Shown: piece after piece, positions 1 to 64,000 of the stretch | Position numbering within the stretch: the first letter of the stretch is position 1 | How the letters are laid out: every line of letters starts with the position of its first letter | Assembly: GCF_030846195.1 (NCBI RefSeq) | Contig: NZ_JAVCWH010000003.1 | Location: 62,001-126,000 of the forward strand | DNA length: 64,000 bases | Source: Paracoccus yibinensis | GTDB taxonomy: Bacteria > Pseudomonadota > Alphaproteobacteria > Rhodobacterales > Rhodobacteraceae | Direction: 5' to 3' | Made by a program: the position numbers and the translations under genes | The notes under the pieces: model-generated | The model's input: only the letters and a program-made list of their open reading frames with translations | Database searches by the model: none | Told to the model about the DNA's origin: nothing

Positions 1-404
1 CCATCGCTGCCCTGCCGGGGCGCAAGCTGGTCCATACCAACGGCGATTCCGCCTATGCGCAAAAGGTGCTGCGCGCACGCGGCCTGGGCCTGGTGGGCAG
101 CGACGCGCCCGCCCCCATCTTCGAGGCGATCTACGGCATCGCCGAGACGCATTTCCATCCGAAGCCGCGCGAGGAGGCCTTTCGCATCGTGATCGACGCC
201 GCGCGCATCGACCCCGCCCGCGCCGCCTTCTTCGAGGACGACCCCCGCAACCTGGCCTATCCCCACCGGGTCGGGATGCGCACGATCCTGGTCGGGCCGG
301 GCCGCCACGGGCCGGATCTTCTGGCCGCGCCGGTGCCCGCCCATGTCGATCACCACATCCACGACCTGACTGCGTTCTTGCGTCGCATTGCGGCCAAGGG
401 GTGA
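1..404 (+). CDS. Pyrimidine 5'-nucleotidase, HAD superfamily (C-terminal part)
   Basis: The gene enters from the left edge; the codon frame starts at base 3 and stops at 402-404. The visible 133 residues are the C-terminal part of a HAD phosphatase. HAD motif II appears as HTNGD soon after the edge. A lysine follows in HFHPKPRE, and the acidic motif III is FFEDDPRN. After that comes the usual GMRTILVGPG segment. This pattern fits the Sdt1/pyrimidine 5'-nucleotidase branch, which dephosphorylates UMP/CMP-like monophosphates in the cytosol. The N-terminal nucleophile motif (DxDxT) lies outside the window, so completeness cannot be judged. The substrate is inferred from family resemblance only. 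Confidence 0.8.
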   Translation, partial: IAALPGRKLVHTNGDSAYAQKVLRARGLGLVGSDAPAPIFEAIYGIAETHFHPKPREEAFRIVIDAARIDPARAAFFEDDPRNLAYPHRVGMRTILVGPGRHGPDLLAAPVPAHVDHHIHDLTAFLRRIAAKG

Positions 405-449
405 TTGCGCCACAATGGCCCCCGACGCGCGCCCATCCCGAGGCTTCCC

Positions 450-635
450 ATGACCCATACTGCCGACCAAGGCGGAAATCGCCTGACGCTCCGTATCATC
501 GCCCTGCTGCTGGCCGTTCTTGCGATTGCCGTTCTGGCCGTCATCCAGTTCGGCCTTCCCGTGCTTGGCCTGCTTGGCCTGATGCTGACCGTGGCCGTTT
601 TCGCGGTCATGCTGATGTTCACCGCCGGGAACTGA
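450..635 (+). CDS. Small hypothetical membrane protein (61 aa)
   Basis: I do not recognise a named family. The ATG at 450 has a GAGG-like ribosome site just upstream and is preferred to the in-frame TTG at 405. After a short polar N-terminus (about 14 residues, one Arg-rich patch), nearly all the rest is hydrophobic. It forms two transmembrane segments at roughly residues 15-33 and 36-57. The gene lies 45 bp after the nucleotidase and 7 bp before the UbiH-like gene, so it probably shares their transcript. Its size and position suggest a small inner-membrane accessory protein, but no function can be assigned. Confidence 0.6.
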   Translation: MTHTADQGGNRLTLRIIALLLAVLAIAVLAVIQFGLPVLGLLGLMLTVAVFAVMLMFTAGN

Positions 636-642
636 ACGGCAC

Positions 643-1842
643 ATGGTGGCAGGCGACATCGATGCCGTCGATATCCTGGTGTCCGGCGGCGGCATCGCCG
701 GGCTGATCGCCGCGGCGGCTTTCGGCGCGCAGGGATTTTCCACGATCTGCGTCGATCCGGCCCCCCCGGTCACGGATGAAGCGGCCGAAGGCGCCGACCT
801 GCGCACCACGGCTTTCCTCACGCCCTCGGTCGCGCTGTTGCGGCGGATCGGGCTGTGGGACCGCCTGGCTCCTCATGCCACCCCGTTGCAGGTCATGCGC
901 ATCGTCGATGCGGGCGGCGCCACGCCCGTCCCGCGCCTGACGCGGGATTTCGACGCGACGGAAATCGGCGACCAGCCTTTTGGCTGGAACCTGCCCAACT
1001 GGCTGCTGCGGCGCGAGATCACCGCCCGGCTGGCAGAGATGGACAATGTCCGCTTCCAACCCGGCACCGGCACGGCCGGCGTTCTGGTGCGCGATACGGG
1101 CGCCATCGTCACGCTGACGGATGGGCGGCGCATCCAGGCGCGGCTGCTGGTCGGCGCGGACGGGCGCGATTCGCCGGTGCGGCAGGCGCTTGGCATCGGG
1201 GTGCGGACCTTCCGCTATGGCCAGAAGGCGCTTGCCTTCGCCGTCACGCATGAAGTGCCGCATGGAAACATCTCGACCGAAATCCACCGATCGGGCGGGC
1301 CGTTCACGCTGGTGCCCCTGCCTGATCGCGATGGAAAGCCCTGCTCCGCCGTGGTCTGGATGGAAAACGGCCGAGAGGTCGCACGCCTTGCCGCCCTGCC
1401 CCCCGATGCCTTCGAGGCTGAACTGAACGCCCGGTCCGCCGGGGTTTTGGGGCCGCTGAGGCTGGTGACGCGCCTGACGCAATGGCCGATCATCAGCCAG
1501 ATCGCCGACCGCTTCACCGGTCCCCGCACTGCCCTGATTGCCGAGGCCGCGCATGTCGTGCCGCCCATCGGCGCCCAAGGCCTGAACATGAGCCTGGCCG
1601 ACCTGTCGTCGCTGCTGGACCTGTCGGGCGACGATCCGGGCAACCCCGACGGCCTGACAGCGTTCGACCGCGCCCGCCGTCCCGAAGCCTTCGCCCGGTT
1701 GCTGGGCATCGACGCGCTGAACCGCGCCAGCCAGGCATCCCTGCGCCCCTTGCGCGATCTGCGCGCGGCGGCGCTTGGCGGTCTTTACGGCATCGCCCCG
1801 GTGCGCCGCCTGATGATGCGCGCCGGACTGGGAATGCGCTAA
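643..1842 (+). CDS. ubiH: FAD-dependent hydroxylase, UbiH/UbiF family
   Basis: Class A flavoprotein monooxygenase of 399 aa, normal for the family. The N-terminal Rossmann motif is VSGGGIAGL (about residues 11-19). The DG motif appears as LVGADGRDSPVR (about 168-179). The C-terminal flavin-ribityl region is AEAAHVVPPIGAQGLNMSL. Members hydroxylate the aromatic ring during ubiquinone synthesis at the membrane. The canonical GD pair before AAH reads AE here, so Asp is replaced by Glu. UbiH, UbiF and UbiL cannot be separated by eye, so the symbol is provisional. The start is an ATG 7 bp after the small membrane protein gene. The stop faces metR with only 17 bp between. Confidence 0.8.
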   Translation: MVAGDIDAVDILVSGGGIAGLIAAAAFGAQGFSTICVDPAPPVTDEAAEGADLRTTAFLTPSVALLRRIGLWDRLAPHATPLQVMRIVDAGGATPVPRLTRDFDATEIGDQPFGWNLPNWLLRREITARLAEMDNVRFQPGTGTAGVLVRDTGAIVTLTDGRRIQARLLVGADGRDSPVRQALGIGVRTFRYGQKALAFAVTHEVPHGNISTEIHRSGGPFTLVPLPDRDGKPCSAVVWMENGREVARLAALPPDAFEAELNARSAGVLGPLRLVTRLTQWPIISQIADRFTGPRTALIAEAAHVVPPIGAQGLNMSLADLSSLLDLSGDDPGNPDGLTAFDRARRPEAFARLLGIDALNRASQASLRPLRDLRAAALGGLYGIAPVRRLMMRAGLGMR

Positions 1843-1859
1843 GCCCTTTCGCCGCCAGC

Positions 1860-2774
1860 CTACGCCGCCGCGCCGCGCAGCATCCGCAGCGGCTCCGTCC
1901 GCGACAGGCGCAACACATGGGCCATATAGGGCTGGGACAGGTCCTCGGCCCGCACCGCCGCATAAAGCCGCCGGATGATTCCGCCCCGCGTCAGCGGCAG
2001 CATGGCGATTTCCGCATTGGCGGATTCGCGGCGCAGCACCCAGTCGGGCATAACCGCCACGCCGCGCCCCGAGGCGACCAGCATCAGCGACACGGCGGTC
2101 AGTTCCACCGTGCGCTGCCGGGCGGGTTCCACGCCGGCGGGCGTCAGGAACTGGCTGAACACGTCCAGCCGCGCCCGGTCCATCGGATAGGTAATCAGGG
2201 TTTCCCCCGCCAAGTCATGCGGTTCGGCGAAGCCCTTGGCGACCAGCGGGTGATCGGCGGACACCACCAGCGTGGGCGAATAGTCGAACAGCGGCTGAAA
2301 GACGATGCCCGGCAGATCCTCGGGGTCGGACGAGATCACCAGATCGACCTCTTGCCGGGACAGCGCGGGCAGTGCGCCAAAGGCAAGCCGCTGGCGGATG
2401 TCCAGGTCCACCTCGGGCCAGGTGCGGCGGAAGATGTCCAGAACCGGCAGCAGCCAGTCGAAGCAGGCATGGCATTCCATCGCGATGTGCAGCCGCCCGA
2501 TGCGGCCCGCCTCGACACCCTTGAATTCGTCCTCGGTTGCCTGGACCAGCGGCAGCACCTGTTCCGCCAGCCGCAGCAGGCGCATCCCGGCGGGCGACAG
2601 GCGCATGGGCTTGGCGCGGCGCACGAACAGATCGACGCCCGCCTGTTCCTCCAAAGCCTTGACCTGATGGGACAGGGCCGATTGCGTGATGTTCAGAACC
2701 TCGGCCGCGCGGGCAAGGCCGCCCTGTTCGTGGATCGCGCGGACGGTCCGCAGATGGCGCAGTTCCAGATGCAT
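1860..2774 (-). CDS. metR: LysR-type activator MetR
   Basis: LysR-family regulator of 304 aa. The N-terminal winged helix-turn-helix (about residues 1-60) carries LARAAEVLNITQSALSHQV. A periplasmic-binding-protein-like effector domain follows. The sequence opens MHLELRHLRTVRAI, typical of MetR, and the gene is divergent from metF. MetR is known to activate met genes, with homocysteine as co-effector, and to autoregulate. Two TGAR-N5-YTCA boxes sit in the 90-bp gap. One lies immediately upstream of this start codon, which would allow autorepression. No clear Shine-Dalgarno precedes the ATG at 2774, but the N-terminus matches the family start. Confidence 0.9.
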   Translation of the reverse strand: MHLELRHLRTVRAIHEQGGLARAAEVLNITQSALSHQVKALEEQAGVDLFVRRAKPMRLSPAGMRLLRLAEQVLPLVQATEDEFKGVEAGRIGRLHIAMECHACFDWLLPVLDIFRRTWPEVDLDIRQRLAFGALPALSRQEVDLVISSDPEDLPGIVFQPLFDYSPTLVVSADHPLVAKGFAEPHDLAGETLITYPMDRARLDVFSQFLTPAGVEPARQRTVELTAVSLMLVASGRGVAVMPDWVLRRESANAEIAMLPLTRGGIIRRLYAAVRAEDLSQPYMAHVLRLSRTEPLRMLRGAAA

Positions 2775-2776
2775 GG

Positions 2777-2820
2777 TGAGGCAGTCTCATGTTGATCTTG
2801 AGGATTATGAATTTGTCTCA
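2777..2820. promoter_or_regulatory. Two MetR-type operators in the metR/metF divergent promoter
   Basis: Two imperfect dyads fit the MetR consensus TGAA-N5-TTCA allowing G/C end positions: TGAG-GCAGT-CTCA at 2777-2789 and TGAA-TTTGT-CTCA at 2808-2820. Their starts are 31 bp apart, about three helical turns, so a LysR tetramer could bind both on one face. The first abuts the metR start codon. The second lies 45-57 bp upstream of the metF ATG. The dyads are seen directly; binding is inferred from the adjacent genes. Confidence 0.65.
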
Positions 2821-2864
2821 CGCCACTGCGCGTGGCACAAGCGGCGAAAGCCAAAGGAATCGCC

Positions 2865-3734
2865 ATGTCCCGCCCCAAGATCAGCTTCGAGTTCTTTCCG
2901 CCGAAGACGCTGGATGCGTCCTTCCGGCTGTGGGAAACCGCGCGGACGCTGGCGCCGCTGGCCCCGGACTTCGTATCCGTCACCTATGGCGCGGGCGGCA
3001 CCACCCGCAAGCTGACGCATGAGGCGGTGACAACCATCCACCGCCACTACGGCATCCCCGTCGCCGCCCACCTGACCTGCGTGGAGGCCACCCGGTCCGA
3101 GACGATGGAGATCGTGCAAGCCTATGCCGAGGCCGGGATCCAGGAGATCGTGGCCCTGCGCGGCGATGCGCCCAAGGGACAGAACCGGTTCACCCCGCAT
3201 CCTGAGGGCTTTGCCAACACGGTCGAGTTGATCGAGGCGATCGCCGCGCGCGGCGACATGACGATCCGCGTCGGCGCCTATCCCGAGCCGCACCCGGACA
3301 GCAGCGGCACCGATGCCGACGTGTTTTGGCTGAAGCGCAAGATCGAGGCGGGCGCGACCAGCGCGATCACGCAGTTCTTCTTCGATGCCGACACCTTCTT
3401 CCGCTTTCGGGACAAATGCGCGGCGGCGGGCATCGACGCGCCGATCATCCCCGGCATCCTGCCGATCCAGGGCTGGGCCGGAGCCAAGCGGTTCGCCGCG
3501 ACCTGCGGCACCAGTGTGCCGGCCTGGGCCGAGGAGGCGTTTTCGAAAGCCGCCGCCGAAGGTCCGGCGGCGGAACGCGCCCTGTCGGAACGGGTCTGTG
3601 CGGATCTGTGCCGCGCCCTGCTGGACGGCGGCGTGGACCGGCTGCATTTCTATACACTGAACCGGCCCGAGATGACGCTGGCGGTCTGTTCGGAACTTGG
3701 GGTCGAGCCGCTGAACCTGGGCGCGGTGGCCTGA
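2865..3734 (+). CDS. metF: 5,10-methylenetetrahydrofolate reductase
   Basis: Cytosolic flavoenzyme that reduces 5,10-methylene-THF to 5-methyl-THF, the methyl donor for methionine synthesis. The 289-aa protein opens MSRPKISFEFFPPKT, the standard MetF start, and is a single TIM barrel of normal length. Family segments visible include FVSVTYGAGG (about 39-48), AHLTCVEAT and the catalytic-domain strand ITQFFFD. The ATG at 2865 has AAAGGA 7 bp upstream, so it is preferred to the in-frame GTG at 2832. The gene is divergent from metR and the gap holds two MetR boxes, which supports methionine-dependent control. Confidence 0.95.
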   Translation: MSRPKISFEFFPPKTLDASFRLWETARTLAPLAPDFVSVTYGAGGTTRKLTHEAVTTIHRHYGIPVAAHLTCVEATRSETMEIVQAYAEAGIQEIVALRGDAPKGQNRFTPHPEGFANTVELIEAIAARGDMTIRVGAYPEPHPDSSGTDADVFWLKRKIEAGATSAITQFFFDADTFFRFRDKCAAAGIDAPIIPGILPIQGWAGAKRFAATCGTSVPAWAEEAFSKAAAEGPAAERALSERVCADLCRALLDGGVDRLHFYTLNRPEMTLAVCSELGVEPLNLGAVA

Positions 3735-3752
3735 ACCGCATCGTGGCGACGA

Positions 3753-3800
3753 GGGGTTTTCCACCCCCCGACCCCCGGAGGATATTTGCACACAGAAGAT
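3753..3800 (-). terminator. 3' module of the ornithine decarboxylase gene (copy 1 of 4)
   Basis: Read on the minus strand, the decarboxylase stop is followed by a purine-poor CATCTTCTG stretch, then CAAATATCC, then a G-rich hairpin. The hairpin is GGGG at 3753-3756 pairing with CCCC at 3764-3767 around a 7-nt loop. The same order occurs after three other genes in this window. It lies between convergent metF and the decarboxylase, so it may serve both directions. The thymine run after the hairpin is poor, so intrinsic termination is not certain. Confidence 0.5.
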
Positions 3801-3805
3801 GTGGC

Positions 3806-4960
3806 TTATTCGAAGCCCATCACCGTGGCGCGGGTCATGGCGCCGAAGCCGTTGAAACGGGTGTTGGTCACGACCGAATAGGCGCCCGCGCCGTGGAAGA
3901 TGACGTAATCATCTTCGGCGATGTCGTCTGGCAGGCCAAGTTCGCCTGGCAGACGGTCCACCGAATCGCAGGTCGGCCCGAAGATCACGCGGCCGTTGCG
4001 GTCGCCAGTTCGGGGCTTGCCCTGGGGGGTCAGAACTTCGATCCGGTCGATGTTGCCGATGATCGGCAGTTCCGCCAACCCGCCATAGACACCGTCGTTC
4101 AGGAACACGCTGGTCCCGTCGCGCACGCCCTTGACGCGGGCGATGAGCGCATAGGCATCGGCGCAGAGGCCGCGGCCCGGTTCGCAGACGAGGGCCGGCG
4201 CATCGTCGCCGAAGCATTCGGACACCGTGTCGCCGATCTCGGTGAAGATCGACTGCAGGTCGGGTTCAACGCCCACCACACGATGCGACGGAAAGCCGCC
4301 GCCGACGTTCAGACGACGCGCCCGGACGCCCGCCATATCGCAGATCTCGCGCGCGACGCGGATATAGCTTTCCCAGGCGATCGGATCGGTGCATTGCGTG
4401 CCCGGATGGAAGGTCAGCGACGCGACATAGCCGCGTTCCGCCACCAGCCGCAGCAATTCCGCCGCCAGTTCCGGCGTCGCCCCGAATTTCGAGCCGAAGT
4501 CATAGGCCGCGCCCAGCACCGGCAGCTTGAAGCGGGGCGAGATCTCGACCCCCTGCCCGTCCACCTGGGTCGGCACCTGTTCGAACAGCTTGTCCAGTTC
4601 GCTGCGGCTGTCCACCGACCAGGCGAGGATCCCCTCGCGCACGCCATGGGCGATCTCACGACGCGAGCGGACAGGGTTGTGGTAATGGCGCGCGGCGCGG
4701 GGGGCCAGGCGGCCGATCAGGTCGATCTCGAACGGGGATGCCACGTCGAAGCCCTGGATGCCGGCCGTCACGAGGTTCTGGATCACGGCCTCATCGGGGT
4801 TGGATTTCACGGCATAGGTGACAAGACCCGGAAAGCCGGTCAGGAACTGCCGCGCCCGGTCCTGCAACACCGTGGGCGCGAAGGCCATCACCGGATGGTC
4901 GGGCTGAAGATGGCGGATGATCTCGGCCGGATTGTCCCAGACGGTCTTCTGTGTCCCCAT
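3806..4960 (-). CDS. Ornithine (or lysine/ornithine) decarboxylase, fold type III
   Basis: PLP enzyme of 384 aa from the alanine-racemase-fold decarboxylases. It would make putrescine from ornithine. The PLP lysine is in TYAVKSNP (about K52). The phosphate-binding Gly-rich region is LNVGGGFPSH, followed by VCEPGRG. GPTCDSVDRL carries the catalytic cysteine, and HGAGAYS is near the C-terminus. The ATG at 4960 has AAAGGAT upstream and gives the usual N-terminus. It is divergent from an Lrp/AsnC-type regulator 173 bp away, which may control it. Its product is the expected substrate for the carboxyspermidine enzymes at 40.4-42.7 kb. Ornithine versus lysine preference cannot be read by eye. Confidence 0.88.
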   Translation of the reverse strand: MGTQKTVWDNPAEIIRHLQPDHPVMAFAPTVLQDRARQFLTGFPGLVTYAVKSNPDEAVIQNLVTAGIQGFDVASPFEIDLIGRLAPRAARHYHNPVRSRREIAHGVREGILAWSVDSRSELDKLFEQVPTQVDGQGVEISPRFKLPVLGAAYDFGSKFGATPELAAELLRLVAERGYVASLTFHPGTQCTDPIAWESYIRVAREICDMAGVRARRLNVGGGFPSHRVVGVEPDLQSIFTEIGDTVSECFGDDAPALVCEPGRGLCADAYALIARVKGVRDGTSVFLNDGVYGGLAELPIIGNIDRIEVLTPQGKPRTGDRNGRVIFGPTCDSVDRLPGELGLPDDIAEDDYVIFHGAGAYSVVTNTRFNGFGAMTRATVMGFE

Positions 4961-5133
4961 TGCACGGGATCCTTTCGCGCGTTCGATGTGATCGGGTCGC
5001 GGGCATGAAGCCCCATAACCCAAGGTGGCGCTTTTCGGTTCCAGTTTCACCGATGAAAAGGGTAGATTCGCGCTCTTTCCCGGCTATTATGACGAACTTT
5101 ATGTTATTTTGACGACGACACTGGATTACAGCG

Positions 5134-5565
5134 ATGGATGACCTGGATCGCAACATCGTGGCGCTGCTGTCGCAGGATGCCCGCATCTCGATCGCGGTAC
5201 TGGCAAGGCGGCTGAAGGTCGCGCGATCGACGCTGCAGGCGCGGCTGGAACGGCTGGAATCCTCGGGCGCGATCGCCGGCTATACCCTGCGGCTTGGCGA
5301 TGCGGCCAGGCTGGGGCGTATCCGCGCGACCGTGCTTCTGGCCATCGAGCCGCGCAGCCAGCCTGCCATCCTGTCGCGGTTGAAGGCGATGTCCCAGGTG
5401 GAACGCATCCACACCACCAGCGGGCGCATCGACCTGCTGGTCCAGATCGTCAGCGGATCGACCGCCGAACTGGACGAGGCGCTGGACCGCATCGGCGCCT
5501 TGGACGGGGTGCGGTCGTCAGAAAGCCTGATTCACCTGACGACCAAGATGGACCGGGCGGTATAG
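5134..5565 (+). CDS. Lrp/AsnC family transcriptional regulator
   Basis: A 143-aa one-component regulator of typical size. The N-terminal helix-turn-helix is at about residues 2-60 (MDDLDRNIVALLSQDARISI, then LARRLKVARSTLQARL). A C-terminal RAM/effector domain follows (about 65-140). The family binds amino acids and works as dimers or octamers. The gene is divergent from the ornithine decarboxylase, so control of that gene in response to an amino acid such as ornithine is plausible but inferred. Its stop faces the HxlR gene stop with a 4-bp gap. The intergenic 4961-5133 is AT-richer than its surroundings near 5085-5120, consistent with a promoter, but I could not fix an operator. Confidence 0.88.
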   Translation: MDDLDRNIVALLSQDARISIAVLARRLKVARSTLQARLERLESSGAIAGYTLRLGDAARLGRIRATVLLAIEPRSQPAILSRLKAMSQVERIHTTSGRIDLLVQIVSGSTAELDEALDRIGALDGVRSSESLIHLTTKMDRAV

Positions 5566-5569
5566 GCGT

Positions 5570-6199
5570 CTAGCGCAGCCGGAACAGGTCCACGAAATCC
5601 TGGGCGGCCTGCGCATCGCCCGCCAGCCCGATCACCCCCTCCTGCGCCAGCCGGGCCAGCGGCACCGGGCCATAGACCGCCCGTGCCAGGCTGTTGCCGT
5701 TGCCCGACAGCGTGAAATCCGAAGCCCCGGCCCCGGTCTGGGGGTGCAGGACGCCATTCGCCAAGCGCAGGGTAAAGGCTTCGTGCCCCATTTCCATGCC
5801 CGCCGTCGCCTGCGCGTCATTGGGCAGCATCATCGCCGTCATCGAGATCACCAGGGCCGCCGGGCTGATGAAGCGGCGCGGATCGTGCCCCGGATGCAGC
5901 GCGGCCCAGCGGCACATCGCCTGCAGGACCGGCATCAGCCCGCGCCCGGATTCGGTCAGCCCATACAGCCCGCCGTCATGCGTGACCACGCCCGCGTCGA
6001 TCAATTGCGCCAGCCGCTGCGTCAGCACCGCCGCCGTGACACCCGGCAATCCGTGGCGGATCGCCTGGAACCGCTTGGGCGCCAGCATCAGTTCCCGCAC
6101 GACAAGCAGCGCCCAGCGGTCGCCGACGACGTTCAGCGCGTGGGCTGCAAGGCATCCTTCGTCATAGCGGATGCGCGGGGTCTGGCCGGCCTTTTCCAT
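5570..6199 (-). CDS. HxlR-type winged-helix regulator with C-terminal extension
   Basis: A 209-aa regulator. Residues about 10-105 form the HxlR domain: CLAAHALNVVGDRWALLVVR is the diagnostic segment, and LPGVTAAVLTQRL is the recognition region. The remaining 100 residues are an added domain resembling the SCP2-like tail of longer HxlR proteins (FTLRLANGVLHP and a final FVDLFRL). Classical HxlR proteins are only about 110-130 aa. Several family members respond to electrophiles or aldehydes. It is divergent from an operon with glyoxalase-fold, DUF1428 and GST proteins, and a strong dyad lies between them. A repressor of that operon is the simplest reading. Confidence 0.85.
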   Translation of the reverse strand: MEKAGQTPRIRYDEGCLAAHALNVVGDRWALLVVRELMLAPKRFQAIRHGLPGVTAAVLTQRLAQLIDAGVVTHDGGLYGLTESGRGLMPVLQAMCRWAALHPGHDPRRFISPAALVISMTAMMLPNDAQATAGMEMGHEAFTLRLANGVLHPQTGAGASDFTLSGNGNSLARAVYGPVPLARLAQEGVIGLAGDAQAAQDFVDLFRLR

Positions 6200-6207
6200 G
6201 ACAGCAG

Positions 6208-6238
6208 AGTATCAGTTGCTTTTTCATACTGCAACTGA
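6208..6238. promoter_or_regulatory. Candidate HxlR operator
   Basis: Two nested dyads lie between the divergent starts at 6199 and 6286. TCAGTTGC at 6212-6219 pairs exactly with GCAACTGA at 6231-6238. AGTAT at 6208-6212 mirrors ATACT at 6226-6230. The site starts 9 bp upstream of the regulator ATG. HxlR/YodB-type operators are often dyads with AGTA/TACT-like half sites, which fits the second pair. The symmetry is seen; the binding protein is inferred from context. Confidence 0.5.
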
Positions 6239-6285
6239 CAGGCTGCGACTCATCTGCCCCAAGGGGCTGAATGGGAGGGAATGTC

Positions 6286-7014
6286 ATGACCTATATTTCG
6301 GGTTTCGTCGCTGCGGTCCCCCAGTCGAACAGGGACGCCTTCATCGCCCATGCCAAGGCAGGCTGGCCCTGGTTCGAGAAACGCGGCGCGTTGCGCATGG
6401 TGGAATGCCTGGGCACGGACGTGAAGCACGGCAAGCAGACCGATTTCTATCGCGCGACCCAGGCCAAGGACGATGAGGTGCCGCTGTTTTCCTGGATCGA
6501 ATGGCCCGACAAGGAAACCTGCGATGCCGCCTGGGCCAGCATGGAAGGGGGCGATGACCTGCCCGAGATGCCCGAGATGCCCTTCGACGGCGCCCGCATG
6601 TTCTGGGGCGGCTTCGCGCCCATCGTCCAGGTGGGCGAAAGCAGGCCCGGCAGCTATGTCCAGGGCTTCGTTCTGGCCGCGCCCGAGGACCGGAAACAGG
6701 CCTATATCGATATGGCCAACAGCGCGACCGAGATGTTTGCCCGCATGGGCGCCACCTGCCAGATGGAGTGCTGGGGCGTGGACGTGCCCCATGGCAAGCA
6801 GACCGATTTCTATCGCGCGACCCAGGCCGAGGACGGCGAAGTGCCCCTGTTTTCCTGGATAGAATGGCCCGATCGCGAAACCTGCGACGAAGCCAGCCGC
6901 AAGATGGAGGCCGAAATGGCGGGAATGGACATGCCGGACATGCCTTTCGACGGAATGCGGATGTTCTGGGGCGGCTTCACGCCCGTATTCGACAGCAAGG
7001 CCGGAGGTCGCTGA
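6286..7014 (+). CDS. Tandem DUF1428 protein
   Basis: A 242-aa protein made of two DUF1428 (YbaA-like) units, about residues 1-118 and 122-235. Each has a YISGF/YVQGF-type start, a GKQTDFYRATQA segment, PLFSWIEWPD and a closing RMFWGGF. DUF1428 proteins are normally single-unit, about 115 aa, with a ferredoxin-like fold and no established reaction. The two halves also match at DNA level with a period of about 363 bp, so the duplication looks fairly recent. The ATG at 6286 is chosen because GGGAGGGA lies directly upstream; an earlier ATG at 6271 would overlap that site. First gene of a coupled operon with the VOC and GST genes. Confidence 0.8.
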   Translation: MTYISGFVAAVPQSNRDAFIAHAKAGWPWFEKRGALRMVECLGTDVKHGKQTDFYRATQAKDDEVPLFSWIEWPDKETCDAAWASMEGGDDLPEMPEMPFDGARMFWGGFAPIVQVGESRPGSYVQGFVLAAPEDRKQAYIDMANSATEMFARMGATCQMECWGVDVPHGKQTDFYRATQAEDGEVPLFSWIEWPDRETCDEASRKMEAEMAGMDMPDMPFDGMRMFWGGFTPVFDSKAGGR

Positions 7015-7802
7015 TGCCGCGTCTGCATGGCCACCCCATCTGGTTCGAACTGGCCACCGCGAAGGGCCAGCTTGCGCAGGCGGGCGATTTCTACGCGCGC
7101 GTCCTTGGCTGGCAGATCGGCGACAGCGGGATGGAGGGCATCGCCTATCACCTTGCCCGCGCCGACGGCCAATTGGTGGCAGGCCTGATGGAGATCCCTG
7201 ACGGGATGGATGGGATGCCGCCGAACTGGACCTTGTATCTGGGAACCGAGGACGCCGATGCCACCGCCCGCGACATTCGCGCGGCAGGCGGCCGGATCCA
7301 TGTCGAACCGACCGACATTCCCGGCACCGGCCGCTTCGCCGTGGCCTCGGATCCGCAGGGCGCGGCTTTCGGTATTCTGGCCCCCCTACCGATGGAAGGG
7401 GGCGGCGAGACGCGCGCCTTCGACCAGCAGAAGGCAGGCCACGGCAACTGGACCGAACTGATGTCCACCGATCCCGCCGCGGGGTTCGACTTCTATGCCC
7501 GTGTCTTCGGCTGGCAGAAATCGCAGGCGATGGACATGGGACCGATGGGCACATACCAGCTGTTCAGCCACGATGGCGCGGATATCGGCGGCATGATGGG
7601 GCTGGGCAATGCGCCGCGGCCCGTCTGGCTGGTCTATTTCGGCGTGAACAGCGTAGAGGCCGCCACCCGGCGCATCCGCGATGCGGGCGGCAACGTGCTG
7701 CACGGCCCGACCCCGGTTCCGGGCGGCGCCCATATCGCCGTCGCCACCGATCCGCAGGGGGCGTGGTTCGCCGTGGTCGGCCCGCTGGAGGAAACGCCAT
7801 GA
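7014..7802 (+). CDS. Double VOC (glyoxalase/bleomycin-resistance fold) protein
   Basis: A 262-aa protein with two VOC domains, about residues 6-122 and 140-258. Each repeat has a DFYARVLGWQ/DFYARVFGWQ helix, a middle strand and a closing VASDPQG/VATDPQG segment. The fold suits metal-dependent isomerases, dioxygenases or sequestering proteins. The substrate is unknown. The ATG overlaps the previous stop (TGATG), so translation is coupled to the DUF1428 gene, and its own end overlaps the GST start by 4 bp. The context suggests handling of a reactive small molecule. Two-domain VOC proteins of this type are common in actinobacteria and proteobacteria. Confidence 0.85.
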   Translation: MPRLHGHPIWFELATAKGQLAQAGDFYARVLGWQIGDSGMEGIAYHLARADGQLVAGLMEIPDGMDGMPPNWTLYLGTEDADATARDIRAAGGRIHVEPTDIPGTGRFAVASDPQGAAFGILAPLPMEGGGETRAFDQQKAGHGNWTELMSTDPAAGFDFYARVFGWQKSQAMDMGPMGTYQLFSHDGADIGGMMGLGNAPRPVWLVYFGVNSVEAATRRIRDAGGNVLHGPTPVPGGAHIAVATDPQGAWFAVVGPLEETP

Positions 7803-8440
7803 CCCTGGTTCTGACCACCTATGACTGGGTGCCGGAGTTCCCGCGCGGCTTCGTGCGCGACATCCGCGTGCGCTGGCTGCTGGAGGAACTGGGGCGTCCC
7901 TACGTCGTCGAAACCGTGCCGCTGAAGGACCGGACGGCCGATCACCTGGCCCGCCAGCCGTTCCATCAGGTGCCCTTCATCCGCGACGGCGACCTGACGC
8001 TGTTCGAATCCGGCGCGATCCTGCTGCACCTGGCGGAAGGCACGGCCCTGATGCCTGCCGCGCAGCGTCCCCATGTGCAGCAATGGCTGATCGCCGCGCT
8101 GAACAGCGTCGAGCCGTTCGTCATGGCCTGGATCCTGGCCAAGTTCTTCGACAAGGACGACGCCCATGCCGCCCGGCGCGAACCCCTGGTCCGGCAGCGG
8201 CTTGCGCAGTTGCAGGCGGCCCTTGGCGACCGGCCCTGGCTGACGGGCGACGATTTCACCGTGGCCGACCTGCTGATGGCCGACATCCTGCGCATCCCGG
8301 CGCAGAACGGGCTGCTGGACGATTTGCACCCGCTTGCGGCCTATGCCGAACGCGCCACCGACCGCCCCGCCTTCCGCAAGGCGCTTGCGGACCAGATGGC
8401 GCATTGGCGGGCGGCGGACGAGGCGAGGGCTGCGGGATAG
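7799..8440 (+). CDS. Glutathione S-transferase family protein
   Basis: A 213-aa cytosolic GST-like protein. The N-terminal thioredoxin-like domain (about residues 1-82) contains VRWLLEELGRPY, the cis-proline in HQVPFI and the glutathione-contact LFESGAILLHLAE. An all-helical C-terminal domain follows, including DDFTVADLLMADIL. The catalytic Ser/Tyr near the N-terminus is not obvious. The ATG overlaps the VOC stop by 4 bp (ATGA), making this the third gene of the operon controlled by the divergent HxlR protein. Together with a VOC protein it suggests conjugation or clearance of an electrophile; the actual substrate is unknown. Confidence 0.87.
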   Translation: MTLVLTTYDWVPEFPRGFVRDIRVRWLLEELGRPYVVETVPLKDRTADHLARQPFHQVPFIRDGDLTLFESGAILLHLAEGTALMPAAQRPHVQQWLIAALNSVEPFVMAWILAKFFDKDDAHAARREPLVRQRLAQLQAALGDRPWLTGDDFTVADLLMADILRIPAQNGLLDDLHPLAAYAERATDRPAFRKALADQMAHWRAADEARAAG

Positions 8441-8484
8441 GCTGCACCGCGTCTCTTGGCCTTTGTCCCCTCTTTCGCTAATCC

Positions 8485-8503
8485 ATCCCCAAGCGAAGGG
8501 GAT
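8485..8503 (+). promoter_or_regulatory. Hairpin covering the valS ribosome-binding site
   Basis: ATCCCC at 8485-8490 pairs with GGGGAT at 8498-8503 around AAGCGAA. The right arm contains AAGGGG (8496-8501), the only good Shine-Dalgarno for the valS ATG at 8512. Folding would hide it. No T-box or long leader is visible in the 71-bp gap. The structure is seen; a regulatory role is inferred. Confidence 0.35.
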
Positions 8504-8511
8504 CTGCCGAC

Positions 8512-11500
8512 ATGAGCATGGACAAAAGCTTTGACGCCAAGGCCGCCGAGGCCAGGATCAGCGCGGAATGGGAACGGGCGAACGCCTTCGCCGCCGGGGC
8601 CAATGCCCGACGGTCCGAGACATTCACCGTGATGATCCCGCCCCCGAACGTCACCGGCAGCCTGCACATCGGCCATGCCTTCAACAACACGCTGCAGGAC
8701 ATCCTGGTCCGCTGGCACCGGATGCGCGGGTTTGATACGCTGTGGCAGCCCGGCCAGGACCATGCGGGGATCGCGACCCAGATGGTCGTGGAACGCAAGC
8801 TGGCGTCCGAGGGCAAGCCCCCGCGCCGCGACTGGGACCGCAAGGACTTCACCGACGAGATCTGGCGGTGGAAGGGCGAATCCGGCGACACGATCATCAA
8901 CCAGCTCAAGCGGCTTGGCGCGTCCTGCGACTGGTCGCGCAACGCCTTCACCATGTCGGGCGCACCCGGCGCCCCTGCGGGCGAGGAAGGCAATTTCCAT
9001 GACGCGGTGATCCGGGTCTTCCTGGACCTTTACGACAAGGGCATCATCTATCGCGGCAAGCGGCTGGTGAACTGGGACCCGCATTTCGAGACCGCGATCA
9101 GCGACCTCGAGGTCGAGAACCGCGAAACCCCCGGCCATATGTGGCATTTCAAATACCCGCTGGCGGGCGGCGAAACCTATGAATATGTCGAACGCGACGC
9201 GGACGGGAACGTCACGTTGCGCGAGATGCGCGACTATATCAGCATCGCCACCACTCGTCCCGAAACCATGCTGGGCGACGGCGCCGTGGCGGTCCACCCG
9301 GACGACCCGCGCTATGCCCCCATTGTCGGCAAGCTGTGCGAAATTCCCGTGGGTCCCAAGGCCCACCGCCGCCTGATCCCGATCATCACCGACGAATACC
9401 CCGACCCGGATTTCGGATCGGGCGCGGTCAAGATCACCGGGGCGCATGACTTCAATGACTATGGCGTGGCCATCCGCAACAACATCCCGCTTTACGCGCT
9501 GATGGACAGCAAGGGGGCGATGCGCGCCGACGGGCTGCCCTATGCCGACAGCGCCGCCATCGCGTCGCGCGCCGCGCGGGGCGAGGATGTGGGCGACGTG
9601 TCGGACGTGAACCTTGTCCCCGAGGATCTGCGCGGTCTGGACCGTTACGAGGCCCGGCGCCTGGTCGTTTCCCAGATCAACGCCGAGGGCCTTGCCGTTA
9701 CCTATCTGCACAAGGAAATCGACGAGGATACCGGGGCCGAGCATCTGGAACGCCGCCCCGTGGTCGAGGCCAAGCCCATCATGCAGCCCTTCGGCGACCG
9801 GTCCGGCGTGGTGATCGAGCCGATGCTGACCGATCAGTGGTTCGTCGATACCGCCCGGATCGTCGGCCCCGCGCTTGACGCGGTGCGTGACGGCCGGACC
9901 CGCATCCTGCCCGAGCAGCACCGGAAGGTCTATTTCAACTGGCTTGAGAATATCGAACCCTGGACCATCAGCCGCCAGCTTTGGTGGGGGCACCAGATCC
10001 CGGTGTGGTATGGCCTTGACCTGTCGCCCGAAGGCCAGGTCGATGACGACCGCGACGGCGAACTGGACGACGTGGAGATCTTCGCGCTGCTGGAAGAAGG
10101 CCTGGTCCATCGCGGAGAAATCCAGCAGGCGGCCGCGAATTTCACCGATGTCGCCGAACGGTTCCGCGACGCCATCGCCGGTCTGCCGCAACCCCTGGAA
10201 ATCGCCCGCATCGTCGAATGCACGGACCGAGAGGCCGCCATCGACGCCTTCGCGCGCGGTCTGGCGGATTACAACCTGACGCAGGATCCGACCCGGCTGG
10301 TCTATCCGGTCTGGCGCGACCCGGACGTGCTGGACACCTGGTTTTCCTCGGGCCTGTGGCCGCTGGGCACGCTGGGCTGGCCCGAGGACACGCCCGAACT
10401 GCGCCGGTATTTCCCGACCGACGTTCTTGTCACCGGCTTCGACATCATCTTCTTCTGGGTCGCCCGGATGATGATGATGCAGCTTGAGGTCGCGGGCGAC
10501 GTGCCCTTCCGCACGGTCTATGTCCATGGCCTCGTGCGCGACGAAAAGGGCGCCAAGATGTCGAAGTCGAAAGGCAACGTCATCGACCCGCTGTCGCTGA
10601 TCGACGAATACGGCGCCGACGCCCTGCGCATGACGCTGACCGGCATGGCCGCGATGGGCCGCGACCCCAAGCTGGGGCCGAAGCATGTCGAGGGCGCGCG
10701 GAACTTCGTCACGAAGGTCTGGAACGCCACCCGCTTTGCTGAAATGAACGGCGTGCGCGGCGGCGGCGCCCTGCCGCAGCCCAGCCATACCGTGAACCGC
10801 TGGATCATCGGCGAGGTCGCACGGATCCGCCTGGCCACGGACGATGCCTTGGCAAGCTATCGCTTCAACGACGCGGCGAACGGGCTTTACGCCTTTGTCT
10901 GGGGGAAGGTCTGCGACTGGTATGTCGAATTCGCCAAGCCCCTGTTCGACGGCGAATACGCAGGCGAGACACGCGCCACGATGGGTTGGGTGCTGGACCA
11001 GTGCTATCTGATGCTGCACCCGATCATGCCCTTCGTGACCGAGGAGCTGTGGTCCCTGACCGGCGACCGATCGAAGATGCTGGTCCATGGCGACTGGCCG
11101 ACCTATGGCGCCGAACTGATCGACCCCGAGGCGGATCGCCAGATGAACTGGGTCATCGCCCTGATCGAGGCGGTGCGGTCCGCCCGCGCCCAGATGGGCG
11201 TGCCTGCCGGAGCGAAGCTGGACCTGATCGTGGCCGAGGCGGACGATGCGGCCCGCGCAGCACTGACCGCCAACGGCCCGCTGATCGAGCGGCTGGCGCG
11301 CGTCAATGCGCCCGTGGACGGCGTGGCAGGACGCGGCATGATCGCGGTCGCGGCGCAGGGGGCCAGCTTCGCGCTGCCCATCGGCGACGTGATCGACGTG
11401 GCGGCGGAAACGGCTCGGTTGCAGAAATCCGTGGCGAAGTCCGAGAAGGACGCGGACGGGCTGCGCAAGCGGCTTGGCAACCCGAAGTTCGTCGAGAACG

Positions 11501-11601
11501 CCGAGCCCGAGGTGATTGAGGAAACCCGCGAGAAGCTGGCGGCGCTGGACGACGACATCGCCCGGCTGAAGGCGGCGCTGGCGCAGCTGGCGGCGATGTA
11601 A
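8512..11601 (+). CDS. valS: Valyl-tRNA synthetase
   Basis: Class I aminoacyl-tRNA synthetase of 1029 aa that charges tRNA-Val in the cytosol. The HIGH motif is HIGH at residues 52-55, following [14 protein letters not shown] appears as AKMSKSKGN near residue 683. The editing (CP1) domain shows [10 protein letters not shown] and the [20 protein letters not shown] region. The C-terminus ends in the ValS coiled coil (about 950-1029). It is longer than the roughly 950 aa of E. coli ValS. About 65 extra residues lie between IPVWYG and [11 protein letters not shown] (about 495-597). A hairpin covers its ribosome site. It is monocistronic and convergent with the hisC-like gene. Confidence 0.97.
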
Positions 11602-11612
11602 GCCTTTGCCGG

Positions 11613-11670
11613 CGGAGGCGCTTGCGGTGGGTGCAGGTGCCTCCGGCGGGGATATTTGAATGAAGAAGAA
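11613..11670 (-). terminator. 3' module of the hisC-like gene (copy 2 of 4)
   Basis: On the minus strand the hisC-like stop (11674) is followed within 3 nt by CTTCTTCTTCATTCAAATATCC and a G/C-rich region (the quoted part is split here as CTTCTTCTTCATT plus CAAATATCC). The flanking inverted arms are GCCTCCG at 11639-11645 and CGGAGGC at 11613-11619, with a long 19-nt loop. This hairpin is the weakest of the four copies. It lies between convergent valS and hisC-like genes. Confidence 0.45.
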
Positions 11671-11673
11671 GCG

Positions 11674-12768
11674 TCAGAGCGTGGACAGCGCGCGCGGCAG
11701 CACCTTGGCCAGGATGTCCAGTTCCGCATCGGGCGCGCAGCTGATGCGGATGCAGCGGTTCAGGGGCGTCACGCCGGGCATCCTGATGAACACGCCTTGG
11801 GCCGCAAGCGCGTCCACCAGGCTGCGGGCAAAGGCGCCGTCGCGGCCAGTATCGACGGCGACGAAATTGGTGGCCGAGGCCAGCGCAGCCATGCCGTTGT
11901 CGGCCGCGATGGCGCCGATCCGGGCGCGGGCGGTCGCCACCTGAGCCACGGTCTGCGCTAGCCAGTCACGATCCTGCAACGCCGCAAGGGCACCCGCCTG
12001 GCCAATGCGGTTGACTCCGAAATGGTTGCGCACCCGGTCGAAGGCTGCGATCAGGTCGGGGTGGCCGATAGCATAGCCCACGCGTGCGCCCGCCATGCCG
12101 TAGGCCTTGGAAAAGGTCCGCATTCGGATCACGCGCGGATCGTCGGCGGCAATGTCCGGGATGGCGTCGGCCGGGGCGAATTCGGCATAGGCCTCGTCCA
12201 GGATCAGCAGGGTGCCTTCGGGCAGATCGTCCAGCATCGCCCGGATCACGGTGCCATCGTGCCAGCTTCCCATCGGGTTGTCGGGATTGGCCAGATAGAC
12301 CAGCCGCGCGCCCACCTGTCGGGCGCGGTCCAGCAAGGCCTGCGGATCCTCGGCGTCGTTGCGATAGGGCACCTTGTCCAGGCTGCCGGCGAAGCCCGCG
12401 ACGTGGAAGTTGAAGGTCGGGTATGCCCCGTCCGAGGTCACGACCGCATCGCCCGGCGCGACGGTCAGGCGAACCAGCAGGCCCAGAAGCCCGTCGATGC
12501 CCTCGCCCACCACGATATTGTCAGGGCGGACGCCGTGCTGGGCGGCAAGGGCCTGGATCAGGTCGTGATTGGTCGGGTCGCCGTACTTCCAGACCTCGCC
12601 CGCCGCCGCCTGCATCACGGCAATGGCGCGGGGGCTGGGGCCGAAGCCGTTTTCATTGGCGCCAAGGCGGGCGGCGAAGGGCTGGCCTGCCTGGCGTTCC
12701 AGCGTCTCGGGACCGACAAAGGGAACCGTGGCGGGCAGGCCCGCCGGGATCGGGGCAAGGCGGATCAT
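11674..12768 (-). CDS. Histidinol-phosphate aminotransferase-like class I/II aminotransferase
   Basis: PLP enzyme of 364 aa, fold type I, close to HisC in length and motifs. ANENGFGPSP is near residue 39, GEGIDGLLGLL is in the cofactor region, and YLANPDNPMGSW carries the conserved Asn-Pro-Asp. LILDEAYAEFAP precedes the Schiff-base lysine in RTFSKAYGMAGARVGY, and RISCAPDAE holds the substrate-binding Arg. HisC transfers an amino group to imidazole-acetol phosphate. Many alphaproteobacteria have a second HisC-like enzyme for aromatic amino acids, so the substrate is open. It starts 2 bp after a stand-alone RAM protein gene and carries a 3' module after its stop. Confidence 0.87.
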   Translation of the reverse strand: MIRLAPIPAGLPATVPFVGPETLERQAGQPFAARLGANENGFGPSPRAIAVMQAAAGEVWKYGDPTNHDLIQALAAQHGVRPDNIVVGEGIDGLLGLLVRLTVAPGDAVVTSDGAYPTFNFHVAGFAGSLDKVPYRNDAEDPQALLDRARQVGARLVYLANPDNPMGSWHDGTVIRAMLDDLPEGTLLILDEAYAEFAPADAIPDIAADDPRVIRMRTFSKAYGMAGARVGYAIGHPDLIAAFDRVRNHFGVNRIGQAGALAALQDRDWLAQTVAQVATARARIGAIAADNGMAALASATNFVAVDTGRDGAFARSLVDALAAQGVFIRMPGVTPLNRCIRISCAPDAELDILAKVLPRALSTL

Positions 12769-12770
12769 CG

Positions 12771-13007
12771 TCAGAAGGCGCGGAAGGTCATGGTGGTCAG
12801 CGTGCGGCTGATATGGGGGATGTCGAACAGCCGTTCCGACAGGAAGCGGCCCACATCCTCGTCTTCCGGGATATAGACCTTGGCGATCAGGTCGTAGTCA
12901 CCCGAGGTGGAATACAATTCGCTGACGACTTCGCGGTCATAGATGGCCTCGGCGACCTGATAGGTCTTGCCGGGATCGCAGCGGAACTGGACGAAGACGG
13001 GTCGCAT
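12771..13007 (-). CDS. Stand-alone RAM (Lrp/AsnC ligand-binding) domain protein
   Basis: A 78-aa protein that is only the C-terminal effector half of an Lrp/AsnC regulator, without a helix-turn-helix. Visible are MRPVFVQFRCDPGKTYQVAE, the turn STSGDYDLIAKVYI with the ligand-binding Gly-Asp-Tyr-Asp, and a final TMTFRAF strand. The ATG at 13007 has a perfect AAAGGAGG 5 bp upstream, so the longer in-frame start at 13082 is rejected. Such proteins (SraA type) can sense amino acids or assemble with full-length Lrp proteins. The gene lies 2 bp before the aminotransferase gene, so the two are co-transcribed and possibly linked through an amino-acid signal. Confidence 0.85.
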   Translation of the reverse strand: MRPVFVQFRCDPGKTYQVAEAIYDREVVSELYSTSGDYDLIAKVYIPEDEDVGRFLSERLFDIPHISRTLTTMTFRAF

Positions 13008-13035
13008 GGTAGCCTCCTTTGCAATCGGGCGCAGG

Positions 13036-14406
13036 TTAGACCGCCAGTGCCGGACGGGTCCAGACCCCGCGCGCGTGTCCACCCCAGAACCGCGCCATCA
13101 GCAGCACGGCCGCAACCGTCAGGCCCACACACAGCCCCAGCCACAGCCCGGCGGGACCGTAGCCAAGCGGGAAGGCCAGCCCCCAGGCGACCGGCATTCC
13201 CACCACCCAATAGCTGAAGCCCGCGATCCACATGGGCACGCGTGTGTCGTGGACGCCGCGCAGGAACCCCAGGGCCAGCACCTGCATCGCGTCGGCAAGC
13301 TGGAACAGGGCCGCGAAGAACAGAAGCCCTGCGCCGATCCGAACGATGGCCTCGGCCTGCGGATCTGCCGGGTCGAGATAAAGCCGCACCAGCGGCACCG
13401 CAGCGCCTAGAAACAGCAGGATCGTCAGGCAGGCGAAGGCCAGCGACATCCAGGTGACGGTCATCGCCGCATCGCGCATGAAAGCGGAATCATAGCGTCC
13501 CTTGGCCTGTCCCACACGGATCGTCGCGGCATTGGACAGCCCCAGATGCGCCATGAAGGCGATCGAGGTGATCTGCAGCGCGATCCCATGCGCGGCCAGC
13601 TGCTGCGTGCCGATCCAGCCCATCATGATGTTCGATCCTACGAACAGACCGCCTTCGGCCACCATGGTCAGGCCGATGGGCAGCCCGATCGAGGCCACCC
13701 GGCGCAGCGCCGACCAGTCGGGCCGCCATAGCCGCTGGAACAGGTTGTACTTGCGCGCCATCGGCAGCCAGGACGCATAGGCCACCAGCAGGAACAGTTG
13801 CAGCCACTGCACCGTCAGGCTGGCAATGGCCGCGCCCCGAACGCCCAGTTCGGGCGCGCCCAGGTTGCCGAAGATCAGCACCCAGTTCAGCGCGACATTC
13901 ACGGGCAGGCCGGCAAGTGTCACCCACATCACCACCTGCGTCCGCTCCATCGCGGCAAGATAGGAATTCAGCGTCAGCTGGCACAGGACGACCGCCAGGC
14001 CCCAGCCGGCGATGCGCAGGTAATTCTGCGCATGGGCCGCGACGACCGGGGATTGTCCAAGCGCGGACAGGATCGGTTCGGAAAACCACATCAAGGGCAT
14101 GACCGCCAAGCCGAAGCCGCTGGACAGCCACAGGGCCATGCGGGTTTCGCGGCGCACCTCGGTTTCGTCGCCGCGGGCGATGGCCGTGGCGATCAGGCCA
14201 AGGACGCCGGTTCCGAATCCCATGCCCAGAAAGAACAGGATGTGGAAAAAGGACGTGGCGATGACCAGGCCCGCCAGGGCCTCGACCCCGTACCAGCCGA
14301 CCATCACGGTGTCGCCCACGCCGATGGCCATGCGTGCCAGATGGCTGCCGATCAGGGGCAGTCCCAGCGACAGGGTCGCGGCGATATGGGGCAGATAGCG
14401 GGACAT
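13036..14406 (-). CDS. MATE family efflux transporter (NorM-like)
   Basis: An inner-membrane cation/drug antiporter of 456 aa with about 12 hydrophobic segments in two similar halves, as usual for MATE proteins. The N-terminal half has LGLPLIGSHLARMAIGVGDTVMVG and FFLGMGFGTGVLGL (given here in two pieces). The second half repeats the pattern with IGLPIGLTMVAEGGLFVGSN. Members export cationic drugs using proton or sodium gradients; the substrate here is unknown. It stands alone on the minus strand, 28 bp upstream of the RAM gene in reading direction, so it could be first in that transcript. Confidence 0.9.
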   Translation of the reverse strand: MSRYLPHIAATLSLGLPLIGSHLARMAIGVGDTVMVGWYGVEALAGLVIATSFFHILFFLGMGFGTGVLGLIATAIARGDETEVRRETRMALWLSSGFGLAVMPLMWFSEPILSALGQSPVVAAHAQNYLRIAGWGLAVVLCQLTLNSYLAAMERTQVVMWVTLAGLPVNVALNWVLIFGNLGAPELGVRGAAIASLTVQWLQLFLLVAYASWLPMARKYNLFQRLWRPDWSALRRVASIGLPIGLTMVAEGGLFVGSNIMMGWIGTQQLAAHGIALQITSIAFMAHLGLSNAATIRVGQAKGRYDSAFMRDAAMTVTWMSLAFACLTILLFLGAAVPLVRLYLDPADPQAEAIVRIGAGLLFFAALFQLADAMQVLALGFLRGVHDTRVPMWIAGFSYWVVGMPVAWGLAFPLGYGPAGLWLGLCVGLTVAAVLLMARFWGGHARGVWTRPALAV

Positions 14407-14484
14407 GAGATTGCCTTAGCGCGGCAGAGTGTCATGCACAATCTGCAACATCGGCGGGCAGTTTATCGGGGGCGTTGAAAGACC

Positions 14485-14832
14485 TCAGCCCTTGCCCGTC
14501 ACCCTGACGCTGCGGACATAGGTCATGATGCGGCCACGCACCTCGTCGGGTTCGGTCGCGACGGCCTGGATCAGCGCGCGCATGTCGCCGCGTGCGGTGT
14601 TCAACTGGTCGATCAGCGACATCACCATGGTCAGCGCATCGTCGGGCAGGTCATAAACCTCGCTCAGGTCGCAGAGCAGTTGCAGCCGCGCCAGATCAGG
14701 CTCGCTGAAGGCATTGCCCTGGGGGGTCTGCACGGGTGTCACGACGCGGGCGGCCACGAAGGATCGCAGCCGGGCCGGGTTCAGGTCGTCCAGGATCGCG
14801 ACCACCTCGGTTTCCGAGAAATGACGGGTCAT
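14485..14832 (-). CDS. cbpM: Chaperone modulator CbpM
   Basis: A 115-aa MerR-like small protein of the CbpM family, which binds the J domain of CbpA and inhibits it. The sequence shows EVVAILDDLNPARLRSFVAA at the N-terminus and RLQLLCDLSEVYDLPDDALTM in the middle (first 18 residues characteristic). The gene follows cbpA by 1 bp (TGA-C-ATG), in the same order as the E. coli cbpAM operon. This position is strong support for the assignment. It acts in the cytosol with the DnaK system. Confidence 0.87.
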   Translation of the reverse strand: MTRHFSETEVVAILDDLNPARLRSFVAARVVTPVQTPQGNAFSEPDLARLQLLCDLSEVYDLPDDALTMVMSLIDQLNTARGDMRALIQAVATEPDEVRGRIMTYVRSVRVTGKG

Positions 14833-14833
14833 G

Positions 14834-15763
14834 TCACTTGCCCCCCATCTTCATGCCGGCGCGCGGATCATAAGGATGGTTCTTGCGCCATTCCTGGAAA
14901 AAGCGCGCCAGATCGTCGTCCACCTTGGGCGGCATCACGATCTTCAGTTCCACCTGCTGGTCGCCCCCATTGATGCCGCGCCCGCGCAGCCGCAGCTTTT
15001 GCCCGGTGGTGGCGCCCTTGGGAATGGTCAGGTTGACCGGCCCGTCGATGGTCAGGGCCGCGACCTTGCCGCCCAGCACCGCCTCGTCCAGGCTGATCGG
15101 CAGGGTCAGAAGAATGTCGTCGCCTTCGCGCCGGAAATCGGGATGCGGGGCCACACTGATCGTCAGATAGGCGTCGCCCGGCCCGCCCTGGCCCAGACCC
15201 TGCCCGCCCTTGCCTTTCAGCCGGATGGTCTGGCCGTCGCGGGTGCCCTTGGGGATCGCCACCTCGAGATCGCCCCCCTCGGGCAGAGAGATCCGGGTCT
15301 TGCCGCCCTTGGCGGCGGTCAGGAAATCGACCTCCAGCGAAAAGCGGTAATCCTGTCCGCGCACATGGAAGTTGCGCGGATCCTCGGCTCCGCCCCGGCC
15401 AAAGCCGCCAAAGCCGCGCCGCCCGAACAGGTCCGAGAAGACGTCGGACAGGTCGGGGTCGGATTCGAAGCCATAGCTGCGGGCATAGGGATTGCCCGCG
15501 GCCTCGGCATGGTCGCGCCAGGCGCGGCGCTGCGGGCGTTCCTGACCCTGCGCGTCGATTTCCCCGGCGTCGAAACGGCGCCGCTGTTCGGGATCCTTCA
15601 GCAGGTCATAGGCGGCGGATGCGGCCTTGAAGCGCGCGGTGGCCGCCGGATCGGGGTTCAGGTCGGGATGGTCCGACTTGGCGATCCGGCGATAGGCCTT
15701 CTTGATCTCGGCATCTGTTGCCGACTTCGTCAGCCCCAGGGCCTCATACGGATCGCCCGCCAT
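14834..15763 (-). CDS. cbpA: DnaJ-type co-chaperone CbpA (curved-DNA-binding protein)
   Basis: A 309-aa type II J-protein. The J domain is at residues 1-70 with the HPD tripeptide in KSDHPDLNP. A Gly/Phe-rich linker follows (DLFGRRGFGGFGRGG), then two beta-sandwich substrate-binding domains, and no zinc finger. It stimulates DnaK and, in E. coli, also binds curved DNA. The ATG at 15763 is taken as start; a GTG one codon upstream is equally possible. cbpM overlaps the same transcript immediately downstream and would restrain it. Confidence 0.9.
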   Translation of the reverse strand: MAGDPYEALGLTKSATDAEIKKAYRRIAKSDHPDLNPDPAATARFKAASAAYDLLKDPEQRRRFDAGEIDAQGQERPQRRAWRDHAEAAGNPYARSYGFESDPDLSDVFSDLFGRRGFGGFGRGGAEDPRNFHVRGQDYRFSLEVDFLTAAKGGKTRISLPEGGDLEVAIPKGTRDGQTIRLKGKGGQGLGQGGPGDAYLTISVAPHPDFRREGDDILLTLPISLDEAVLGGKVAALTIDGPVNLTIPKGATTGQKLRLRGRGINGGDQQVELKIVMPPKVDDDLARFFQEWRKNHPYDPRAGMKMGGK

Positions 15764-15820
15764 CACCTGTCCCCCGTTTCATCGCCTGTGTTCAACAAGA
15801 TAGGCGATGGCCGCGTTTCA

Positions 15821-16879
15821 TCAATAGGGCAGCGGATACTGCTTGTGCAGCCGGTCGATGGCCTTGCGCAGGTCGTCCGGCAAGGGTTTTCCCAGGCCCG
15901 CGATCAGACGGTCAAGCTGGTCCATCCGCGTGGCCCCGATGATCGGGACGGTCTTGAAGGGCCGGGTCAACTGCCAGGCGATAGCCATGTGGATCGCGTC
16001 CCAGCCATGATCCGCAGCCAGCTTGTGATAGGCTTGCGTGGCGGCGATGGCCTGCGGGGTCTTGCGCCCGCCCAGGTTGCCCTGCCCGCCCGTGGCCTTG
16101 TCCACCGCCGCGCGGCTGCCGTCCGGCATTGCGCCGCCGGAATACTTGCCCGTCAGCAGGCCAGCGGCCAGGGGCGAATAGGACAGAAGCGTCACATCCT
16201 CGTTCACCGCGACCTCGGCCAGATCGGTGTCATAGAGGCGATAAAGCAGCGAATATTCGTTCTGGATCGACGCCATGCGCGGCGCGCCGATCCGGTCGGC
16301 CATGTCGCACCAGCGGGCAAGACCCCAGGCGGATTCGTTCGACAGGCCGACGGCGCGGATCTTGCCGGCCTTGCGCGCATCCGACAGCGCCCCCAGTACA
16401 TCGGCCATGTGGTCAAGCGTCTGCTGCTTCGACTGCTTCGAGGGATCATAGCTCCAGTTCTGGCGGAAGGCATAGCTGCCCCTGACCGGCCAGTGCATCT
16501 GGTAGAGGTCGATCCGATCCGTCTGCAGCCGCTTCAGCGAGGCGTCAATGGCCGCAGCGACAATGGCACCGTCATAGGGCGCGCCGTCCCGGACCATCTG
16601 GCTGGGGCCGGTGATCTTGGTGGCGACCTCGGCCCGGTCGCGATTGCCGCTGCGGGCCAGCCAGTTGCCGACGATGGTTTCGGTCAGCCCGATGGTTTCG
16701 CGCCGGACGGGGTTCACGGGATACATCTCGGCCGTGTCCAGAAAGGTGATGCCCACCTCCAGGGCGCGGTCGATCTGGGCATGGCCCTCGGCCTCGGACG
16801 TCTGGTTGCCGAAGGTCATGGTCCCCAGGCAGATTCCGCTGACCTCGACATCGCTGCCGCCCAGTGTCACGCGCTTCAT
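15821..16879 (-). CDS. Aldo/keto reductase (Tas-like)
   Basis: NAD(P)H-dependent oxidoreductase of 352 aa with a TIM-barrel fold. The catalytic tetrad is visible as Asp and Tyr in FLDTAEMYP, Lys in VATKITG and His in LYQMHWP. The NADP-binding end shows SYSPLAAGLLTGKYS and VPIIGATRMDQL. It resembles E. coli Tas and other AKR family members of about 345 aa. The physiological carbonyl substrate is unknown. It lies 60 bp downstream of the oligopeptide ATPase gene on the same strand and could be read through from that operon. Confidence 0.9.
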   Translation of the reverse strand: MKRVTLGGSDVEVSGICLGTMTFGNQTSEAEGHAQIDRALEVGITFLDTAEMYPVNPVRRETIGLTETIVGNWLARSGNRDRAEVATKITGPSQMVRDGAPYDGAIVAAAIDASLKRLQTDRIDLYQMHWPVRGSYAFRQNWSYDPSKQSKQQTLDHMADVLGALSDARKAGKIRAVGLSNESAWGLARWCDMADRIGAPRMASIQNEYSLLYRLYDTDLAEVAVNEDVTLLSYSPLAAGLLTGKYSGGAMPDGSRAAVDKATGGQGNLGGRKTPQAIAATQAYHKLAADHGWDAIHMAIAWQLTRPFKTVPIIGATRMDQLDRLIAGLGKPLPDDLRKAIDRLHKQYPLPY

Positions 16880-16939
16880 GATGGTCCCTTTCCTTGTGTC
16901 GCGCGCACGTTAGCGATAGCGCGCTGGGACGCAAGCGGG

Positions 16940-17692
16940 TCAGGCGCGGGCATAGCCTTCGGAGGCGGCGATCAACTGGCGGGTATAGTCCTGCTGCGGG
17001 GTGCCCTGGCGCAGGACGTCGACCGCCATCACCTCGACGATGCGGCCGCCCTGCATGACTGCCAGCCGGTCGCACATGTGGCCCACCACGGCCAGGTCAT
17101 GGCTGACCATCACATAGGTCAGCCCGTGTTCGGCGCGCAGGTCCGACAGCAGGTTCAGGATTTCCGCCTGCACGCTGACATCCAGCGCGCTGGTCGGCTC
17201 GTCCAGCAGCAGCAGGCGCGGTTCGGCCGCAAGCGCGCGCGCGATGGCCACGCGCTGGCGCTGCCCGCCCGACAGCTGGTGGGGATAGCGGAAGCGGAAG
17301 CCCCGGCCCAGGCCCACATCGTCCAGAAGCCGCGCGATGCGGCGGTCGATGTCGTCCATGCCTTGCAGGCGCAGGGTTTCGGACAGAACCGCATCGACGG
17401 AATGGCGGGGATGCAGGCTGGCATAGGGGTCCTGGAAGACCATCTGAACGGTCTTGTAGAAGGCCCGGTCGCGGCGTCGTGCAGTCAGGAACTTGCCCGC
17501 GACGTCGATGGTGCCGGACCATGTGTCGATCAGGCCGGCGATGGCGCGCAGGATGGTGGATTTTCCCGATCCTGATTCGCCCACCAAGCCGAAGCTTTCG
17601 CCCTGGGCCACGGTGAAGCTGGCGTCCTTGACTGCGTCCACGCGGTCGGGAGGATGGCCGAACCAGACGTTCAGGTGATCGACCGTCAGCAT
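16940..17692 (-). CDS. Peptide ABC transporter ATP-binding protein (OppF/DppF-like)
   Basis: A 250-aa ABC ATPase. Walker A is GESGSGKST (about residues 36-44), the Q-loop follows, the signature is LSGGQRQRVAIA and Walker B is LLLLDEPTSALD, with the switch His in VMVSHDL. This is the last gene of a five-gene Dpp/Opp-type import operon. The ATG at 17692 gives the usual MLTVDHLNV start. The frame stays open upstream, but that stretch is intergenic. It is shorter than most OppF proteins (about 320 aa) because it lacks the C-terminal oligopeptide-transporter extension. A 70-bp gap with a terminator-like module separates it from the first ATPase gene. Confidence 0.9.
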   Translation of the reverse strand: MLTVDHLNVWFGHPPDRVDAVKDASFTVAQGESFGLVGESGSGKSTILRAIAGLIDTWSGTIDVAGKFLTARRRDRAFYKTVQMVFQDPYASLHPRHSVDAVLSETLRLQGMDDIDRRIARLLDDVGLGRGFRFRYPHQLSGGQRQRVAIARALAAEPRLLLLDEPTSALDVSVQAEILNLLSDLRAEHGLTYVMVSHDLAVVGHMCDRLAVMQGGRIVEVMAVDVLRQGTPQQDYTRQLIAASEGYARA

Positions 17693-17709
17693 GGGCGGCA
17701 CCGTTGCAA

Positions 17710-17760
17710 CGGGGGTTTTGCACCCCCGCACCCCCGCAGGATATTTAGGTGAAGAAGAAG
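17710..17760 (-). terminator. 3' module after the first peptide-transporter ATPase gene (copy 3 of 4)
   Basis: On the minus strand the stop at 17763 is followed by CTTCTTCTTC, ACCTAAATATCC, and a hairpin. CGGGGG at 17710-17715 pairs with CCCCCG at 17723-17728 around TTTTGCA. The order matches the other copies. Unusually, it sits inside an operon, between the two ATPase genes, so it would reduce but perhaps not abolish expression of the last one. Confidence 0.5.
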
Positions 17761-17762
17761 CA

Positions 17763-18641
17763 TTAGAGGCCCCCCGGAAATTCGGTTTCCAGGCTTTCGG
17801 TGATCGTGGCGCCGTTTCGCCAACTGTCCTGGCGCTGCAGGACCGGAAGGCGGTCCACCGGCGCATCGAGGCGCGGCAGGCTGTTCAGCAGGCCTTGCGT
17901 ATAGGGATGGCGGGCCTGGTGCAGGTCCTTGGCCGGCAGCGTTTCCACAATGCGCCCTGCATACATGATCAGAACCCGGTCGCAGAATTGCGCGACCAGG
18001 TTCAGGTCGTGGCTGATGAAGATCACGCCCATGCCCCGGTCGCGGACGAGCCGGTCCATGATGTTCAGCACCTCGGTCCGCACCGAGACGTCAAGCGCGC
18101 TTGTCGGTTCGTCGGCGATCAGGATCTCGGGGTCGGGGGCCAGCATCATCGCGATCATGATCCGCTGGCCCATGCCGCCCGACACCTCGTGCGGGTAGGC
18201 GCCCATGACCCGTTCAGGATCGCGGATCTGGACGGCGGCCAGCATGTCGAGCGCCTTTTGCCGGGCGGCGGCGCGGTTGCCGCCGGCATGGAGTCGATAG
18301 GCCTCGACGATCTGGTCGCCGATGGTCATCACCGGGTTCAGGCTGAATTTCGGGTCCTGCATGACCATGCTGATCCGCCTGCCCCGGATCTTGCGCATCC
18401 GGCGTTCCGGCAGGTTCAGGATCGATTGGCCCTCAAGGTCGAGGCGGTCGGCGGTCACGCGGCCGGGCGGACGGACAAGGCCCAGGATCGCGCGGCCGGT
18501 CATGGACTTGCCCGACCCGGATTCGCCCACGACCCCCAGCCGTTCCCGGCCCAGATCGAAGCTGATGCCGCGCACGGCCTCGAACGTGCCGTGGCGCGTG
18601 GGAAAGCTGACACGCAGGTTCTGGACGGACAGCAGGGTCAT
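17763..18641 (-). CDS. Peptide ABC transporter ATP-binding protein (OppD/DppD-like)
   Basis: A 292-aa ABC ATPase. Walker A is GESGSGKSM (near residue 40), the signature appears as VSGGMGQRIMIAMML, and Walker B is ILIADEPTSALDVS, with SHDLNLVAQ as the H-loop. The C-terminal HPYTQGLLNSLPRL is the oligopeptide-family tail. It pairs with the second ATPase to energise uptake. The ATG overlaps the permease stop by 4 bp, so translation is coupled. The signature Gln is replaced (GGMGQR), which is common in this subfamily. Confidence 0.92.
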   Translation of the reverse strand: MTLLSVQNLRVSFPTRHGTFEAVRGISFDLGRERLGVVGESGSGKSMTGRAILGLVRPPGRVTADRLDLEGQSILNLPERRMRKIRGRRISMVMQDPKFSLNPVMTIGDQIVEAYRLHAGGNRAAARQKALDMLAAVQIRDPERVMGAYPHEVSGGMGQRIMIAMMLAPDPEILIADEPTSALDVSVRTEVLNIMDRLVRDRGMGVIFISHDLNLVAQFCDRVLIMYAGRIVETLPAKDLHQARHPYTQGLLNSLPRLDAPVDRLPVLQRQDSWRNGATITESLETEFPGGL

Positions 18642-19543
18642 TCCTTGGCCCCCTTCGGGTCCAGCACGTCGCGCAAGCCGTCGCCCAAGAGGTTGAAGGC
18701 CATCGAGACGATGAAGATCGCGATCCCCGGCATGGCGGCGACCCACCAGAAATCCAGGATATAGGTCCGCCCGTCGGAAATCATCGCGCCCCATTCCGGC
18801 ATCGGCGGTTGCGCGCCAAGGCCCAGGAAGCCCAGGCCCGCCGCCGACAGGATGATCCCCGCCATGTCGAGCGCCACCCGCACGATCAGGGAACTGATGC
18901 ACAGCGGCCAGATATGCTTGACAAGCAGCCGCAGCGGCCCCGCCCCTTGCAAGCGCGCGGCGGCGATGAAGTCGGCGTTGCGGATGGTCAGAGTCTCGGC
19001 CCGCGCCAGCCGCGCATAGGGGGGCCAGGCGGTCAGGGCCAGGGCAAGGACCGCGTTGGTGATGCTGGCGCCCAGGGCCGCGACGAAGGCCAGGGCCAGG
19101 ATCAGCTTGGGGAAGGCCAGGAAGATGTCGGTGATCCGCATCAAGACCTGGTCCACCCAGCCACCGGCAAAGCCCGCGACCGTGCCGATGAACAGCCCGA
19201 TCACCGGCGCGATCAGCGCCACGGTGCCCACGATGAACAGCGTGATGCGCGATCCATGGATCAGCCGCGACAGGATGTCCCGGCCCAAATGGTCGGTGCC
19301 CAGCCAATGCGCGGCCGAGGGCGGTTGCAGCCGGTTCGCCAGATCCTGCGCAAAGGGGCTTTGCGGCGCGATCCATGGCGCCAGGATCGCCATGGCGATC
19401 AGCAGGACCAGCACGACCAGCCCCAGCATCGCCAGCTTGTTGCCCCGGAAGGTCAGCCAGCCCTGATACAGCGCGCCCATGCGCGCCTGCCTGCGGGTCT
19501 GGGGCGCATCCGACAAAAGCCATTCGCGTCTGGTCTGGTTCAT
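18638..19543 (-). CDS. Peptide ABC transporter permease (DppC/OppC-like)
   Basis: Inner-membrane permease of 301 aa with an N-terminal cytoplasmic stretch and about six transmembrane helices. The BPD_transp_1 domain contains the ATPase-coupling EAA loop near ARAETLTIRNADFIAAAR (with LQGAGP following). GTDHLGRDILSRLIHGSR is the typical OppC segment after the first helix. It forms the translocation channel with the DppB-like subunit. Both ends overlap neighbours by 4 bp (ATGA), so the core operon is tightly coupled. Confidence 0.93.
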   Translation of the reverse strand: MNQTRREWLLSDAPQTRRQARMGALYQGWLTFRGNKLAMLGLVVLVLLIAMAILAPWIAPQSPFAQDLANRLQPPSAAHWLGTDHLGRDILSRLIHGSRITLFIVGTVALIAPVIGLFIGTVAGFAGGWVDQVLMRITDIFLAFPKLILALAFVAALGASITNAVLALALTAWPPYARLARAETLTIRNADFIAAARLQGAGPLRLLVKHIWPLCISSLIVRVALDMAGIILSAAGLGFLGLGAQPPMPEWGAMISDGRTYILDFWWVAAMPGIAIFIVSMAFNLLGDGLRDVLDPKGAKE

Positions 19544-20604
19544 TTCGACCTCGGGTCCAGGACGCGATACAGGATGTCGCTGAGCAGGTTCAGCAGCACG
19601 AAACAGGTGCCGACCACCACCGTGCCGCCCAGGACCGCGTTCATGTCGCCCGACAGCAGCGCCTTGGTGATGTATTGGCCAAGGCCGGGCCAGCTGAAGA
19701 TGATCTCGGTCAGGACGGATCCTTCCAGCAGCGATCCGAAGGACAGCGCGATCACCGTCACCAGCGGGATCGAGATGTTGCGGAAGGCGTGGCGCCAGAT
19801 CACCGCGCGTTCCGACAGGCCCTTCACGCGGGCGGTGGTGATGTATTCAGCCGAAAGCTGTTCCAGCATGAAGCTGCGCGTCATCCGGCTGATATAGGCG
19901 AGGCTGAAATAGCCCAGCAGGCTGGCGGGCAGGATGATGTGGGAAAACGCATCCTTGAACGCCCCCCAGTCGCCCGCGATCAGCGAATCGACCAGGATCA
20001 GCCCGGTCACAGTGGGCACCATCCCGTCATAGATGATCCCCTGCCGCCCAGGACCCCCGACCCAGCCCAGGATGCCGTAGAAGACCAGAAGGCCCATCAA
20101 TCCCAGCCAGAAGATCGGCATGGAATAACCCACAAGCGCCACCACGCGCGCGATCTGGTCGATGATGCCGCCCCGGCGCGCGGCGGCGATCACGCCCAGC
20201 GGCACACCGATCAGGACGCCAATCAGCGTGCCCAGCGTCGCCAGTTCAAAGGTGGCTGGAAAGACCCGCAGGATGTCGTCCACGACCAGTTGCCCGGTAG
20301 AGATCGAGCGCCCGAAATCGCCGGTCAGCACATCGCCCAGGTATCGCGCGAACTGCACATACAGCGGCCGGTCCAGGCCCATGGCCTGATAGGCGGCGTC
20401 GTATTGGGCCTGGCTGGCGCGGTCGCCCACGACCTTCAATACCGGGTCGATCGGCATCACCCGCCCGATGATGAAGGTCACCAGCAGCAGGCCCAGCATG
20501 GTCAGGATCAGCGACAACAGCGTGCCCGCGATGCTGCGGGCGCGGCGGCGGCGGGCGGCGGCACGGCCGTCGCCCTGCCCCCTGTCGGTGTCGGTCGCGG
20601 CCAA
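19540..20604 (-). CDS. Peptide ABC transporter permease (DppB/OppB-like)
   Basis: Inner-membrane permease of 354 aa. The first helix (about residues 25-48) and a large periplasmic loop with MGLDRPLYVQFARYLGDV (then LTGDFGRS) are typical of DppB. The EAA loop is seen as EYITTARVKGLSERAV. It heterodimerises with the DppC-like subunit. The likely start is a TTG at 20604, 3 bp after the binding-protein stop. A basic, Arg-rich N-terminus of about 24 residues precedes helix 1, so a later start cannot be excluded. Confidence 0.9.
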   Translation of the reverse strand: MAATDTDRGQGDGRAAARRRRARSIAGTLLSLILTMLGLLLVTFIIGRVMPIDPVLKVVGDRASQAQYDAAYQAMGLDRPLYVQFARYLGDVLTGDFGRSISTGQLVVDDILRVFPATFELATLGTLIGVLIGVPLGVIAAARRGGIIDQIARVVALVGYSMPIFWLGLMGLLVFYGILGWVGGPGRQGIIYDGMVPTVTGLILVDSLIAGDWGAFKDAFSHIILPASLLGYFSLAYISRMTRSFMLEQLSAEYITTARVKGLSERAVIWRHAFRNISIPLVTVIALSFGSLLEGSVLTEIIFSWPGLGQYITKALLSGDMNAVLGGTVVVGTCFVLLNLLSDILYRVLDPRSK

Positions 20605-20607
20605 GCC

Positions 20608-22206
20608 TTATTCGCCCTTCGTCACCTGACGATACATGACCGAGGTCACCGACCCGCCCGAGTTCCAGTTCTGCACATTCTCGCGCAGCCCGGTATTCTC
20701 GACCCGCTGGAACAGCGGCACGATGGGCGCCTCGGCCTGATACTGGCGCTGGATGTCCTGATACATCTGCGCGCGCTTGTCGGCGTCCTGTTCCAGGGTG
20801 GCGGCCACCGTGGCCTCATTCATCTCCTCGGGCACGGCATAGGCGTTGCGCCAGGCCAGAAGGCCGGTCGCCTGCGCCTCATCGCTGTTGTCGGGGTTAT
20901 AGGCGAAGGTCGCGGCGTTGGTGTTCGGGTCCGAATAATCCGGTCCCCATTCGCCCAAAAAGATCGGCACGTCACGGGCGCGATAGGCGTCCAGCACCTG
21001 CGCGCCGGTCATCTGCTGGATTTCCAGCGTCAGGCCCGCTTCGGCCATGGATGCCTGCAGGGCCTGGGCCACGTCCACATATTCGCGCAGGTCGCGGACC
21101 TTGGTGGTGATGGTCTTGCCGGACATCCCCGCCTCGTCGATCAGCGCCTTGGCCTTGGCGACGTCATAGGTCCAGGGCATGTCTTCCAGCGCGCCCAGAT
21201 AGCCCTTGGGCAGGAAGGACTGGTGCGGCACGAAGGTGCCCTTGAGGAAGCTGTTCGCGATGCCGTCGTAATCGACCAGATACTTCATCGCCTCGATCAC
21301 GGCGGGGTTCGACAGCACGGGATCCTTCTGGTTCAGACCCATATAGAGGATCCGGCCGCGCGGTTCGTCCTGGATCTTCACGCCCTCCACCGCGCTGATG
21401 GACTCCACGTCGGTGGGCGACAGGTTGCGGGCCGCATCGATGTCGCCCTGTTCCAGCAGCAGCCGCTGTGCGCTGGATTCGGCCACGTTGCGCACCACCA
21501 CGCGCTTCATTTCGGGCGCGCCCTGGAAATAGTCCTCATAGGCGGTCAGCTGCACAGCCTCGTTCGGACGCCAGCCGGCCAGGACATAGGGGCCGGAACC
21601 CGCCTCGTTCGTGTTCAGCCAGGTGTTGCCCAGATCCTCGCCCTCGGCATTGGCCATCACGGTTTCCTTGTCCACCACGCTGGCGATGTTGGCGGTCAGG
21701 CAGTTCAGCACGAAGGTCGGCGCATAGGGCTTGTCCAGGTGCAGCGTCAGGGTCTTGTCGTCGAAGGTGATCTTTTCCTCGACATTTTCGGGGGTGAAGC
21801 CGAACTGGGTCAAGATGAAGGCCGGGGTCTTGTCCAGCTTCACCGCGCGCTGCAGCGACCAGGCGGCGTCCTCGGCCCGGACCGGGTTGCCGGAATGGAA
21901 GGTCACGCCGTCGCGCATGGTGAAGGTGATGGACATGCCGTCTTCGCTGACCTCCCAGCTTTCGGCCAGGGACGGCTTGAAGCCTGCCTCCATGTCCAGC
22001 GGGTCGAAATCGACCAGCCGGTCATAGGTGTTCTGGTTCACGTCGTTGCCCGAGAACTCGAAGCTTTGCGCCGGGTCCAGGCTGATGATGTCGTCGATGG
22101 CCGCGGCCACGACCAGCGTGTCGGCGGGGGTTTCCGCGTAAGCCGCGGGCGCGATGGCCAGGGCCGATGCCAGCAGGATCGCGCGCGGAGTCAGAAGATG
22201 TTTCAT
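20608..22206 (-). CDS. Peptide ABC transporter substrate-binding protein (SBP family 5)
   Basis: A periplasmic binding protein of 532 aa, normal for DppA/OppA. The Sec signal peptide is residues 1-22 (MKHLLTPRAILLASALAIAP, cleaved after AYA). The mature part begins with a SLDPAQS segment. The family signature region MRDGVTFHSGNPVRAEDAAW is near residue 105. It would capture di- or oligopeptides, or other solutes of this family such as nickel or opines; specificity cannot be read. It is the first gene of the operon, and the 92 bp upstream should hold its promoter. Confidence 0.92.
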   Translation of the reverse strand: MKHLLTPRAILLASALAIAPAAYAETPADTLVVAAAIDDIISLDPAQSFEFSGNDVNQNTYDRLVDFDPLDMEAGFKPSLAESWEVSEDGMSITFTMRDGVTFHSGNPVRAEDAAWSLQRAVKLDKTPAFILTQFGFTPENVEEKITFDDKTLTLHLDKPYAPTFVLNCLTANIASVVDKETVMANAEGEDLGNTWLNTNEAGSGPYVLAGWRPNEAVQLTAYEDYFQGAPEMKRVVVRNVAESSAQRLLLEQGDIDAARNLSPTDVESISAVEGVKIQDEPRGRILYMGLNQKDPVLSNPAVIEAMKYLVDYDGIANSFLKGTFVPHQSFLPKGYLGALEDMPWTYDVAKAKALIDEAGMSGKTITTKVRDLREYVDVAQALQASMAEAGLTLEIQQMTGAQVLDAYRARDVPIFLGEWGPDYSDPNTNAATFAYNPDNSDEAQATGLLAWRNAYAVPEEMNEATVAATLEQDADKRAQMYQDIQRQYQAEAPIVPLFQRVENTGLRENVQNWNSGGSVTSVMYRQVTKGE

Positions 22207-22298
22207 GGTGTTCCCTGTTTCCCTGGTCCCCGCGTCGGGGCGGGGTTGCATGACATGCAGGGTGGCCCAAGGCGGAACGGCTGGCAAGTCCTAGGTGG

Positions 22299-23459
22299 TC
22301 AAGCCTGCCGCAACGTCCGCCTGAACGCCGCCAGCCAGCGGCGGGCGTCGAAGCCGGGCGGGGGATCGGGCGCGTAAAGCTGACGGTCCAGGTCGGCCAG
22401 GATCGGCGGTGCAGGTTGGCCGCGCCAACGCAGGTGCCGGTCGGCGGCACCCCGCAGGGCGGCCAGATCCCCGGCAGCGGCGGCCCGGCGCATCGCCTGG
22501 GTATGCGGGCCGGGCAGCAGGCGGCGGACACGCGTCCTGACAGCCGCCAGGGGCAGCAATCCCTGCCCGTGCAGCATCAGGGTCAGCGATGCCGCCATGC
22601 CCCCGCCCAGGGCCAGCGCGGCTAGCGGCCAGTTGCGCCAGACCACCTGGTCGGACGCGCCGAAGTTCGACCCGAAGCCCGCAAAGCCGAAGGGGATGGG
22701 CTTCAGCGGCGCGACCTCGACCTGCCGGCTGTCGGTGTCGAACCAGGGGAAGGCCTCGGCATGAAGGATGGCCGGTTCGCCGGTGCGGGGGCGCAACTGC
22801 CATTCCCAGACCACGCGCGCGACCGGTCCCGCCTCGGTCAGCACGGTTTCGCGGTGTTCGGGCTGACTGAACAGGATCAGCCAGGGTTCGGACAGGTCGG
22901 GACGCGCGGGCAGGTGATGGGCCAGGGCGCCGACCGCCTCGATGGTGACGCGGCGGGTCAGGATCTCGTCCTTCTTCAGGCGGCCCGGTTCGGCGGACAG
23001 TTCGTCGGTCAGCACCAGCCGGCTGGCCGACAGGGGCGGCGCGTCAGTGGGAAAGGGCTTGACCCCCAGGGTGACGGGCGCGGCGGTGACGGTGGTTTCC
23101 GCCCGCTGGCCGTTGTTCTGGACATAGGTCAGCCTGTGGCTGATCGGGCCGACCTTTATCGCCCCGTCGCGGCGGGGGAACAGGGCGATCTTGCGTTCGA
23201 AGATCTGCAGCAGCCGCCCGTTCACGCGTTCCTTGTGCCAATCGTCCCGCGCGATCTGGATCCAGTCGTAATCGGGCGAATTCGGGAACTGCATGTCCTC
23301 GAGCGAGACGGTCAGGTCGTATTCGCCCCGGATCGTCAGTTCGATCATTTCCGACACGACCGGGTTGCCATGGTCATGCAGCACCATCAGCCGCGTGTCG
23401 CCCTGGGCCAGCACTGCGCCTGCCATGACCAGCCAGGCCAGGATGATGCGGATCACCAT
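22299..23459 (-). CDS. BatD-like protein
   Basis: Last gene of the MoxR/VWA operon, 386 aa. It has a signal peptide (residues 1-18, ending GAVLAQG), a long periplasmic beta-rich region with WHKERVNGRLLQIFERKIAL, and one transmembrane helix near LALGGGMAASLTLML. A cytoplasmic tail rich in Arg and Ala follows. This layout fits BatD, an oxygen-tolerance-type accessory protein of Bat operons. The sequence similarity is modest, so the name rests largely on context and architecture. The ATG at 23459 overlaps the TPR gene end by 7 bp. Confidence 0.72.
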   Translation of the reverse strand: MVIRIILAWLVMAGAVLAQGDTRLMVLHDHGNPVVSEMIELTIRGEYDLTVSLEDMQFPNSPDYDWIQIARDDWHKERVNGRLLQIFERKIALFPRRDGAIKVGPISHRLTYVQNNGQRAETTVTAAPVTLGVKPFPTDAPPLSASRLVLTDELSAEPGRLKKDEILTRRVTIEAVGALAHHLPARPDLSEPWLILFSQPEHRETVLTEAGPVARVVWEWQLRPRTGEPAILHAEAFPWFDTDSRQVEVAPLKPIPFGFAGFGSNFGASDQVVWRNWPLAALALGGGMAASLTLMLHGQGLLPLAAVRTRVRRLLPGPHTQAMRRAAAAGDLAALRGAADRHLRWRGQPAPPILADLDRQLYAPDPPPGFDARRWLAAFRRTLRQA

Positions 23460-24067
23460 GGATCGCCCTCCTCGGGGCGGATCAGGCCCATCTGGGCGCG
23501 TCGGTCGAATTCGGTGCGGATTCGCAGCTTCAGGAACTCGCCCGGGTCGTCGGTGATGGCGTCCAGCCATTGATCCGTCGCGGCCAGGCCCTTGGCGTCC
23601 AGCCGCCGTTCCCATTCCGGCCCCGATGCATTGGCCAGAAGATCCGAGATCGGGATATCCCCCGCGTCCAGCCCCCCCGCCCCCTTGATGCGGCCCGGCA
23701 CCGTGGAATCGCCGCGTTCCGGCGGATACATCGTGGCCACAAGGTCGCGGTTGCGCCGCGCCTGTTCGTCGGCGGGATTGGCAAACAGCATCGCGTCGAA
23801 ATAGGCGACCGACAGCGGGTAATCCCCCACCGCCGCCAGCGACAGCCCCCGGTTATAGGTCTGCGTCCGTCCCGCCTGGGCAAAGGCCGCATCGGCACCC
23901 GCATGATCGCCCAGCCGATACAGCGCCACGCCCCGCGCCGCCGGGTCGGACAGCAGCCAGGCAGCAGGGCGGTCCAGCCCGGCATGCAGGGCCAGCCGTC
24001 CAAGCGCGCCAGGCCCCGCGACCGCAAGGGCGGCAAGACCGGCCAGGGCGACCAGCAGTGGCCTCAT
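23453..24067 (-). CDS. TPR protein of the Bat operon (BatC/BatE-like)
   Basis: A 204-aa protein with an N-terminal signal or anchor helix (residues 4-24). It carries about two tetratricopeptide-like repeats: GVALYRLGDHAGADAAFAQA and YNRGLSLAAVGDYPLSVAYF. The C-terminal half contains a Pro/Gly-rich stretch and EWERRLDAKGLAATDQWLDA. Proteins like this accompany VWA membrane proteins in Bat operons and probably scaffold them on the periplasmic side. Its start overlaps the preceding VWA gene by 4 bp. Confidence 0.75.
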   Translation of the reverse strand: MRPLLVALAGLAALAVAGPGALGRLALHAGLDRPAAWLLSDPAARGVALYRLGDHAGADAAFAQAGRTQTYNRGLSLAAVGDYPLSVAYFDAMLFANPADEQARRNRDLVATMYPPERGDSTVPGRIKGAGGLDAGDIPISDLLANASGPEWERRLDAKGLAATDQWLDAITDDPGEFLKLRIRTEFDRRAQMGLIRPEEGDPW

Positions 24068-24963
24068 TCCAACCTCCGCAACATGACCAGCAGGGGCGGA
24101 AGCGCCAGCAGCGCCAGCCAGGGCCCGAGGTCGCGGTATTGCAGGGCTTGCAGGACCGGATCGCGGACGGACCCGCCGCTGCGGATCAGCCGCGCCGCCA
24201 GCCGGTCCGACTGGTCCCAGGCGGCGGCCTCTCCGTCACGCAGCAGGCGGTCGAGCGCATCGGGGGCGGGCGCCGGGGCATCTGCCGCGCGTCCCTCCAG
24301 CCGCAGGGCCGAGATGCGCACCCCCTGCCCCGCCAGCCGGTCCGCCTCGGCCACGGCCTGGTTGTCCACCCCGCCGCCGTCGGAAATCAGCACCAGATCG
24401 GCCCGCGGCAGCCCGGCCAGCATCTGTGTGGCCATGCCGATGGCCGCCGCCGGGCGGCTGCCCTTGCCGGGCATGGTTTCCGCGTCCAGGACGCCGATCT
24501 GCGTCTGCAATGTCGCGACATCCAGCGTGGGCGCGGATGCGGTGAACGCCTCGCCGCCATAAAGGATCAGCCCGACCGGCCGGCCGGACAACCCCTGCGC
24601 CAGTCCGGCAGCGGCGATCTTGGCCTGATCCAGCCCCGCCCCCTGCGCGACCGAGGGCGACAGATCCACCGCCAGCACCACTGCATCCGCCTGCGCCAGC
24701 ACCGGCGCGTCGGTGCGCGGCAGGGCCGGACCCGAAAGCCCGCAGATCAGCACCGCTAGTGCCAGGGGCGCCAGCAGCCGCATCCACAACGGCTGCCGGC
24801 CGCCCAGATGCCCCAGCGCCTGCATCGCCCGCAACATGTCGTGCGGCATCACGCCTTCCCATCCCCCGGCATCGGGCGACCGCGCCAGCCGCAGCAGGAC
24901 CAGCCCCGCCAGCGGCAGCAACGCCAGCAGCCACCAGGGGCGCAGCAGGATCAGCCCGTCCAT
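24064..24963 (-). CDS. VWA-domain membrane protein (BatB-like)
   Basis: A 299-aa membrane protein. Two N-terminal transmembrane segments (about residues 8-25 and 58-78) flank a short loop. A von Willebrand A domain follows with the MIDAS motif AVDLSPSVAQG (D-x-S-x-S), and LVLISDGGGVDNQA carries the later acidic residue. A C-terminal helix (LALLALPPLLVML) anchors it again. The paired VWA genes suggest the two proteins form a heteromeric complex remodelled by the MoxR ATPase. The start overlaps the previous VWA gene by 13 bp. Confidence 0.82.
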   Translation of the reverse strand: MDGLILLRPWWLLALLPLAGLVLLRLARSPDAGGWEGVMPHDMLRAMQALGHLGGRQPLWMRLLAPLALAVLICGLSGPALPRTDAPVLAQADAVVLAVDLSPSVAQGAGLDQAKIAAAGLAQGLSGRPVGLILYGGEAFTASAPTLDVATLQTQIGVLDAETMPGKGSRPAAAIGMATQMLAGLPRADLVLISDGGGVDNQAVAEADRLAGQGVRISALRLEGRAADAPAPAPDALDRLLRDGEAAAWDQSDRLAARLIRSGGSVRDPVLQALQYRDLGPWLALLALPPLLVMLRRLE

Positions 24964-25898
24964 CCGCGCCGCCTCCCCGCGATCAGGAACAGACACAAGG
25001 CGGCGACGGTGGCGGGCCAGACCCACAGGGGCTGCCACAGCCGCATTGGCGGGCGGGCCGAAGGGTTCGGCTCCAGACGGTCCAGGCTTTGCGCCACAGC
25101 CTGCAGGTCGGCGGTGCCGCGCACGCGGAAGCTTTCGCCATCGGCCACCTGGGCCACCGCGCGCAGGGTTGCCACATCCACCGCATCGCGCGATTGCGGC
25201 TGGTTCTCCAGATCCTCGGGGCCAAGGGCGATGGAATGGACGCGGATGCCGTGGTCATGGGCAAGCCGCGCGGCCTCGACCGCAGGCACGGTGCCGGAGG
25301 TGTCCACACCGTCCGACATCAGCACGATCACCCGCGTGGGCGCATCGCTGCGCGACAGGCGCTTGGCGGCAAGGCCCAACCCGTCGGAAATCGCGGTCCC
25401 GCGCCCCGAGATGCCGATCTGCGCTTCGTCGATGGCGCGGGCGACGGCATCCACGTCGAAGGTCAGGGGGGCCGCGAAATAGGCGCGCTCGCCAAAGATC
25501 ACCAAGCCGATCCGGTCCCCCCGCCGCGCGGCGACAAAGGCCGAGGCCGTGCGCTTCACCGCCTCCAGCCGGGTGACGGGCTGATTGTCGAGGTAGAAGT
25601 CCTCTTTCAACATGCTGCCCGACAGATCCATGACCAGCACGATGTCGCGCCCCGATGCCGGGATCACGTCACTGGCGACCTCGATCCGGGGACCGGCCAA
25701 GGCCAGGACAAGGGCAACCCAGGCCAATCCCGCCAACCAGGGGCCGCGCCTGCGCGCCGAAGAGGCCGGGCGGGCCGCTTGCAGCAGATGCGGCGGCAGC
25801 GTCAGGGCCGGTCGGGGCACGTCCAGGGGCGGCAGCAGGTGGCGGAACGCCAGGGGCAGCGGCAGCAGGATCAGCAGCCAAGGCCACGCAAGGCTCAT
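24951..25898 (-). CDS. VWA-domain membrane protein (BatA-like)
   Basis: A 315-aa protein. The N-terminal helix (residues 3-20) and a second helix (about 53-68) place the VWA domain outside the cytoplasm. The MIDAS residues are in VMDLSGSML (D-x-S-x-S), with Thr in GRGTAISDGLGLAAKRL and Asp in VIVLMSDGVDTSG. A C-terminal helix (VWPATVAALCLFLIAG) ends it. BatA-type proteins work with MoxR ATPases in envelope maturation or stress tolerance. It overlaps the DUF4381-like gene end by 4 bp. Confidence 0.87.
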   Translation of the reverse strand: MSLAWPWLLILLPLPLAFRHLLPPLDVPRPALTLPPHLLQAARPASSARRRGPWLAGLAWVALVLALAGPRIEVASDVIPASGRDIVLVMDLSGSMLKEDFYLDNQPVTRLEAVKRTASAFVAARRGDRIGLVIFGERAYFAAPLTFDVDAVARAIDEAQIGISGRGTAISDGLGLAAKRLSRSDAPTRVIVLMSDGVDTSGTVPAVEAARLAHDHGIRVHSIALGPEDLENQPQSRDAVDVATLRAVAQVADGESFRVRGTADLQAVAQSLDRLEPNPSARPPMRLWQPLWVWPATVAALCLFLIAGRRRGWTG

Positions 25899-26233
25899 CC
25901 GCGGTGGGTCCGTCGCAGGGCGATGCGCTCGATGGCGTCATCATCGGGGGCGGGGGCCGCGCCATAGGCTGCGGCACGCAGCGGACCTGGCAGCCCTCCC
26001 AGGATGCGGGCGACGGCCAGGATCCGCGCCTGGGGTGCCATGCCGCGCGTGGCACGGATCAGGGCGCGGCGTGACGGCTTGCGGGTCATCAGCGGCCGGA
26101 GGGCCAGGGCCATCAGCAGCCCGGTGAGCAGACCGAGACCCAGCAGCGCAAGCCCCTCGCGCCAGCCAAGCACGGCCATGTCCAGCGGCAGGCGCGGCGG
26201 CGAAAGCTGGGCCAGCAATTCCTCGCGGCTCAT
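25895..26233 (-). CDS. DUF4381-like small membrane protein
   Basis: A 112-aa protein with one clear transmembrane helix (about residues 28-48, LALLGLGLLTGLLMALALRP) and a short periplasmic N-terminus. A basic cytoplasmic C-terminus follows. Its size, layout and position between DUF58 and BatA match the DUF4381 member of MoxR/VWA operons. The function is unknown. Both ends overlap neighbours by 4 bp, so it is clearly part of the coupled operon. Confidence 0.65.
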   Translation of the reverse strand: MSREELLAQLSPPRLPLDMAVLGWREGLALLGLGLLTGLLMALALRPLMTRKPSRRALIRATRGMAPQARILAVARILGGLPGPLRAAAYGAAPAPDDDAIERIALRRTHRG

Positions 26234-27075
26234 GGCAGGACCTCGGTCACGGTGGCGCCAAGGGCGCGCAGCCGGGACAGGTCCGCGGCCAAGTCGGGAA
26301 CCGCCAGCCGGGCCAGGCGGCTGCGATGCCCGTCGCTGACGGCCAGGGACCGGCCGGGGGGCTGCAACTCGGCCTCGTCCATGATCAGCGCCAGGGTCAG
26401 GGAACGGCGACGGGCCAGCGACGCCAGCATCGGCTCGGCCCCCTGCCAGCCATCGGGACCGGTGGCCACCAGCACCTGCCCGCCCGACGGCGACAGCCGC
26501 AGGACACGCGCCAGGCCCTCGGCCAGCGGCGGGTCCGCAGGGGCCGCCAGCGCCTGATCATGCTGATGGGCCAGGGCCTTGCAGATCGCGGACATGTGCC
26601 CGTCCCCGCCCGCGCCGGTGATTTCGGCCGCCCGCCCGCCCGCCAGCGTCAGCGCCGCGACCGCCCCCCCCCGCGCTGTCACGCGCCAGCCCGCCTGGGT
26701 CAGGTGCCGCGCAGCACGGACAGACCGAAGCGCGGCGCCCGTGCCCCACAGCATCGGCGCGCGGAAATCGGCCACCAGCAGGATCGTGTCGTCGCGGTCC
26801 TCGTGCAGGCTGCGGATATGGGGATGGCCGGTGCGCGCGGTGGCAGCGGGGTCCAGCCGCCGGGGATCGTCGCCCGCGACATAGGCGCGGATTTCGCGCA
26901 GATCCATACCCGCACCCGCCATCCGCGCGGGAACCGCCCCCGCCCGACGGGTCAGGGGACGATGGCGCTGCCTGCCCGGCGCCTGATCGCGCAGGGCCAA
27001 CAATTCGGCCGCCGTCAGGCGGATGCCGGGCGCGTCGGGCAATCCGGGGGGCAGGCTTGCAGAAAGGGCTACCAC
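26230..27075 (-). CDS. DUF58 domain protein
   Basis: A 281-aa protein. The DUF58 core shows DLREIRAYVAGDDPRRLDPAATAR (in two parts, DLREIRAYVAGDDPR and RLDPAATAR), followed by a VWA-like fold with ILLVADFRAPM. DUF58 proteins are partners of MoxR ATPases. It is second in the operon and overlaps moxR by 7 bp. A run of nine G in the coding strand (26664-26672) encodes Arg-Gly-Gly-Ala. Slippage there would truncate the protein and affect downstream coupled genes. This is shorter than many DUF58 proteins and lacks the N-terminal membrane helices. Confidence 0.85.
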   Translation of the reverse strand: MVALSASLPPGLPDAPGIRLTAAELLALRDQAPGRQRHRPLTRRAGAVPARMAGAGMDLREIRAYVAGDDPRRLDPAATARTGHPHIRSLHEDRDDTILLVADFRAPMLWGTGAALRSVRAARHLTQAGWRVTARGGAVAALTLAGGRAAEITGAGGDGHMSAICKALAHQHDQALAAPADPPLAEGLARVLRLSPSGGQVLVATGPDGWQGAEPMLASLARRRSLTLALIMDEAELQPPGRSLAVSDGHRSRLARLAVPDLAADLSRLRALGATVTEVLP

Positions 27076-28028
27076 GGCCGCACCTGGGCCAGGATCTCGG
27101 CCACGAGGCTGCGGCCGGTGCGCCCTTCACCGCTGGCCGACCAGGCGGGCACAAGGCGATGCGACAGGGCGTCGGCGGCCAGCGCCTCGGCATCCTCGGG
27201 CAAGCCGTGGTCGCGGCCGTGCAGCCAGGCACGCGCCCGCACGCCCGCCGCCAGCGCAAGCGTGCCGCGCGGCGACACGGGATGTTCCACCCATTCCGCC
27301 ACCGCGCCGCCGGACCGCGTGGCCATCACCAGCCGGACGATGAAATCCTTGAGCGCGGGGGCTAGATGGACCCGCGCGACCTCGGCCCGAGCACGCGACA
27401 GGTCGGCGGCCGATACCGTCGTGCCGCGCGGCGGTGCGGGCGCGACCGCCTCGGCCTCGACCAGGTCCAGGATCGCGCGTTCCGCGTCGGCCCCCGGCAG
27501 GTCAAGCCGCAGGTGCAGAAGAAAGCGGTCAAGCTGCGCCTCGGGCAAGGGGAAGGTGCCCTCATGCTCGATCGGGTTCTGGGTCGCCACGACCATGAAG
27601 GGATCCGGCAGCGGGCGGGTGGTGCCGCCTGTCGTCACCTGCCCCTCGGCCATCGCCTCCAGCAGCGCCGACTGCACCTTGGGCGGCGCGCGGTTGATTT
27701 CATCGACCAGCACCAGGCTGTGAAAGATCGGGCCGGGAATGAAATCGAAGCCGCCGGTTTCCGGCCGGAACACCTGCGTGCCGGTCAGATCCGAGGGCAG
27801 AAGGTCGGGCGTGCACTGGATGCGCGCGTGGCTGCCCGGCAGGTGGGCTGCCAGCGCCTTAACCGCACGGGTCTTGGCGATGCCCGGCGGGCCTTCGATC
27901 AGCACATGGCCGCCCGCAAGCAGGGCGATCAGCAACCGTTCGACCAGAACATCATGGCCGATCAGCGTCGCGCCGATCTCGGCCCCCAGGCGGCGGACGG
28001 CATGGGCCGGTTCGCTGTGATTGTCCAT
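27069..28028 (-). CDS. MoxR-family AAA+ ATPase
   Basis: A 319-aa cytosolic AAA+ chaperone. Walker A is EGPPGIAKT (about residues 45-53), Walker B is LVLVDEINRAPPK, sensor 1 is MVVATQNPIEHEGTFPLPEA and the lid domain follows. MoxR proteins act with VWA proteins to assemble or activate other complexes, as in methanol dehydrogenase maturation. It opens a seven-gene operon: moxR, DUF58, DUF4381-like, two VWA, TPR, BatD-like. The ATG at 28028 is used. The upstream 325 bp contain a large structured repeat, so its promoter must lie in or around 28030-28110. Confidence 0.92.
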   Translation of the reverse strand: MDNHSEPAHAVRRLGAEIGATLIGHDVLVERLLIALLAGGHVLIEGPPGIAKTRAVKALAAHLPGSHARIQCTPDLLPSDLTGTQVFRPETGGFDFIPGPIFHSLVLVDEINRAPPKVQSALLEAMAEGQVTTGGTTRPLPDPFMVVATQNPIEHEGTFPLPEAQLDRFLLHLRLDLPGADAERAILDLVEAEAVAPAPPRGTTVSAADLSRARAEVARVHLAPALKDFIVRLVMATRSGGAVAEWVEHPVSPRGTLALAAGVRARAWLHGRDHGLPEDAEALAADALSHRLVPAWSASGEGRTGRSLVAEILAQVRPW

Positions 28029-28131
28029 CGCTTTCTCCCCTCGCGCTGAACATGCCTAGTGTGCAACTCCGAGGGAGGCTGTGCCAGCGTTAAAGGGGAA
28101 TTTCGCCTGCCACTTTGGTCGGAAAGTGCAT

Positions 28132-28346
28132 GGGACGAACGGGCGGAAGCAGAAAACGCACGGCGTTTTCCCGCCCGCGTGAGTGGGTCCCATCAGAAAC
28201 CGTGCCATCCAAGCCCACGAGAGGCCAGCGCCCGACCCGGTGGGCGTGAAGCGCCCGCCGGTGGCGGGGGGGGCGCTGGCCGGGCCTTTGAGGCCCGGCG
28301 GCTTGGATGGATAGGACAGCGCGTGGCAAAGGCGATGGCCTTTGCC
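28132..28346 (-). repeat. Structured intergenic element, copy A
   Basis: A 215-bp array of hairpins between the surf1 stop (28355) and moxR start (28028). Seen stems: GGGAC/GTCCC (28132-28136 with 28187-28191) enclosing CGGGCGG/CCGCCCG and GAAAACGC/GCGTTTTC; an 11-bp outer stem (28205-28215 with 28300-28310); inside it an 11-bp stem (28223-28233 with 28271-28281) capped by GGGCG-TGAAG-CGCCC, and CCGGGCCT-TTG-AGGCCCGG; and finally GGCAAAGGC/GCCTTTGCC (28325-28333 with 28338-28346). A related copy lies at 48118-48325. A further small hairpin is at 28111-28128. The rest of the 28029-28354 gap shows no gene. Confidence 0.75.
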
Positions 28347-28354
28347 ATGTCGGG

Positions 28355-29038
28355 TCATCGCCGCAGGGCATAGATCGTCAGCACCACCAGACCGCCCGCC
28401 ATGACGAACCAGGTCAGCGCATAGGACAGGTGGTGGTTTCGAAAGGCGATCACGGTCAGCCCGCCGATGGGCTGGCCTTCGCCCGCCCGGTCGGCATCGA
28501 TGAAATAGGGCGCGACCTCGGGCAGGTCCAGGCTGGCCGCAATGGCCCGGGTGTCGCGGGAATACCAGCGGCCCGCCTGCGGATCGTTGGCGCGCAGGAA
28601 GGCACCGTCGGGCTGGGTCAGGCGCAGCAGCCCCGTTACGCTCTGCGGGCCTTGCGGCAGCGGGCGGTCGTCGCGCCGGTCGGCGGCGACGAAGCCGCGA
28701 TTGACCAGCACGGTCCAGCCCTCATCGGTGACAAGCGGCGTCATGACCCAGAAGCCCGCCCCGCGTTCCGTCACGGCCTGCACCAGCACGTCGCTGTCCG
28801 GGCGGTATTCGCCCCCCACGATGACGCGGCGGTATTCGGCATTCTCGGCCGTCAGCCCCGCCCAGTCCGAGGGCGGCGGCGCGGGGACCGGGTCCGCCGC
28901 CACCCGCGCGTCCACGCGGGCGATCAGGTCGGTCTTCCAGGCCAGCCGCTGCACCTGCCAGCCGCCCAGGCCCATCAGGACCAGGAAGACGATCCCTGCC
29001 GCGACCAGCAGGGTGATGGGGCGGCGGCGGGCGGTCAC
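28355..29038 (-). CDS. SURF1 family oxidase assembly protein
   Basis: A 227-aa inner-membrane protein with the SURF1 layout: N-terminal helix (about residues 10-29), a periplasmic region of about 170 aa, and a C-terminal helix (YALTWFVMAGGLVVLTIYAL). The conserved features GGWQVQRLAWK, VLVNRGFVAADRR and YFIDADR are visible. In Paracoccus denitrificans a SURF1 encoded with the ba3 quinol oxidase operon (surf1q) helps insert heme a, which fits its place after cyoD here. Translation starts at GTG 29038, overlapping the cyoD stop by 4 bp. Confidence 0.92.
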   Translation of the reverse strand: MTARRRPITLLVAAGIVFLVLMGLGGWQVQRLAWKTDLIARVDARVAADPVPAPPPSDWAGLTAENAEYRRVIVGGEYRPDSDVLVQAVTERGAGFWVMTPLVTDEGWTVLVNRGFVAADRRDDRPLPQGPQSVTGLLRLTQPDGAFLRANDPQAGRWYSRDTRAIAASLDLPEVAPYFIDADRAGEGQPIGGLTVIAFRNHHLSYALTWFVMAGGLVVLTIYALRR

Positions 29039-29451
29039 GATCCCAGGCCCAGGGCCTCGTGGTTCATCTGGGGCATCATGTTGGTGTTCATGTTGTACAT
29101 GACCCACAGAGACCCGGACAGCACGATGACCAGGATCACGACGGTGAAGATCAGCGCCATCATGGTCCAGCCTTCGTCGCTGCGCGTGTTCATGTGCAGG
29201 AAATAGACCATGTGGACCAGGATCTGCACGATCGCCATGCCCACGACCACGGCGGCGGTCAGGAAGCGGCTTTCGAAGCCGCCCGCCATCACGATGGCAA
29301 AGGGGATTGCGGTCAGGATCACCGACAGGACGAAGCCGGTCAGATAGGACCGGACGCTGCCATGGTCGTGGCCGTCGTCGTGTTGGTCGCCATGCGCCTC
29401 GGCCTGGCGTTCCGCGCGATGCTTGTCGCCCTGGGCTTCAATCGAGGTCAT
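29035..29451 (-). CDS. cyoD: Cytochrome o/ba3 quinol oxidase subunit IV
   Basis: A small inner-membrane subunit of 138 aa with a His/Asp-rich N-terminus (GDQHDDGHDHGSVRSYLTGF) and three transmembrane helices. VQILVHMVYFLHMN is the family hallmark. It stabilises the CuB-heme centre in subunit I. The start is the ATG at 29451, sharing one base with the cyoC stop (TGATG). It is longer than E. coli CyoD (109 aa), mainly at the hydrophilic N-terminus. Confidence 0.92.
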   Translation of the reverse strand: MTSIEAQGDKHRAERQAEAHGDQHDDGHDHGSVRSYLTGFVLSVILTAIPFAIVMAGGFESRFLTAAVVVGMAIVQILVHMVYFLHMNTRSDEGWTMMALIFTVVILVIVLSGSLWVMYNMNTNMMPQMNHEALGLGS

Positions 29452-30068
29452 CAGATCATCCCCAGCAGATAAACGAAGGTGAAGACGCCAATCCAGATCA
29501 CGTCCAGGAAGTGCCAGAACATCGACAGGCAGGCCAGGCGGCGGCGGTTGGCGGGGATCAGCCCGCGCTGACGGATCTGGATCATCAGCGTGACCAGCCA
29601 CAGGCAGCCAAAGGCCACGTGCAGCCCGTGGGTTCCCACAAGCGCGAAGAAGGCCGACAGGAAGGCCGACCGCTGCGGCCCGGCGCCCAGGTGGATCAGG
29701 TGGTTGAACTCATAGATCTCGACGGCCAGGAACAGCAGACCGAAGACCAGCGTGATCCCCAGCCACATCAGCGTGCCGCGCGTGTTTTCCTTGACCATCG
29801 CCAGCATGGCAAAGCCATAGGTGATGGACGACAGCAGCAGGAAGGCCGTGTTCAGCGCCACCAGTTCCAGGTCGAACAGGTCCTTCGGCCCCGGACCGGC
29901 GGCATAGCTGCCGCCCAGGACGCCGAAGACCGCGAAGAGGACCGCGAACATCAGGCAGTCGCTCATCAGGTAGATCCAGAAGCCGATGCTTGTGGACGCG
30001 CCCTCGTGATGGTGATGCGGCTCGACTTCCCAGAAATCGCCGGGGGCCGCTTGGGTGACGGTGCTCAT
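29451..30068 (-). CDS. cyoC: Cytochrome o/ba3 quinol oxidase subunit III
   Basis: A 205-aa membrane subunit with five transmembrane helices, as in CyoC. It shows GFWIYLMSDCLMFAVLFAVF near the N-terminus, VKENTRGTLMWLGITLVFG and FWHFLDVIWIGVFTFVYLLG at the end. A HHHH run sits near residue 18. It is not catalytic; subunit III supports proton entry and stability. It is 3 bp downstream of cyoB in the cyoABCD order. Confidence 0.95.
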   Translation of the reverse strand: MSTVTQAAPGDFWEVEPHHHHEGASTSIGFWIYLMSDCLMFAVLFAVFGVLGGSYAAGPGPKDLFDLELVALNTAFLLLSSITYGFAMLAMVKENTRGTLMWLGITLVFGLLFLAVEIYEFNHLIHLGAGPQRSAFLSAFFALVGTHGLHVAFGCLWLVTLMIQIRQRGLIPANRRRLACLSMFWHFLDVIWIGVFTFVYLLGMI

Positions 30069-30071
30069 GGA

Positions 30072-32078
30072 TCAGACCCCTGCGCTTGCCAGCTGGCGGT
30101 CGCGCGCGTCTTCCGTGGCGCGGACCTCCTCGGCCGGGATGTGGTAGTCGCGGGCATAGTTGAAGGTATGCAGGATCGAGGCGATCACGATGCCCGCGAA
30201 GGACAGCGCCGCCAGCCACCAGATATACCAGACCAGGGCAAAGCCGCAGATCGTGGACAGGCCCGCGACGATGACGCCCGTCCCGGTGTTCTTGGGCATG
30301 TGGATGGGGACATAGGCGGCGCGCGGCCGGGTCTGGCCGTAACGCTTCATGTCCCACCAGGTGTCCAGCCCGTGGCTGACCGGGGTGAAGGCGAAGTTGT
30401 AGGCGGGCGGGGGCGAGGATGTCGCCCACTCCAGCGTGCGCCCGTCCCAGGGATCGCCCGTCTCGTCGCGCAACTGGTCGCGGCGTGCGATGGAAACCCC
30501 GAACTGGATGAACATCGCGGCGATGCCGATGGCAATCAGGACCGCGCCAAAGGCCGCGATGACGAACCAGATCTGCAGGCTGGGGTCGTCGAAGACCCGC
30601 ACCCGGCGCGTCACGCCCATCAGCCCCAGGATGTAAAGCGGCGCGAAGGCGACCCAGAAGCCCACCACCCAGAACCAGAAGCTGACCTTGCCCCACCACG
30701 GATCCAGCCGGAAGCCGAAGGCCTTGGGCCACCAGTAATAGACCGCCGCGAACAGGCCGAACAGCACGCCGCCGATGATGACATTGTGGAAATGCGCCAC
30801 CAGGAACAGCGAGTTGTGCAGCACGAAGTCTGCGGGCGGCACGGCCAGCAGCACGCCCGTCATGCCGCCGATCACGAAGGTCAGCATGAAGGCGATGGTC
30901 CACATCATCGGCAGTTCGAACCGGATGCGGCTGCGATACATGGTGAACAGCCAGTTGAAGATCTTGGCGCCCGTGGGCACCGAGATGATCATCGTGGTGA
31001 TCCCGAAGAACGAGTTGACGGACGCCCCCGACCCCATCGTGAAGAAGTGGTGCAGCCAGACCAGATAGGACAGGATGGTGATGCAGACCGTCGCATAGAC
31101 CATCGAGGTGTATCCGAACAGCCGCTTGCCGGTGAAGGTCGCCACCACCTCGGAATAGACACCGAACAGCGGCAGGATCAGGATATAGACCTCGGGGTGG
31201 CCCCAGATCCAGATCAGGTTCACATACATCATGGCGTTGCCGCCAAGATCGTTGGTGAAGAAGTTGGTGCCGACATAGCGGTCCAGCGTCAGCAGGACCA
31301 GCGTCGCGGTCAGCACCGGGAAGGACGCCACGATCAGGATGTTCGTGCAAAGCGAGGTCCAGGTGAAGATCGGCATCCGCATCATGGTCATGCCGGGCGC
31401 GCGCATCTTGATGATCGTCACCAGCAGGTTGATGCCGGACAGCGTCGTCCCGACCCCCGCGACCTGAAGGCCCCAGATGTAGTAATCAACGCCGACATAG
31501 GGGCTGTAGCCGATCCCCGACAGCGGCGGGAAGGCCAGCCAGCCGGTCTGCGCGAATTCGCCCACGAACAGCGACATCATCACAAGGACGGCGCCGCCGA
31601 CGGTCATCCAGAAGGACAGGTTGTTCAGGAACGGGAAGGACACGTCCCGCGCGCCGATCTGCAGCGGCACGACATAGTTCATCAGCCCCGTGACGAAGGG
31701 CATCGCCACGAAGAAGATCATGATGACCCCGTGGGCCGAAAAGATCTGGTCGTAGTGATGCGCGTTCAGATAGCCCTCGGACCCGCCAAAGGCGATCGCC
31801 TGCTGAAGCCGCATCATGATCGCGTCGGCGAAACCGCGCACGAACATGATCAGCGCCAGCACGACATACATGATGCCGATCTTCTTGTGATCGACCGTCG
31901 TGAACCATTCGTGCCACAGGTATGACCACAGGCGATACTTGTGCAGCATCCACAACAGCCCGGCGCCGCCGATGGCGACGACCACGCCGGTGGCCCAGAC
32001 GATCGGATCCTGCGGAATCGCGTTCCAGTCCAGGCGGCCCAGAAGAAAGGTGGTTTGGATGTCGGAAGGGACTGCCAT
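30072..32078 (-). CDS. cyoB: Cytochrome o/ba3 quinol oxidase subunit I
   Basis: The catalytic heme-copper subunit, 668 aa. Heme and CuB ligands are visible in [31 protein letters not shown] (given as [13 protein letters not shown]), and HFHNVIIGG. The quinol-site Arg and Asp are in [12 protein letters not shown], and the His/Gln pair in AHHYDQIF, which identifies it as a quinol rather than cytochrome c oxidase. It reduces oxygen to water and pumps protons. About 15 helices are expected, with the C-terminal two as in CyoB. The ATG at 32078 has GAGG upstream. In Paracoccus this operon is also called qox. Confidence 0.97.
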
Positions 32079-32087
32079 CTTCGGCCT

Positions 32088-33275
32088 CTACAGGTTCTGG
32101 TCGGCGCCGGCCGGCGGCGTCGCTTGGGTCAGGCGGTTCGGGATCAGGTTGCGGCCCAGGATGCCCTGCGGCGCCTCAAGCGCGCGCCCGCGCAGGGGCG
32201 ACATGTCACGCGGCGTGCTGTCGGCCGGGGTGGCGCTTGCCAGCATCTGGTCCAGTTCCTCGACCGTGCAGATGCCCGTGACCTGGAAGGGCGGCAGGCC
32301 CAGGACGGGGCGCGGCGTCCCGCGGCCGGGTTCCGCCAGGGCCGCCACGTTGGCGATGCCCGGCAGGCCCAACCCGCCTTGCGCGTCATAGGCCATCATC
32401 TCGGCCATGCACATGCGGCCTTCCTCGACGCACATGTTCACGACGCGGCTGAAAAGCTGGGGATCGACGGGGGCGAAGACCATGGGCGGCACGTTCTCGC
32501 TGGGTTCTTCCAGTTCCAGATAGCGGGCGCGGTCCAGAGTCTCGCCGCTGTCGGCCGCCTCGGCGACCCAGGCGTCGAAGCCCGCGCCGTCAAGCGCATG
32601 GGCCTTGAAGCGCATCCCCGAAAACCCGGCGCCTGAATAATGCGAAGCAAGGCCCTGGTATTCGCCCGCCTCGTTGAAGACGCCATGCAGCGTGGTCTGC
32701 ATTCCGGGCATGGCATAGATCATTCCCGCCATCGCCGGGATATAGAAGGCGTTCATCACCGAGGTCGAGGTCAGCGTGAACTGGACCGGCCGGTCCACCG
32801 GCACCGCCAGTTCGTTGACGGACGCCACCCCCTGTTCGGGATAGATGAACAGCCATTTCCAGTCCATCGCCACGACCTGCACCTGCAGGGGCTGCTGGTT
32901 GCTGACCGGGGTTTCCGCGTCGATTCTGTCCAGCGGACGATAGGGGTCCAGCAGATGCGTGCCGACCCAGGTCAGCGCGCCAAGGCAGACGATGATCAGC
33001 AGCGGAATGGCCCAGATCACCAGCTCCAGCTTGGTCGAATGATCCCAGTCGGGGTTGTAGGTCGCCTGCCGGTTCGACGCCCGGTAACGCCAGGCGAACC
33101 AGACCGTCAGCGCCATCACCGGCACGATGATGATCAGCATCAGCAGCGTCGATTGCACCAGCAGTTCCGCCTGCCGCGCCGCGATGTCGCCCGACGGGGA
33201 CAGCACGACCGCCTCGCAACCCGCCAGCAGCGGCAGCGGCGCCAACCAGGAAAGACGTTTGAAGAGATGTGTCAT
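32088..33275 (-). CDS. cyoA: Cytochrome o/ba3 quinol oxidase subunit II
   Basis: A lipoprotein-type subunit of 395 aa. The signal peptide ends in LLAGC with Cys20 as lipidation site. Two transmembrane helices follow (about residues 40-62 and 84-106), then a periplasmic cupredoxin domain (VVAMDWKWLFIYPEQG). CuA cysteines are absent, as expected for a quinol oxidase. It is about 80 residues longer than E. coli CyoA, the excess being a C-terminal tail (from about 255) with two Cys-containing segments. First gene of the operon, preceded by an FNR-type box in the 226-bp divergent region. Confidence 0.95.
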   Translation of the reverse strand: MTHLFKRLSWLAPLPLLAGCEAVVLSPSGDIAARQAELLVQSTLLMLIIIVPVMALTVWFAWRYRASNRQATYNPDWDHSTKLELVIWAIPLLIIVCLGALTWVGTHLLDPYRPLDRIDAETPVSNQQPLQVQVVAMDWKWLFIYPEQGVASVNELAVPVDRPVQFTLTSTSVMNAFYIPAMAGMIYAMPGMQTTLHGVFNEAGEYQGLASHYSGAGFSGMRFKAHALDGAGFDAWVAEAADSGETLDRARYLELEEPSENVPPMVFAPVDPQLFSRVVNMCVEEGRMCMAEMMAYDAQGGLGLPGIANVAALAEPGRGTPRPVLGLPPFQVTGICTVEELDQMLASATPADSTPRDMSPLRGRALEAPQGILGRNLIPNRLTQATPPAGADQNL

Positions 33276-33352
33276 GTGGTGATGACCCCTTGACCGCGCG
33301 AATCGCGCCGTTCGGACGACGACGCCCTGAAGTTGCAGCCGAAATAAGTTCT

Positions 33353-33366
33353 TTGATCTGGATCAA
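33353..33366. promoter_or_regulatory. FNR/FnrP-type box upstream of cyoA
   Basis: TTGATCTGGATCAA is a perfect symmetric match to the FNR consensus TTGAT-N4-ATCAA. It lies 78 bp upstream of the cyoA ATG and 136 bp upstream of the divergent MFS gene. FnrP is known to repress the ba3 quinol oxidase genes in P. denitrificans under low oxygen, so this placement is fitting. A second palindrome, GACAA-T-TTGTC, follows 6 bp away at 33373-33383. The rest of the 33276-33501 region shows no gene. Confidence 0.8.
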
Positions 33367-33501
33367 ACATAAGACAATTTGTCGCGTATCCATCCGCAGT
33401 ATTTTGTAGCATTGATCGTCCCGACCAAGGGCGAATCCCGCCGGGATTCCGCCTGCCTTTGCCCTTCATGCCTTCTGGCCCAATCCAAAGTGGTTCACGC
33501 A

Positions 33502-34821
33502 ATGGCGACATCTGCCGAAACCCCTGACCGTCAAAGCCCCGGCAAGGACGCCGACGACATCCATGTCTCGCCCTCGGACATCGCGGTGGGCGTGGTGATC
33601 GGGCGCACGTCGGAGTTCTTCGACTTCTTCGTCTTCGCCATCGCCTCGGTCATCGTGTTCCCGGCGCGGCTGTTTCCCTTTGCCGATCCGCTGACGGGAA
33701 CGCTGCTGTCCTTCATGCTGGTGCTGCTGGCCTTTGTCGCCCGGCCCGTCGGCACGGCGATCTTCATGTATGTCGACCGCAAGCAGGGGCGCGTCGCCAA
33801 ACTCACGCTGGCCCTGTTCCTGCTGGGCACGTCCACGGTCGCCATGGGGCTGGTGCCGTCCTATGCGGTGCTGGGCGAATGGGCGATCATCATCATGGCG
33901 GTGCTGCGCATCGGCCAGGGCCTTGCCCTCGGCGGCAGTTGGGACGGTTTGTCGTCACTGCTGGCGCTGAGCGCGCCCAAGGAAAAGCGCGGCTTCTATG
34001 CGATGGTGCCGCAGTTGGGCGCGCCGATCGGGCTGATCGTGGCGGCGCTGTTGTTTTCCTATCTGGTCTCGACCCTTTCGGCCGAGGATTTCCGGGACTT
34101 CGGCTGGCGCTATCCGTTCTTCGTGGCCTTCTCGGTCAACGTGGTGGCGCTGTTCGCCCGGTTGCGGATCGTCGCCTCGCCCGAATTCCAGGAAGCCTTC
34201 GAAACGCGCGAGTTGCAGCCGACCCGCATCCGCACGACCTTCCGGTCCGACTGGCGGGCGATCTGGCTTGCATCCTTCGTGCCGCTGGCAAGCTTTGCGA
34301 TGTTCCACATGGTGACGGTGTTCCCGCTGTCCTGGGTGTTTCTCTATACCGACGAGACGCTGACCTTCTTCCTGAACCTGACGGCCCTCAGCGCGGCTTT
34401 CGGCCTGGTCTCGGTTCTGGTGTCGGGCTGGCTGTCGGACCGGTTCGGACGGCGGCGGGTGCTGCTGTGGGGTTCGCTTGGCATTGGCGTCTTCAGCCTG
34501 ATGGCCCCCTTGCTGCTGAGCGGCGGCAAGACGGGCGTTTCCGCATACATGATCCTGGGCTTCCTGGTCCTGGGGATCAGCTTCGGCCTGTCGTCGGGCG
34601 CGGTGGCGTCGATGTTCAACAGCCGCAACCGTTACACGGATTCCGCCTTTGCATCCGCCCTGGGCTGGCTTTTCGGCGCCGGGCTGGCGCCCCTGACGGC
34701 GCTGTTCCTGTCCACGACGCTGGGGCTGTTCGCGGCGGGGCTTTACCTGCTGTCGGGCGCGGTCGCCACGGCGGTTGCGCTGTGGCTGGCCCGGCAGATG
34801 GAGTTCCAGAAGCAGGGGTGA
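33502..34821 (+). CDS. MFS transporter
   Basis: A 439-aa major-facilitator protein with about 12 transmembrane helices and a central loop at about residues 225-250. Family loop motifs are visible: VDRKQGR after helix 2 and DRFGRRRVLLWG after helix 8. The overall style (EFFDFFVFAIASVIVFPARL) resembles metabolite:proton symporters of the MHS group. The substrate is unknown. The ATG at 33502 is preferred because it starts a normal hydrophilic N-terminus. It has no strong Shine-Dalgarno. It is divergent from cyoA and may respond to the same FNR-type site. Confidence 0.85.
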   Translation: MATSAETPDRQSPGKDADDIHVSPSDIAVGVVIGRTSEFFDFFVFAIASVIVFPARLFPFADPLTGTLLSFMLVLLAFVARPVGTAIFMYVDRKQGRVAKLTLALFLLGTSTVAMGLVPSYAVLGEWAIIIMAVLRIGQGLALGGSWDGLSSLLALSAPKEKRGFYAMVPQLGAPIGLIVAALLFSYLVSTLSAEDFRDFGWRYPFFVAFSVNVVALFARLRIVASPEFQEAFETRELQPTRIRTTFRSDWRAIWLASFVPLASFAMFHMVTVFPLSWVFLYTDETLTFFLNLTALSAAFGLVSVLVSGWLSDRFGRRRVLLWGSLGIGVFSLMAPLLLSGGKTGVSAYMILGFLVLGISFGLSSGAVASMFNSRNRYTDSAFASALGWLFGAGLAPLTALFLSTTLGLFAAGLYLLSGAVATAVALWLARQMEFQKQG

Positions 34822-34830
34822 TCCCCTGTT

Positions 34831-35721
34831 TCAGCCCGCCAGCATCAGCCCGCCATAGCGGCCGATCTCGCGCTCGATCTCGGCCACAAGCGTATCCAGC
34901 GCGGGGTTGCGGGTCTTGCGCGCGCGCCGGATGACATAGGCCAGATCCGGCGGATCGGGAAGACGGCCCCTGACCACCTCCATCTCGGGGCGCAGGTGCC
35001 GGTCGTTCAACAGGCCCATGCCCATGCCCGCCGTCACCGCCGCCACCACACCCGCCGCGCTGGCACATTCGAAGACCGTCTCCAGCATGTCCTCGGACCC
35101 CTGGCCGACGCCGGACGCCCAGCGGCGATAAAAGCACTGTTCGTCGAAGGACACGAACGGGATCGGGCCTTCGGCGGGCAGCACCAGATCCGGCGCCTTG
35201 ACCCAGTTCAGCCTTTCGCGGAACAGCACCACGTCGCCTGCCCGCAGTTCATGCGCGAAGACCTGCACGATGGCGGCGTCCAGTTCACCGGCATCCAGCA
35301 TGACCTGCTGGACCAGGCTCATGCGGACCTTGCTGCGCACCGTCACGTCCGGGTGCAGGCGGCGGAATCGGCCCAGGATGCGCGCCAGATCGGAACAGGC
35401 GGTGTCCTCGGTCATGCCCAGGGTGATGCGTCCAGACAGGGGCGTCCTGGACAGGGACAACAGCGCCTCGTCATGCAGGCCAAGGATGCGGGCGGCATAG
35501 TCCAGCAGATCCTCTCCGACGGTGGTGAAGACGGCCACGCCCGGCTTGCGGTTCAGCAGATCGCAGCCAAGGCTCGTTTCCAGCCGCCTGATCTTGTGGC
35601 TGACGGCGGATTGCGACAGGCCAAGCGCCTCGGCCGCGCGGGTGACGCCGCCGTGATGGCGAACGGCCTGCAAGGCGCGAAGGGCATCGATTTCCAGACG
35701 GCGGCCGTTGAGATTGGTCAT
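34831..35721 (-). CDS. LysR-type transcriptional regulator
   Basis: A 296-aa LysR regulator. The helix-turn-helix is at about residues 20-40 (GVTRAAEALGLSQSAVSHKI), followed by a linker helix and an effector domain with FVSFDEQCFYRRWA. It is divergent from the EamA exporter at 35889 and probably controls it. Effector domains of this kind often sense aromatic compounds or amino acids, but nothing specific can be read. The ATG at 35721 starts the first well-formed N-terminus; GGAAAC upstream is a weak ribosome site. Confidence 0.87.
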   Translation of the reverse strand: MTNLNGRRLEIDALRALQAVRHHGGVTRAAEALGLSQSAVSHKIRRLETSLGCDLLNRKPGVAVFTTVGEDLLDYAARILGLHDEALLSLSRTPLSGRITLGMTEDTACSDLARILGRFRRLHPDVTVRSKVRMSLVQQVMLDAGELDAAIVQVFAHELRAGDVVLFRERLNWVKAPDLVLPAEGPIPFVSFDEQCFYRRWASGVGQGSEDMLETVFECASAAGVVAAVTAGMGMGLLNDRHLRPEMEVVRGRLPDPPDLAYVIRRARKTRNPALDTLVAEIEREIGRYGGLMLAG

Positions 35722-35888
35722 GACGTTTCCACGAATATGGTTCGGTAACTCTAGCGTATCATAACGTAAAAGGCTTCCGATCATGCCATCCGAAAATCCA
35801 ACATCATAACCTGATCTAAATTTGTCATGTCCTTTCCCGGAAGGTGCAACCTACCAAGACAGGACGACACCCTGCCAAGGATCGCTCC
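35722..35888. promoter_or_regulatory. Divergent LysR/EamA promoter region
   Basis: This 167-bp gap is clearly more AT-rich than its surroundings. A direct repeat ATCATAAC occurs at 35758-35765 and 35803-35810, 45 bp apart. T-N11-A-type LysR sites could be placed in it, but none stands out. AAGGA just before the ATG at 35889 is the EamA ribosome site. Confidence 0.35.
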
Positions 35889-36782
35889 ATGACCCTCACC
35901 GCGCGTTCCCTGCCCGTTTCGCGGCACCCGCTTCTCTGGCCGGTCATGGCCACGCTTCTGGTGATCAGCTGGAGTTCGGGCTTCGTCGGCATCCGCTTTG
36001 CCAGCGAGGAGGCAAGCATTGCCGTGCTGCTGTTCTGGCGCACGCTGTTGTCGGGCCTGATCCTGCTGCCTTTCGCCCTGATCTTCGGGCCCAGACTGCG
36101 GCCACGTCAGATCCTGGACCAGATGCTGTTCGGGGTGATGTCCGTCTTTCTCTATCTGGGCGGTTTCGCCTTGGCGATCGGGCAGCGGGTGCCGACGGGG
36201 CTGGTCGCGCTGATCTCGGACCTGCTGCCACTGGCTGTCGCCGTGCTGTCGCAACCGGTCCTGGGCGAAAGGCTCAGCGCGCGGCAATGGCAAGGCACCG
36301 CCCTTGCCGTCCTGGGCGTGTTCATCGTGTCCTTTGACAGCCTGGGCCTTGGGACTGCTCCGCTCTGGGCCTATGCCGTGACAGTGGGATCGACCCTAAT
36401 CTTCGCCTTGGCGACGGTGCTGCACAGGAAGCGGCCGGGCCTGCGCCTGCCGGTGCATCAAAGCCTGTGCATCCATTCCCTGACCGGCGCGGCGCTGTTC
36501 GGCCTTTGCGCGGCATGGCAGGGCGACGTGGCCCTGCCGATGACGCAGGATTTCGCCATCGGCATGGCCTGGCTGGTGGTTCTGGGCACCTTCGCAGCTT
36601 ATGGCGTTTATTACACCATGCTGCGCCTGTTCCCGATGGCCAAGGTCAGCGCCGCCATCTATCTCAGCCCGCCAGTGACGATGCTGTGGGCCTGGGCATT
36701 GTTTTCTGAACCCCTGACCGCCACCATGTTCGCCGGCCTTGGCGTCACGCTGGCTGGCGTATGGATGACGACGCGGTGCTAG
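35889..36782 (+). CDS. EamA/DMT family transporter
   Basis: Inner-membrane exporter of 297 aa with ten transmembrane helices in two EamA repeats. Repeat 1 opens ISWSSGFVGIRFA and ends in VPTGLVALISDLLPLAVAVL. Repeat 2 ends in AAIYLSPPVTMLWAWALF followed by GVTLAGVW. Members export amino acids, nucleosides or metabolites; the substrate is unknown. The ATG at 35889 has AAGGA upstream. Its 3' end overlaps the malate synthase gene by 38 bp on the opposite strand. Confidence 0.87.
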   Translation: MTLTARSLPVSRHPLLWPVMATLLVISWSSGFVGIRFASEEASIAVLLFWRTLLSGLILLPFALIFGPRLRPRQILDQMLFGVMSVFLYLGGFALAIGQRVPTGLVALISDLLPLAVAVLSQPVLGERLSARQWQGTALAVLGVFIVSFDSLGLGTAPLWAYAVTVGSTLIFALATVLHRKRPGLRLPVHQSLCIHSLTGAALFGLCAAWQGDVALPMTQDFAIGMAWLVVLGTFAAYGVYYTMLRLFPMAKVSAAIYLSPPVTMLWAWALFSEPLTATMFAGLGVTLAGVWMTTRC

Positions 36783-38937
36783 CCCGCAGCGCCTTGGCTT
36801 GCCTGCGCCGCGCGTGCAGCGCGGGTTCTGTATAGCCCGAGGGCTGCGTCGTCCCCGTCAGGACCAGATCCCGCGCGGCCTCGAAGGCGGGGCCGTCGAA
36901 GCCGGGGGCCATCGGGACATAGCCGGGGTCGCCCGCGTTCTGTTCGTCCACCTTCAGAGCCATGCGGCGCAACGCGTCCTCGACCTGGTCGCGGGTGATC
37001 AGCCGCTGTTCCAGCCAGTTCGCCAGCAGTTGCGCGCTGATGCGGCAGGTGGCGCGGTCCTCCATCATCGGCACGTCGTCGATGTCGGGAACCTTGGAAC
37101 AGCCGACGCCCTGATCGACCCAGCGGACCACATAGCCCAGGATACCTTGGGCGCTGTTGTCCAGTTCGCGCAGGATCGCGTCCTGCGACAAGGGCGCGTC
37201 GCCCATCAGCGCAGGGGTCAGCAGCATATCCAGGTCCGGCACCGGCTGACCTTCCAGTTCGTCCTGGCGCGCGGCCACATCGACCATGTGGTAATGCAGC
37301 GCGTGCAGCGTTGCCGCGGTGGGGCTTGGCACCCAGGCGGTGTTCGCACCCGCGCGGGGGTGGCCGATCTTGGCCTCCAGCATCTCGGCCAGGGCGTCGG
37401 GCTTGGCCCACATGCCCTTGCCGATCTGGGCCTTGCCACGCAGGCCCGCGTTCAGGCCGATCAGCACGTTGCGGTCCTCATAGGCCTTGAGCCACCCAGA
37501 TCTCCGCGCGGCATCGCGCCCGGCAAAGGCGCCCGCCTGCATCGAGGTATGGATCTCGTCCCCCGTACGGTCCAGGAAACCGGTGTTGACGAAGAACAGC
37601 CGGTTCCGCAGGGCATGGATGGTCGCGGCAAGGTTCGCGCTTGTGCGGCGTTCCTCGTCCATCAGGCCCAGCTTGACGGTGTTTGCGGGCAGGCCCAGGA
37701 TTTCCTCGACCCTGGTGAAGGTGCGGTCGGCGAAGGCGGCCTCGTCGGGGCCGTGCATCTTGGGTTTCACGACATAGATCGCACCCACGCGGCTGTTGCG
37801 CGGCCCGTCAGACTTCTTCAGGTCATGGATGGCACAGGCCACCGTGACCATCGCGTCCATCAGCCCTTCCGGCGTGTCCTGCCCGTCAAGGCGGACGGCG
37901 TCGGTGGTCATCAGCAGACCCACATTGCGCACCAGCAGCAGCGCGCGGCCCGGCAGGGTGATGGTGCTGCCGTCGGGGCGCGTGACCTGGCGATCCTCGG
38001 CAAGGCGGCGGGTCATTTGCTTGCCGCCCTTCTCGAAGGTGTCCGTCAGGTCGCCCTTCATCAGGCCCAGCCAGTTGGCATAAACGCCGACCTTGTCCTC
38101 GGCATCGACCGCGGCCACGCTGTCCTCGCAGTCCTGGATTGCGGTCAACGCGGCTTCCAGGATGACGTCGCGCAGCCCCGACGGGGATGCGGCGCCGATG
38201 GGATGATCGGGATTGATGACCAGTTCCACATGCAATCCGTGATGGCGCAGGACCAGGCCGGTATCCCCACCCTCGACCCGGCGGCCGACAAAGGCCGAGG
38301 GATCGCGCAGCGTCACCTCGGACCACTCGATCGTGGCCTTCAGGCCCTCGGCATCGGCGCGATAGCCCGACACCTCGGCATGACTGCCGGTGGTCAGGGG
38401 GAAGGTCTCGTCCAGGAACTGTGCCGCGCGCGCCACCACGGCGTCACGGCGGGCCGGATCCAGCGGTCCGGGTGCCGGGGGCGGTCCCATCACGTCCGAC
38501 CCGTAGAGCGCGTCGTAAAGCGATCCCCAGCGGGCATTGGCGGCGTTCAGCGCGAAGCGGGCATTGCTGACCGGCACGACCAGCTGCGGCCCGGCGACCT
38601 GCGCGATTTCGGGGTCGATCCGGCCGTTGTCGATGGCGAAGGGCGCAGGTTCGGGGACAAGATAGCCGATGTCCGTCAGGAAGGCGCGATAGGCGGCGGT
38701 ATCCCAGGGCTGGTTGCCGCGAGCCTTGTGCCAGGCGTCGATCCGGGACTGCAATTCCGCGCGGCGATCCAGCAGTGCGCGGTTCTCGCCCGAATACTCG
38801 GCCAGCAGACCGGCATAGCCCGACCAGAAGCGATCCGCATCGACACCGGTTCCGGGCAGCACGCGATCCTCGACAAAGGAGGCCAGTTCCTCGGCCACGT
38901 CCAGGCCATGCCTTTGGGTGTAACGGGTGTCGGTCAT
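36745..38937 (-). CDS. glcB: Malate synthase G
   Basis: Glyoxylate-cycle enzyme of 730 aa that condenses glyoxylate with acetyl-CoA to malate in the cytosol. The length fits the G isoform (about 720). Visible are IRDPSAF-like beta-clamp regions, the acetyl-CoA and catalytic core RNSRVGAIYVVKPKMHGPDE (20 residues), and the C-terminal GYTEPALHARRRQ. The ATG at 38937 has GAAGGAGA upstream. The last 12 residues appear to be an extension, and its coding sequence runs into the convergent EamA gene. No aceA gene lies nearby in the window. The 127 bp upstream are AT-rich and probably contain the promoter. Confidence 0.96.
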   Translation of the reverse strand: MTDTRYTQRHGLDVAEELASFVEDRVLPGTGVDADRFWSGYAGLLAEYSGENRALLDRRAELQSRIDAWHKARGNQPWDTAAYRAFLTDIGYLVPEPAPFAIDNGRIDPEIAQVAGPQLVVPVSNARFALNAANARWGSLYDALYGSDVMGPPPAPGPLDPARRDAVVARAAQFLDETFPLTTGSHAEVSGYRADAEGLKATIEWSEVTLRDPSAFVGRRVEGGDTGLVLRHHGLHVELVINPDHPIGAASPSGLRDVILEAALTAIQDCEDSVAAVDAEDKVGVYANWLGLMKGDLTDTFEKGGKQMTRRLAEDRQVTRPDGSTITLPGRALLLVRNVGLLMTTDAVRLDGQDTPEGLMDAMVTVACAIHDLKKSDGPRNSRVGAIYVVKPKMHGPDEAAFADRTFTRVEEILGLPANTVKLGLMDEERRTSANLAATIHALRNRLFFVNTGFLDRTGDEIHTSMQAGAFAGRDAARRSGWLKAYEDRNVLIGLNAGLRGKAQIGKGMWAKPDALAEMLEAKIGHPRAGANTAWVPSPTAATLHALHYHMVDVAARQDELEGQPVPDLDMLLTPALMGDAPLSQDAILRELDNSAQGILGYVVRWVDQGVGCSKVPDIDDVPMMEDRATCRISAQLLANWLEQRLITRDQVEDALRRMALKVDEQNAGDPGYVPMAPGFDGPAFEAARDLVLTGTTQPSGYTEPALHARRRQAKALRASTASSSIRQPA

Positions 38938-39064
38938 CGCATTCTCCTTCGACGTCAGGCAACGGTATACCATTGCGCACTTTGGCATCACTTACGGCAT
39001 GAAAGCCCCTTTTCCAAGACGGGTGAAAAATTTTTCTGGGCTTCGGAAAATGTTCAGTGGCGGT

Positions 39065-40294
39065 CTAGACTGTCTCCTTGTCCTCGACCACTTCGGCCGT
39101 GACCACCCGCGCGGCAGCATGGTCTTCGGCTTCGGAGCCGGCCTCAACGATGTCACGGGCCTCCTCCTCGTCCTCGTCTTCGATGGCGGGGGGATCCTCG
39201 CCTGCCAGGAAATTGCCGAACTTTTCCCAGCCGGGCACATAGTCGGCCAGAACCCGCATGACGACCAGGACGGGAACGGCGATGATCATGCCGATCACCG
39301 ACCACAGCCAGGCCCACAACGCGACGGCCAGGAACACGACCACCGTGTTCATCTGCAACCGGCGCGACACGAAATAGGGCGTGATCACCTGCCCTTCCAG
39401 CGCGGTCAGCAGCATATAGGTCCCCGCCACCATCATCGGCCAAAAGACCCCGGGCATCACCACCAGGGCGACAAGCCCCGCCGTGGCGACTCCGGCAATC
39501 GCCCCCAGATAGGGAATGAAGTTCAGCACGAAGGCACCCAGGCCGAACAGCAGCGCGCCGGGCATTCCCCAGGCAAACATCGCCAGCCCTATGGCCAGGC
39601 CCAGGCCCGCGTTGATGATGGTGATCGCGCCCAGGTAATTGCCCAGCGAATCCTCGATCTGGCGCAGGGCCAGATAGGCGCTTCGCTTCTCGGACATGGA
39701 ATCGAAGCTTTGCACGATCTTGAGATACAGAAGATCGCCCGAGCCCAGCATGAAGAACAGCAGGACCAGCGTGAACACAACCTGCCCGGCAATGGCAGGC
39801 GTGAACTTGACCAGCGATTCCAGTGTGCTGTCGGTTTCCTGTTCGACGGTTATGCTAGGGGTGGCATCGCTGCCGCCGCTCTGAACCTCGTCGATCCTCT
39901 CGGCTGCCTTCTGCAAGTCCTCGATCGAGGCGCGTATTTCGTCGAACTTATGCTCCAGCCGGGTGCTGATCATGGGCAGGTTATGCGCCGCCTGATTGAC
40001 CGGACCACTGGCGGCATAGGCGATCAGCGCGACGGTCAGGACAAGCCCCAGCGTCACGCCCGCGGCGGTCAGCCAGTCAGGGACCCCGCGCCGCCGGGCC
40101 AGCCGCCGCAATGGCGTGAAGACGAAGAACAGCAGGACTGCGAGCGTGACCGGCATCAGGAAATCGCGGCCAGCCGCGATGGCGGCAAAGGCGAGGATCA
40201 GGAAGATTCCGATGACGGCCCAGTTCGCCGCGCGTTCGCTGGCGCCGCTGCCATCCGCGCCGAAACGCGGGAAGCTGTATCGCTTGTCGGCCAA
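39065..40294 (-). CDS. AI-2E family transporter (PerM-like permease)
   Basis: Inner-membrane protein of about 409 aa with two N-terminal helices, a long soluble loop with helices (about residues 95-165), then five or more transmembrane helices. Typical segments are FVFTPLRRLARRRGVP, NFIPYLGAIAGVATAGL and TALEGQVITPYFVSRRLQMN (20 residues). The C-terminus is acidic (EDEDEEEARD). Despite the family name, most members are not linked to AI-2 signalling. I chose TTG 40294, which has AGGGGG upstream. The longer start at 40360 would be encoded inside a strong hairpin. The exact start is uncertain. Confidence 0.82.
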   Translation of the reverse strand: MADKRYSFPRFGADGSGASERAANWAVIGIFLILAFAAIAAGRDFLMPVTLAVLLFFVFTPLRRLARRRGVPDWLTAAGVTLGLVLTVALIAYAASGPVNQAAHNLPMISTRLEHKFDEIRASIEDLQKAAERIDEVQSGGSDATPSITVEQETDSTLESLVKFTPAIAGQVVFTLVLLFFMLGSGDLLYLKIVQSFDSMSEKRSAYLALRQIEDSLGNYLGAITIINAGLGLAIGLAMFAWGMPGALLFGLGAFVLNFIPYLGAIAGVATAGLVALVVMPGVFWPMMVAGTYMLLTALEGQVITPYFVSRRLQMNTVVVFLAVALWAWLWSVIGMIIAVPVLVVMRVLADYVPGWEKFGNFLAGEDPPAIEDEDEEEARDIVEAGSEAEDHAAARVVTAEVVEDKETV

Positions 40295-40333
40295 CGCGCC
40301 CCCCTGCACCAGTGCCGGGTTCGAAACGCAAGC

Positions 40334-40381
40334 GGCGGCCCGGACGTTCCGGGCCGCCATCGATGCCTGCCGGGCAGGCGC
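40334..40381 (-). terminator. Double hairpin after the carboxyspermidine dehydrogenase gene
   Basis: Directly after the stop at 40383 (minus strand) comes a small hairpin of GCCTGCC and GGCAGGC arms (40367-40381). An 11-bp stem follows: GGCGGCCCGGA at 40334-40344 pairs with TCCGGGCCGCC at 40348-40358, with a 3-nt loop. Only a weak thymine tract follows (CTTGCGTTTC), so termination may be partial. It separates the spermidine genes from the AI-2E-type gene. Confidence 0.6.
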
Positions 40382-40382
40382 G

Positions 40383-41609
40383 TCAGATCGGGTGGTCGCC
40401 CGTCGCGTCGATCACGCGCGTGGGCAGGCCCATCTGCCCCAGCAGGTCAAGGAAGGGCCGCGCCGGCAAATCCTCGACGTTGACCATTTTCTTCACGTCC
40501 CAGGTGCCACGCGCGACCAGAATGGCGGCGGCAACCGGGGGCACGCCCGCCGTATAGCTGATGCCCTGGCTGCCGACCTCGGTGAAGGCTTCCTTGTGGT
40601 CGGCGACGTTGTAGATGAAGACCTCGCCCTGCTTGCCGTCCAGGCTGCCCTTGACCAGATCGCCGATGCAGGTCTTGCCGGTATAATCGGGGGCCAGGCT
40701 GGCCGGATCGGGCAGCACGGCCTTGACGACCTTCAGGGGCACGACCTCTTGCCCTTCCGCGGTTTTCACCGGCTGCTCGGACAGAAGGCCCAGGTTCTTC
40801 AACACGGTGAAGACGTTGATGTAATGGTCGCCGAAACCCATCCAGAAGCGCACGTCCGCATCCTTGTAACGGGCGGACAGGCTGTGGACCTCATCGTGCC
40901 CCGAAAGGTATGCCTTCTGCTTGCCAACGACGGGCAGGTCCCATTCGCGGCCGACCTCGAACATCTTGTTCTCGCGCCATTCGCCGCCCTGCCAGGAATA
41001 GACCACGCCGGTGAATTCGCGGAAATTGATCTCGGGGTCGAAGTTGGTGGCGAAATACCGGCCGTGCGACCCGGCATTGATGTCCACGATGTCGATGCTG
41101 TCGATCTTGTCGAAATACTCGTCCTCGGCCAGGCGGGCATAGGCGTTGACCACGCCCGGATCGAAGCCCGCGCCCAGGATGGCAGTGATGCCGGCCTGTG
41201 CCACATCCTCGCGCCGCTTCCATTCGTAGTTGCCGTACCATGGCGGCGTTTCGCAGATCTTGGCGGGATCCTCGTGAATGGCCGTGTCGATATAGGCGGC
41301 GCCCGCGCGGATGCAGCCTTCCAGCACGGTCATGTTGATGAAGGCCGTGCCGACGTTGATGACGATCCCCGCATCGATCTTGCGGATCAGCGATTCAACC
41401 GCGCCCGCATCCATCGCGTCCAGTGCGTGACTGGTAAAGGGCATGTCATGGCCCTTGTCGCGCAGGGTCTGGATAATCGCGTCAGCGCGTGCCTGCGTGC
41501 GGTTGGCGATGTGCAGGTCGCCGAATTCCGCAGCCCATTGCGCCGCCTTGTGCGCCACGACTTGCGCGACGCCACCCGCGCCGATGATGAGGACGTTCTT
41601 CTTGGCCAA
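40383..41609 (-). CDS. Carboxy(nor)spermidine dehydrogenase, saccharopine dehydrogenase family
   Basis: A 408-aa NAD(P)H-dependent enzyme. The Rossmann motif is VLIIGAGGVAQVVAHKA at residues 6-22. ANRTQARAD follows, and HEDPAKICETPPWYGNYEW and GAGFDPGVVNAYA lie in the catalytic region. It would condense putrescine with aspartate semialdehyde to carboxyspermidine, the first step of the bacterial alternative spermidine route. It is 35 bp downstream of nspC, which catalyses the next step. The start codon is TTG (41609) with AAAGGA 7 bp upstream. A strong hairpin follows the stop. Confidence 0.9.
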   Translation of the reverse strand: MAKKNVLIIGAGGVAQVVAHKAAQWAAEFGDLHIANRTQARADAIIQTLRDKGHDMPFTSHALDAMDAGAVESLIRKIDAGIVINVGTAFINMTVLEGCIRAGAAYIDTAIHEDPAKICETPPWYGNYEWKRREDVAQAGITAILGAGFDPGVVNAYARLAEDEYFDKIDSIDIVDINAGSHGRYFATNFDPEINFREFTGVVYSWQGGEWRENKMFEVGREWDLPVVGKQKAYLSGHDEVHSLSARYKDADVRFWMGFGDHYINVFTVLKNLGLLSEQPVKTAEGQEVVPLKVVKAVLPDPASLAPDYTGKTCIGDLVKGSLDGKQGEVFIYNVADHKEAFTEVGSQGISYTAGVPPVAAAILVARGTWDVKKMVNVEDLPARPFLDLLGQMGLPTRVIDATGDHPI

Positions 41610-41644
41610 TTACGGATCCTTTCCGGGGTTGCAGAGAGGGTGCC

Positions 41645-42745
41645 TTAGGACAGGCTGGACTTGTAGTCTTCATAAGGGAATTCGCGGACGGTGCGAATGG
41701 TGCCGTCGTCTTCCCGGATGGCGATGGCGGGCATGGCCACGCCGTTGAACCAGTTCTTCTTGACCATGGTGTAACCCGCCGCGTCCGCGATGCTGATCCG
41801 GTCGCCGACGGCCAGGGGCTTGTCGAAGCGCCCGTCCCCGAAGATGTCGCCCGCAAGGCAGGTCTTGCCCGCGACCTGATATTCATGGTCGCCGTCCTGC
41901 GGCAGCTTGGCCGTTTCGCGATAGATCAGCAGATCGAGCATGTGTGCTTCGATGCTGCTGTCCACGATGGCGACCTTCTTGCCGTTGTCCACGATGTCCA
42001 GGACGCTCACCTCCAGCGAGGTGGTGCGGGTGATGCTGGCCTCGCCCGGTTCCAGATAGGCCTGGACGCCGAAGCGATCCTGGAACGCCTTCAGGCGGTC
42101 GGCCAGCCGGTCGATGGGATAGCCCTCGCCGGTGAAATGGATGCCGCCGCCCAGGGAAACCCAGTCCAGGCGCTTCAGGATGTCCCCGAATTCGGTTTCC
42201 ATCCGGGTCAACTGGCTGTCGAACAGGTCGAAGTCGCGGTTTTCGCAGTTGTAATGGATCATCACGCCGCTGATGCGGTCCATCGCCTGTTCCAGCCGCG
42301 ACAGATCCCACTCGCCCAGGCGGCTGAAGGGCCGCGCCGGGTCGGCCAGGTCGAAGCCGCTGGTGGAAAAGCGCGGGTTCAGGCGCAGGCCGCGCGCGAT
42401 CCCCGCCGCCCTGTTGTCGAAGCGGTCAAGCTGGGACAGGCTGTTGAAGATGATCTTGTCGGCATAGCTGACCGCCTCGTCGATCTCGTGATCGGCCCAG
42501 GCGACGGAATAGGCGTGGGTTTCCTTGCCGAATTCCTCGTGCCCCAGGCGCAGCTCGAACAGCGACGACGAGGTGGTGCCGTCCATGTAGTCGCGCATGA
42601 AGTCGAAGACCGACCATGTCGCAAAGCATTTCAGCGCCAGCAGCGCCTTGGCTCCCGACGCTTCGCGCAGGCGGGCGATCTGTTCCATGTTGCGGCGAAG
42701 CGCCGGCTTGTCGATCAGATAGAAGGGCGTCTGCATCGCGGCCAT
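41645..42745 (-). CDS. nspC: Carboxynorspermidine/carboxyspermidine decarboxylase
   Basis: A 366-aa PLP decarboxylase of the alanine-racemase fold. The PLP lysine is in LLALKCFATWS (about residue 36). The Gly-rich phosphate loop is WVSLGGGIHFTGEGYPID and the catalytic Cys is probably in TCLAGDIFGDG. It releases CO2 from carboxyspermidine to give spermidine. The ATG at 42745 has AAAGG upstream. It precedes the dehydrogenase gene, so enzyme 2 of the pathway is encoded first. The putrescine needed could come from the decarboxylase at 3806-4960. Confidence 0.93.
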   Translation of the reverse strand: MAAMQTPFYLIDKPALRRNMEQIARLREASGAKALLALKCFATWSVFDFMRDYMDGTTSSSLFELRLGHEEFGKETHAYSVAWADHEIDEAVSYADKIIFNSLSQLDRFDNRAAGIARGLRLNPRFSTSGFDLADPARPFSRLGEWDLSRLEQAMDRISGVMIHYNCENRDFDLFDSQLTRMETEFGDILKRLDWVSLGGGIHFTGEGYPIDRLADRLKAFQDRFGVQAYLEPGEASITRTTSLEVSVLDIVDNGKKVAIVDSSIEAHMLDLLIYRETAKLPQDGDHEYQVAGKTCLAGDIFGDGRFDKPLAVGDRISIADAAGYTMVKKNWFNGVAMPAIAIREDDGTIRTVREFPYEDYKSSLS

Positions 42746-42831
42746 GCGAACCTTTGGCTGAAAGCGGAAGGGCCGATATAGAGACGGCAGGGGCTTTTCG
42801 CAAGAAAGCGTGTCAGGCCCGTGACATCGCC

Positions 42832-43179
42832 TCAGCCGCCCGCCGCAAGGCGGCGGAACTCTCGTTTCAGCAGATCCAGTTCGGCGCGAAGTTGGGCTAC
42901 CTCGGCCAGCAGGTCGTCGCCCGCAACCATTCCCGCAATCAGGGTCAGGCTGGCCAGCACGCTGTCCCCGGCCACCAGCAACAGGCTGTGGACGCCGTTG
43001 TCGATGACCGAGGGTGGAAGATCGGCCGACACCGCCCAGACGCCGGGGCCTGCTTCTTGCACAGTGGCCTCGGTGACCACCGATCCGCGATGGGTCACGG
43101 ACAAGGGGGCGGGGGGGCTGTCGGATTGCAGCGTGCCGGTCCAGCATCCACCCGATACGCCATGGCTTTCGAACGTCAT
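42832..43179 (-). CDS. Conserved hypothetical protein with C-terminal coiled coil
   Basis: A 115-aa soluble protein I cannot assign. The N-terminal part is beta-rich (GGCWTGTLQSDS, SVTHRGSVVTEATVQE). The C-terminal 25 residues form a heptad-like helix (LLAEVAQLRAELDLLKREFR). The ATG at 43179 lies 6 bp after AAGGGG; the ATG two codons earlier would be too close to it. It follows the next gene (43190) by 10 bp and is co-directional, so it is probably co-transcribed. It could be an oligomerising small protein. Confidence 0.65.
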   Translation of the reverse strand: MTFESHGVSGGCWTGTLQSDSPPAPLSVTHRGSVVTEATVQEAGPGVWAVSADLPPSVIDNGVHSLLLVAGDSVLASLTLIAGMVAGDDLLAEVAQLRAELDLLKREFRRLAAGG

Positions 43180-43189
43180 GCCCATCCCC

Positions 43190-43960
43190 TTAGGCCTGCG
43201 CACGCGGACGGCCCGACAGGACCGCATCGTTGACGGTGACGGCGTTCATGCGCGGGGCCTCGAAGATCAGGTCCAGCCAGGCCCGTTCAATCGGGCGGTT
43301 GGCCAGGTCGGCATAGGCCAGGTCGAATTCCGCCTGCCGCGCCGCGCCCTGCCCCCCGACCGGGTGGCCAAGCTGGCGCAGCACCGTCTGGGTGTTCGGT
43401 CCCTGAACCAGGTTGATCCGGGCATAAAGGGTGATCGGCCGTTCCGCATCCACCACCGTATCCAGCCGCAGGATCCGCTCGGCCGCCAGGCCGTTCAGCG
43501 CCTCGGCCGGCAGGTCCAGCGCCAGCGACAGGAAGCTGCCGGAAAAGCCCAGCATCTCGATCGTTAGGCCATGGCAGGCCGCCTGCCTCGGACGGGGACG
43601 GAATTGTTGACGCAGAATCAAGGCCTTGTGCCCACAGTCGTGCCACAGGGCCGCATCCTCGCCCAGCCGGTGGCCGTTCCCGGGGGCGGCGATGGCTTGC
43701 GGGCTGATCCGGCCCATGAACAGGCGGGGACGCCAGTGCCAGTCCGTGCCGGGCGGCAGATCCGCATCCGGCACCCCGACCGGGCGCAGCATCCAGGGGT
43801 CCGATGCTTGCAGGAAGCGCCCCAGCTGGCGATGCAGGACCTGCGCTCGTTCCCGCAGTTCCGGATCGACGGGACGCGGCTTGCGATCCTGGCGATCGGC
43901 CAGACGCGCCCAATCGACGCGGCTTCGGTCCGATTGCAGGATCTCCAACAAACGCTTCAT
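43190..43960 (-). CDS. Hypothetical protein, possibly DUF6478 family
   Basis: A 256-aa soluble protein. It resembles a family that I recall as restricted to Rhodobacterales (DUF6478), but that link is from memory. Visible are an N-terminal basic helix (MKRLLEILQSDRSRVDWARL), a GTDWHWRPRLFMGRI segment, and a beta-rich core with SGSFLSLALDLP and ERPITLYARINLVQGPNT. No catalytic motif is evident. The ATG at 43960 has AAAGGGG upstream. It forms a short run with the 115-aa gene downstream. Confidence 0.7.
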   Translation of the reverse strand: MKRLLEILQSDRSRVDWARLADRQDRKPRPVDPELRERAQVLHRQLGRFLQASDPWMLRPVGVPDADLPPGTDWHWRPRLFMGRISPQAIAAPGNGHRLGEDAALWHDCGHKALILRQQFRPRPRQAACHGLTIEMLGFSGSFLSLALDLPAEALNGLAAERILRLDTVVDAERPITLYARINLVQGPNTQTVLRQLGHPVGGQGAARQAEFDLAYADLANRPIERAWLDLIFEAPRMNAVTVNDAVLSGRPRAQA

Positions 43961-44016
43961 CGCGGCCCCTTTCCTTGCGCTGTATGAATAAACCGCAACC
44001 GGAAGGCGAACAAGCG

Positions 44017-44295
44017 TCACGCAACCAGTTCGTCCAGACGCGCGGCGCAGGCGAAATCGGCCTCGGTCAGGCCGCCCGCGTCATGGGTCGTGAAAGACAC
44101 CTGGCAATAGCCCCAGCCAAAGGCGACATCGGGATGGTGGCCCTGCTTGTTGCCCAGCCAGGCCGCCAGGTTCGCCATCTCGACCGCCTTGGCAAATCCC
44201 TTGAAGTCGAAGCGCCGGGTGATCGCGCGTCCGTCGGATGAAAGCGTCCATCCGTTCAGCCGGGACAGGCGCGCGGTGATGTCGTCTTGCTCCAT
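44017..44295 (-). CDS. phhB: Pterin-4a-carbinolamine dehydratase
   Basis: A 92-aa protein of exactly the family size. The active-site motif is visible as GNKQGHHPDVAFGWGYCQVS (20 residues), with the two adjacent His and a later Tyr/Val-containing strand. It dehydrates 4a-hydroxytetrahydrobiopterin during recycling for phenylalanine hydroxylase, and family members also act in other pterin pathways. It is 6 bp after the cls stop in reading direction and may be co-transcribed with cls. Confidence 0.93.
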   Translation of the reverse strand: MEQDDITARLSRLNGWTLSSDGRAITRRFDFKGFAKAVEMANLAAWLGNKQGHHPDVAFGWGYCQVSFTTHDAGGLTEADFACAARLDELVA

Positions 44296-44301
44296 GTTTC
44301 C

Positions 44302-45741
44302 TCACAACAGGGGCGATGCCAGCGCCAGCAGGTTGTTGCGCAACCGGCGCAGGACGGACCAGTTGCGAACCTCCTCCAGCGTGATCTCGCGCGAGCGTTC
44401 GACATAGCTGTCCTGCCGCGCATCCAGTTCCTCGATGAATTCCAGGTCGAAGACGGCCATGTTCACCTCGTAGTTCAGCTCGAAGCTGCGGCGGTCCAGG
44501 TTGGCGCTGCCGACCATGCCCATGCGGCCATCGACCGTCATGATCTTGGAATGCAGCAGCCCGTCCTGGAACAGCATGATCCGCGCCCCCGCCGACAGCA
44601 GCCCGTAATAGAACCCCTGGCTGGTCGCGCCCACCACGATGGAATCGTTGCGGGCGGGCAGGATCATCGTCACCTCGACGCCCCGACGGGCGGCGGCGCG
44701 CACCGCGGCATCCAGGGCCGTGTCGGGGACATAGTAGGGGGTCGTGATGACCACCCTGTCGCGCGCCGCGTGCAGCATCCCGGCCAGGCAGTCGGAAATC
44801 GACCCCTGCCGTCGGTCCGGCCCGGTGGCGATGACCTGCGCGATGTCGCCCGGATCGGCGACGGGTGCCACGGGCTGCAGCATGTCGCCCAGGTCCTTGC
44901 CGGTATAGCTCATCCAGTCGCCCAGAAAGACCGACTGGAACTGCCGCACGACCGGGCCTTCGACCGTCATCACGATATCGACCCAGGGCGCGAAGCGCGG
45001 CTTGATGGCAAAGGCCATGTCGGCGCAGTTGCGGCTGCCCGAAAAGGCGATGCGGTTGTCCACCACCAGGATCTTGCGGTGGTTGCGCAGATCCAGCCTG
45101 CGGAACAGGACGCTGATGAAGGGCAGGCCCCAGGGGAAGGCCGTGACGCATTCGGCCCCGGCTTGCTGCATCTGGGTCCACAAGGGGGACCTGACCAGCA
45201 GCCGCGATCCAAGCGCATCGACGATCACCCGGCATTCGACCCCGCGGCTGGCGGCGCGGGCGACGGCCTCGGCCACCTTCTGCCCGGAGTGATCGGGCAG
45301 CCAGATATAGAACAGGATATGGACCTGATCCGTGGCCCGGTCGATGGCGTCGATCATCCGGTCGATGGCCTCGTCGCCTTCCTCCAGCAGGCGGATGCGG
45401 TTTCCGGTCAGCGCCGACATCCCCCCCACGGCGGCATTGGCGGCGACCACGGGCAAGGCGTAATGCGGGGGTTCGGCGATCACGGCGGGGTTCGGGATGC
45501 GCAGGTTCGTCAGCCGGTCACGCACGTCGGCCATCCGCTGGACCTCGGCCTGGTTCAGGCGCACCTCTCCGAACAGGACATAGGACAGGATGCCAACGAC
45601 CGGCAGCGCCTCGATCACCATGATCCAGGCCAGGCGGACCGACGGGTCCAGCCGCGGGCGGATCAGGACCCGCGCGATCAGGGCCAGCGTGACCGTCGTA
45701 TGCAGCATGACGAGGAATGAGGCCCACATGCCGTGCATCAT
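44302..45741 (-). CDS. cls: Cardiolipin synthase
   Basis: A membrane phospholipase-D-type enzyme of 479 aa. It has two N-terminal helices (about residues 5-25 and 36-57). Two HKD motifs are present: [19 protein letters not shown] near residue 218 and [19 protein letters not shown] near residue 398. It joins two phosphatidylglycerols to cardiolipin. The C-terminal arm ends in a conserved [17 protein letters not shown]-like stretch. The start is taken at ATG 45741, with ATG 45738 immediately after; both are poor in Shine-Dalgarno. It is divergent from accD across 79 bp. Confidence 0.93.
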
Positions 45742-45820
45742 TCCCGCCCGCCACGGCAATTGCAATTCCCCCCGTCGCGGCCTATCTCGGGGGCTTGAAA
45801 ACAGCCAAGGGCCGCCGCGC

Positions 45821-46741
45821 ATGAACTGGATTACCAACTATGTCCGCCCGCGCATCAATTCGCTGTTCTCGCGCCGCGAGGTGCCCGAGAACCTGTGGAC
45901 CAAATGCCCCGAATGCGGCACGATGCTGTTTCACCGCGAACTGTCGGACAATCTGAACGTCTGCACGAACTGCGACCACCATCTGGCGATCAGCCCGCGT
46001 GACCGTTTCGCCGCGCTGTTCGACGGCGGCGCCTTTGTCGAGGTGAAGGTGCCCGAACCCACCGCCGACCCGCTGGGCTTCCGCGACCAGAAGAAATACC
46101 CCGACCGCATGAAGGCCGCGCAAAAGGCCACCGGAGAAAAGGAAGCGATGCTGGTCGCCGAGGGCGAGATCGGCCGCACCCCGATCATCGCCGCCGCCCA
46201 GGATTTCAGCTTCATGGGCGGGTCGATGGGCATGTATGTGGGCAACGCGATCATAGCCGCCGCCGAACGGGCCGTGAAGACGAAACGCCCGCTGATCCTG
46301 TTTTCCGCCGCGGGCGGCGCCCGGATGCAGGAAGGCATCCTGTCCCTGATGCAGATGCCCCGCACCACCGTCGCGGTCGAGATGCTGCGAGAGGCGGGCC
46401 TGCCCTATATCGTCGTGTTGACCCATCCGACCACGGGCGGCGTCACCGCCAGCTATGCCATGTTGGGCGACATCCAGATCGCCGAACCCAACGCCCTGAT
46501 CTGCTTTGCCGGCCCCCGCGTCATCGAGCAGACGATTCGAGAGAAACTGCCCGAAGGCTTCCAGCGCGCCGAATACCTGCTGGAACACGGCATGCTGGAC
46601 CGGGTGACACATCGCAAGCAGCTGCGCGACGAACTTGTCTCGATCCTGCGCCTGCTGGGCGGCCTGTCCGCGCCGACCCGCGCCGACCTGCCCGCGCCCG
46701 CCGCCCAGCCGATCCAACCCGAACCCGCCCCGGCCGAATAG
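45821..46741 (+). CDS. accD: Acetyl-CoA carboxylase, carboxyltransferase beta subunit
   Basis: A 306-aa subunit of acetyl-CoA carboxylase, the first committed step of fatty-acid synthesis. The N-terminal zinc finger has C29, C32, C48 and C51 (CPEC...CTNC). The crotonase-like core shows [11 protein letters not shown] and [19 protein letters not shown] with [18 protein letters not shown], the oxyanion-hole region. The ATG at 45821 gives the usual [12 protein letters not shown] start. A terminator follows the stop before folC, in the common accD-folC order. Confidence 0.97.
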
Positions 46742-46742
46742 G

Positions 46743-46795
46743 CTTCTTCTTCATCCAAATATCCCGGGGGTCCGGGGGCTGGCCCCCGGCTTTTT
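46743..46795 (+). terminator. Intrinsic terminator with 3' module after accD (copy 4 of 4)
   Basis: The accD stop is followed by CTTCTTCTTC, ATCCAAATATCC, then a strong hairpin. CCGGGGG (46772-46778) pairs with CCCCCGG (46783-46789) around CTGG, followed by C and TTTTT at 46791-46795. This is a textbook intrinsic terminator and the best of the four modules. The folC ATG follows only 6 bp after the T run. Confidence 0.8.
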
Positions 46796-46801
46796 GCCGC
46801 C

Positions 46802-48073
46802 ATGAGCCATTCCGACGCCATCCTCGACCGCCTGATGTCGCTCCACCCCAAGGTCATCGACCTGTCGCTGGACCGCATGCACCGGCTGCTGGCGGCCCTG
46901 GGCAACCCCGAACGCCGCATCCCGCCGGTGATCCATATCGCGGGCACCAACGGCAAGGGCAGCACCCAGGCGATGATCCGGGCGGGGCTTCAGGCGGGTA
47001 GCTGCCGCGTCCACGCCTATACCTCGCCGCATCTGGCGCGCTTCCACGAACGCATCCGGCTTGCGGGCGATCTGATCCCAGAAACCGACCTGGCCGCGAC
47101 GCTGGAGGAATGCGAGGCCGCGAATGACGGCCAGCCCATCACTTTCTTCGAGATCACCACGGCGGCCGCCTTCCTGGCTTTTTCCCGCACGCCCGCCGAC
47201 TATACCCTGCTCGAGGTCGGCCTTGGCGGCAGGCTGGACGCCACCAACGTCATCGACGCCCCGCGCCTGACGGTCATTACCCCGGTCAGCATCGACCACA
47301 CGCAATACCTGGGCGACACGCTGCCGCTGATCGCAGGCGAAAAGGCCGGAATCATCAAGCGCGGCGTGCCCGTGATCATCGGCCCCCAGCAGGACGAGGC
47401 GCTGCGGGTGATCGAGGCCAAGGCATCGGGCCTGACCGCGCCGGTCTTCGCGCATGGCCAGCACTGGATGATCGCGCGCGACCGGGACGGCATGGTCTAT
47501 CAGGACGACCACGGCCTCTGGGACCTGCCGCTGCCGAACCTGATCGGCCCGCACCAGATCCAGAACGCCGGGACCGCGCTTGCCGCGCTGCGGCACCTGG
47601 GCGCGACGGATGCGCAAGCCCGCGCGGCGGTGACGCAGGCCGAATGGCCCGCCCGGATGCAGCGGCTGCGCCACGGCCCGCTGGTTGATCTGGCAGGCCC
47701 TCAGGCGGAACTGTGGCTGGACGGCGGCCACAACCCGGCGGGGGGCGAGGCTTTGGCCGCGACGCTCGCCGCCATGCCGCAGCGCCCGACGCATCTTGTC
47801 TGCGGGATGCTGAACACCAAGGACATCGCAGGTTATCTGCGGCCCCTGGCGGGCCATGCCCGTTCGCTGACCGCGATCGACATTCCCGGAGAGCCGAACA
47901 CCCTACCCGCCGAGACGACGGCAGAGGTGGCCGCCAGCGTTGGCCTGGATGCCGCGATCGCGCAGGATGCCGCTGCGGCCATCAAGGGGATCGTGGACAG
48001 CGATCCCAAGGCGCGGATCCTCATCTGCGGGTCGCTGTATCTGGCGGGGCGGGTGCTGCGGGAAAACGGGTAA
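46802..48073 (+). CDS. folC: Bifunctional folylpolyglutamate/dihydrofolate synthase
   Basis: A 423-aa Mur-ligase-type enzyme that adds glutamate to folates. The P-loop is GTNGKGS at residues 48-54. The Mur ligase middle domain and the C-terminal ligase domain (GGHNPAGGEALA near residue 305) are present. The ATG at 46802 is taken from the family alignment around HIAGTNGKGS. No Shine-Dalgarno can fit between it and the accD terminator. A downstream ATG at 46835 is an alternative. The 3' end faces zapE across a large structured repeat. Confidence 0.93.
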   Translation: MSHSDAILDRLMSLHPKVIDLSLDRMHRLLAALGNPERRIPPVIHIAGTNGKGSTQAMIRAGLQAGSCRVHAYTSPHLARFHERIRLAGDLIPETDLAATLEECEAANDGQPITFFEITTAAAFLAFSRTPADYTLLEVGLGGRLDATNVIDAPRLTVITPVSIDHTQYLGDTLPLIAGEKAGIIKRGVPVIIGPQQDEALRVIEAKASGLTAPVFAHGQHWMIARDRDGMVYQDDHGLWDLPLPNLIGPHQIQNAGTALAALRHLGATDAQARAAVTQAEWPARMQRLRHGPLVDLAGPQAELWLDGGHNPAGGEALAATLAAMPQRPTHLVCGMLNTKDIAGYLRPLAGHARSLTAIDIPGEPNTLPAETTAEVAASVGLDAAIAQDAAAAIKGIVDSDPKARILICGSLYLAGRVLRENG

Positions 48074-48117
48074 TTCCCCAAGATACGATCAATAGACAGC
48101 AAGGGCAGCTTCCGCAT

Positions 48118-48325
48118 GGGCGGGACAAGGAAACGCATGCGTTTCCCCCGCCCGCGTGATCGGGTGCCATCAGAAACGGTGCCATCCCGCGACCCCGGTA
48201 GGCCGGCGCCCGCCTCGGTGGGCGTGAAGCGCCCGCCGGGGGCGGGGCGGACGCTGGCCGGGCTTTTGAAGCCCGGCGGTGCAGGCTCCACCGGCAACAC
48301 GCAGCGAAGGCGATGGCCTTCGCTG
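48118..48325 (-). repeat. Structured intergenic element, copy B
   Basis: A 208-bp relative of the element at 28132-28346, between the convergent folC and zapE ends. Stems seen: GGGCGGG/CCCGCCC (48118-48124 with 48147-48153) enclosing GGAAACGC/GCGTTTCC; an 11-bp stem with one mismatch and one G-T pair (48201-48211 with 48249-48259) capped by GGGCG-TGAAG-CGCCC; CCGGGCTT-TTG-AAGCCCGG; and CAGCGAAGGC/GCCTTCGCTG (48302-48311 with 48316-48325). The outer 11-bp stem of copy A is missing; a separate CGGTG/CACCG hairpin (48277-48293) replaces it. The remainder of 48074-48326 shows no gene. Confidence 0.75.
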
Positions 48326-48326
48326 G

Positions 48327-49436
48327 TCAGGGCTGGCTACTCCCCCCGCCCCAACCCGCATCCTGCATCTCGCGCAAGCGGCTGGCCGTCCGCTCGAACT
48401 CGAAGCTGCCTTCGCCCTCGTTATACAGTTGCTCGGGCTGGTCCGCCCCGCTGGCGATCAGCCGGACCTTCGCCTCATAAAGCGCATCGATCAGCGTCAC
48501 GAAGCGCTTGGCCTCGTTGTAATTCGACGCCGACAGCCGGGGGATGCCGTCGATCATCAGCACCTGGACCCCGCGCGACAGGGCCAGGTAATCCGCCGGA
48601 CCCAGCGGCTTGCCGCAGAGATCCCAGAACCCCGACCGGCCGGCGCCACCTGCGAACAAGGGCAGCGTGAAGCTGCGCCCGCCAACCTCGATCCGGCGCG
48701 GCTCGCCTGCGGCCCCGCCTGTCAGGTCGTCCCAGATCACGTCCATCGCCGCCTTCGCTGCCGCATCCGCCGGGCAGAACCAGACCTGCCCGCCCGTCAG
48801 GCGCCCCTGCCGGTGGTCCACGGGGCTGTCCAGGCAGACGACCTCCAGCCGCTGGCGGATCAGGTCGATGAAGGGCAAAAACAACTGTCGGTTCAGTCCG
48901 TGCTTGTATAGATCCTCGGGCACCCGGTTCGAGGTGGTGACGATCACCACCCCTTGTTCCAGCAGCACCTGGAACAGCCGCCCCACGATCATCGCGTCGG
49001 CAATGTCGGTGATCTGCATCTCGTCAAAGCACAGAAGACGGACCCTGGCCGCGACCTCAAGCGCGACGGGGCGAACGGTGTCCTGGTCGCCCCGCTGGCG
49101 CGCGCGGTTCAGGCCCGCCTGGATTTCCTGCATGAATTCGTGGAAATGCACGCGGCGCGCGGGCACCGTCGCGGCCTCGGCCAGCAGGTCCATCAGCATC
49201 GACTTGCCGCGTCCGACCCCGCCCCAGAGATAAAGCCCCTTCGCCGCCGGGGCGGGGGGCGGTGGGCTGCCGACGCCCAGGAAGACCCGCCAGGCCGACC
49301 GCTTTTCGGGCGCGGGCGTGGCGGCGATGTCGTCCAGAACCCGGTCCAGATGCGGCAGCACGGAAATCTGCGCCGGATCCGGCTCGATCCGGCCCTCTGC
49401 CACGCGCTGCCGATAAACTTCGCTGACCTTTCCCAT
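48327..49436 (-). CDS. zapE: Cell division protein ZapE (AFG1-like ATPase)
   Basis: An AFG1/ZapE-family P-loop ATPase of 369 aa. Walker A is GGVGRGKSM (about residues 70-78), Walker B is LLCFDEMQ, and FHEFMQEIQ and TTSNRVPEDLYKHGLNRQLF (20 residues) are family segments. E. coli ZapE acts on FtsZ during division, and the mitochondrial relative AFG1 on respiratory proteins. The ATG at 49436 starts MGKVSEVY. It is convergent with folC and carries structured element B right after its stop. Confidence 0.92.
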   Translation of the reverse strand: MGKVSEVYRQRVAEGRIEPDPAQISVLPHLDRVLDDIAATPAPEKRSAWRVFLGVGSPPPPAPAAKGLYLWGGVGRGKSMLMDLLAEAATVPARRVHFHEFMQEIQAGLNRARQRGDQDTVRPVALEVAARVRLLCFDEMQITDIADAMIVGRLFQVLLEQGVVIVTTSNRVPEDLYKHGLNRQLFLPFIDLIRQRLEVVCLDSPVDHRQGRLTGGQVWFCPADAAAKAAMDVIWDDLTGGAAGEPRRIEVGGRSFTLPLFAGGAGRSGFWDLCGKPLGPADYLALSRGVQVLMIDGIPRLSASNYNEAKRFVTLIDALYEAKVRLIASGADQPEQLYNEGEGSFEFERTASRLREMQDAGWGGGSSQP

Positions 49437-49537
49437 GGGGCGCAACTGCCACGGATGCCAAAGGCCCCGCAAGGGCCAATGCTTGACCCGCAACCCGCCC
49501 CGTGCCACCCCTGCCAAGGCAAGCGCCACGAGGTTTC

Positions 49538-50185
49538 ATGCCCAAATCCCCCACCCTGATCGCGGATATTCCGGTCCTGTTCGTCATGGCGGCCGAGGCC
49601 GAATACGGTCCCGCCCTGCGCGCCCGGATCGATCCCCTGATCACCGGCATCGGTCCGGTCGAGGGTGCGGTCCAACTGACCGCCGCCCTGGCCGGGATGC
49701 GCGACCTGCCCCGGCTGATCGTGTCGCTGGGTTCGGCCGGATCGGCGCGGCTGGAACAGGCCGAAGTCTATCAGGCCACGGCCGTGGCCTATCGCGACAT
49801 GGACGCATCGCCCCTGGGCTTTGAAAAAGGGCGCACGCCGCTGCTGGATCTGCCGGTCCGCGTCGCCCTGCCCCATCGGGTCGAGGGGATCCCCACCGCC
49901 ACCCTGTCCACCGGCGCCAACATCGTCAGCGGCGGCGCCTATGACACCGTGGCCGAGGACATGGTGGACATGGAAACCTTCGCCCATCTGCGCGCGGCCC
50001 AGCATTTCGGGGTTCCCCTGATCGGCTTGCGTGGCATTTCGGACGGCGCTGCCGAATTGCAGCACCTGTCGGACTGGACGCAATATCTGCACATCATCGA
50101 CGAAAAGCTGGCCCTGGCGGTGGACCGGATCGCGGACCAGCTTGCGAACGGAAGGCTGATCCCCGGCGCCCCGCGCTTGTCCTGA
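49538..50185 (+). CDS. MTA/SAH nucleosidase-type phosphorylase family protein
   Basis: A 215-aa enzyme of the nucleoside phosphorylase fold. GITGIGPVE-like turn (seen as TGIGPVEGAV) and VSLGSAGS form the base region. VDMETFAH carries the ribose-binding Met-Glu pair, and RGISDGA the catalytic Asp. This pattern fits 5'-methylthioadenosine/S-adenosylhomocysteine nucleosidase. It would recycle the by-products of SAM chemistry. The N-terminus (FVMAAEAEY) differs from E. coli MtnN, so specificity is not certain. The ATG at 49538 is preceded by GAGG. Confidence 0.82.
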   Translation: MPKSPTLIADIPVLFVMAAEAEYGPALRARIDPLITGIGPVEGAVQLTAALAGMRDLPRLIVSLGSAGSARLEQAEVYQATAVAYRDMDASPLGFEKGRTPLLDLPVRVALPHRVEGIPTATLSTGANIVSGGAYDTVAEDMVDMETFAHLRAAQHFGVPLIGLRGISDGAAELQHLSDWTQYLHIIDEKLALAVDRIADQLANGRLIPGAPRLS

Positions 50186-50236
50186 CGACGGTCAGCCCCT
50201 AAACCCCTGTGGGCACAGCTACCGGACAAGGCAGAC

Positions 50237-52033
50237 ATGGCACGCGGCACGACAATCATTCACGACCGGCCCACCAGCAAGCGCGTGGGCGCCCTGCGCG
50301 CGCTGTGGCCGTTCCTGCGGCCCTATCGCCTGCAGGTGGTGCTGGCGCTGCTGGCGCTTGCCGCGACCTCGGCCATCAGCCTGGTCCTGCCGCTGGCCGC
50401 GCGTCGGGTGGTGGACAATTTCGACGACGGCGCGGGGCTGCTGGACGAATATTTCGGTGCGGCCCTGCTGATCGTGGCGGCATTGGCGCTTGGCACGGCG
50501 GCGCGGTATTATTTTGTCACTCGCCTGGGCGAACGGGTCGTGGCCGATATCCGCAAGGCGGTCTTCGCCCGCGTCGTCACCCTGTCGCCGGCCTTCTTCG
50601 AACGGGTGATGACCGGGGAAATCCTGTCGCGCATCACCACCGACACCACCCTGATCCAGTCGGTGATCGGGTCATCCCTGTCGATCGCGCTGCGCAACAT
50701 GATCATCCTGGCGGGCGGCATGGCGATGCTGGCCTTCACCTCGTTGAAGCTGATGGGCCTTGTGCTGCTGATCATCCCCGTCATCCTGGTGCCGATCATC
50801 GTGCTGGGCCGCCGGCTGCGAGGGCTGTCGCGCGCAAACCAGGACTGGATCGCGGCGTCCTCGGGTGCGGCGTCGGAAACCCTGCTGGCCGCACAGACGG
50901 TGCAGGCCTATACTCACGAAGGACGCAGCATCGCGCGGTTCGACGACGTGACCGAGCGGTCCTTCGGCGTGGCCCTGACGCGCATCCGCACGCGTGCGTT
51001 GATGACGGCCATCGTGATCTTTCTGATCTTCGCGGGCGTGATCGGCGTCTTGTGGGTGGGCGCACGCGACGTGCAGACGGGCGCGATGACCGCGGGGCAA
51101 CTGGTGCAGTTCGTCATCTATGCGATCCTTGTCGCCGGATCGACGGGCGCCTTGTCGGAAATCTGGGGCGAGTTGCAGCGCGCGGCGGGCGCGACCGAAC
51201 GCCTGGGCGAATTGCTGGCGGCCGAGGATGCGCTGACCGACCCCGCCCGGCCTGTTCCCCTGCCCCGCCCGGTGCGCGGCCATATTGCGCTGGAAGGCGT
51301 CAGCTTCCGCTATCCCACGCGGCCCGATGTCTCGGCCCTGGAAGGGGTAGGCCTGACCATCCAGCCGGGCGAGACAGTGGCCCTGGTCGGCCCCTCGGGC
51401 GCGGGCAAGACGACCGTGATCCAGCTGATCCAGCGGTTCTGGGATCCGGCGGCGGGCCGGGTCACGCTGGACGGCATCGACCTGCGCGACATGGCGCGGG
51501 CCGATTTCCGCCAGGCCATGGCCCTGGTGCCGCAGGACCCGGTGATCTTCGCCACGACCGCGCTTGAAAACATCCGCCTTGGCCGCCCCGACGCCTCGCC
51601 CGAGGAGGTTCAGGCCGCTGCCCGTGCAGCCCACGCCCATGACTTCATCACCGCCCTGCCCCAGGGTTACGACACCCCCCTGGGCGAACGCGGGGTGATG
51701 CTGTCGGGCGGGCAGCGCCAGCGGATCGCCATCGCCCGCGCCATCCTGCGCGATGCGCCGGTCCTGCTGCTGGACGAGGCGACAAGCGCACTGGATGCAG
51801 AATCGGAATCCCTGGTCCAGGCCGCCGTCAACCGCCTGTCCGAAGGCCGCACCACGGTCGTCGTGGCGCACCGGCTGGCCACGGTGAAGAAGGCCGACCG
51901 CATCGTGGTCTTCGACGGCGGCCGGATCGTCGCGCAGGGCACGCATGATGCCCTGGTGGCCGAAGGCGGTCTTTACGCGCGGCTGGCGCGGATGCAGTTC
52001 ACGGACATGCCGGTCCTGCCGGAGTCGGCCTGA
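50237..52033 (+). CDS. ABC transporter, fused permease and ATPase (MsbA-like)
   Basis: A half-transporter of 598 aa. The N-terminal six-helix ABC_membrane domain (about residues 20-310) is followed by the nucleotide-binding domain with Walker A GPSGAGKTT, signature LSGGQRQRIAIARAI, Walker B VLLLDEATSALD and H-loop VVAHRLATV. Homodimers of this type export lipids, peptides or drugs. The closest common annotation is a lipid A/MsbA-like exporter, but the substrate is unknown. Its stop codon directly abuts the stop of the convergent CAP-domain gene (TGA-TCA). Confidence 0.92.
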   Translation: MARGTTIIHDRPTSKRVGALRALWPFLRPYRLQVVLALLALAATSAISLVLPLAARRVVDNFDDGAGLLDEYFGAALLIVAALALGTAARYYFVTRLGERVVADIRKAVFARVVTLSPAFFERVMTGEILSRITTDTTLIQSVIGSSLSIALRNMIILAGGMAMLAFTSLKLMGLVLLIIPVILVPIIVLGRRLRGLSRANQDWIAASSGAASETLLAAQTVQAYTHEGRSIARFDDVTERSFGVALTRIRTRALMTAIVIFLIFAGVIGVLWVGARDVQTGAMTAGQLVQFVIYAILVAGSTGALSEIWGELQRAAGATERLGELLAAEDALTDPARPVPLPRPVRGHIALEGVSFRYPTRPDVSALEGVGLTIQPGETVALVGPSGAGKTTVIQLIQRFWDPAAGRVTLDGIDLRDMARADFRQAMALVPQDPVIFATTALENIRLGRPDASPEEVQAAARAAHAHDFITALPQGYDTPLGERGVMLSGGQRQRIAIARAILRDAPVLLLDEATSALDAESESLVQAAVNRLSEGRTTVVVAHRLATVKKADRIVVFDGGRIVAQGTHDALVAEGGLYARLARMQFTDMPVLPESA

Positions 52034-52573
52034 TCATTTCGGCGCGGCATAGACCGCTGCCCAGAACCGCGTCTTGCCATCCGGCCCGATCGCCTGGCCG
52101 ATCCCGTAATCGCGCACCTGCGGGATCAGGATATTGGCCCGGTGCCCGTCGGAGGCGTTCCATTCCGCCAGAACCCGTTCCTGCGAGAACGGCCCCGCGG
52201 CGATGTTCTCCGCCGTGACGCTGGGCGCATATCCCGCCGCCTTGACGCGCGGGCCGGGACCGGCCGTCCTGCTGCCAATATGGGTCATGCGGCCGCGCTG
52301 CGCCATGTCGCAGGCGTGCTGCGCAGCCACGCGGGCCAGCACCGGATTGGGGCTTACAGGGGGCAATCCGGCCGCGCTGCGCATCGCATTCGTGGCCGCC
52401 GCGCCATGGTCGTTCTGGCCGGAACTGGTGGCCAGGCAAGTCGCCTGTCCCGCAGGCATCAGTTGCATGGCATGTGGATCATCGCCAAAGGTCTTGAGAT
52501 CTGGCGCTGTCTGTGCGCACCCCGCCAGGACGGCACAGACCAGGACGGCAGACAGTCGCATCGAATGAAGCAT
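52034..52573 (-). CDS. CAP-domain (SCP/PR-1) lipoprotein
   Basis: A 179-aa exported protein. The N-terminal signal peptide ends in LAGC with Cys19 as probable lipid attachment. The CAP domain (about residues 50-178) shows AAQHACDMAQRGRMTHIG, ENIAAGPFSQERVLAEW and DGHRANIL, which are the family signature segments. Bacterial CAP proteins are of unclear function; some bind lipids or act as proteases. The ATG at 52573 has AAGGTG upstream. The 164-bp gap upstream to the BON-LysM gene should contain both divergent promoters. Confidence 0.88.
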   Translation of the reverse strand: MLHSMRLSAVLVCAVLAGCAQTAPDLKTFGDDPHAMQLMPAGQATCLATSSGQNDHGAAATNAMRSAAGLPPVSPNPVLARVAAQHACDMAQRGRMTHIGSRTAGPGPRVKAAGYAPSVTAENIAAGPFSQERVLAEWNASDGHRANILIPQVRDYGIGQAIGPDGKTRFWAAVYAAPK

Positions 52574-52737
52574 GGTTTCACCTTCTGAAGCAGGTGCATC
52601 CTAAGGGTGAAATTATTAACGATTTAACAATGCACGGTTGTTCTATGCCAGAAATCAAATGAGGTCGCCACAAGGAACGCTTGCGGCGAACCCGCGTTTT
52701 TAATCAAATCGTTCCAAAACATCCGAAAGGACGGATC
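52574..52737. promoter_or_regulatory. Divergent promoter region between CAP and BON-LysM genes
   Basis: This 164-bp stretch is distinctly AT-rich, especially 52610-52670 (ATTATTAACG and TTTAACAATG) and around 52700 (TTTTTAATC). It lies between divergent starts at 52573 and 52738. I see no clear repeat or known operator. The plus-strand gene has AAAGGA before its ATG. Confidence 0.35.
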
Positions 52738-53253
52738 ATGGCCATCTGGGATTTCGTCAAGGACGCGGGGAAATCGGTCTTCGGCAAGGCCGAAGCCGCC
52801 GAGGCAAAGTCCGCCGCAGCCCCTACTGCGGCCCCTGCGGCAGCCAATGCTCCGCAGGATCCCGAAACGGCCCGCAAGGTCGCGGCGCTCAAGGCGGAAC
52901 TCAAGGCGCTGAACCTGGACAAGGACGATGTTCACCTGACCCTGCGCGGCGGCGACACCGTCAAGGTCGAAAGCAAGGGCGCCGACCGCGAAACCCTTGA
53001 AAAGCTGATCCTGGCCCTGGGCAACATCGAAGGCATCGCCAAGGTCGAGGCCGACCTGCCCCAAGCTGGCCCAGAGGCGGGCAAGGCCCCGATCTTCCAC
53101 ACCGTCAAGAAGGGAGAAACCCTTTCGGCCATCGCCAAGGCCTATCTGGGCAGCGCGAACAAATACAACGCCATCTTCGAGGCGAACCGGCCGATGCTGT
53201 CGGATCCCGACAAGATCTATCCCGGCCAGACCCTGCGCATTCCGCAGGAATGA
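52738..53253 (+). CDS. BON-LysM protein (Kbp/YgaU-like)
   Basis: A 171-aa protein without a signal peptide. After an Ala/Pro-rich linker (about residues 18-42) comes a BON-like domain (KVAALKAELKALNLDKDDVH to about 112). The C-terminal LysM domain (about 118-169) shows HTVKKGETLSAIAKAYLGSA and YPGQTLRIPQ. The same order in E. coli Kbp (149 aa) binds potassium in the cytosol. Potassium binding here is inferred from that architecture only. A strong hairpin follows the stop, so the gene is probably monocistronic. Confidence 0.85.
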   Translation: MAIWDFVKDAGKSVFGKAEAAEAKSAAAPTAAPAAANAPQDPETARKVAALKAELKALNLDKDDVHLTLRGGDTVKVESKGADRETLEKLILALGNIEGIAKVEADLPQAGPEAGKAPIFHTVKKGETLSAIAKAYLGSANKYNAIFEANRPMLSDPDKIYPGQTLRIPQE

Positions 53254-53260
53254 CCGCCTG

Positions 53261-53291
53261 ACGCGGCGTCGGGAATGACCTGACGCCGCGT
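53261..53291 (+). terminator. Hairpin terminator after the BON-LysM gene
   Basis: ACGCGGCGTC (53261-53270) pairs perfectly with GACGCCGCGT (53282-53291) around an 11-nt loop, followed by TT. The 10-bp stem starts 7 bp after the stop. The short T tract makes it a moderate intrinsic terminator. Confidence 0.6.
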
Positions 53292-53393
53292 TTCGCCGCG
53301 CCCCGCGGACAAGGCTATTGCCCCCTTTCCCGCCGATAGCCCATTGTATTGAAAAGCGGGATCAGGAGGGTGATCCTGGTGGGAGGGGGAACT

Positions 53394-55277
53394 ATGACGC
53401 GCTTTCGCAGCTATGACGACCGCAACGCCCTGGAAGGGGAAATGCCTTACGAGGCACGGGGCTTGCCGGTCACGATCCATGGCTTTCTGGCCCGCACCGC
53501 CGAACGCTTTCCTGACCGGCCCGCGATCAGCTTCCAGCTTCTGTCCGATCCCAAGAGCCACGCCACGACCCTGACCTGGCAGGACTTGCTGGAACGCGTT
53601 ACCGAAACCGCCAACCTGTTTCGCAAGCTGGGCGTCGGCCCGACCGATACTGTCGCCTATCTGCTGCCCAACAGCATCGAGACGCCTGTCGTCCTGCTGG
53701 CGGGCGCGACCGCCGGGATCGTCAACCCGATCAATCCGCTGCTGGACGCCCAGCAGATCGCAGGCATTCTGCGCGAAACCCGCGCCAAGGTGCTGGTGAC
53801 GCTGCGCGCCTTCCCCAAGACCGACGTGGCCCAGAAGGCGGCCGAGGCCGTGGCCCTGGCCCCTGGCGTCACCCATGTGATCGAGGTCGATCTGAACCGG
53901 CACCTGCGCGGCCTGAAACGCTGGATCGTGCCGCTGATCCGTCCGCGCGTGAAGGTGCGCCACAAGGCCAAGGTTCTGAACTTCGAGGCTGCCACCAGTG
54001 CCGAAAAGCACACGCGCCTGGATTTCGAGGACGTGCAGCAGGATCGGGTCGCGGCCTATTTCCACACCGGCGGCACCACCGGCACGCCCAAGGTCGCGCA
54101 GCACAAGTATTCGGGCATGATCTATAACGGCTGGCTGGGCGGGTCGCTGCTGTTCGACGAAAACGACGTGCTGATGTGCCCGCTGCCGATGTTCCACGTC
54201 TTCGCGGCCTATCCGGTGCTGATGTCCTGCATCGCGTCGGGGGCGCATGTGGTGATGCCAACCCCGGCAGGATACCGGGGCGAAGGCGTTTTCGACAACT
54301 TCTGGAAGCTGATCGAACGCTGGCAGGCGACGTTCCTGATCACCGTGCCGACCGCGATTTCCGCGCTGATGCAGCGGCCGGTCAATGCCGACGTGTCATC
54401 GCTGAAGACCGCGATCTCTGGTTCAGCCCCCCTGCCGATCGAGCTTTACAACCGCTTCAAATCCGCCACCGGCGTCGAAATCGCCGAGGGTTACGGGTTG
54501 ACCGAGGCGACCTGCCTGGTCAGCTGCAACCCTGTCGACGGGCTGAAGAAGGTGGGATCCGTGGGAATCCCCCTGCCCTATACCCAGGTCCGCATCCTGC
54601 GCCATGACGACGCGGGCCACGTCCATGAATGCGCAAGCGACGAGGTGGGCGAGATCTGCGTGGCAAATCCCGGCGTCTTTCCCGGATCCACCTATACCGA
54701 ATCCGACAAGAACAGCGACCTGTTCGCCGACGACCTCTATCTGCGCACCGGCGACCTGGGCAGGCTGGACCCGGACGGCTATCTGTGGATCACCGGGCGG
54801 GCCAAGGATCTGATCATCCGCGGCGGCCACAACATCGATCCCGCCGAGATCGAGGAGGCGATGCTGTCCCACCCCGCCGTGGCCTTTGCGGGCGCCATCG
54901 GGCAGCCCGACAGCTTCGCGGGCGAACTGCCCTGCGTTTATGTCGAACTGGTTGCGGGCGCCGAGGTCACCACGCACGAGCTTCTGGAACACGCGCGCGA
55001 CCATATCCACGAACGCGCGGCATATCCCAAGCATGTCGAAATCCTGCCCGAACTGCCCAAGACGGCCGTCGGCAAGATCTTCAAGCCCGACCTGCGCCGT
55101 CTGGCAATCAAGCGCGTTTATGACAAGGCGCTGAAAGGCACCGGCGCCCATGTGGCCGAAGTGGTCGAGGACAAGAAACGCGGTCTGGTGGCGCGGCTTG
55201 CCCGCGACGGGTCGGTGGACGAAGCCGCGGTCAAGGCGAAGCTGGGGGAATTCACCCGACCCTGGGATTGGGCCTGA
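53394..55277 (+). CDS. Acyl-CoA synthetase (AMP-forming)
   Basis: An ANL-superfamily ligase of 627 aa. The AMP-binding P-loop is FHTGGTTGTPK (about residues 223-233), the adenine motif is EGYGLTEAT, and LYLRTGDLGRLDPDGYLWIT carries the ribose-binding Asp (20 residues). GRAKDLIIRGG is the hinge and PKTAVGKIFKPDLR contains the catalytic Lys. It activates a fatty or related acid as acyl-AMP, then CoA thioester. The substrate is open. The ATG at 53394 has a GGAGGGGG site upstream. The gene is alone. Confidence 0.92.
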   Translation: MTRFRSYDDRNALEGEMPYEARGLPVTIHGFLARTAERFPDRPAISFQLLSDPKSHATTLTWQDLLERVTETANLFRKLGVGPTDTVAYLLPNSIETPVVLLAGATAGIVNPINPLLDAQQIAGILRETRAKVLVTLRAFPKTDVAQKAAEAVALAPGVTHVIEVDLNRHLRGLKRWIVPLIRPRVKVRHKAKVLNFEAATSAEKHTRLDFEDVQQDRVAAYFHTGGTTGTPKVAQHKYSGMIYNGWLGGSLLFDENDVLMCPLPMFHVFAAYPVLMSCIASGAHVVMPTPAGYRGEGVFDNFWKLIERWQATFLITVPTAISALMQRPVNADVSSLKTAISGSAPLPIELYNRFKSATGVEIAEGYGLTEATCLVSCNPVDGLKKVGSVGIPLPYTQVRILRHDDAGHVHECASDEVGEICVANPGVFPGSTYTESDKNSDLFADDLYLRTGDLGRLDPDGYLWITGRAKDLIIRGGHNIDPAEIEEAMLSHPAVAFAGAIGQPDSFAGELPCVYVELVAGAEVTTHELLEHARDHIHERAAYPKHVEILPELPKTAVGKIFKPDLRRLAIKRVYDKALKGTGAHVAEVVEDKKRGLVARLARDGSVDEAAVKAKLGEFTRPWDWA

Positions 55278-55366
55278 CGGCCCATCAGGATCCTGCTTTA
55301 ATTGCAACGCCCGATTGTCTAAGACCGATCTGTGCGGAACGGATCGGCCGGGGGCAAGAACAGGCG

Positions 55367-56476
55367 ATGAGCGAACCACTCCCCGATACCGGCTGGTCGC
55401 GTGAGATCGTGACCATCAGGAACGCCTGGGTCTTTCCGCCCGATCAGGCGGTGGGGCGCCCCTGCTGCGGTGTCGTGACGGCCGAGGGGGAGGACGTGCT
55501 GCACGCCTCGACCTGGCGCGGCGGCATCCGCATGACGCGCGCCGTGGAAAAGCCCGCAAGACCTGCCGCCATCCTTCCGGGCCGGCATCTGTGGGGCGGT
55601 CTTTATTACGGACATTTCGGGCATTTCATGACCGAAACCATGTCCCGCTGCTGGGCCTATGACCAGCCCGACATCGACAGCATCCTGTTCGTGCCCAAGC
55701 ATGACAAGCTTCTTGCGTTCCAGTCCTATCAGACGCAGTTCTGGGGCCTTCTGGGCGTGACGGCGCCGGAGCGCCTGATCCGGGAACCGGTCGTGGTCGA
55801 GGAACTGGTGGTTCCGGGGCAAGGCTTCGGACTGGGAAGGATCGCCAAGGGAACCCCGGAATTCCGCGACACCATGAAGACGATGGCGCAGGCGCTGCCC
55901 CAAGATCCGCCGCGCAAGGTCTATATCTCGCGGACGAAGTTCAACGGGCGCGGCGGCGTCCTGTGCGAACGGACCATCGAACGCAACATGATCGAAAACG
56001 GCTATACGATCATGCATCCCGAAAAGATGGAATTGCGGGACCAGTTGCGGTTCTACAAGTCGGCGACCCATATCGTCGGCGTGGACAGTTCCGCCTTCCA
56101 TATCGCCGGGATGGTGGCCGATCCCTCGAAGACGATCGTCTTCATCCTGCGCCGTGACAACAAGGCCCATGAATCCATCGCCGCCCAGATCAGCGGCATG
56201 ATCGGCCGCGATCCGGTCATCATCGACGCCCTTGCGGCGAACTGGGTGGAAAACGGCGCGGCGTCCTCGAACCACCTGAGCTGGGGAGAGCTTGATCATG
56301 CCGCCCTTGCGATGGGATTGCACCAACACGGGCTTATCGACGATCCGGCGCGATGGCAGGGGCCGACCGAACAGGACATGGCCGAAAGCCTGTCGGGGAT
56401 CACGGCGAAGCATCAGGGCGATCTTGTCCGCATCGGGGTGGGGCCGCATCACATGAATCCGAAGGACAGGCCATGA
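55367..56476 (+). CDS. Glycosyltransferase family 61 protein
   Basis: A 369-aa protein with the GT61 (DUF563) pattern: GGLYYGHFGHFMTETMSRCW near residue 85 (20 residues), KVYISRTKFNGRGG in the middle and SATHIVGVDSSAFHIAGM near the nucleotide site. Bacterial members add sugars to capsule or O-antigen glycans. The ATG at 55367 is in the family frame. It overlaps the rhamnosyl-type transferase gene by 4 bp. The 89 bp upstream hold a small CCGATC...GATCGG inverted repeat. Confidence 0.82.
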   Translation: MSEPLPDTGWSREIVTIRNAWVFPPDQAVGRPCCGVVTAEGEDVLHASTWRGGIRMTRAVEKPARPAAILPGRHLWGGLYYGHFGHFMTETMSRCWAYDQPDIDSILFVPKHDKLLAFQSYQTQFWGLLGVTAPERLIREPVVVEELVVPGQGFGLGRIAKGTPEFRDTMKTMAQALPQDPPRKVYISRTKFNGRGGVLCERTIERNMIENGYTIMHPEKMELRDQLRFYKSATHIVGVDSSAFHIAGMVADPSKTIVFILRRDNKAHESIAAQISGMIGRDPVIIDALAANWVENGAASSNHLSWGELDHAALAMGLHQHGLIDDPARWQGPTEQDMAESLSGITAKHQGDLVRIGVGPHHMNPKDRP

Positions 56477-57321
56477 ACGACCGCGATATCAGGATCCTGG
56501 GCGTCTGCCGCTTTTCCATGCTGGGCCGGGGGGACTGGAAGGCCTATCGGAACCAGCCTGACGAGGCGCTCGAGGCGATCTATCTGGAACAGTCGAAGGA
56601 CCTGTTTTCGCCCGAACGCCTGGAATCCCGACTGGCGACATTCGAGCACCTGACCCTGCGGTCGCTTGCCAATCAAAGCGATGCGGATTTCCGTCTGCTG
56701 GTGGTGTCCTCGGACAGGATGCCGGACATTCATCGCGCCCGGCTCGAGGATATCTGCCGGGGCGTGGAACAGGTCGTGCTGCGCTTTCTGCCGCCCATCC
56801 ATGTGTCCGAGGCGATCCACCAGGCTGCCCCCGACATCGGACTGGATCTGGCCGATACGGTCCAGTTCCGGCTGGACGACGACGACTGCGTGTCTAGGGA
56901 CTATATCCGCCGGCTGCGCCGCCATGCCGCCTGCATGTGGCGCAATGCCCATTTCGCGGTCAGCTTTCCGTCGATCTTCTATTGCATCACCGATGGCCCG
57001 ACCGAAGGCATCTACAACTGGTACAGCCCCTTCTTCAGCGCCGGCGCCGCGATCCGGCATTCGTCACGGACGATCTTCGACTATGGCCATTACGCCATCC
57101 CGACGCGTCTGGTCGCCGTCACCGACCCGCATTTCCCCAATATCGTGACCCATCGCGGCGACAACGACACCCCCCGCCACGCGCCCGAGATCCTGCGCAA
57201 GCGCGGCATGTCCAAGGCCAGCCGGACCGATGTGGAACGCGCCCTGGAGCGGCATTTCGATTACCTGACAGCCGCGGGTCTGGCGCTGTGCAGTTTCGAC
57301 CGGATGCTGGCTGAGGCATGA
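56473..57321 (+). CDS. Putative rhamnosyltransferase-type glycosyltransferase
   Basis: A 282-aa protein resembling the 'putative rhamnosyl transferase' family (PF11316 type). The N-terminal strand (IRILGVCRFSMLGRGDW) leads to LTLRSLANQSDADFRLLVVS. The metal-binding DDDD cluster is in QFRLDDDDCVSRDYI, as expected for a GT-A fold. The acceptor is unknown. ATGA overlap with the GT61 gene shows translational coupling. The next gene begins 3 bp after its stop. Confidence 0.8.
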   Translation: MNDRDIRILGVCRFSMLGRGDWKAYRNQPDEALEAIYLEQSKDLFSPERLESRLATFEHLTLRSLANQSDADFRLLVVSSDRMPDIHRARLEDICRGVEQVVLRFLPPIHVSEAIHQAAPDIGLDLADTVQFRLDDDDCVSRDYIRRLRRHAACMWRNAHFAVSFPSIFYCITDGPTEGIYNWYSPFFSAGAAIRHSSRTIFDYGHYAIPTRLVAVTDPHFPNIVTHRGDNDTPRHAPEILRKRGMSKASRTDVERALERHFDYLTAAGLALCSFDRMLAEA

Positions 57322-57324
57322 CCG

Positions 57325-57603
57325 GTGGCGGATGATCCGGTCTGCCCGCTGTGCCTGCGCCCGATCCCGCCGGGCGTGCCGCAAAGCCGCCACCACCTGA
57401 TCCCCAAGCTGCGCGGCGGCAAGGGCGGCGAGACGGTGCTGCTGCACCACGTCTGCCACAAGACCATCCACAAGACGCTGAGCGAGACGGACCTGGCCCG
57501 CAACTATGCCACGGTCCAGGCCCTGCGCGCCCATCCCGAGTTGCGGCGCTTCTTCGACTGGGTGGGCAAGCGTCCGCCGGGTTGGACGGGCAAAGTCCGG
57601 TAA
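57325..57603 (+). CDS. HNH endonuclease-like protein
   Basis: A 92-aa protein with Cys-x2-Cys at residues 7-10 (CPLC), a later SRHHLIPK and LLHHVCHKTIHKTL. The spacing matches a compact HNH/beta-beta-alpha-metal domain. No DNA-binding extension is present. GTG at 57325 is the start, 3 bp after the glycosyltransferase stop. Small HNH proteins next to housekeeping or glycan genes are common in Rhodobacteraceae, often without known function, so a defence or mobile role should not be assumed. Confidence 0.82.
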   Translation: MADDPVCPLCLRPIPPGVPQSRHHLIPKLRGGKGGETVLLHHVCHKTIHKTLSETDLARNYATVQALRAHPELRRFFDWVGKRPPGWTGKVR

Positions 57604-57674
57604 CGCGGCTGTGTGTTTGCGGGTGACGCGATTCGGGTCACGCTGCGTTACCCAATGACAGGAAAGGAACGTCC

Positions 57675-57818
57675 ATGAAGAAGCTTGCCCTGACGACCCT
57701 GACCGCCTGCCTGCTGGCAGCCCCGGCCCTCGCCGCGCCGACCATGGCGCCCGAGACCGCCGCGCCCGGCACCACGATCCTGGCCCAGTGCCCCGGCAAG
57801 CCGCCAGTCAACGCCTGA
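57675..57818 (+). CDS. Short secreted peptide (47 aa)
   Basis: ATG at 57675 follows AAAGGA (57663-57668) at good spacing. The product has a textbook signal peptide (MKKLALTTLTACLLAAPALA, 20 residues) and a mature part of about 27 residues rich in Pro, Ala and Thr. It contains one cysteine in AQCPGKPPVNA. A 9-bp GAAA hairpin follows the stop. No family is recognised. It is more likely a real exported peptide than noise, given the ribosome site, signal peptide and terminator-like hairpin. Confidence 0.6.
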   Translation: MKKLALTTLTACLLAAPALAAPTMAPETAAPGTTILAQCPGKPPVNA

Positions 57819-57824
57819 AGGCTG

Positions 57825-57846
57825 CGCAACGCCGAAAGGCGTTGCG
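57825..57846 (+). terminator. GAAA-loop hairpin after the short secreted peptide
   Basis: CGCAACGCC (57825-57833) pairs with GGCGTTGCG (57838-57846) around GAAA, 7 bp after the stop. The stem is 9 bp and perfect. No T run follows, so it is a stable 3' end or partial terminator. Confidence 0.55.
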
Positions 57847-57864
57847 TGCTCGTGGGTGGTTTGT

Positions 57865-58056
57865 GGTGGGTAAGAACTCCACCCTATAGTCATAGGTAGG
57901 GTGCGTGATTTCACGCACCTTCTTGAGCCGGGGTGGTGCGTGCGAAGCATGCATCCCATGCTTGCTGTTGCGGTATTGCGCATCTCGAGGATGAGTAGGG
58001 TGGGGTTTTACCCCACCGCTGCACGCGACAGATGGTGGGGTGAAACCCCACCCTAC
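57865..58056. repeat. REP-like palindrome cluster (four units)
   Basis: Four related palindromes lie between 57819 and 58062. Unit 1 (57865-57886, minus) is degenerate with an ATAG head. Unit 2 (plus) is GTAG at 57896-57899, then GGTGCGTGA-TT-TCACGCACC to 57919. Unit 3 (plus) is GTAG at 57995-57998, then GGTGGGG-TTTTA-CCCCACC to 58017. Unit 4 (minus) is GGTGGGG-TGAAA-CCCCACC at 58034-58052 with CTAC (GTAG on the other strand) at 58053-58056. Units 3 and 4 are mirror images with one mismatch, typical of a BIME. No RAYT gene is visible in the window. Confidence 0.75.
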
Positions 58057-58062
58057 GGGTTG

Positions 58063-59055
58063 CTACAAGTAATCTTCGATCTGCTCGGTGCGATCCAACT
58101 GGTCCTGCAAGGTTAGAAAGCCCGGCACGCGATCAGCGGCACCGTATCGGTCGGCGAGGACGAGAGGTCGGGACGGATCGGCGACAAGGTAGTCAAGGGC
58201 CGATCCGAAGTCGATCGCGTAACCGCCTCGGCGCCGGAACTGCATGCCGACCAGCTTTGTCCAGATTCCTCCCGCGATCAGGCAAGGTTCGCCCGGATAT
58301 GCGGGCTTCAGATGGTCGTAAATAGCGCGCCATCGCTGCCACAAGAAAGAATGATTGCCGCCAAGTTCGCCCTCGACCTCGGGATAGGCGGGGCAGCTGT
58401 AAACCCTCAGGCGCTCGCCCAACCGTTCGGCGAGCGGCCGGATAACATCGCTGCGCGAGGACACCACCGCGATGGAGGGGCTGTGGCGCAGAAGGGCAGA
58501 TATCAGGCCGTTTTCGGCAAGACCGACATGGATCCACGCGTCGGTGAACAGCGCCGTCGCCTTGAACGCCGTGTCCTCGATGGCGCATCGTGTCTTTGCC
58601 AGGCGAAGCGCATCCTGCGGGGAGGCGCCCTTTTCCACCTCGCGGATAGGATAGTTCCTCAGGAGATACGGGAGGAGTTCCTCGCTCGCGCCATCGAAGA
58701 TCGAGCGATCGATCGTGGGTCCAATCAGGTCGCTTCGCAACCCTATGATGTCCGCTTCAAGGTTGGCTCGCAGAAGCGCGCGAGCGAACCAAAGCGCCTG
58801 CCCGCGGGTGAGATCCTTTCCCAGAAAGCGCCGAAGATAGGCGAAACCGTAGCTGCCTGGCTCGGGGCGGGAAAGGATCATGCCGCCTGTGTCGCCCATG
58901 CGGAACAGCGATCCGGGGCGTCCGTCAAGCACCGCCTGCGCCACCTCGCGAGCAACCTCGCGTGCGCTTAGAAGGTCTGACGGCTTCATTGGGATGGCAG
59001 CGCGGCTGCGGGGCAGTCGCGCCGTCAAGCGGTTCAGCGCGCCGGGCAGCCTCAC
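58063..59055 (-). CDS. GT-D fold glycosyltransferase-like protein
   Basis: A protein of up to 330 aa. It resembles GT-D (DUF1792-like) glycosyltransferases: [19 protein letters not shown] near residue 50 matches the RFGDGE-type nucleotide-sugar loop, and the C-terminal part has [14 protein letters not shown]. The match is moderate and Glu of the motif is missing. GTG at 59055 overlaps the ettA stop by 4 bp. ATG at 58989 is the alternative and would remove a basic 22-residue lead. Codon use looks slightly less GC-biased than neighbours, which may mean transfer. Confidence 0.6.
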
Positions 59056-60707
59056 CTCGCAAACTTCTTATACTTTACCCGCTTCGGCTCAATGCTGTCC
59101 GGCCCCAGCCTGCGCACCTTGTCCTGCTCATAGGCCTCGAAGTTCCCCTCGAACCACTCCACATGCGCGTCGCCCTCAAACGCCAGGATATGCGTGCAAA
59201 GCCGGTCCAGGAAGAAGCGGTCGTGGCTGATGATCACCGCGCAGCCCGCGAAATCCTCCAGCGCGGCCTCCAGGGCCTGCAGGGTTTCCACGTCCAGGTC
59301 GTTGGTCGGTTCGTCCAGCAGCAGCACGTTGCCCCCGGATTTTAGCAGTTTCGCCATGTGGACGCGGTTGCGTTCGCCGCCCGACAGCTGGCCCACCTTC
59401 TTCTGCTGGTCGCCGCCCTTGAAGTTGAAGGCGCTGCAATAGGCGCGGCTGTTCATGGTCGCGTCGCCCAGCACGATCTGCTCGGCCCCGCCCGAGATCT
59501 CCTCCCACACGGTCTTTTGCGCGTCCAGTGCATCGCGCGACTGGTCCACATAGGACAGGTGCACGGTGTCGCCATACGCGATCTCGCCCGCGTCGGGTTG
59601 TTCCTGGCCGGTCAACATGCGGAACAGGGTCGATTTGCCCGCGCCGTTGGGGCCGATCACGCCGACGATGCCGCCGGGCGGCAGGGCGAAATCCAGATCC
59701 TCGATCAGAAGCTTGTCTCCCATGGCCTTCTTCAGGCCCTGGACCTCGATCACGCGATTGCCCAGGCGTTCGCCGTTGGGGATGATGATCTGGGCGCGCG
59801 ACAGCTTCTCGCGCTCGGACTGGCTGGCCAGTTCGTTATAGGCGTTGATCCGGGCCTTCTGCTTGGCCTGCCGGGCCTTGGCGCCGGCGCGGATCCATTC
59901 AAGTTCGCGTTCCAGCGTCTTCTGCTTGGACTTGTCCTCTCGCGATTCCTGTTCCAGCCGCTTGGCCTTCTGTTCCAGCCAAGCGGAATAGTTGCCTTCG
60001 TAGGGGATGCCGCGGCCGCGATCCAGTTCCAGGATCCAGCTGGTGATGTCGTCCAGGAAATAGCGGTCGTGGGTCACGATCAGGATCGTGCCCTTGTATT
60101 CGATCAGGTGCTTTTGCAGCCAGGCGATGGTTTCCGCGTCCAGGTGGTTGGTCGGTTCGTCCAGCAGAAGCATGTCGGGCGCTTCAAGCAGCAGCTTGCA
60201 CAGCGCCACGCGCCGGCGTTCGCCGCCCGACAGGTTGTTCACGTCGGCATCGTCAGGCGGGCAGCGCAGCGCCTCCATCGCGACATCGACCTGACTGTCC
60301 AGATCCCACAGGTTCTCGGCGTCGATCTCGTCCTGGAGCTTGGCCATCTCCTCGGCCGTCTCGTCCGAGTAGTTCATCGCCAGCTCGTTATAGCGGTCGA
60401 GCTTGGCCTGCTTGGCCTTCACGCCTTCCATCACGTTGCCGCGCACGTTCAACGCCGGGTCCAGTTCCGGCTCCTGCGGCAGGTATCCCACGGTCGCGCC
60501 CTTGGCGGCCCAGGCCTCGCCCGAGAAATCCTTGTCCCAGCCGGCCATCACGCGCAGTAGGGTCGATTTACCCGCGCCGTTGACGCCCACCACGCCGATC
60601 TTGACGCCGGGCAGGAAGTTGAGGCGGATGTTTTCGAAGACCTTCTTGCCGCCGGGATAGGTCTTGGACACGCCGTCCATGTGGTAGACGAACTGATAGG
60701 ACGCCAT
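59052..60707 (-). CDS. ettA: Energy-dependent translational throttle ABC-F protein EttA
   Basis: A soluble ABC-F ATPase of 551 aa with two nucleotide-binding domains. NBD1 Walker A is [11 protein letters not shown] and its signature [11 protein letters not shown]. The interdomain linker is charged ([20 protein letters not shown], 20 residues). NBD2 Walker A is [11 protein letters not shown], its signature [11 protein letters not shown]. It acts at the ribosomal E site, gating early elongation by ATP/ADP ratio. The ATG at 60707 has AGGAGA upstream. It lies between accessory genes on the same strand: sulfotransferase before it, GT-D-like after. Confidence 0.95.
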
Positions 60708-60765
60708 CGGAATCTCCTGCCAAGGGTTTGCGGCTATGTAGGCGAAAGCGGGGGCCGGGAAAAGG

Positions 60766-61626
60766 TCACCGTGTCCGGGCCAGGAAATCGGCACCCAGAT
60801 GATCGGTCAGGAAGGCCAGTTGCGGAGCCAGGCGGGCTTTCAGCACCGCGATGGCCTGCGAGGGAAGTTCCAGCGGATCGCGGTTGGCAAAGACCCTTTC
60901 GGTCATGTCCTCATAGGGCCAGGGGTCGATGCCCAGACAGGCCTCGACCGCATCCATCACGGCCTGCGGTTCGCGGGCGATGCTGCCGAAGGGCAGGACC
61001 AGCATGTCGGGATATCGCGCCTGCCAGCGGGGAAGGTAGCTGGCATAATCGCCGCGGTCGTAAAGCACCGGATTGTCGAGTTCCGCCATCCAGTCGGCAA
61101 GCGTCCGGGGCTGGCGCCTTTCGCGTTGCAGGTTCATGCGCAGTTGCGAAACGGCCCGGTCCACCGGATGACGGATCAGATAGATGATCTTGGCCTTGGG
61201 CAGGAGGTTTGCCACATAATCGACGCCCTCGACCGGCAGGGTCGAATATTCCGGGGTAAAGTCCATGGGCATTGCAGCGGATGGCGCAGGGGCGAAGATG
61301 CGCTTGTACCACTGGTTGTGGAACATCTTCCCCCGCGTCACGCCGTTCAGATAGGCATCCAGTTCCTGCGGCATTGGAATGCCGCGCCGCGCGTGGCGGT
61401 CGCGGATTTCCTGCGGCTTCTGGCGGTAATGCCAGGCGATCCAGCGGCGGTGTTCGGGGATGAACAGGTGGTTGAAATACTGCACCTCCTTGAAGGGGGG
61501 GATCCAGACCTGCGGGTGCTGGCCCAGCATCTGCGCCAGCCAGCTTGTGCCCGCCTTTTGCGCGCCGATGCACAGCGCGCCCGGCTTGCGCGGCCGACCG
61601 TCGGGCATCGGCCCCTGATCGCTCAA
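60766..61626 (-). CDS. Sulfotransferase
   Basis: A 286-aa PAPS-dependent sulfotransferase. The 5'-phosphosulfate loop is [12 protein letters not shown] (about residues 20-31) and the 3'-phosphate loop is [11 protein letters not shown] (about 150-160). Family members sulfate glycans or lipids at the cell surface. TTG at 61626 overlaps the MT-A70 gene stop by 4 bp; ATG at 61608 after AGGGG is an alternative that removes 6 residues. The context of glycosyltransferases suggests a polysaccharide target. Confidence 0.87.
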
Positions 61627-62258
61627 CGCAGCTTCACCACATCGCTTTGGGAGTGGTTGGAATAGGTCGGCCAGTCAGGTTCGTATTCCTCGGCCTGGTT
61701 GCCCCAGACGGTCCATCCCTTGCGCGGGCCACGCGCGAACATTTCAAGCCGGGGTCCCCAACTGCACGCCTCGATCAGGTCGTATTGCTCATCCGGTTTG
61801 CGCGAATGTTCGCGCTTCTGCGTGGCGATGACGTTTTCCTGGCTTCGGCCAGGATCCAGGGTGCGCACGTCACGGCCCCGCACGCCGAACAGCAGGATTT
61901 CCGTGACGTTGCGGAAGTAGAAGCCCACGCCGCGCCGGTCGGGGCCGCCGTCCTTGCGGGTCTTGTACCAGATCAGGTTCGACTTGTAGGTGAATCCCCA
62001 GCTTTTCATCACCTTCAGCCCCTCGGGCAGAAGGGCATTGGGCACCCACAGGTAAAGGTGCGACCGGGCGCCGGCGATGGCCGCGACAGGCAGGGCGCAG
62101 ATGTCCTCCAGCGTCATCGTCGGGTAACGCGACAGGCGCTTGTGTTCGGGGGCCATCTTGCCGGTGCGGTTCTGGAACTGCCAGGGGGGGTCGGCCAGGA
62201 CCGTGCCGAAACGGACCGCGCCGGCGGTGGCCAGAAGATCGTCGGACGCGCTTGTCAA
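61623..62258 (-). CDS. MT-A70 family adenine methyltransferase
   Basis: A 211-aa SAM-dependent N6-adenine methylase. The catalytic DPPW is at residues 23-26 (VLADPPWQF). HLYLWVPNALLPEGLKVMKS and FYFRNVTEILLFGVRG fit the SAM-binding and target regions. The C-terminal GWTVWGNQAEEYEPDW is typical. No restriction endonuclease is adjacent, so it looks like an orphan DNA methylase. TTG at 62258 follows GGAGA at 7 bp. It is the first gene of a possible four-gene run with sulfotransferase, ettA and the GT-D-like gene. Confidence 0.87.
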   Translation of the reverse strand: MTSASDDLLATAGAVRFGTVLADPPWQFQNRTGKMAPEHKRLSRYPTMTLEDICALPVAAIAGARSHLYLWVPNALLPEGLKVMKSWGFTYKSNLIWYKTRKDGGPDRRGVGFYFRNVTEILLFGVRGRDVRTLDPGRSQENVIATQKREHSRKPDEQYDLIEACSWGPRLEMFARGPRKGWTVWGNQAEEYEPDWPTYSNHSQSDVVKLR

Positions 62259-62337
62259 ACCGGTCTCCGGTCAAGGGCTTTGCACTTCCGAACAGCATTA
62301 ACGGACCGGCTACTCTGCCGCCAGCGTCAATTCGGCG

Positions 62338-63714
62338 TCACAAACGGCCCCAAAGGTCGTATTCCCCCGCCTCGTCCACCGTCACGGTCACGATGTCCCC
62401 GGGGGTTAGCGCCTCGAAACCTTCGTCGATGAACAGGTTGCCGTCGATTTCCGGCGCGTCGGCCTTGGTGCGGCAGGTCGCGCCCTGGTCGTCAACGCTG
62501 TCCACGATGACCTCGATGCGGCTGCCAACCTTGGCTTGCAGCTTGGCCTCGGAAATGGCCTGGGCCTTTTCCATGAAGCGCTCGAACCGCTCCTGCTTGA
62601 CTTCGGCGGGAACGTGGTCGGGCAGGTCGTTGGCCCGCGCGCCCTTGACGTTTTCGTACTGGAAGGCGCCGACGCGATCCAGTTGCGCCTCGTCCAGCCA
62701 GTCCAGCAGGGTCTGGAACTCGGCCTCGGTCTCGCCGGGATAGCCCACGATGAAGGTCGAACGCAGGGTGATGTCCGGGCAGATGGCACGCCAGGCGGCG
62801 ATCTCGTCCAGCGTCTTCGCGGCAGCGGCGGGGCGGGCCATGCGCTTCAGCACATCCGGGTGGGCGTGCTGAAAGGGAATGTCCAGATAGGGCAGCACCA
62901 GCCCCTCGGCCATCAGCGGGATCAGGTCGCGGACATGCGGATAGGGATAAACGTAATGCAGCCGCACCCATGCGCCAAGCGAGCCCAGGTCGCGCGCCAG
63001 GTCGGTGATATGGGCGCGGTGCCCCCGGTCCGTTGCGTGCCGCAGATCCAGGCCATAGGCACTGGTGTCCTGTGAAATCACCAGCAGTTCGCGTACCCCC
63101 GCCTGCACAAGCTTCTCGGCCTCGCGCACGACGGCATGGGCGGGGCGGCTGACCAGGCGGCCGCGCATGTCGGGGATGATGCAGAACTTGCACTTGTGGT
63201 TGCAGCCCTCCGAGATCTTCAGATAGCTGTAATGGCGCGGGGTCAGGCTGACGCCCGAGGCGGGCAGCAGGTCGATGAAGGGATCGGGCTGCGGCGGCAC
63301 GGCGGCGTGGACCGCGTCCAGCACGGCCTCGTACTGATGCGGGCCGGTGACGGCCAGCACCTTGGGATGGGCACCGGTGATGTATTCGGGTTCCGCCCCC
63401 AGGCAGCCGGTGACCAGGACCTTGCCGTTCTCGCGCAGCGCCTCGCCGATGGCGTCCAGCGATTCCGCCTTGGCGCTGTCCAGGAAGCCGCAGGTGTTCA
63501 CGATCACCGCGTCCGCGCCCTTGTAGTCGGGGCTGATCGCGTAACCCTCGGCCCGCAGGCGGGTCAGGATGCGTTCGCTGTCCACAAGCGCCTTGGGACA
63601 GCCGAGGCTGACCATGCCGATGGTCGGCTGGCCTTCGCGGCGCCCCAGAAGGCTGTCATCGGAAATGCGGGCGCGGGCCAGGTCGGGGCGCAGGTCGGGC
63701 GGGTTCATGTGCAT
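62338..63714 (-). CDS. rimO: Ribosomal protein S12 methylthiotransferase RimO
   Basis: A radical-SAM enzyme of 458 aa that methylthiolates an Asp of ribosomal protein S12. The UPF0004 domain carries three Cys ([21 protein letters not shown]). The radical SAM cluster is [13 protein letters not shown]. The C-terminal TRAM domain is at about residues 392-458. ATG at 63714 is used; ATG 63708 is equally possible. The ORF continues 80 codons upstream but into a different gene's region, so those are excluded. It runs toward the MT-A70 gene with a 79-bp gap. Confidence 0.96.
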
Positions 63715-63829
63715 CCGCCGCAGATAGGTGATTCGGCGCCGCCGGAAAAGGGGGATGCGCTGCCCCCCGGCCGAAAGCCTTCGCCGGAACGTGATTTCCC
63801 CCGGACAGCCCAATCGGCAAGATGGCCCC

Positions 63830-64000
63830 ATGAGCCGATTTCGCCTGATCCTGACCCTTGCCGCCGCGCTGAGCGCGGCGGTTCCCGCCGCTGCCCAAGC
63901 CGACATCATCGAGCGTGGCCCCTTCATCGACGTGGTGGACCATCGCGGCGGCAACGTGATCCAGATGATCCAGTTGCGCGAACGATTGGCCCGCTCGGGC
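63830..64000 (+). CDS. Exported protein of unknown function (N-terminal part)
   Basis: ATG at 63830 begins a frame that runs off the right edge (57 codons visible). The product has a clear Sec signal peptide ([20 protein letters not shown] then AAAQA, cut after AQA). The mature start [20 protein letters not shown] continues with [14 protein letters not shown]. The end is missing, so I name no family. It may resemble exported Rhodobacteraceae proteins with a downstream ClpP-like part, but nothing visible here shows that. It is divergent from rimO across 115 bp. Confidence 0.6.

Follow-up and report, generated by a model that had tools for sequence, protein, structure and literature searches.

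A probable mobile multi-hairpin repeat of Paracoccus and its T-shaped core in the Rhodobacteraceae

Hairpin-forming repeats scattered through a genome influence where transcripts end and how plastic the genome is; the best-known kind comes with a tag and a transposase. REP elements have been proposed as transcript boundaries, RIME/ERIC elements are ~100-200 nt intergenic palindromic repeats of proteobacteria, and the AAV terminal repeat is T-shaped, with an outer stem and two inner arms. In those parts of two published accounts that bear on them, REP and BIME elements are dispersed extragenic palindromes whose palindromy is kept and which lie mostly between convergent or unidirectional genes (PMC3733652, PMC2817692).

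The DNA analysed here (the window) is a 64,000-nt stretch of the Paracoccus yibinensis genome, in which two stretches, copies A and B, share a series of hairpins. They are most probably copies of a mobile, non-coding, structured multi-hairpin extragenic repeat; the data do not support reading them as a strand-specific 3'-UTR RNA or sRNA. The repeat is not described in the literature searched (CC-licensed PMC papers). Below, G and L numbers designate the genomes and loci compared, G000 being the window's genome.

Anatomy and covariation of the window copies

Copy A occupies 28140..28346 and copy B 48117..48324, both on the + strand; alignments of 28-49 copies fixed both ends of copy A, and multi-copy alignments set those of copy B. 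A preliminary description of the window had rightly recognized two copies here and a series of shared motifs, all of which are present in both sequences in the order given, but it started copy A at 28132, 8 nt too early by the multi-copy alignment. Calling the element two-copy was an undercount: a DNA search of the window's genome returned eight match rows, which fall at seven places, though only A and B are in the window, where they alone exceeded noise in a scan with R1, a covariance model of the core.

The element opens with a bulged left hairpin, which a linker joins to a three-way (T-shaped) core; a second hairpin and then the right hairpin follow. End profiles gave the same left end, (C)GGGCGGGA, and right end, GGCCTTCGCCA, in 49 copies, outside which conservation drops within about 6 nt. 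On the 5' side of the left hairpin some 4 bases are unpaired, the linker is variable, and the core is an outer stem plus inner arm(s). In copy A, the left hairpin (28140..28177, +; from CGGGCGG through the 5'-side unpaired bases to CCCGCCCG) corresponds to helices 1 and 2 of alignment A3, in which 5 of 16 pairs show two-sided changes. It is followed by the linker motif CCATCAGAAAC (28190..28200, +), read from the sequence and variable in other copies, and by the core (28223..28281, +; helices 3 and 4), with its outer stem GGCCAGCGCCCG.../...GGCGCTGGCC and inner arm GGGCG-TGAAG-CGCCC; R1 matched 28221-28301 at 45.5 bits. The second hairpin, CCGGGCCT/AGGCCCGG (28280..28298, +; helix 5), has two bases in common with the core stem, and the right hairpin, GGCAAAGGC-GATG-GCCTTTGCC (28325..28346, +), is helix 6. 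The core of copy B lies at 48201..48259 (+; R1 match 48199-48280, 49.3 bits), and its left hairpin (48117..48154, +), second hairpin CCGGGCTT/AAGCCCGG (48258..48276, +), and right hairpin AGCGAAGGC-GATG-GCCTTCGCT (48303..48324, +) were placed by sequence and the A3 alignment.

Both copies adjoin the stops of minus-strand genes, as had been reported. The SURF1 gene (28355..29107, -; PF02104, E 5.5e-55) has its stop 8 nt from the right end of copy A, and a ZapE/AFG1-like ATPase gene (48327..49529, -, its 5' end uncertain; PF03969, E 6.5e-104) has its stop 2 nt from that of copy B; the distances become 7 and 1 nt if the ends are set one base later. The other neighbour of copy A is a MoxR-type AAA ATPase gene (27069..28028, -; PF07726, E 5.9e-59), and that of copy B, convergent with ZapE, is a Mur-ligase family gene (46802..48073, +; PF02875 and PF08245), here called FolC.

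Folding of copies A and B beat 200 of 200 dinucleotide shuffles on either strand, with z values for the two strands of -7.7/-6.3 (copy A) and -5.2/-4.3 (copy B). In A3, which comprises 41 of the 49 end-profiled copies, two-sided changes were found in 10 of 54 pairs and 33 cells (4.9 and 8.6, respectively, in shuffles), and 95.4% of cells pair, compared with 94.0% in shuffles. Four of the five measures, the covariation score included, were above all 500 shuffles; the fifth, the count of further pair types, was not (187 of 500 shuffles equal or better). The four compensatory stem pairs described from copies A and B alone are real, each of them varying in this wider set: columns 20-38 (G-C 35, A-U 1, G-U 1, gap 4; A-U in copy A only), 168-176 (C-G 35, U-A 4), 210-231 (G-C 39, A-U 1, G-U 1; A-U in copy B only), and 213-228 (G-C 37, A-U 3). 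For the core alone, alignment A2 took 27 copies from different genomes (27 of 32 listed core loci, omitting five whose right part was cut or had diverged); two-sided changes occurred in 10 of 30 pairs, 94.3% of cells pair, and all five measures exceeded 500 of 500 shuffles. The covariation over many copies, with two-sided changes above 500 shuffles for 27 core copies and for 41 whole elements, supports the proposal of a selected structure made in the preliminary description. The core fold may switch, because an alternative pairing of its right part and of arm 1 scores about equally. Mispairs read on the + strand, in cells that are not independent, were G.U rather than A.C by 61 to 22 over the whole element and, likewise in non-independent cells, by 23 to 8 over the core.

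Copies, empty sites, and the shared core

A whole-element DNA search matched five of 61 genomes (the window's own, 36 congeners, and 24 other-family genomes), all within the genus: G000, G012, G022, G025, and, weakly (E 6.9e-4), G028. A pattern scan of named genomes found 31 stretches in Paracoccus lichenicola, P. shandongensis, P. haematequi, Fuscibacter oryzae, and a Pseudorhodobacter MAG. The ~210-nt repeat is one of Paracoccus, Pseudorhodobacter, and Fuscibacter. R1 gave at least 29 matches in G025 and at least four in G000 but none in G012, G022, or G028, though the DNA search had given whole, shortened, or diverged copies there. Copies per genome are lower bounds, the candidates scored in each genome being at most 13 (whole-element search), 4 (family core search), or 150 (R1).

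That the repeat is mobile, one of the readings proposed at the outset for this palindromic element, is supported by its copy number and by empty sites. At the SURF1 site, the element search found none in relatives, and in G003, G017, G022, G025, and G012 the downstream sequence is the same after a short spacer. The convergent stops at the ZapE site, 253 nt apart in the window's genome, are only 3-15 nt apart in five relatives (G003, G022, G017, G012, and G010). Because the relatives' sites are empty, copies A and B are lineage-specific insertions. Three more sites, L008 (G000) and L216 and L217 (G025), are empty in at least one relative each. At L008, the element lies between two intact stops in G000, and a script showed overlapping convergent stops in G022, G025, and G012. 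Two observations count against simple gain: G012 retains a shortened copy at the L216 site, and the flanks of L217 are about 3.5 kb apart in G000, G003, and G012. At a further site, the place that the element takes in P. lichenicola is occupied in P. shandongensis by a plain hairpin, GGCGCGGG-CAAT-CCCGCGCC. At one orthologous site (L003, L011, L221) the orientation of the element in G000 is the reverse of that in G022/G025, for which inversion in place and separate insertion would account alike. Flank alignments of core copies at L137 and at L169 and L175 suggest opposite orientations at the same site too.

The ZapE site of G025 has a 207-nt gap occupied by another hairpin-rich insert of similar anatomy (L264:1285-1485). 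It represents a second Paracoccus repeat type, unlike the element in sequence, which recurs in G025 and G567 and was found in G530 and G017; some match, in several cases a short one, was seen in 14 of 101 Paracoccus genomes.

In a plasmid search, Phaeobacter and Leisingera proved to have the central part of the element, which led to the shared core. A 98-nt Leisingera core query matched 198 plasmid records, and, at E <= 1e-3 and without a shuffled-query control, 131 of 198 Rhodobacteraceae genomes chosen at nearly one per genus; by our tally of the list, 114 of the 198 reach E 1e-6. Under stricter filters, five of 289 genomes in a class-wide draw (the family's share of the 289 not being given) matched the core: four from the same family, the window's own included, and one from outside it, weakly (E 3e-5). 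Among the matches listed, core copies are flanked by the same genes in up to four genera (for example L086/L139/L148/L154 and L070/L074/L091/L150), a sign that some of the family is old and has stayed in place.

Some genomes carry the core in a long form. A search pattern in which arm 1 held a gap of 54-84 nt matched in 68 of 295 Rhodobacteraceae genomes, with 66 matches in G591, 55 in G648, and, by our own count, 6 in all genomes for the reversed control; the loci are L350-L379 and L380-L419 (G591, G648, G632, and others). Thirty loci were read, and in 27 of the 28 with the core left stem the long-form stretch is 90-95 nt, L355 having 76 nt; L364 and L371 are chance matches, and L365, L367, and L368 are without the usual right half. 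Alignment A4 of the long form holds 24 of the 30. The ~139-nt length of core matches was suspected of being an artefact of the model's length limit, which we rejected since a scan with a 74-104 nt pattern still gave 90-95 nt. The inner sequence is similar within a genome (often containing CTTTATGG) and nearly free between genera. Three copies in G591 and G632 (L388 1095, L403 1095, and L405 1096) have in common an additional hairpin module, AAATCCTCCAGTGGAGGATTT, which sits in the second arm and starts with a short ORF. An encoded protein (MSDxKSSSGG...) was rejected for these copies, as the ORF ends after 30, 42, and 95 residues; we take the ORF to be part of the inserted hairpin module.

Placement beside genes and possible movers

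Genes were called by a simple script around the 45 Paracoccus-type copies with enough flank, five copies with <600 nt being omitted: 27 lie between convergent genes, 9 are sense and 6 antisense to both neighbours, 2 are divergent, and 1 is in a called ORF. The 44 called intergenic copies comprise 27 convergent, 15 tandem, and 2 divergent, against a background in which 28% of intergenic bases are convergent and 25% divergent (p 6e-6 and 4e-4, respectively); this background was drawn from the window and 8-kb loci with a home-made gene finder, and its convergent share is raised because several of these loci hold the element. A count of 93 core copies elsewhere (omitting four loci cut by contig ends, and with one site counted twice as L076 and L142, both inside a called ORF) gave 21 convergent, 23 sense, 32 antisense, 1 divergent, 11 in called ORFs, and 5 undetermined. 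Forty-three long-form copies from seven genomes were 22 convergent, 12 tandem, 7 divergent, and 2 other; the long form does not avoid divergent gaps as clearly as the Paracoccus type does.

These counts bear on the suggestion that the element is a 3'-UTR RNA or an sRNA source. A position after stop codons holds beyond the window, most copies (27 of 44) being between convergent genes, but strand specificity does not: tandem copies are sense or antisense in the ratio 9:6 (Paracoccus type) and 23:32 (core, other genera), and an orthologous site holds both orientations. Simple scans detected no sigma-70-like promoter at copy A or B, and a consensus scan no U-run terminator on either strand of them. 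The window has 0 Rfam 15 matches at gathering scores, and five core plus six long-form loci gave only three weak, off-target matches below gathering (E 0.17-0.4); no Rfam family was recognized. A structured + strand RNA of either kind that multiplied, its pairing being kept at the RNA level, is consequently improbable in our judgement, even though it would fit the compensatory changes, the + strand excess of G.U over A.C, the copies between the same genes in several genera, and a Leisingera plasmid core copy in which TTTTTT follows a hairpin.

As to how the repeat moved, the element might be a transposase-driven MITE, that is, a deletion derivative of an insertion sequence whose hairpins are remnants of its ends. 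The Paracoccus copies do have sharp ends with a faint GNCYGG symmetry, and in G105 (L141, L153, L194-L202) a MITE of 122-129 nt, with the TIR AAGACCTCTGCATAAC and 5-bp duplications, contains the core; both TIRs (<=5 changes) were found in 9 of 11 copies, with an exact 5-bp duplication in 4 of the 9 as against 0 of 72 mismatched pairings. The Paracoccus type, however, has no clear TIR in 49 copies apart from that symmetry, nor a target-site duplication, the best offset giving 4/49 (k=4) or 2/49 (k=5). An apparent peak at k=3 (13/49) was made by the element's own conserved ends. Compensatory change maintains the structure, which would not be expected of debris. A MITE origin is thus unlikely, and the alternative that the preliminary description had mentioned, MITE debris inserted at random with target-site duplications, finds no counterpart in the Paracoccus copies, which lack duplications (over 49 copies) and keep their pairing (over 41).

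The strand-biased mispairs and terminal hairpins, one with one-sided unpaired bases, are reminiscent of REP-like elements moved by a Y1 (HUH) transposase since lost from the carriers, as is the position between unidirectional and convergent genes that the relevant part of one paper reports for REPs (PMC3733652). We regard this as quite improbable, given that Y1_Tnp (PF01797) occurs in only 18 of 198 family genomes (by our tally, 15 of 131 core-bearing genomes and 3 of the other 67), that 33 Y1 loci contained no core match, and that the end profiles of 49 copies show no GTAG/CGTC tag. As a raw count, 14 of the 49 copies have a GTAG or CGTC tetramer, on one strand or the other, no more than 12 nt from an end. 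One of 13 Paracoccus genomes (G015) has Y1_Tnp, and the carriers G000, G025, G012, G022, and G028 have none; a Y1/RAYT partner as the present mover was therefore rejected, Y1_Tnp being absent from the tested carriers and the Y1 loci being without the core. At L009 in G025, a genome without a Y1_Tnp match, the palindromic GTAGGGTGGGGTTCCACCCCACC and a variant of it, a REP-like GTAG-tagged repeat, flank the element at 1501-1713.

At copies A and B and at further sites, roughly 1-43 nt of unshared sequence separate the insert from the adjacent stop. These bases count against clean transposition, because a clean event would leave none, and end joining or repeated local rearrangement would account for them no less well than a dedicated mover. 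There may accordingly have been no dedicated enzyme, fragments having been joined into intergenic breaks by end joining or brought in by recombination with imported DNA. The missing duplications, the unshared sequence of varying length on both sides, and the occurrence of either orientation at one site agree with this; ends that are sharp rather than ragged over 49 copies do not, and we give it only a small likelihood.

For the mobile structured repeat that we favour, copies could be moved by an enzyme supplied in trans, perhaps one recognising folded single-stranded DNA. Action in trans is proposed because no partner was found; in the window's genome, the 40 candidates scored out of 46 included no separate element with the same ends. 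A single-strand DNA mover is a tentative suggestion that we hold doubtful; it would explain the kept structure without strand preference, the terminal hairpins, and the missing target-site duplication. Copies might then persist at gene ends as two-way transcript boundaries, their hairpins acting on both strands to limit 3'-to-5' decay or the read-through of one convergent gene into the other. Such a role is possible, short of being probable, and would explain the gene-end placement; selection against insertion elsewhere explains that placement too.

Comparison with described elements

About two thirds of the genera sampled from this large family of marine and soil bacteria have the element core. 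It reaches tens of copies per genome (at least 29 of the core in G025 and 66 of the long form in G591), shows RNA-like covariation, and lacks both the REP-type tag and any known enzyme. Convergent gene pairs that occur in one genome with the element and in another without it provide natural before/after pairs, by which its effect on transcription is directly testable. A wider reading, speculative and rather unlikely, is that there is a family-wide class of structure-defined mobile elements, spread by an undescribed enzyme that recognises shape and not sequence, and both placed and kept between convergent stops as a portable two-way transcript boundary; one T-shaped core would then be carried by elements with different ends and sizes, namely an 83-nt type, one with an almost free-sequence arm insert of near-constant length, the ~125-nt MITE, and the ~210-nt Paracoccus types.

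The element resembles the AAV-type terminal repeat in shape only, as an outer stem with two inner arms, and no protein was found for it. RIME/ERIC-type repeats are alike, by general description alone, in being intergenic, palindromic, and ~100-200 nt long. MITEs share with it the character of short, non-autonomous, multi-copy insertions with empty sites, and the G105 form, which has TIRs and target-site duplications, is a proper MITE carrying the same core; the Paracoccus form, in which clear TIRs and duplications are absent and pairing is kept, is not a MITE by the tests made. Compared with the REP/BIME-RAYT system, the element is larger (~210 nt rather than 20-40), has a three-way core, and comes without the GTAG/CGTC tag and with no RAYT partner found, but it is likewise dispersed, extragenic, palindromic, and placed at gene ends, and it is REP/BIME elements that it works most like.
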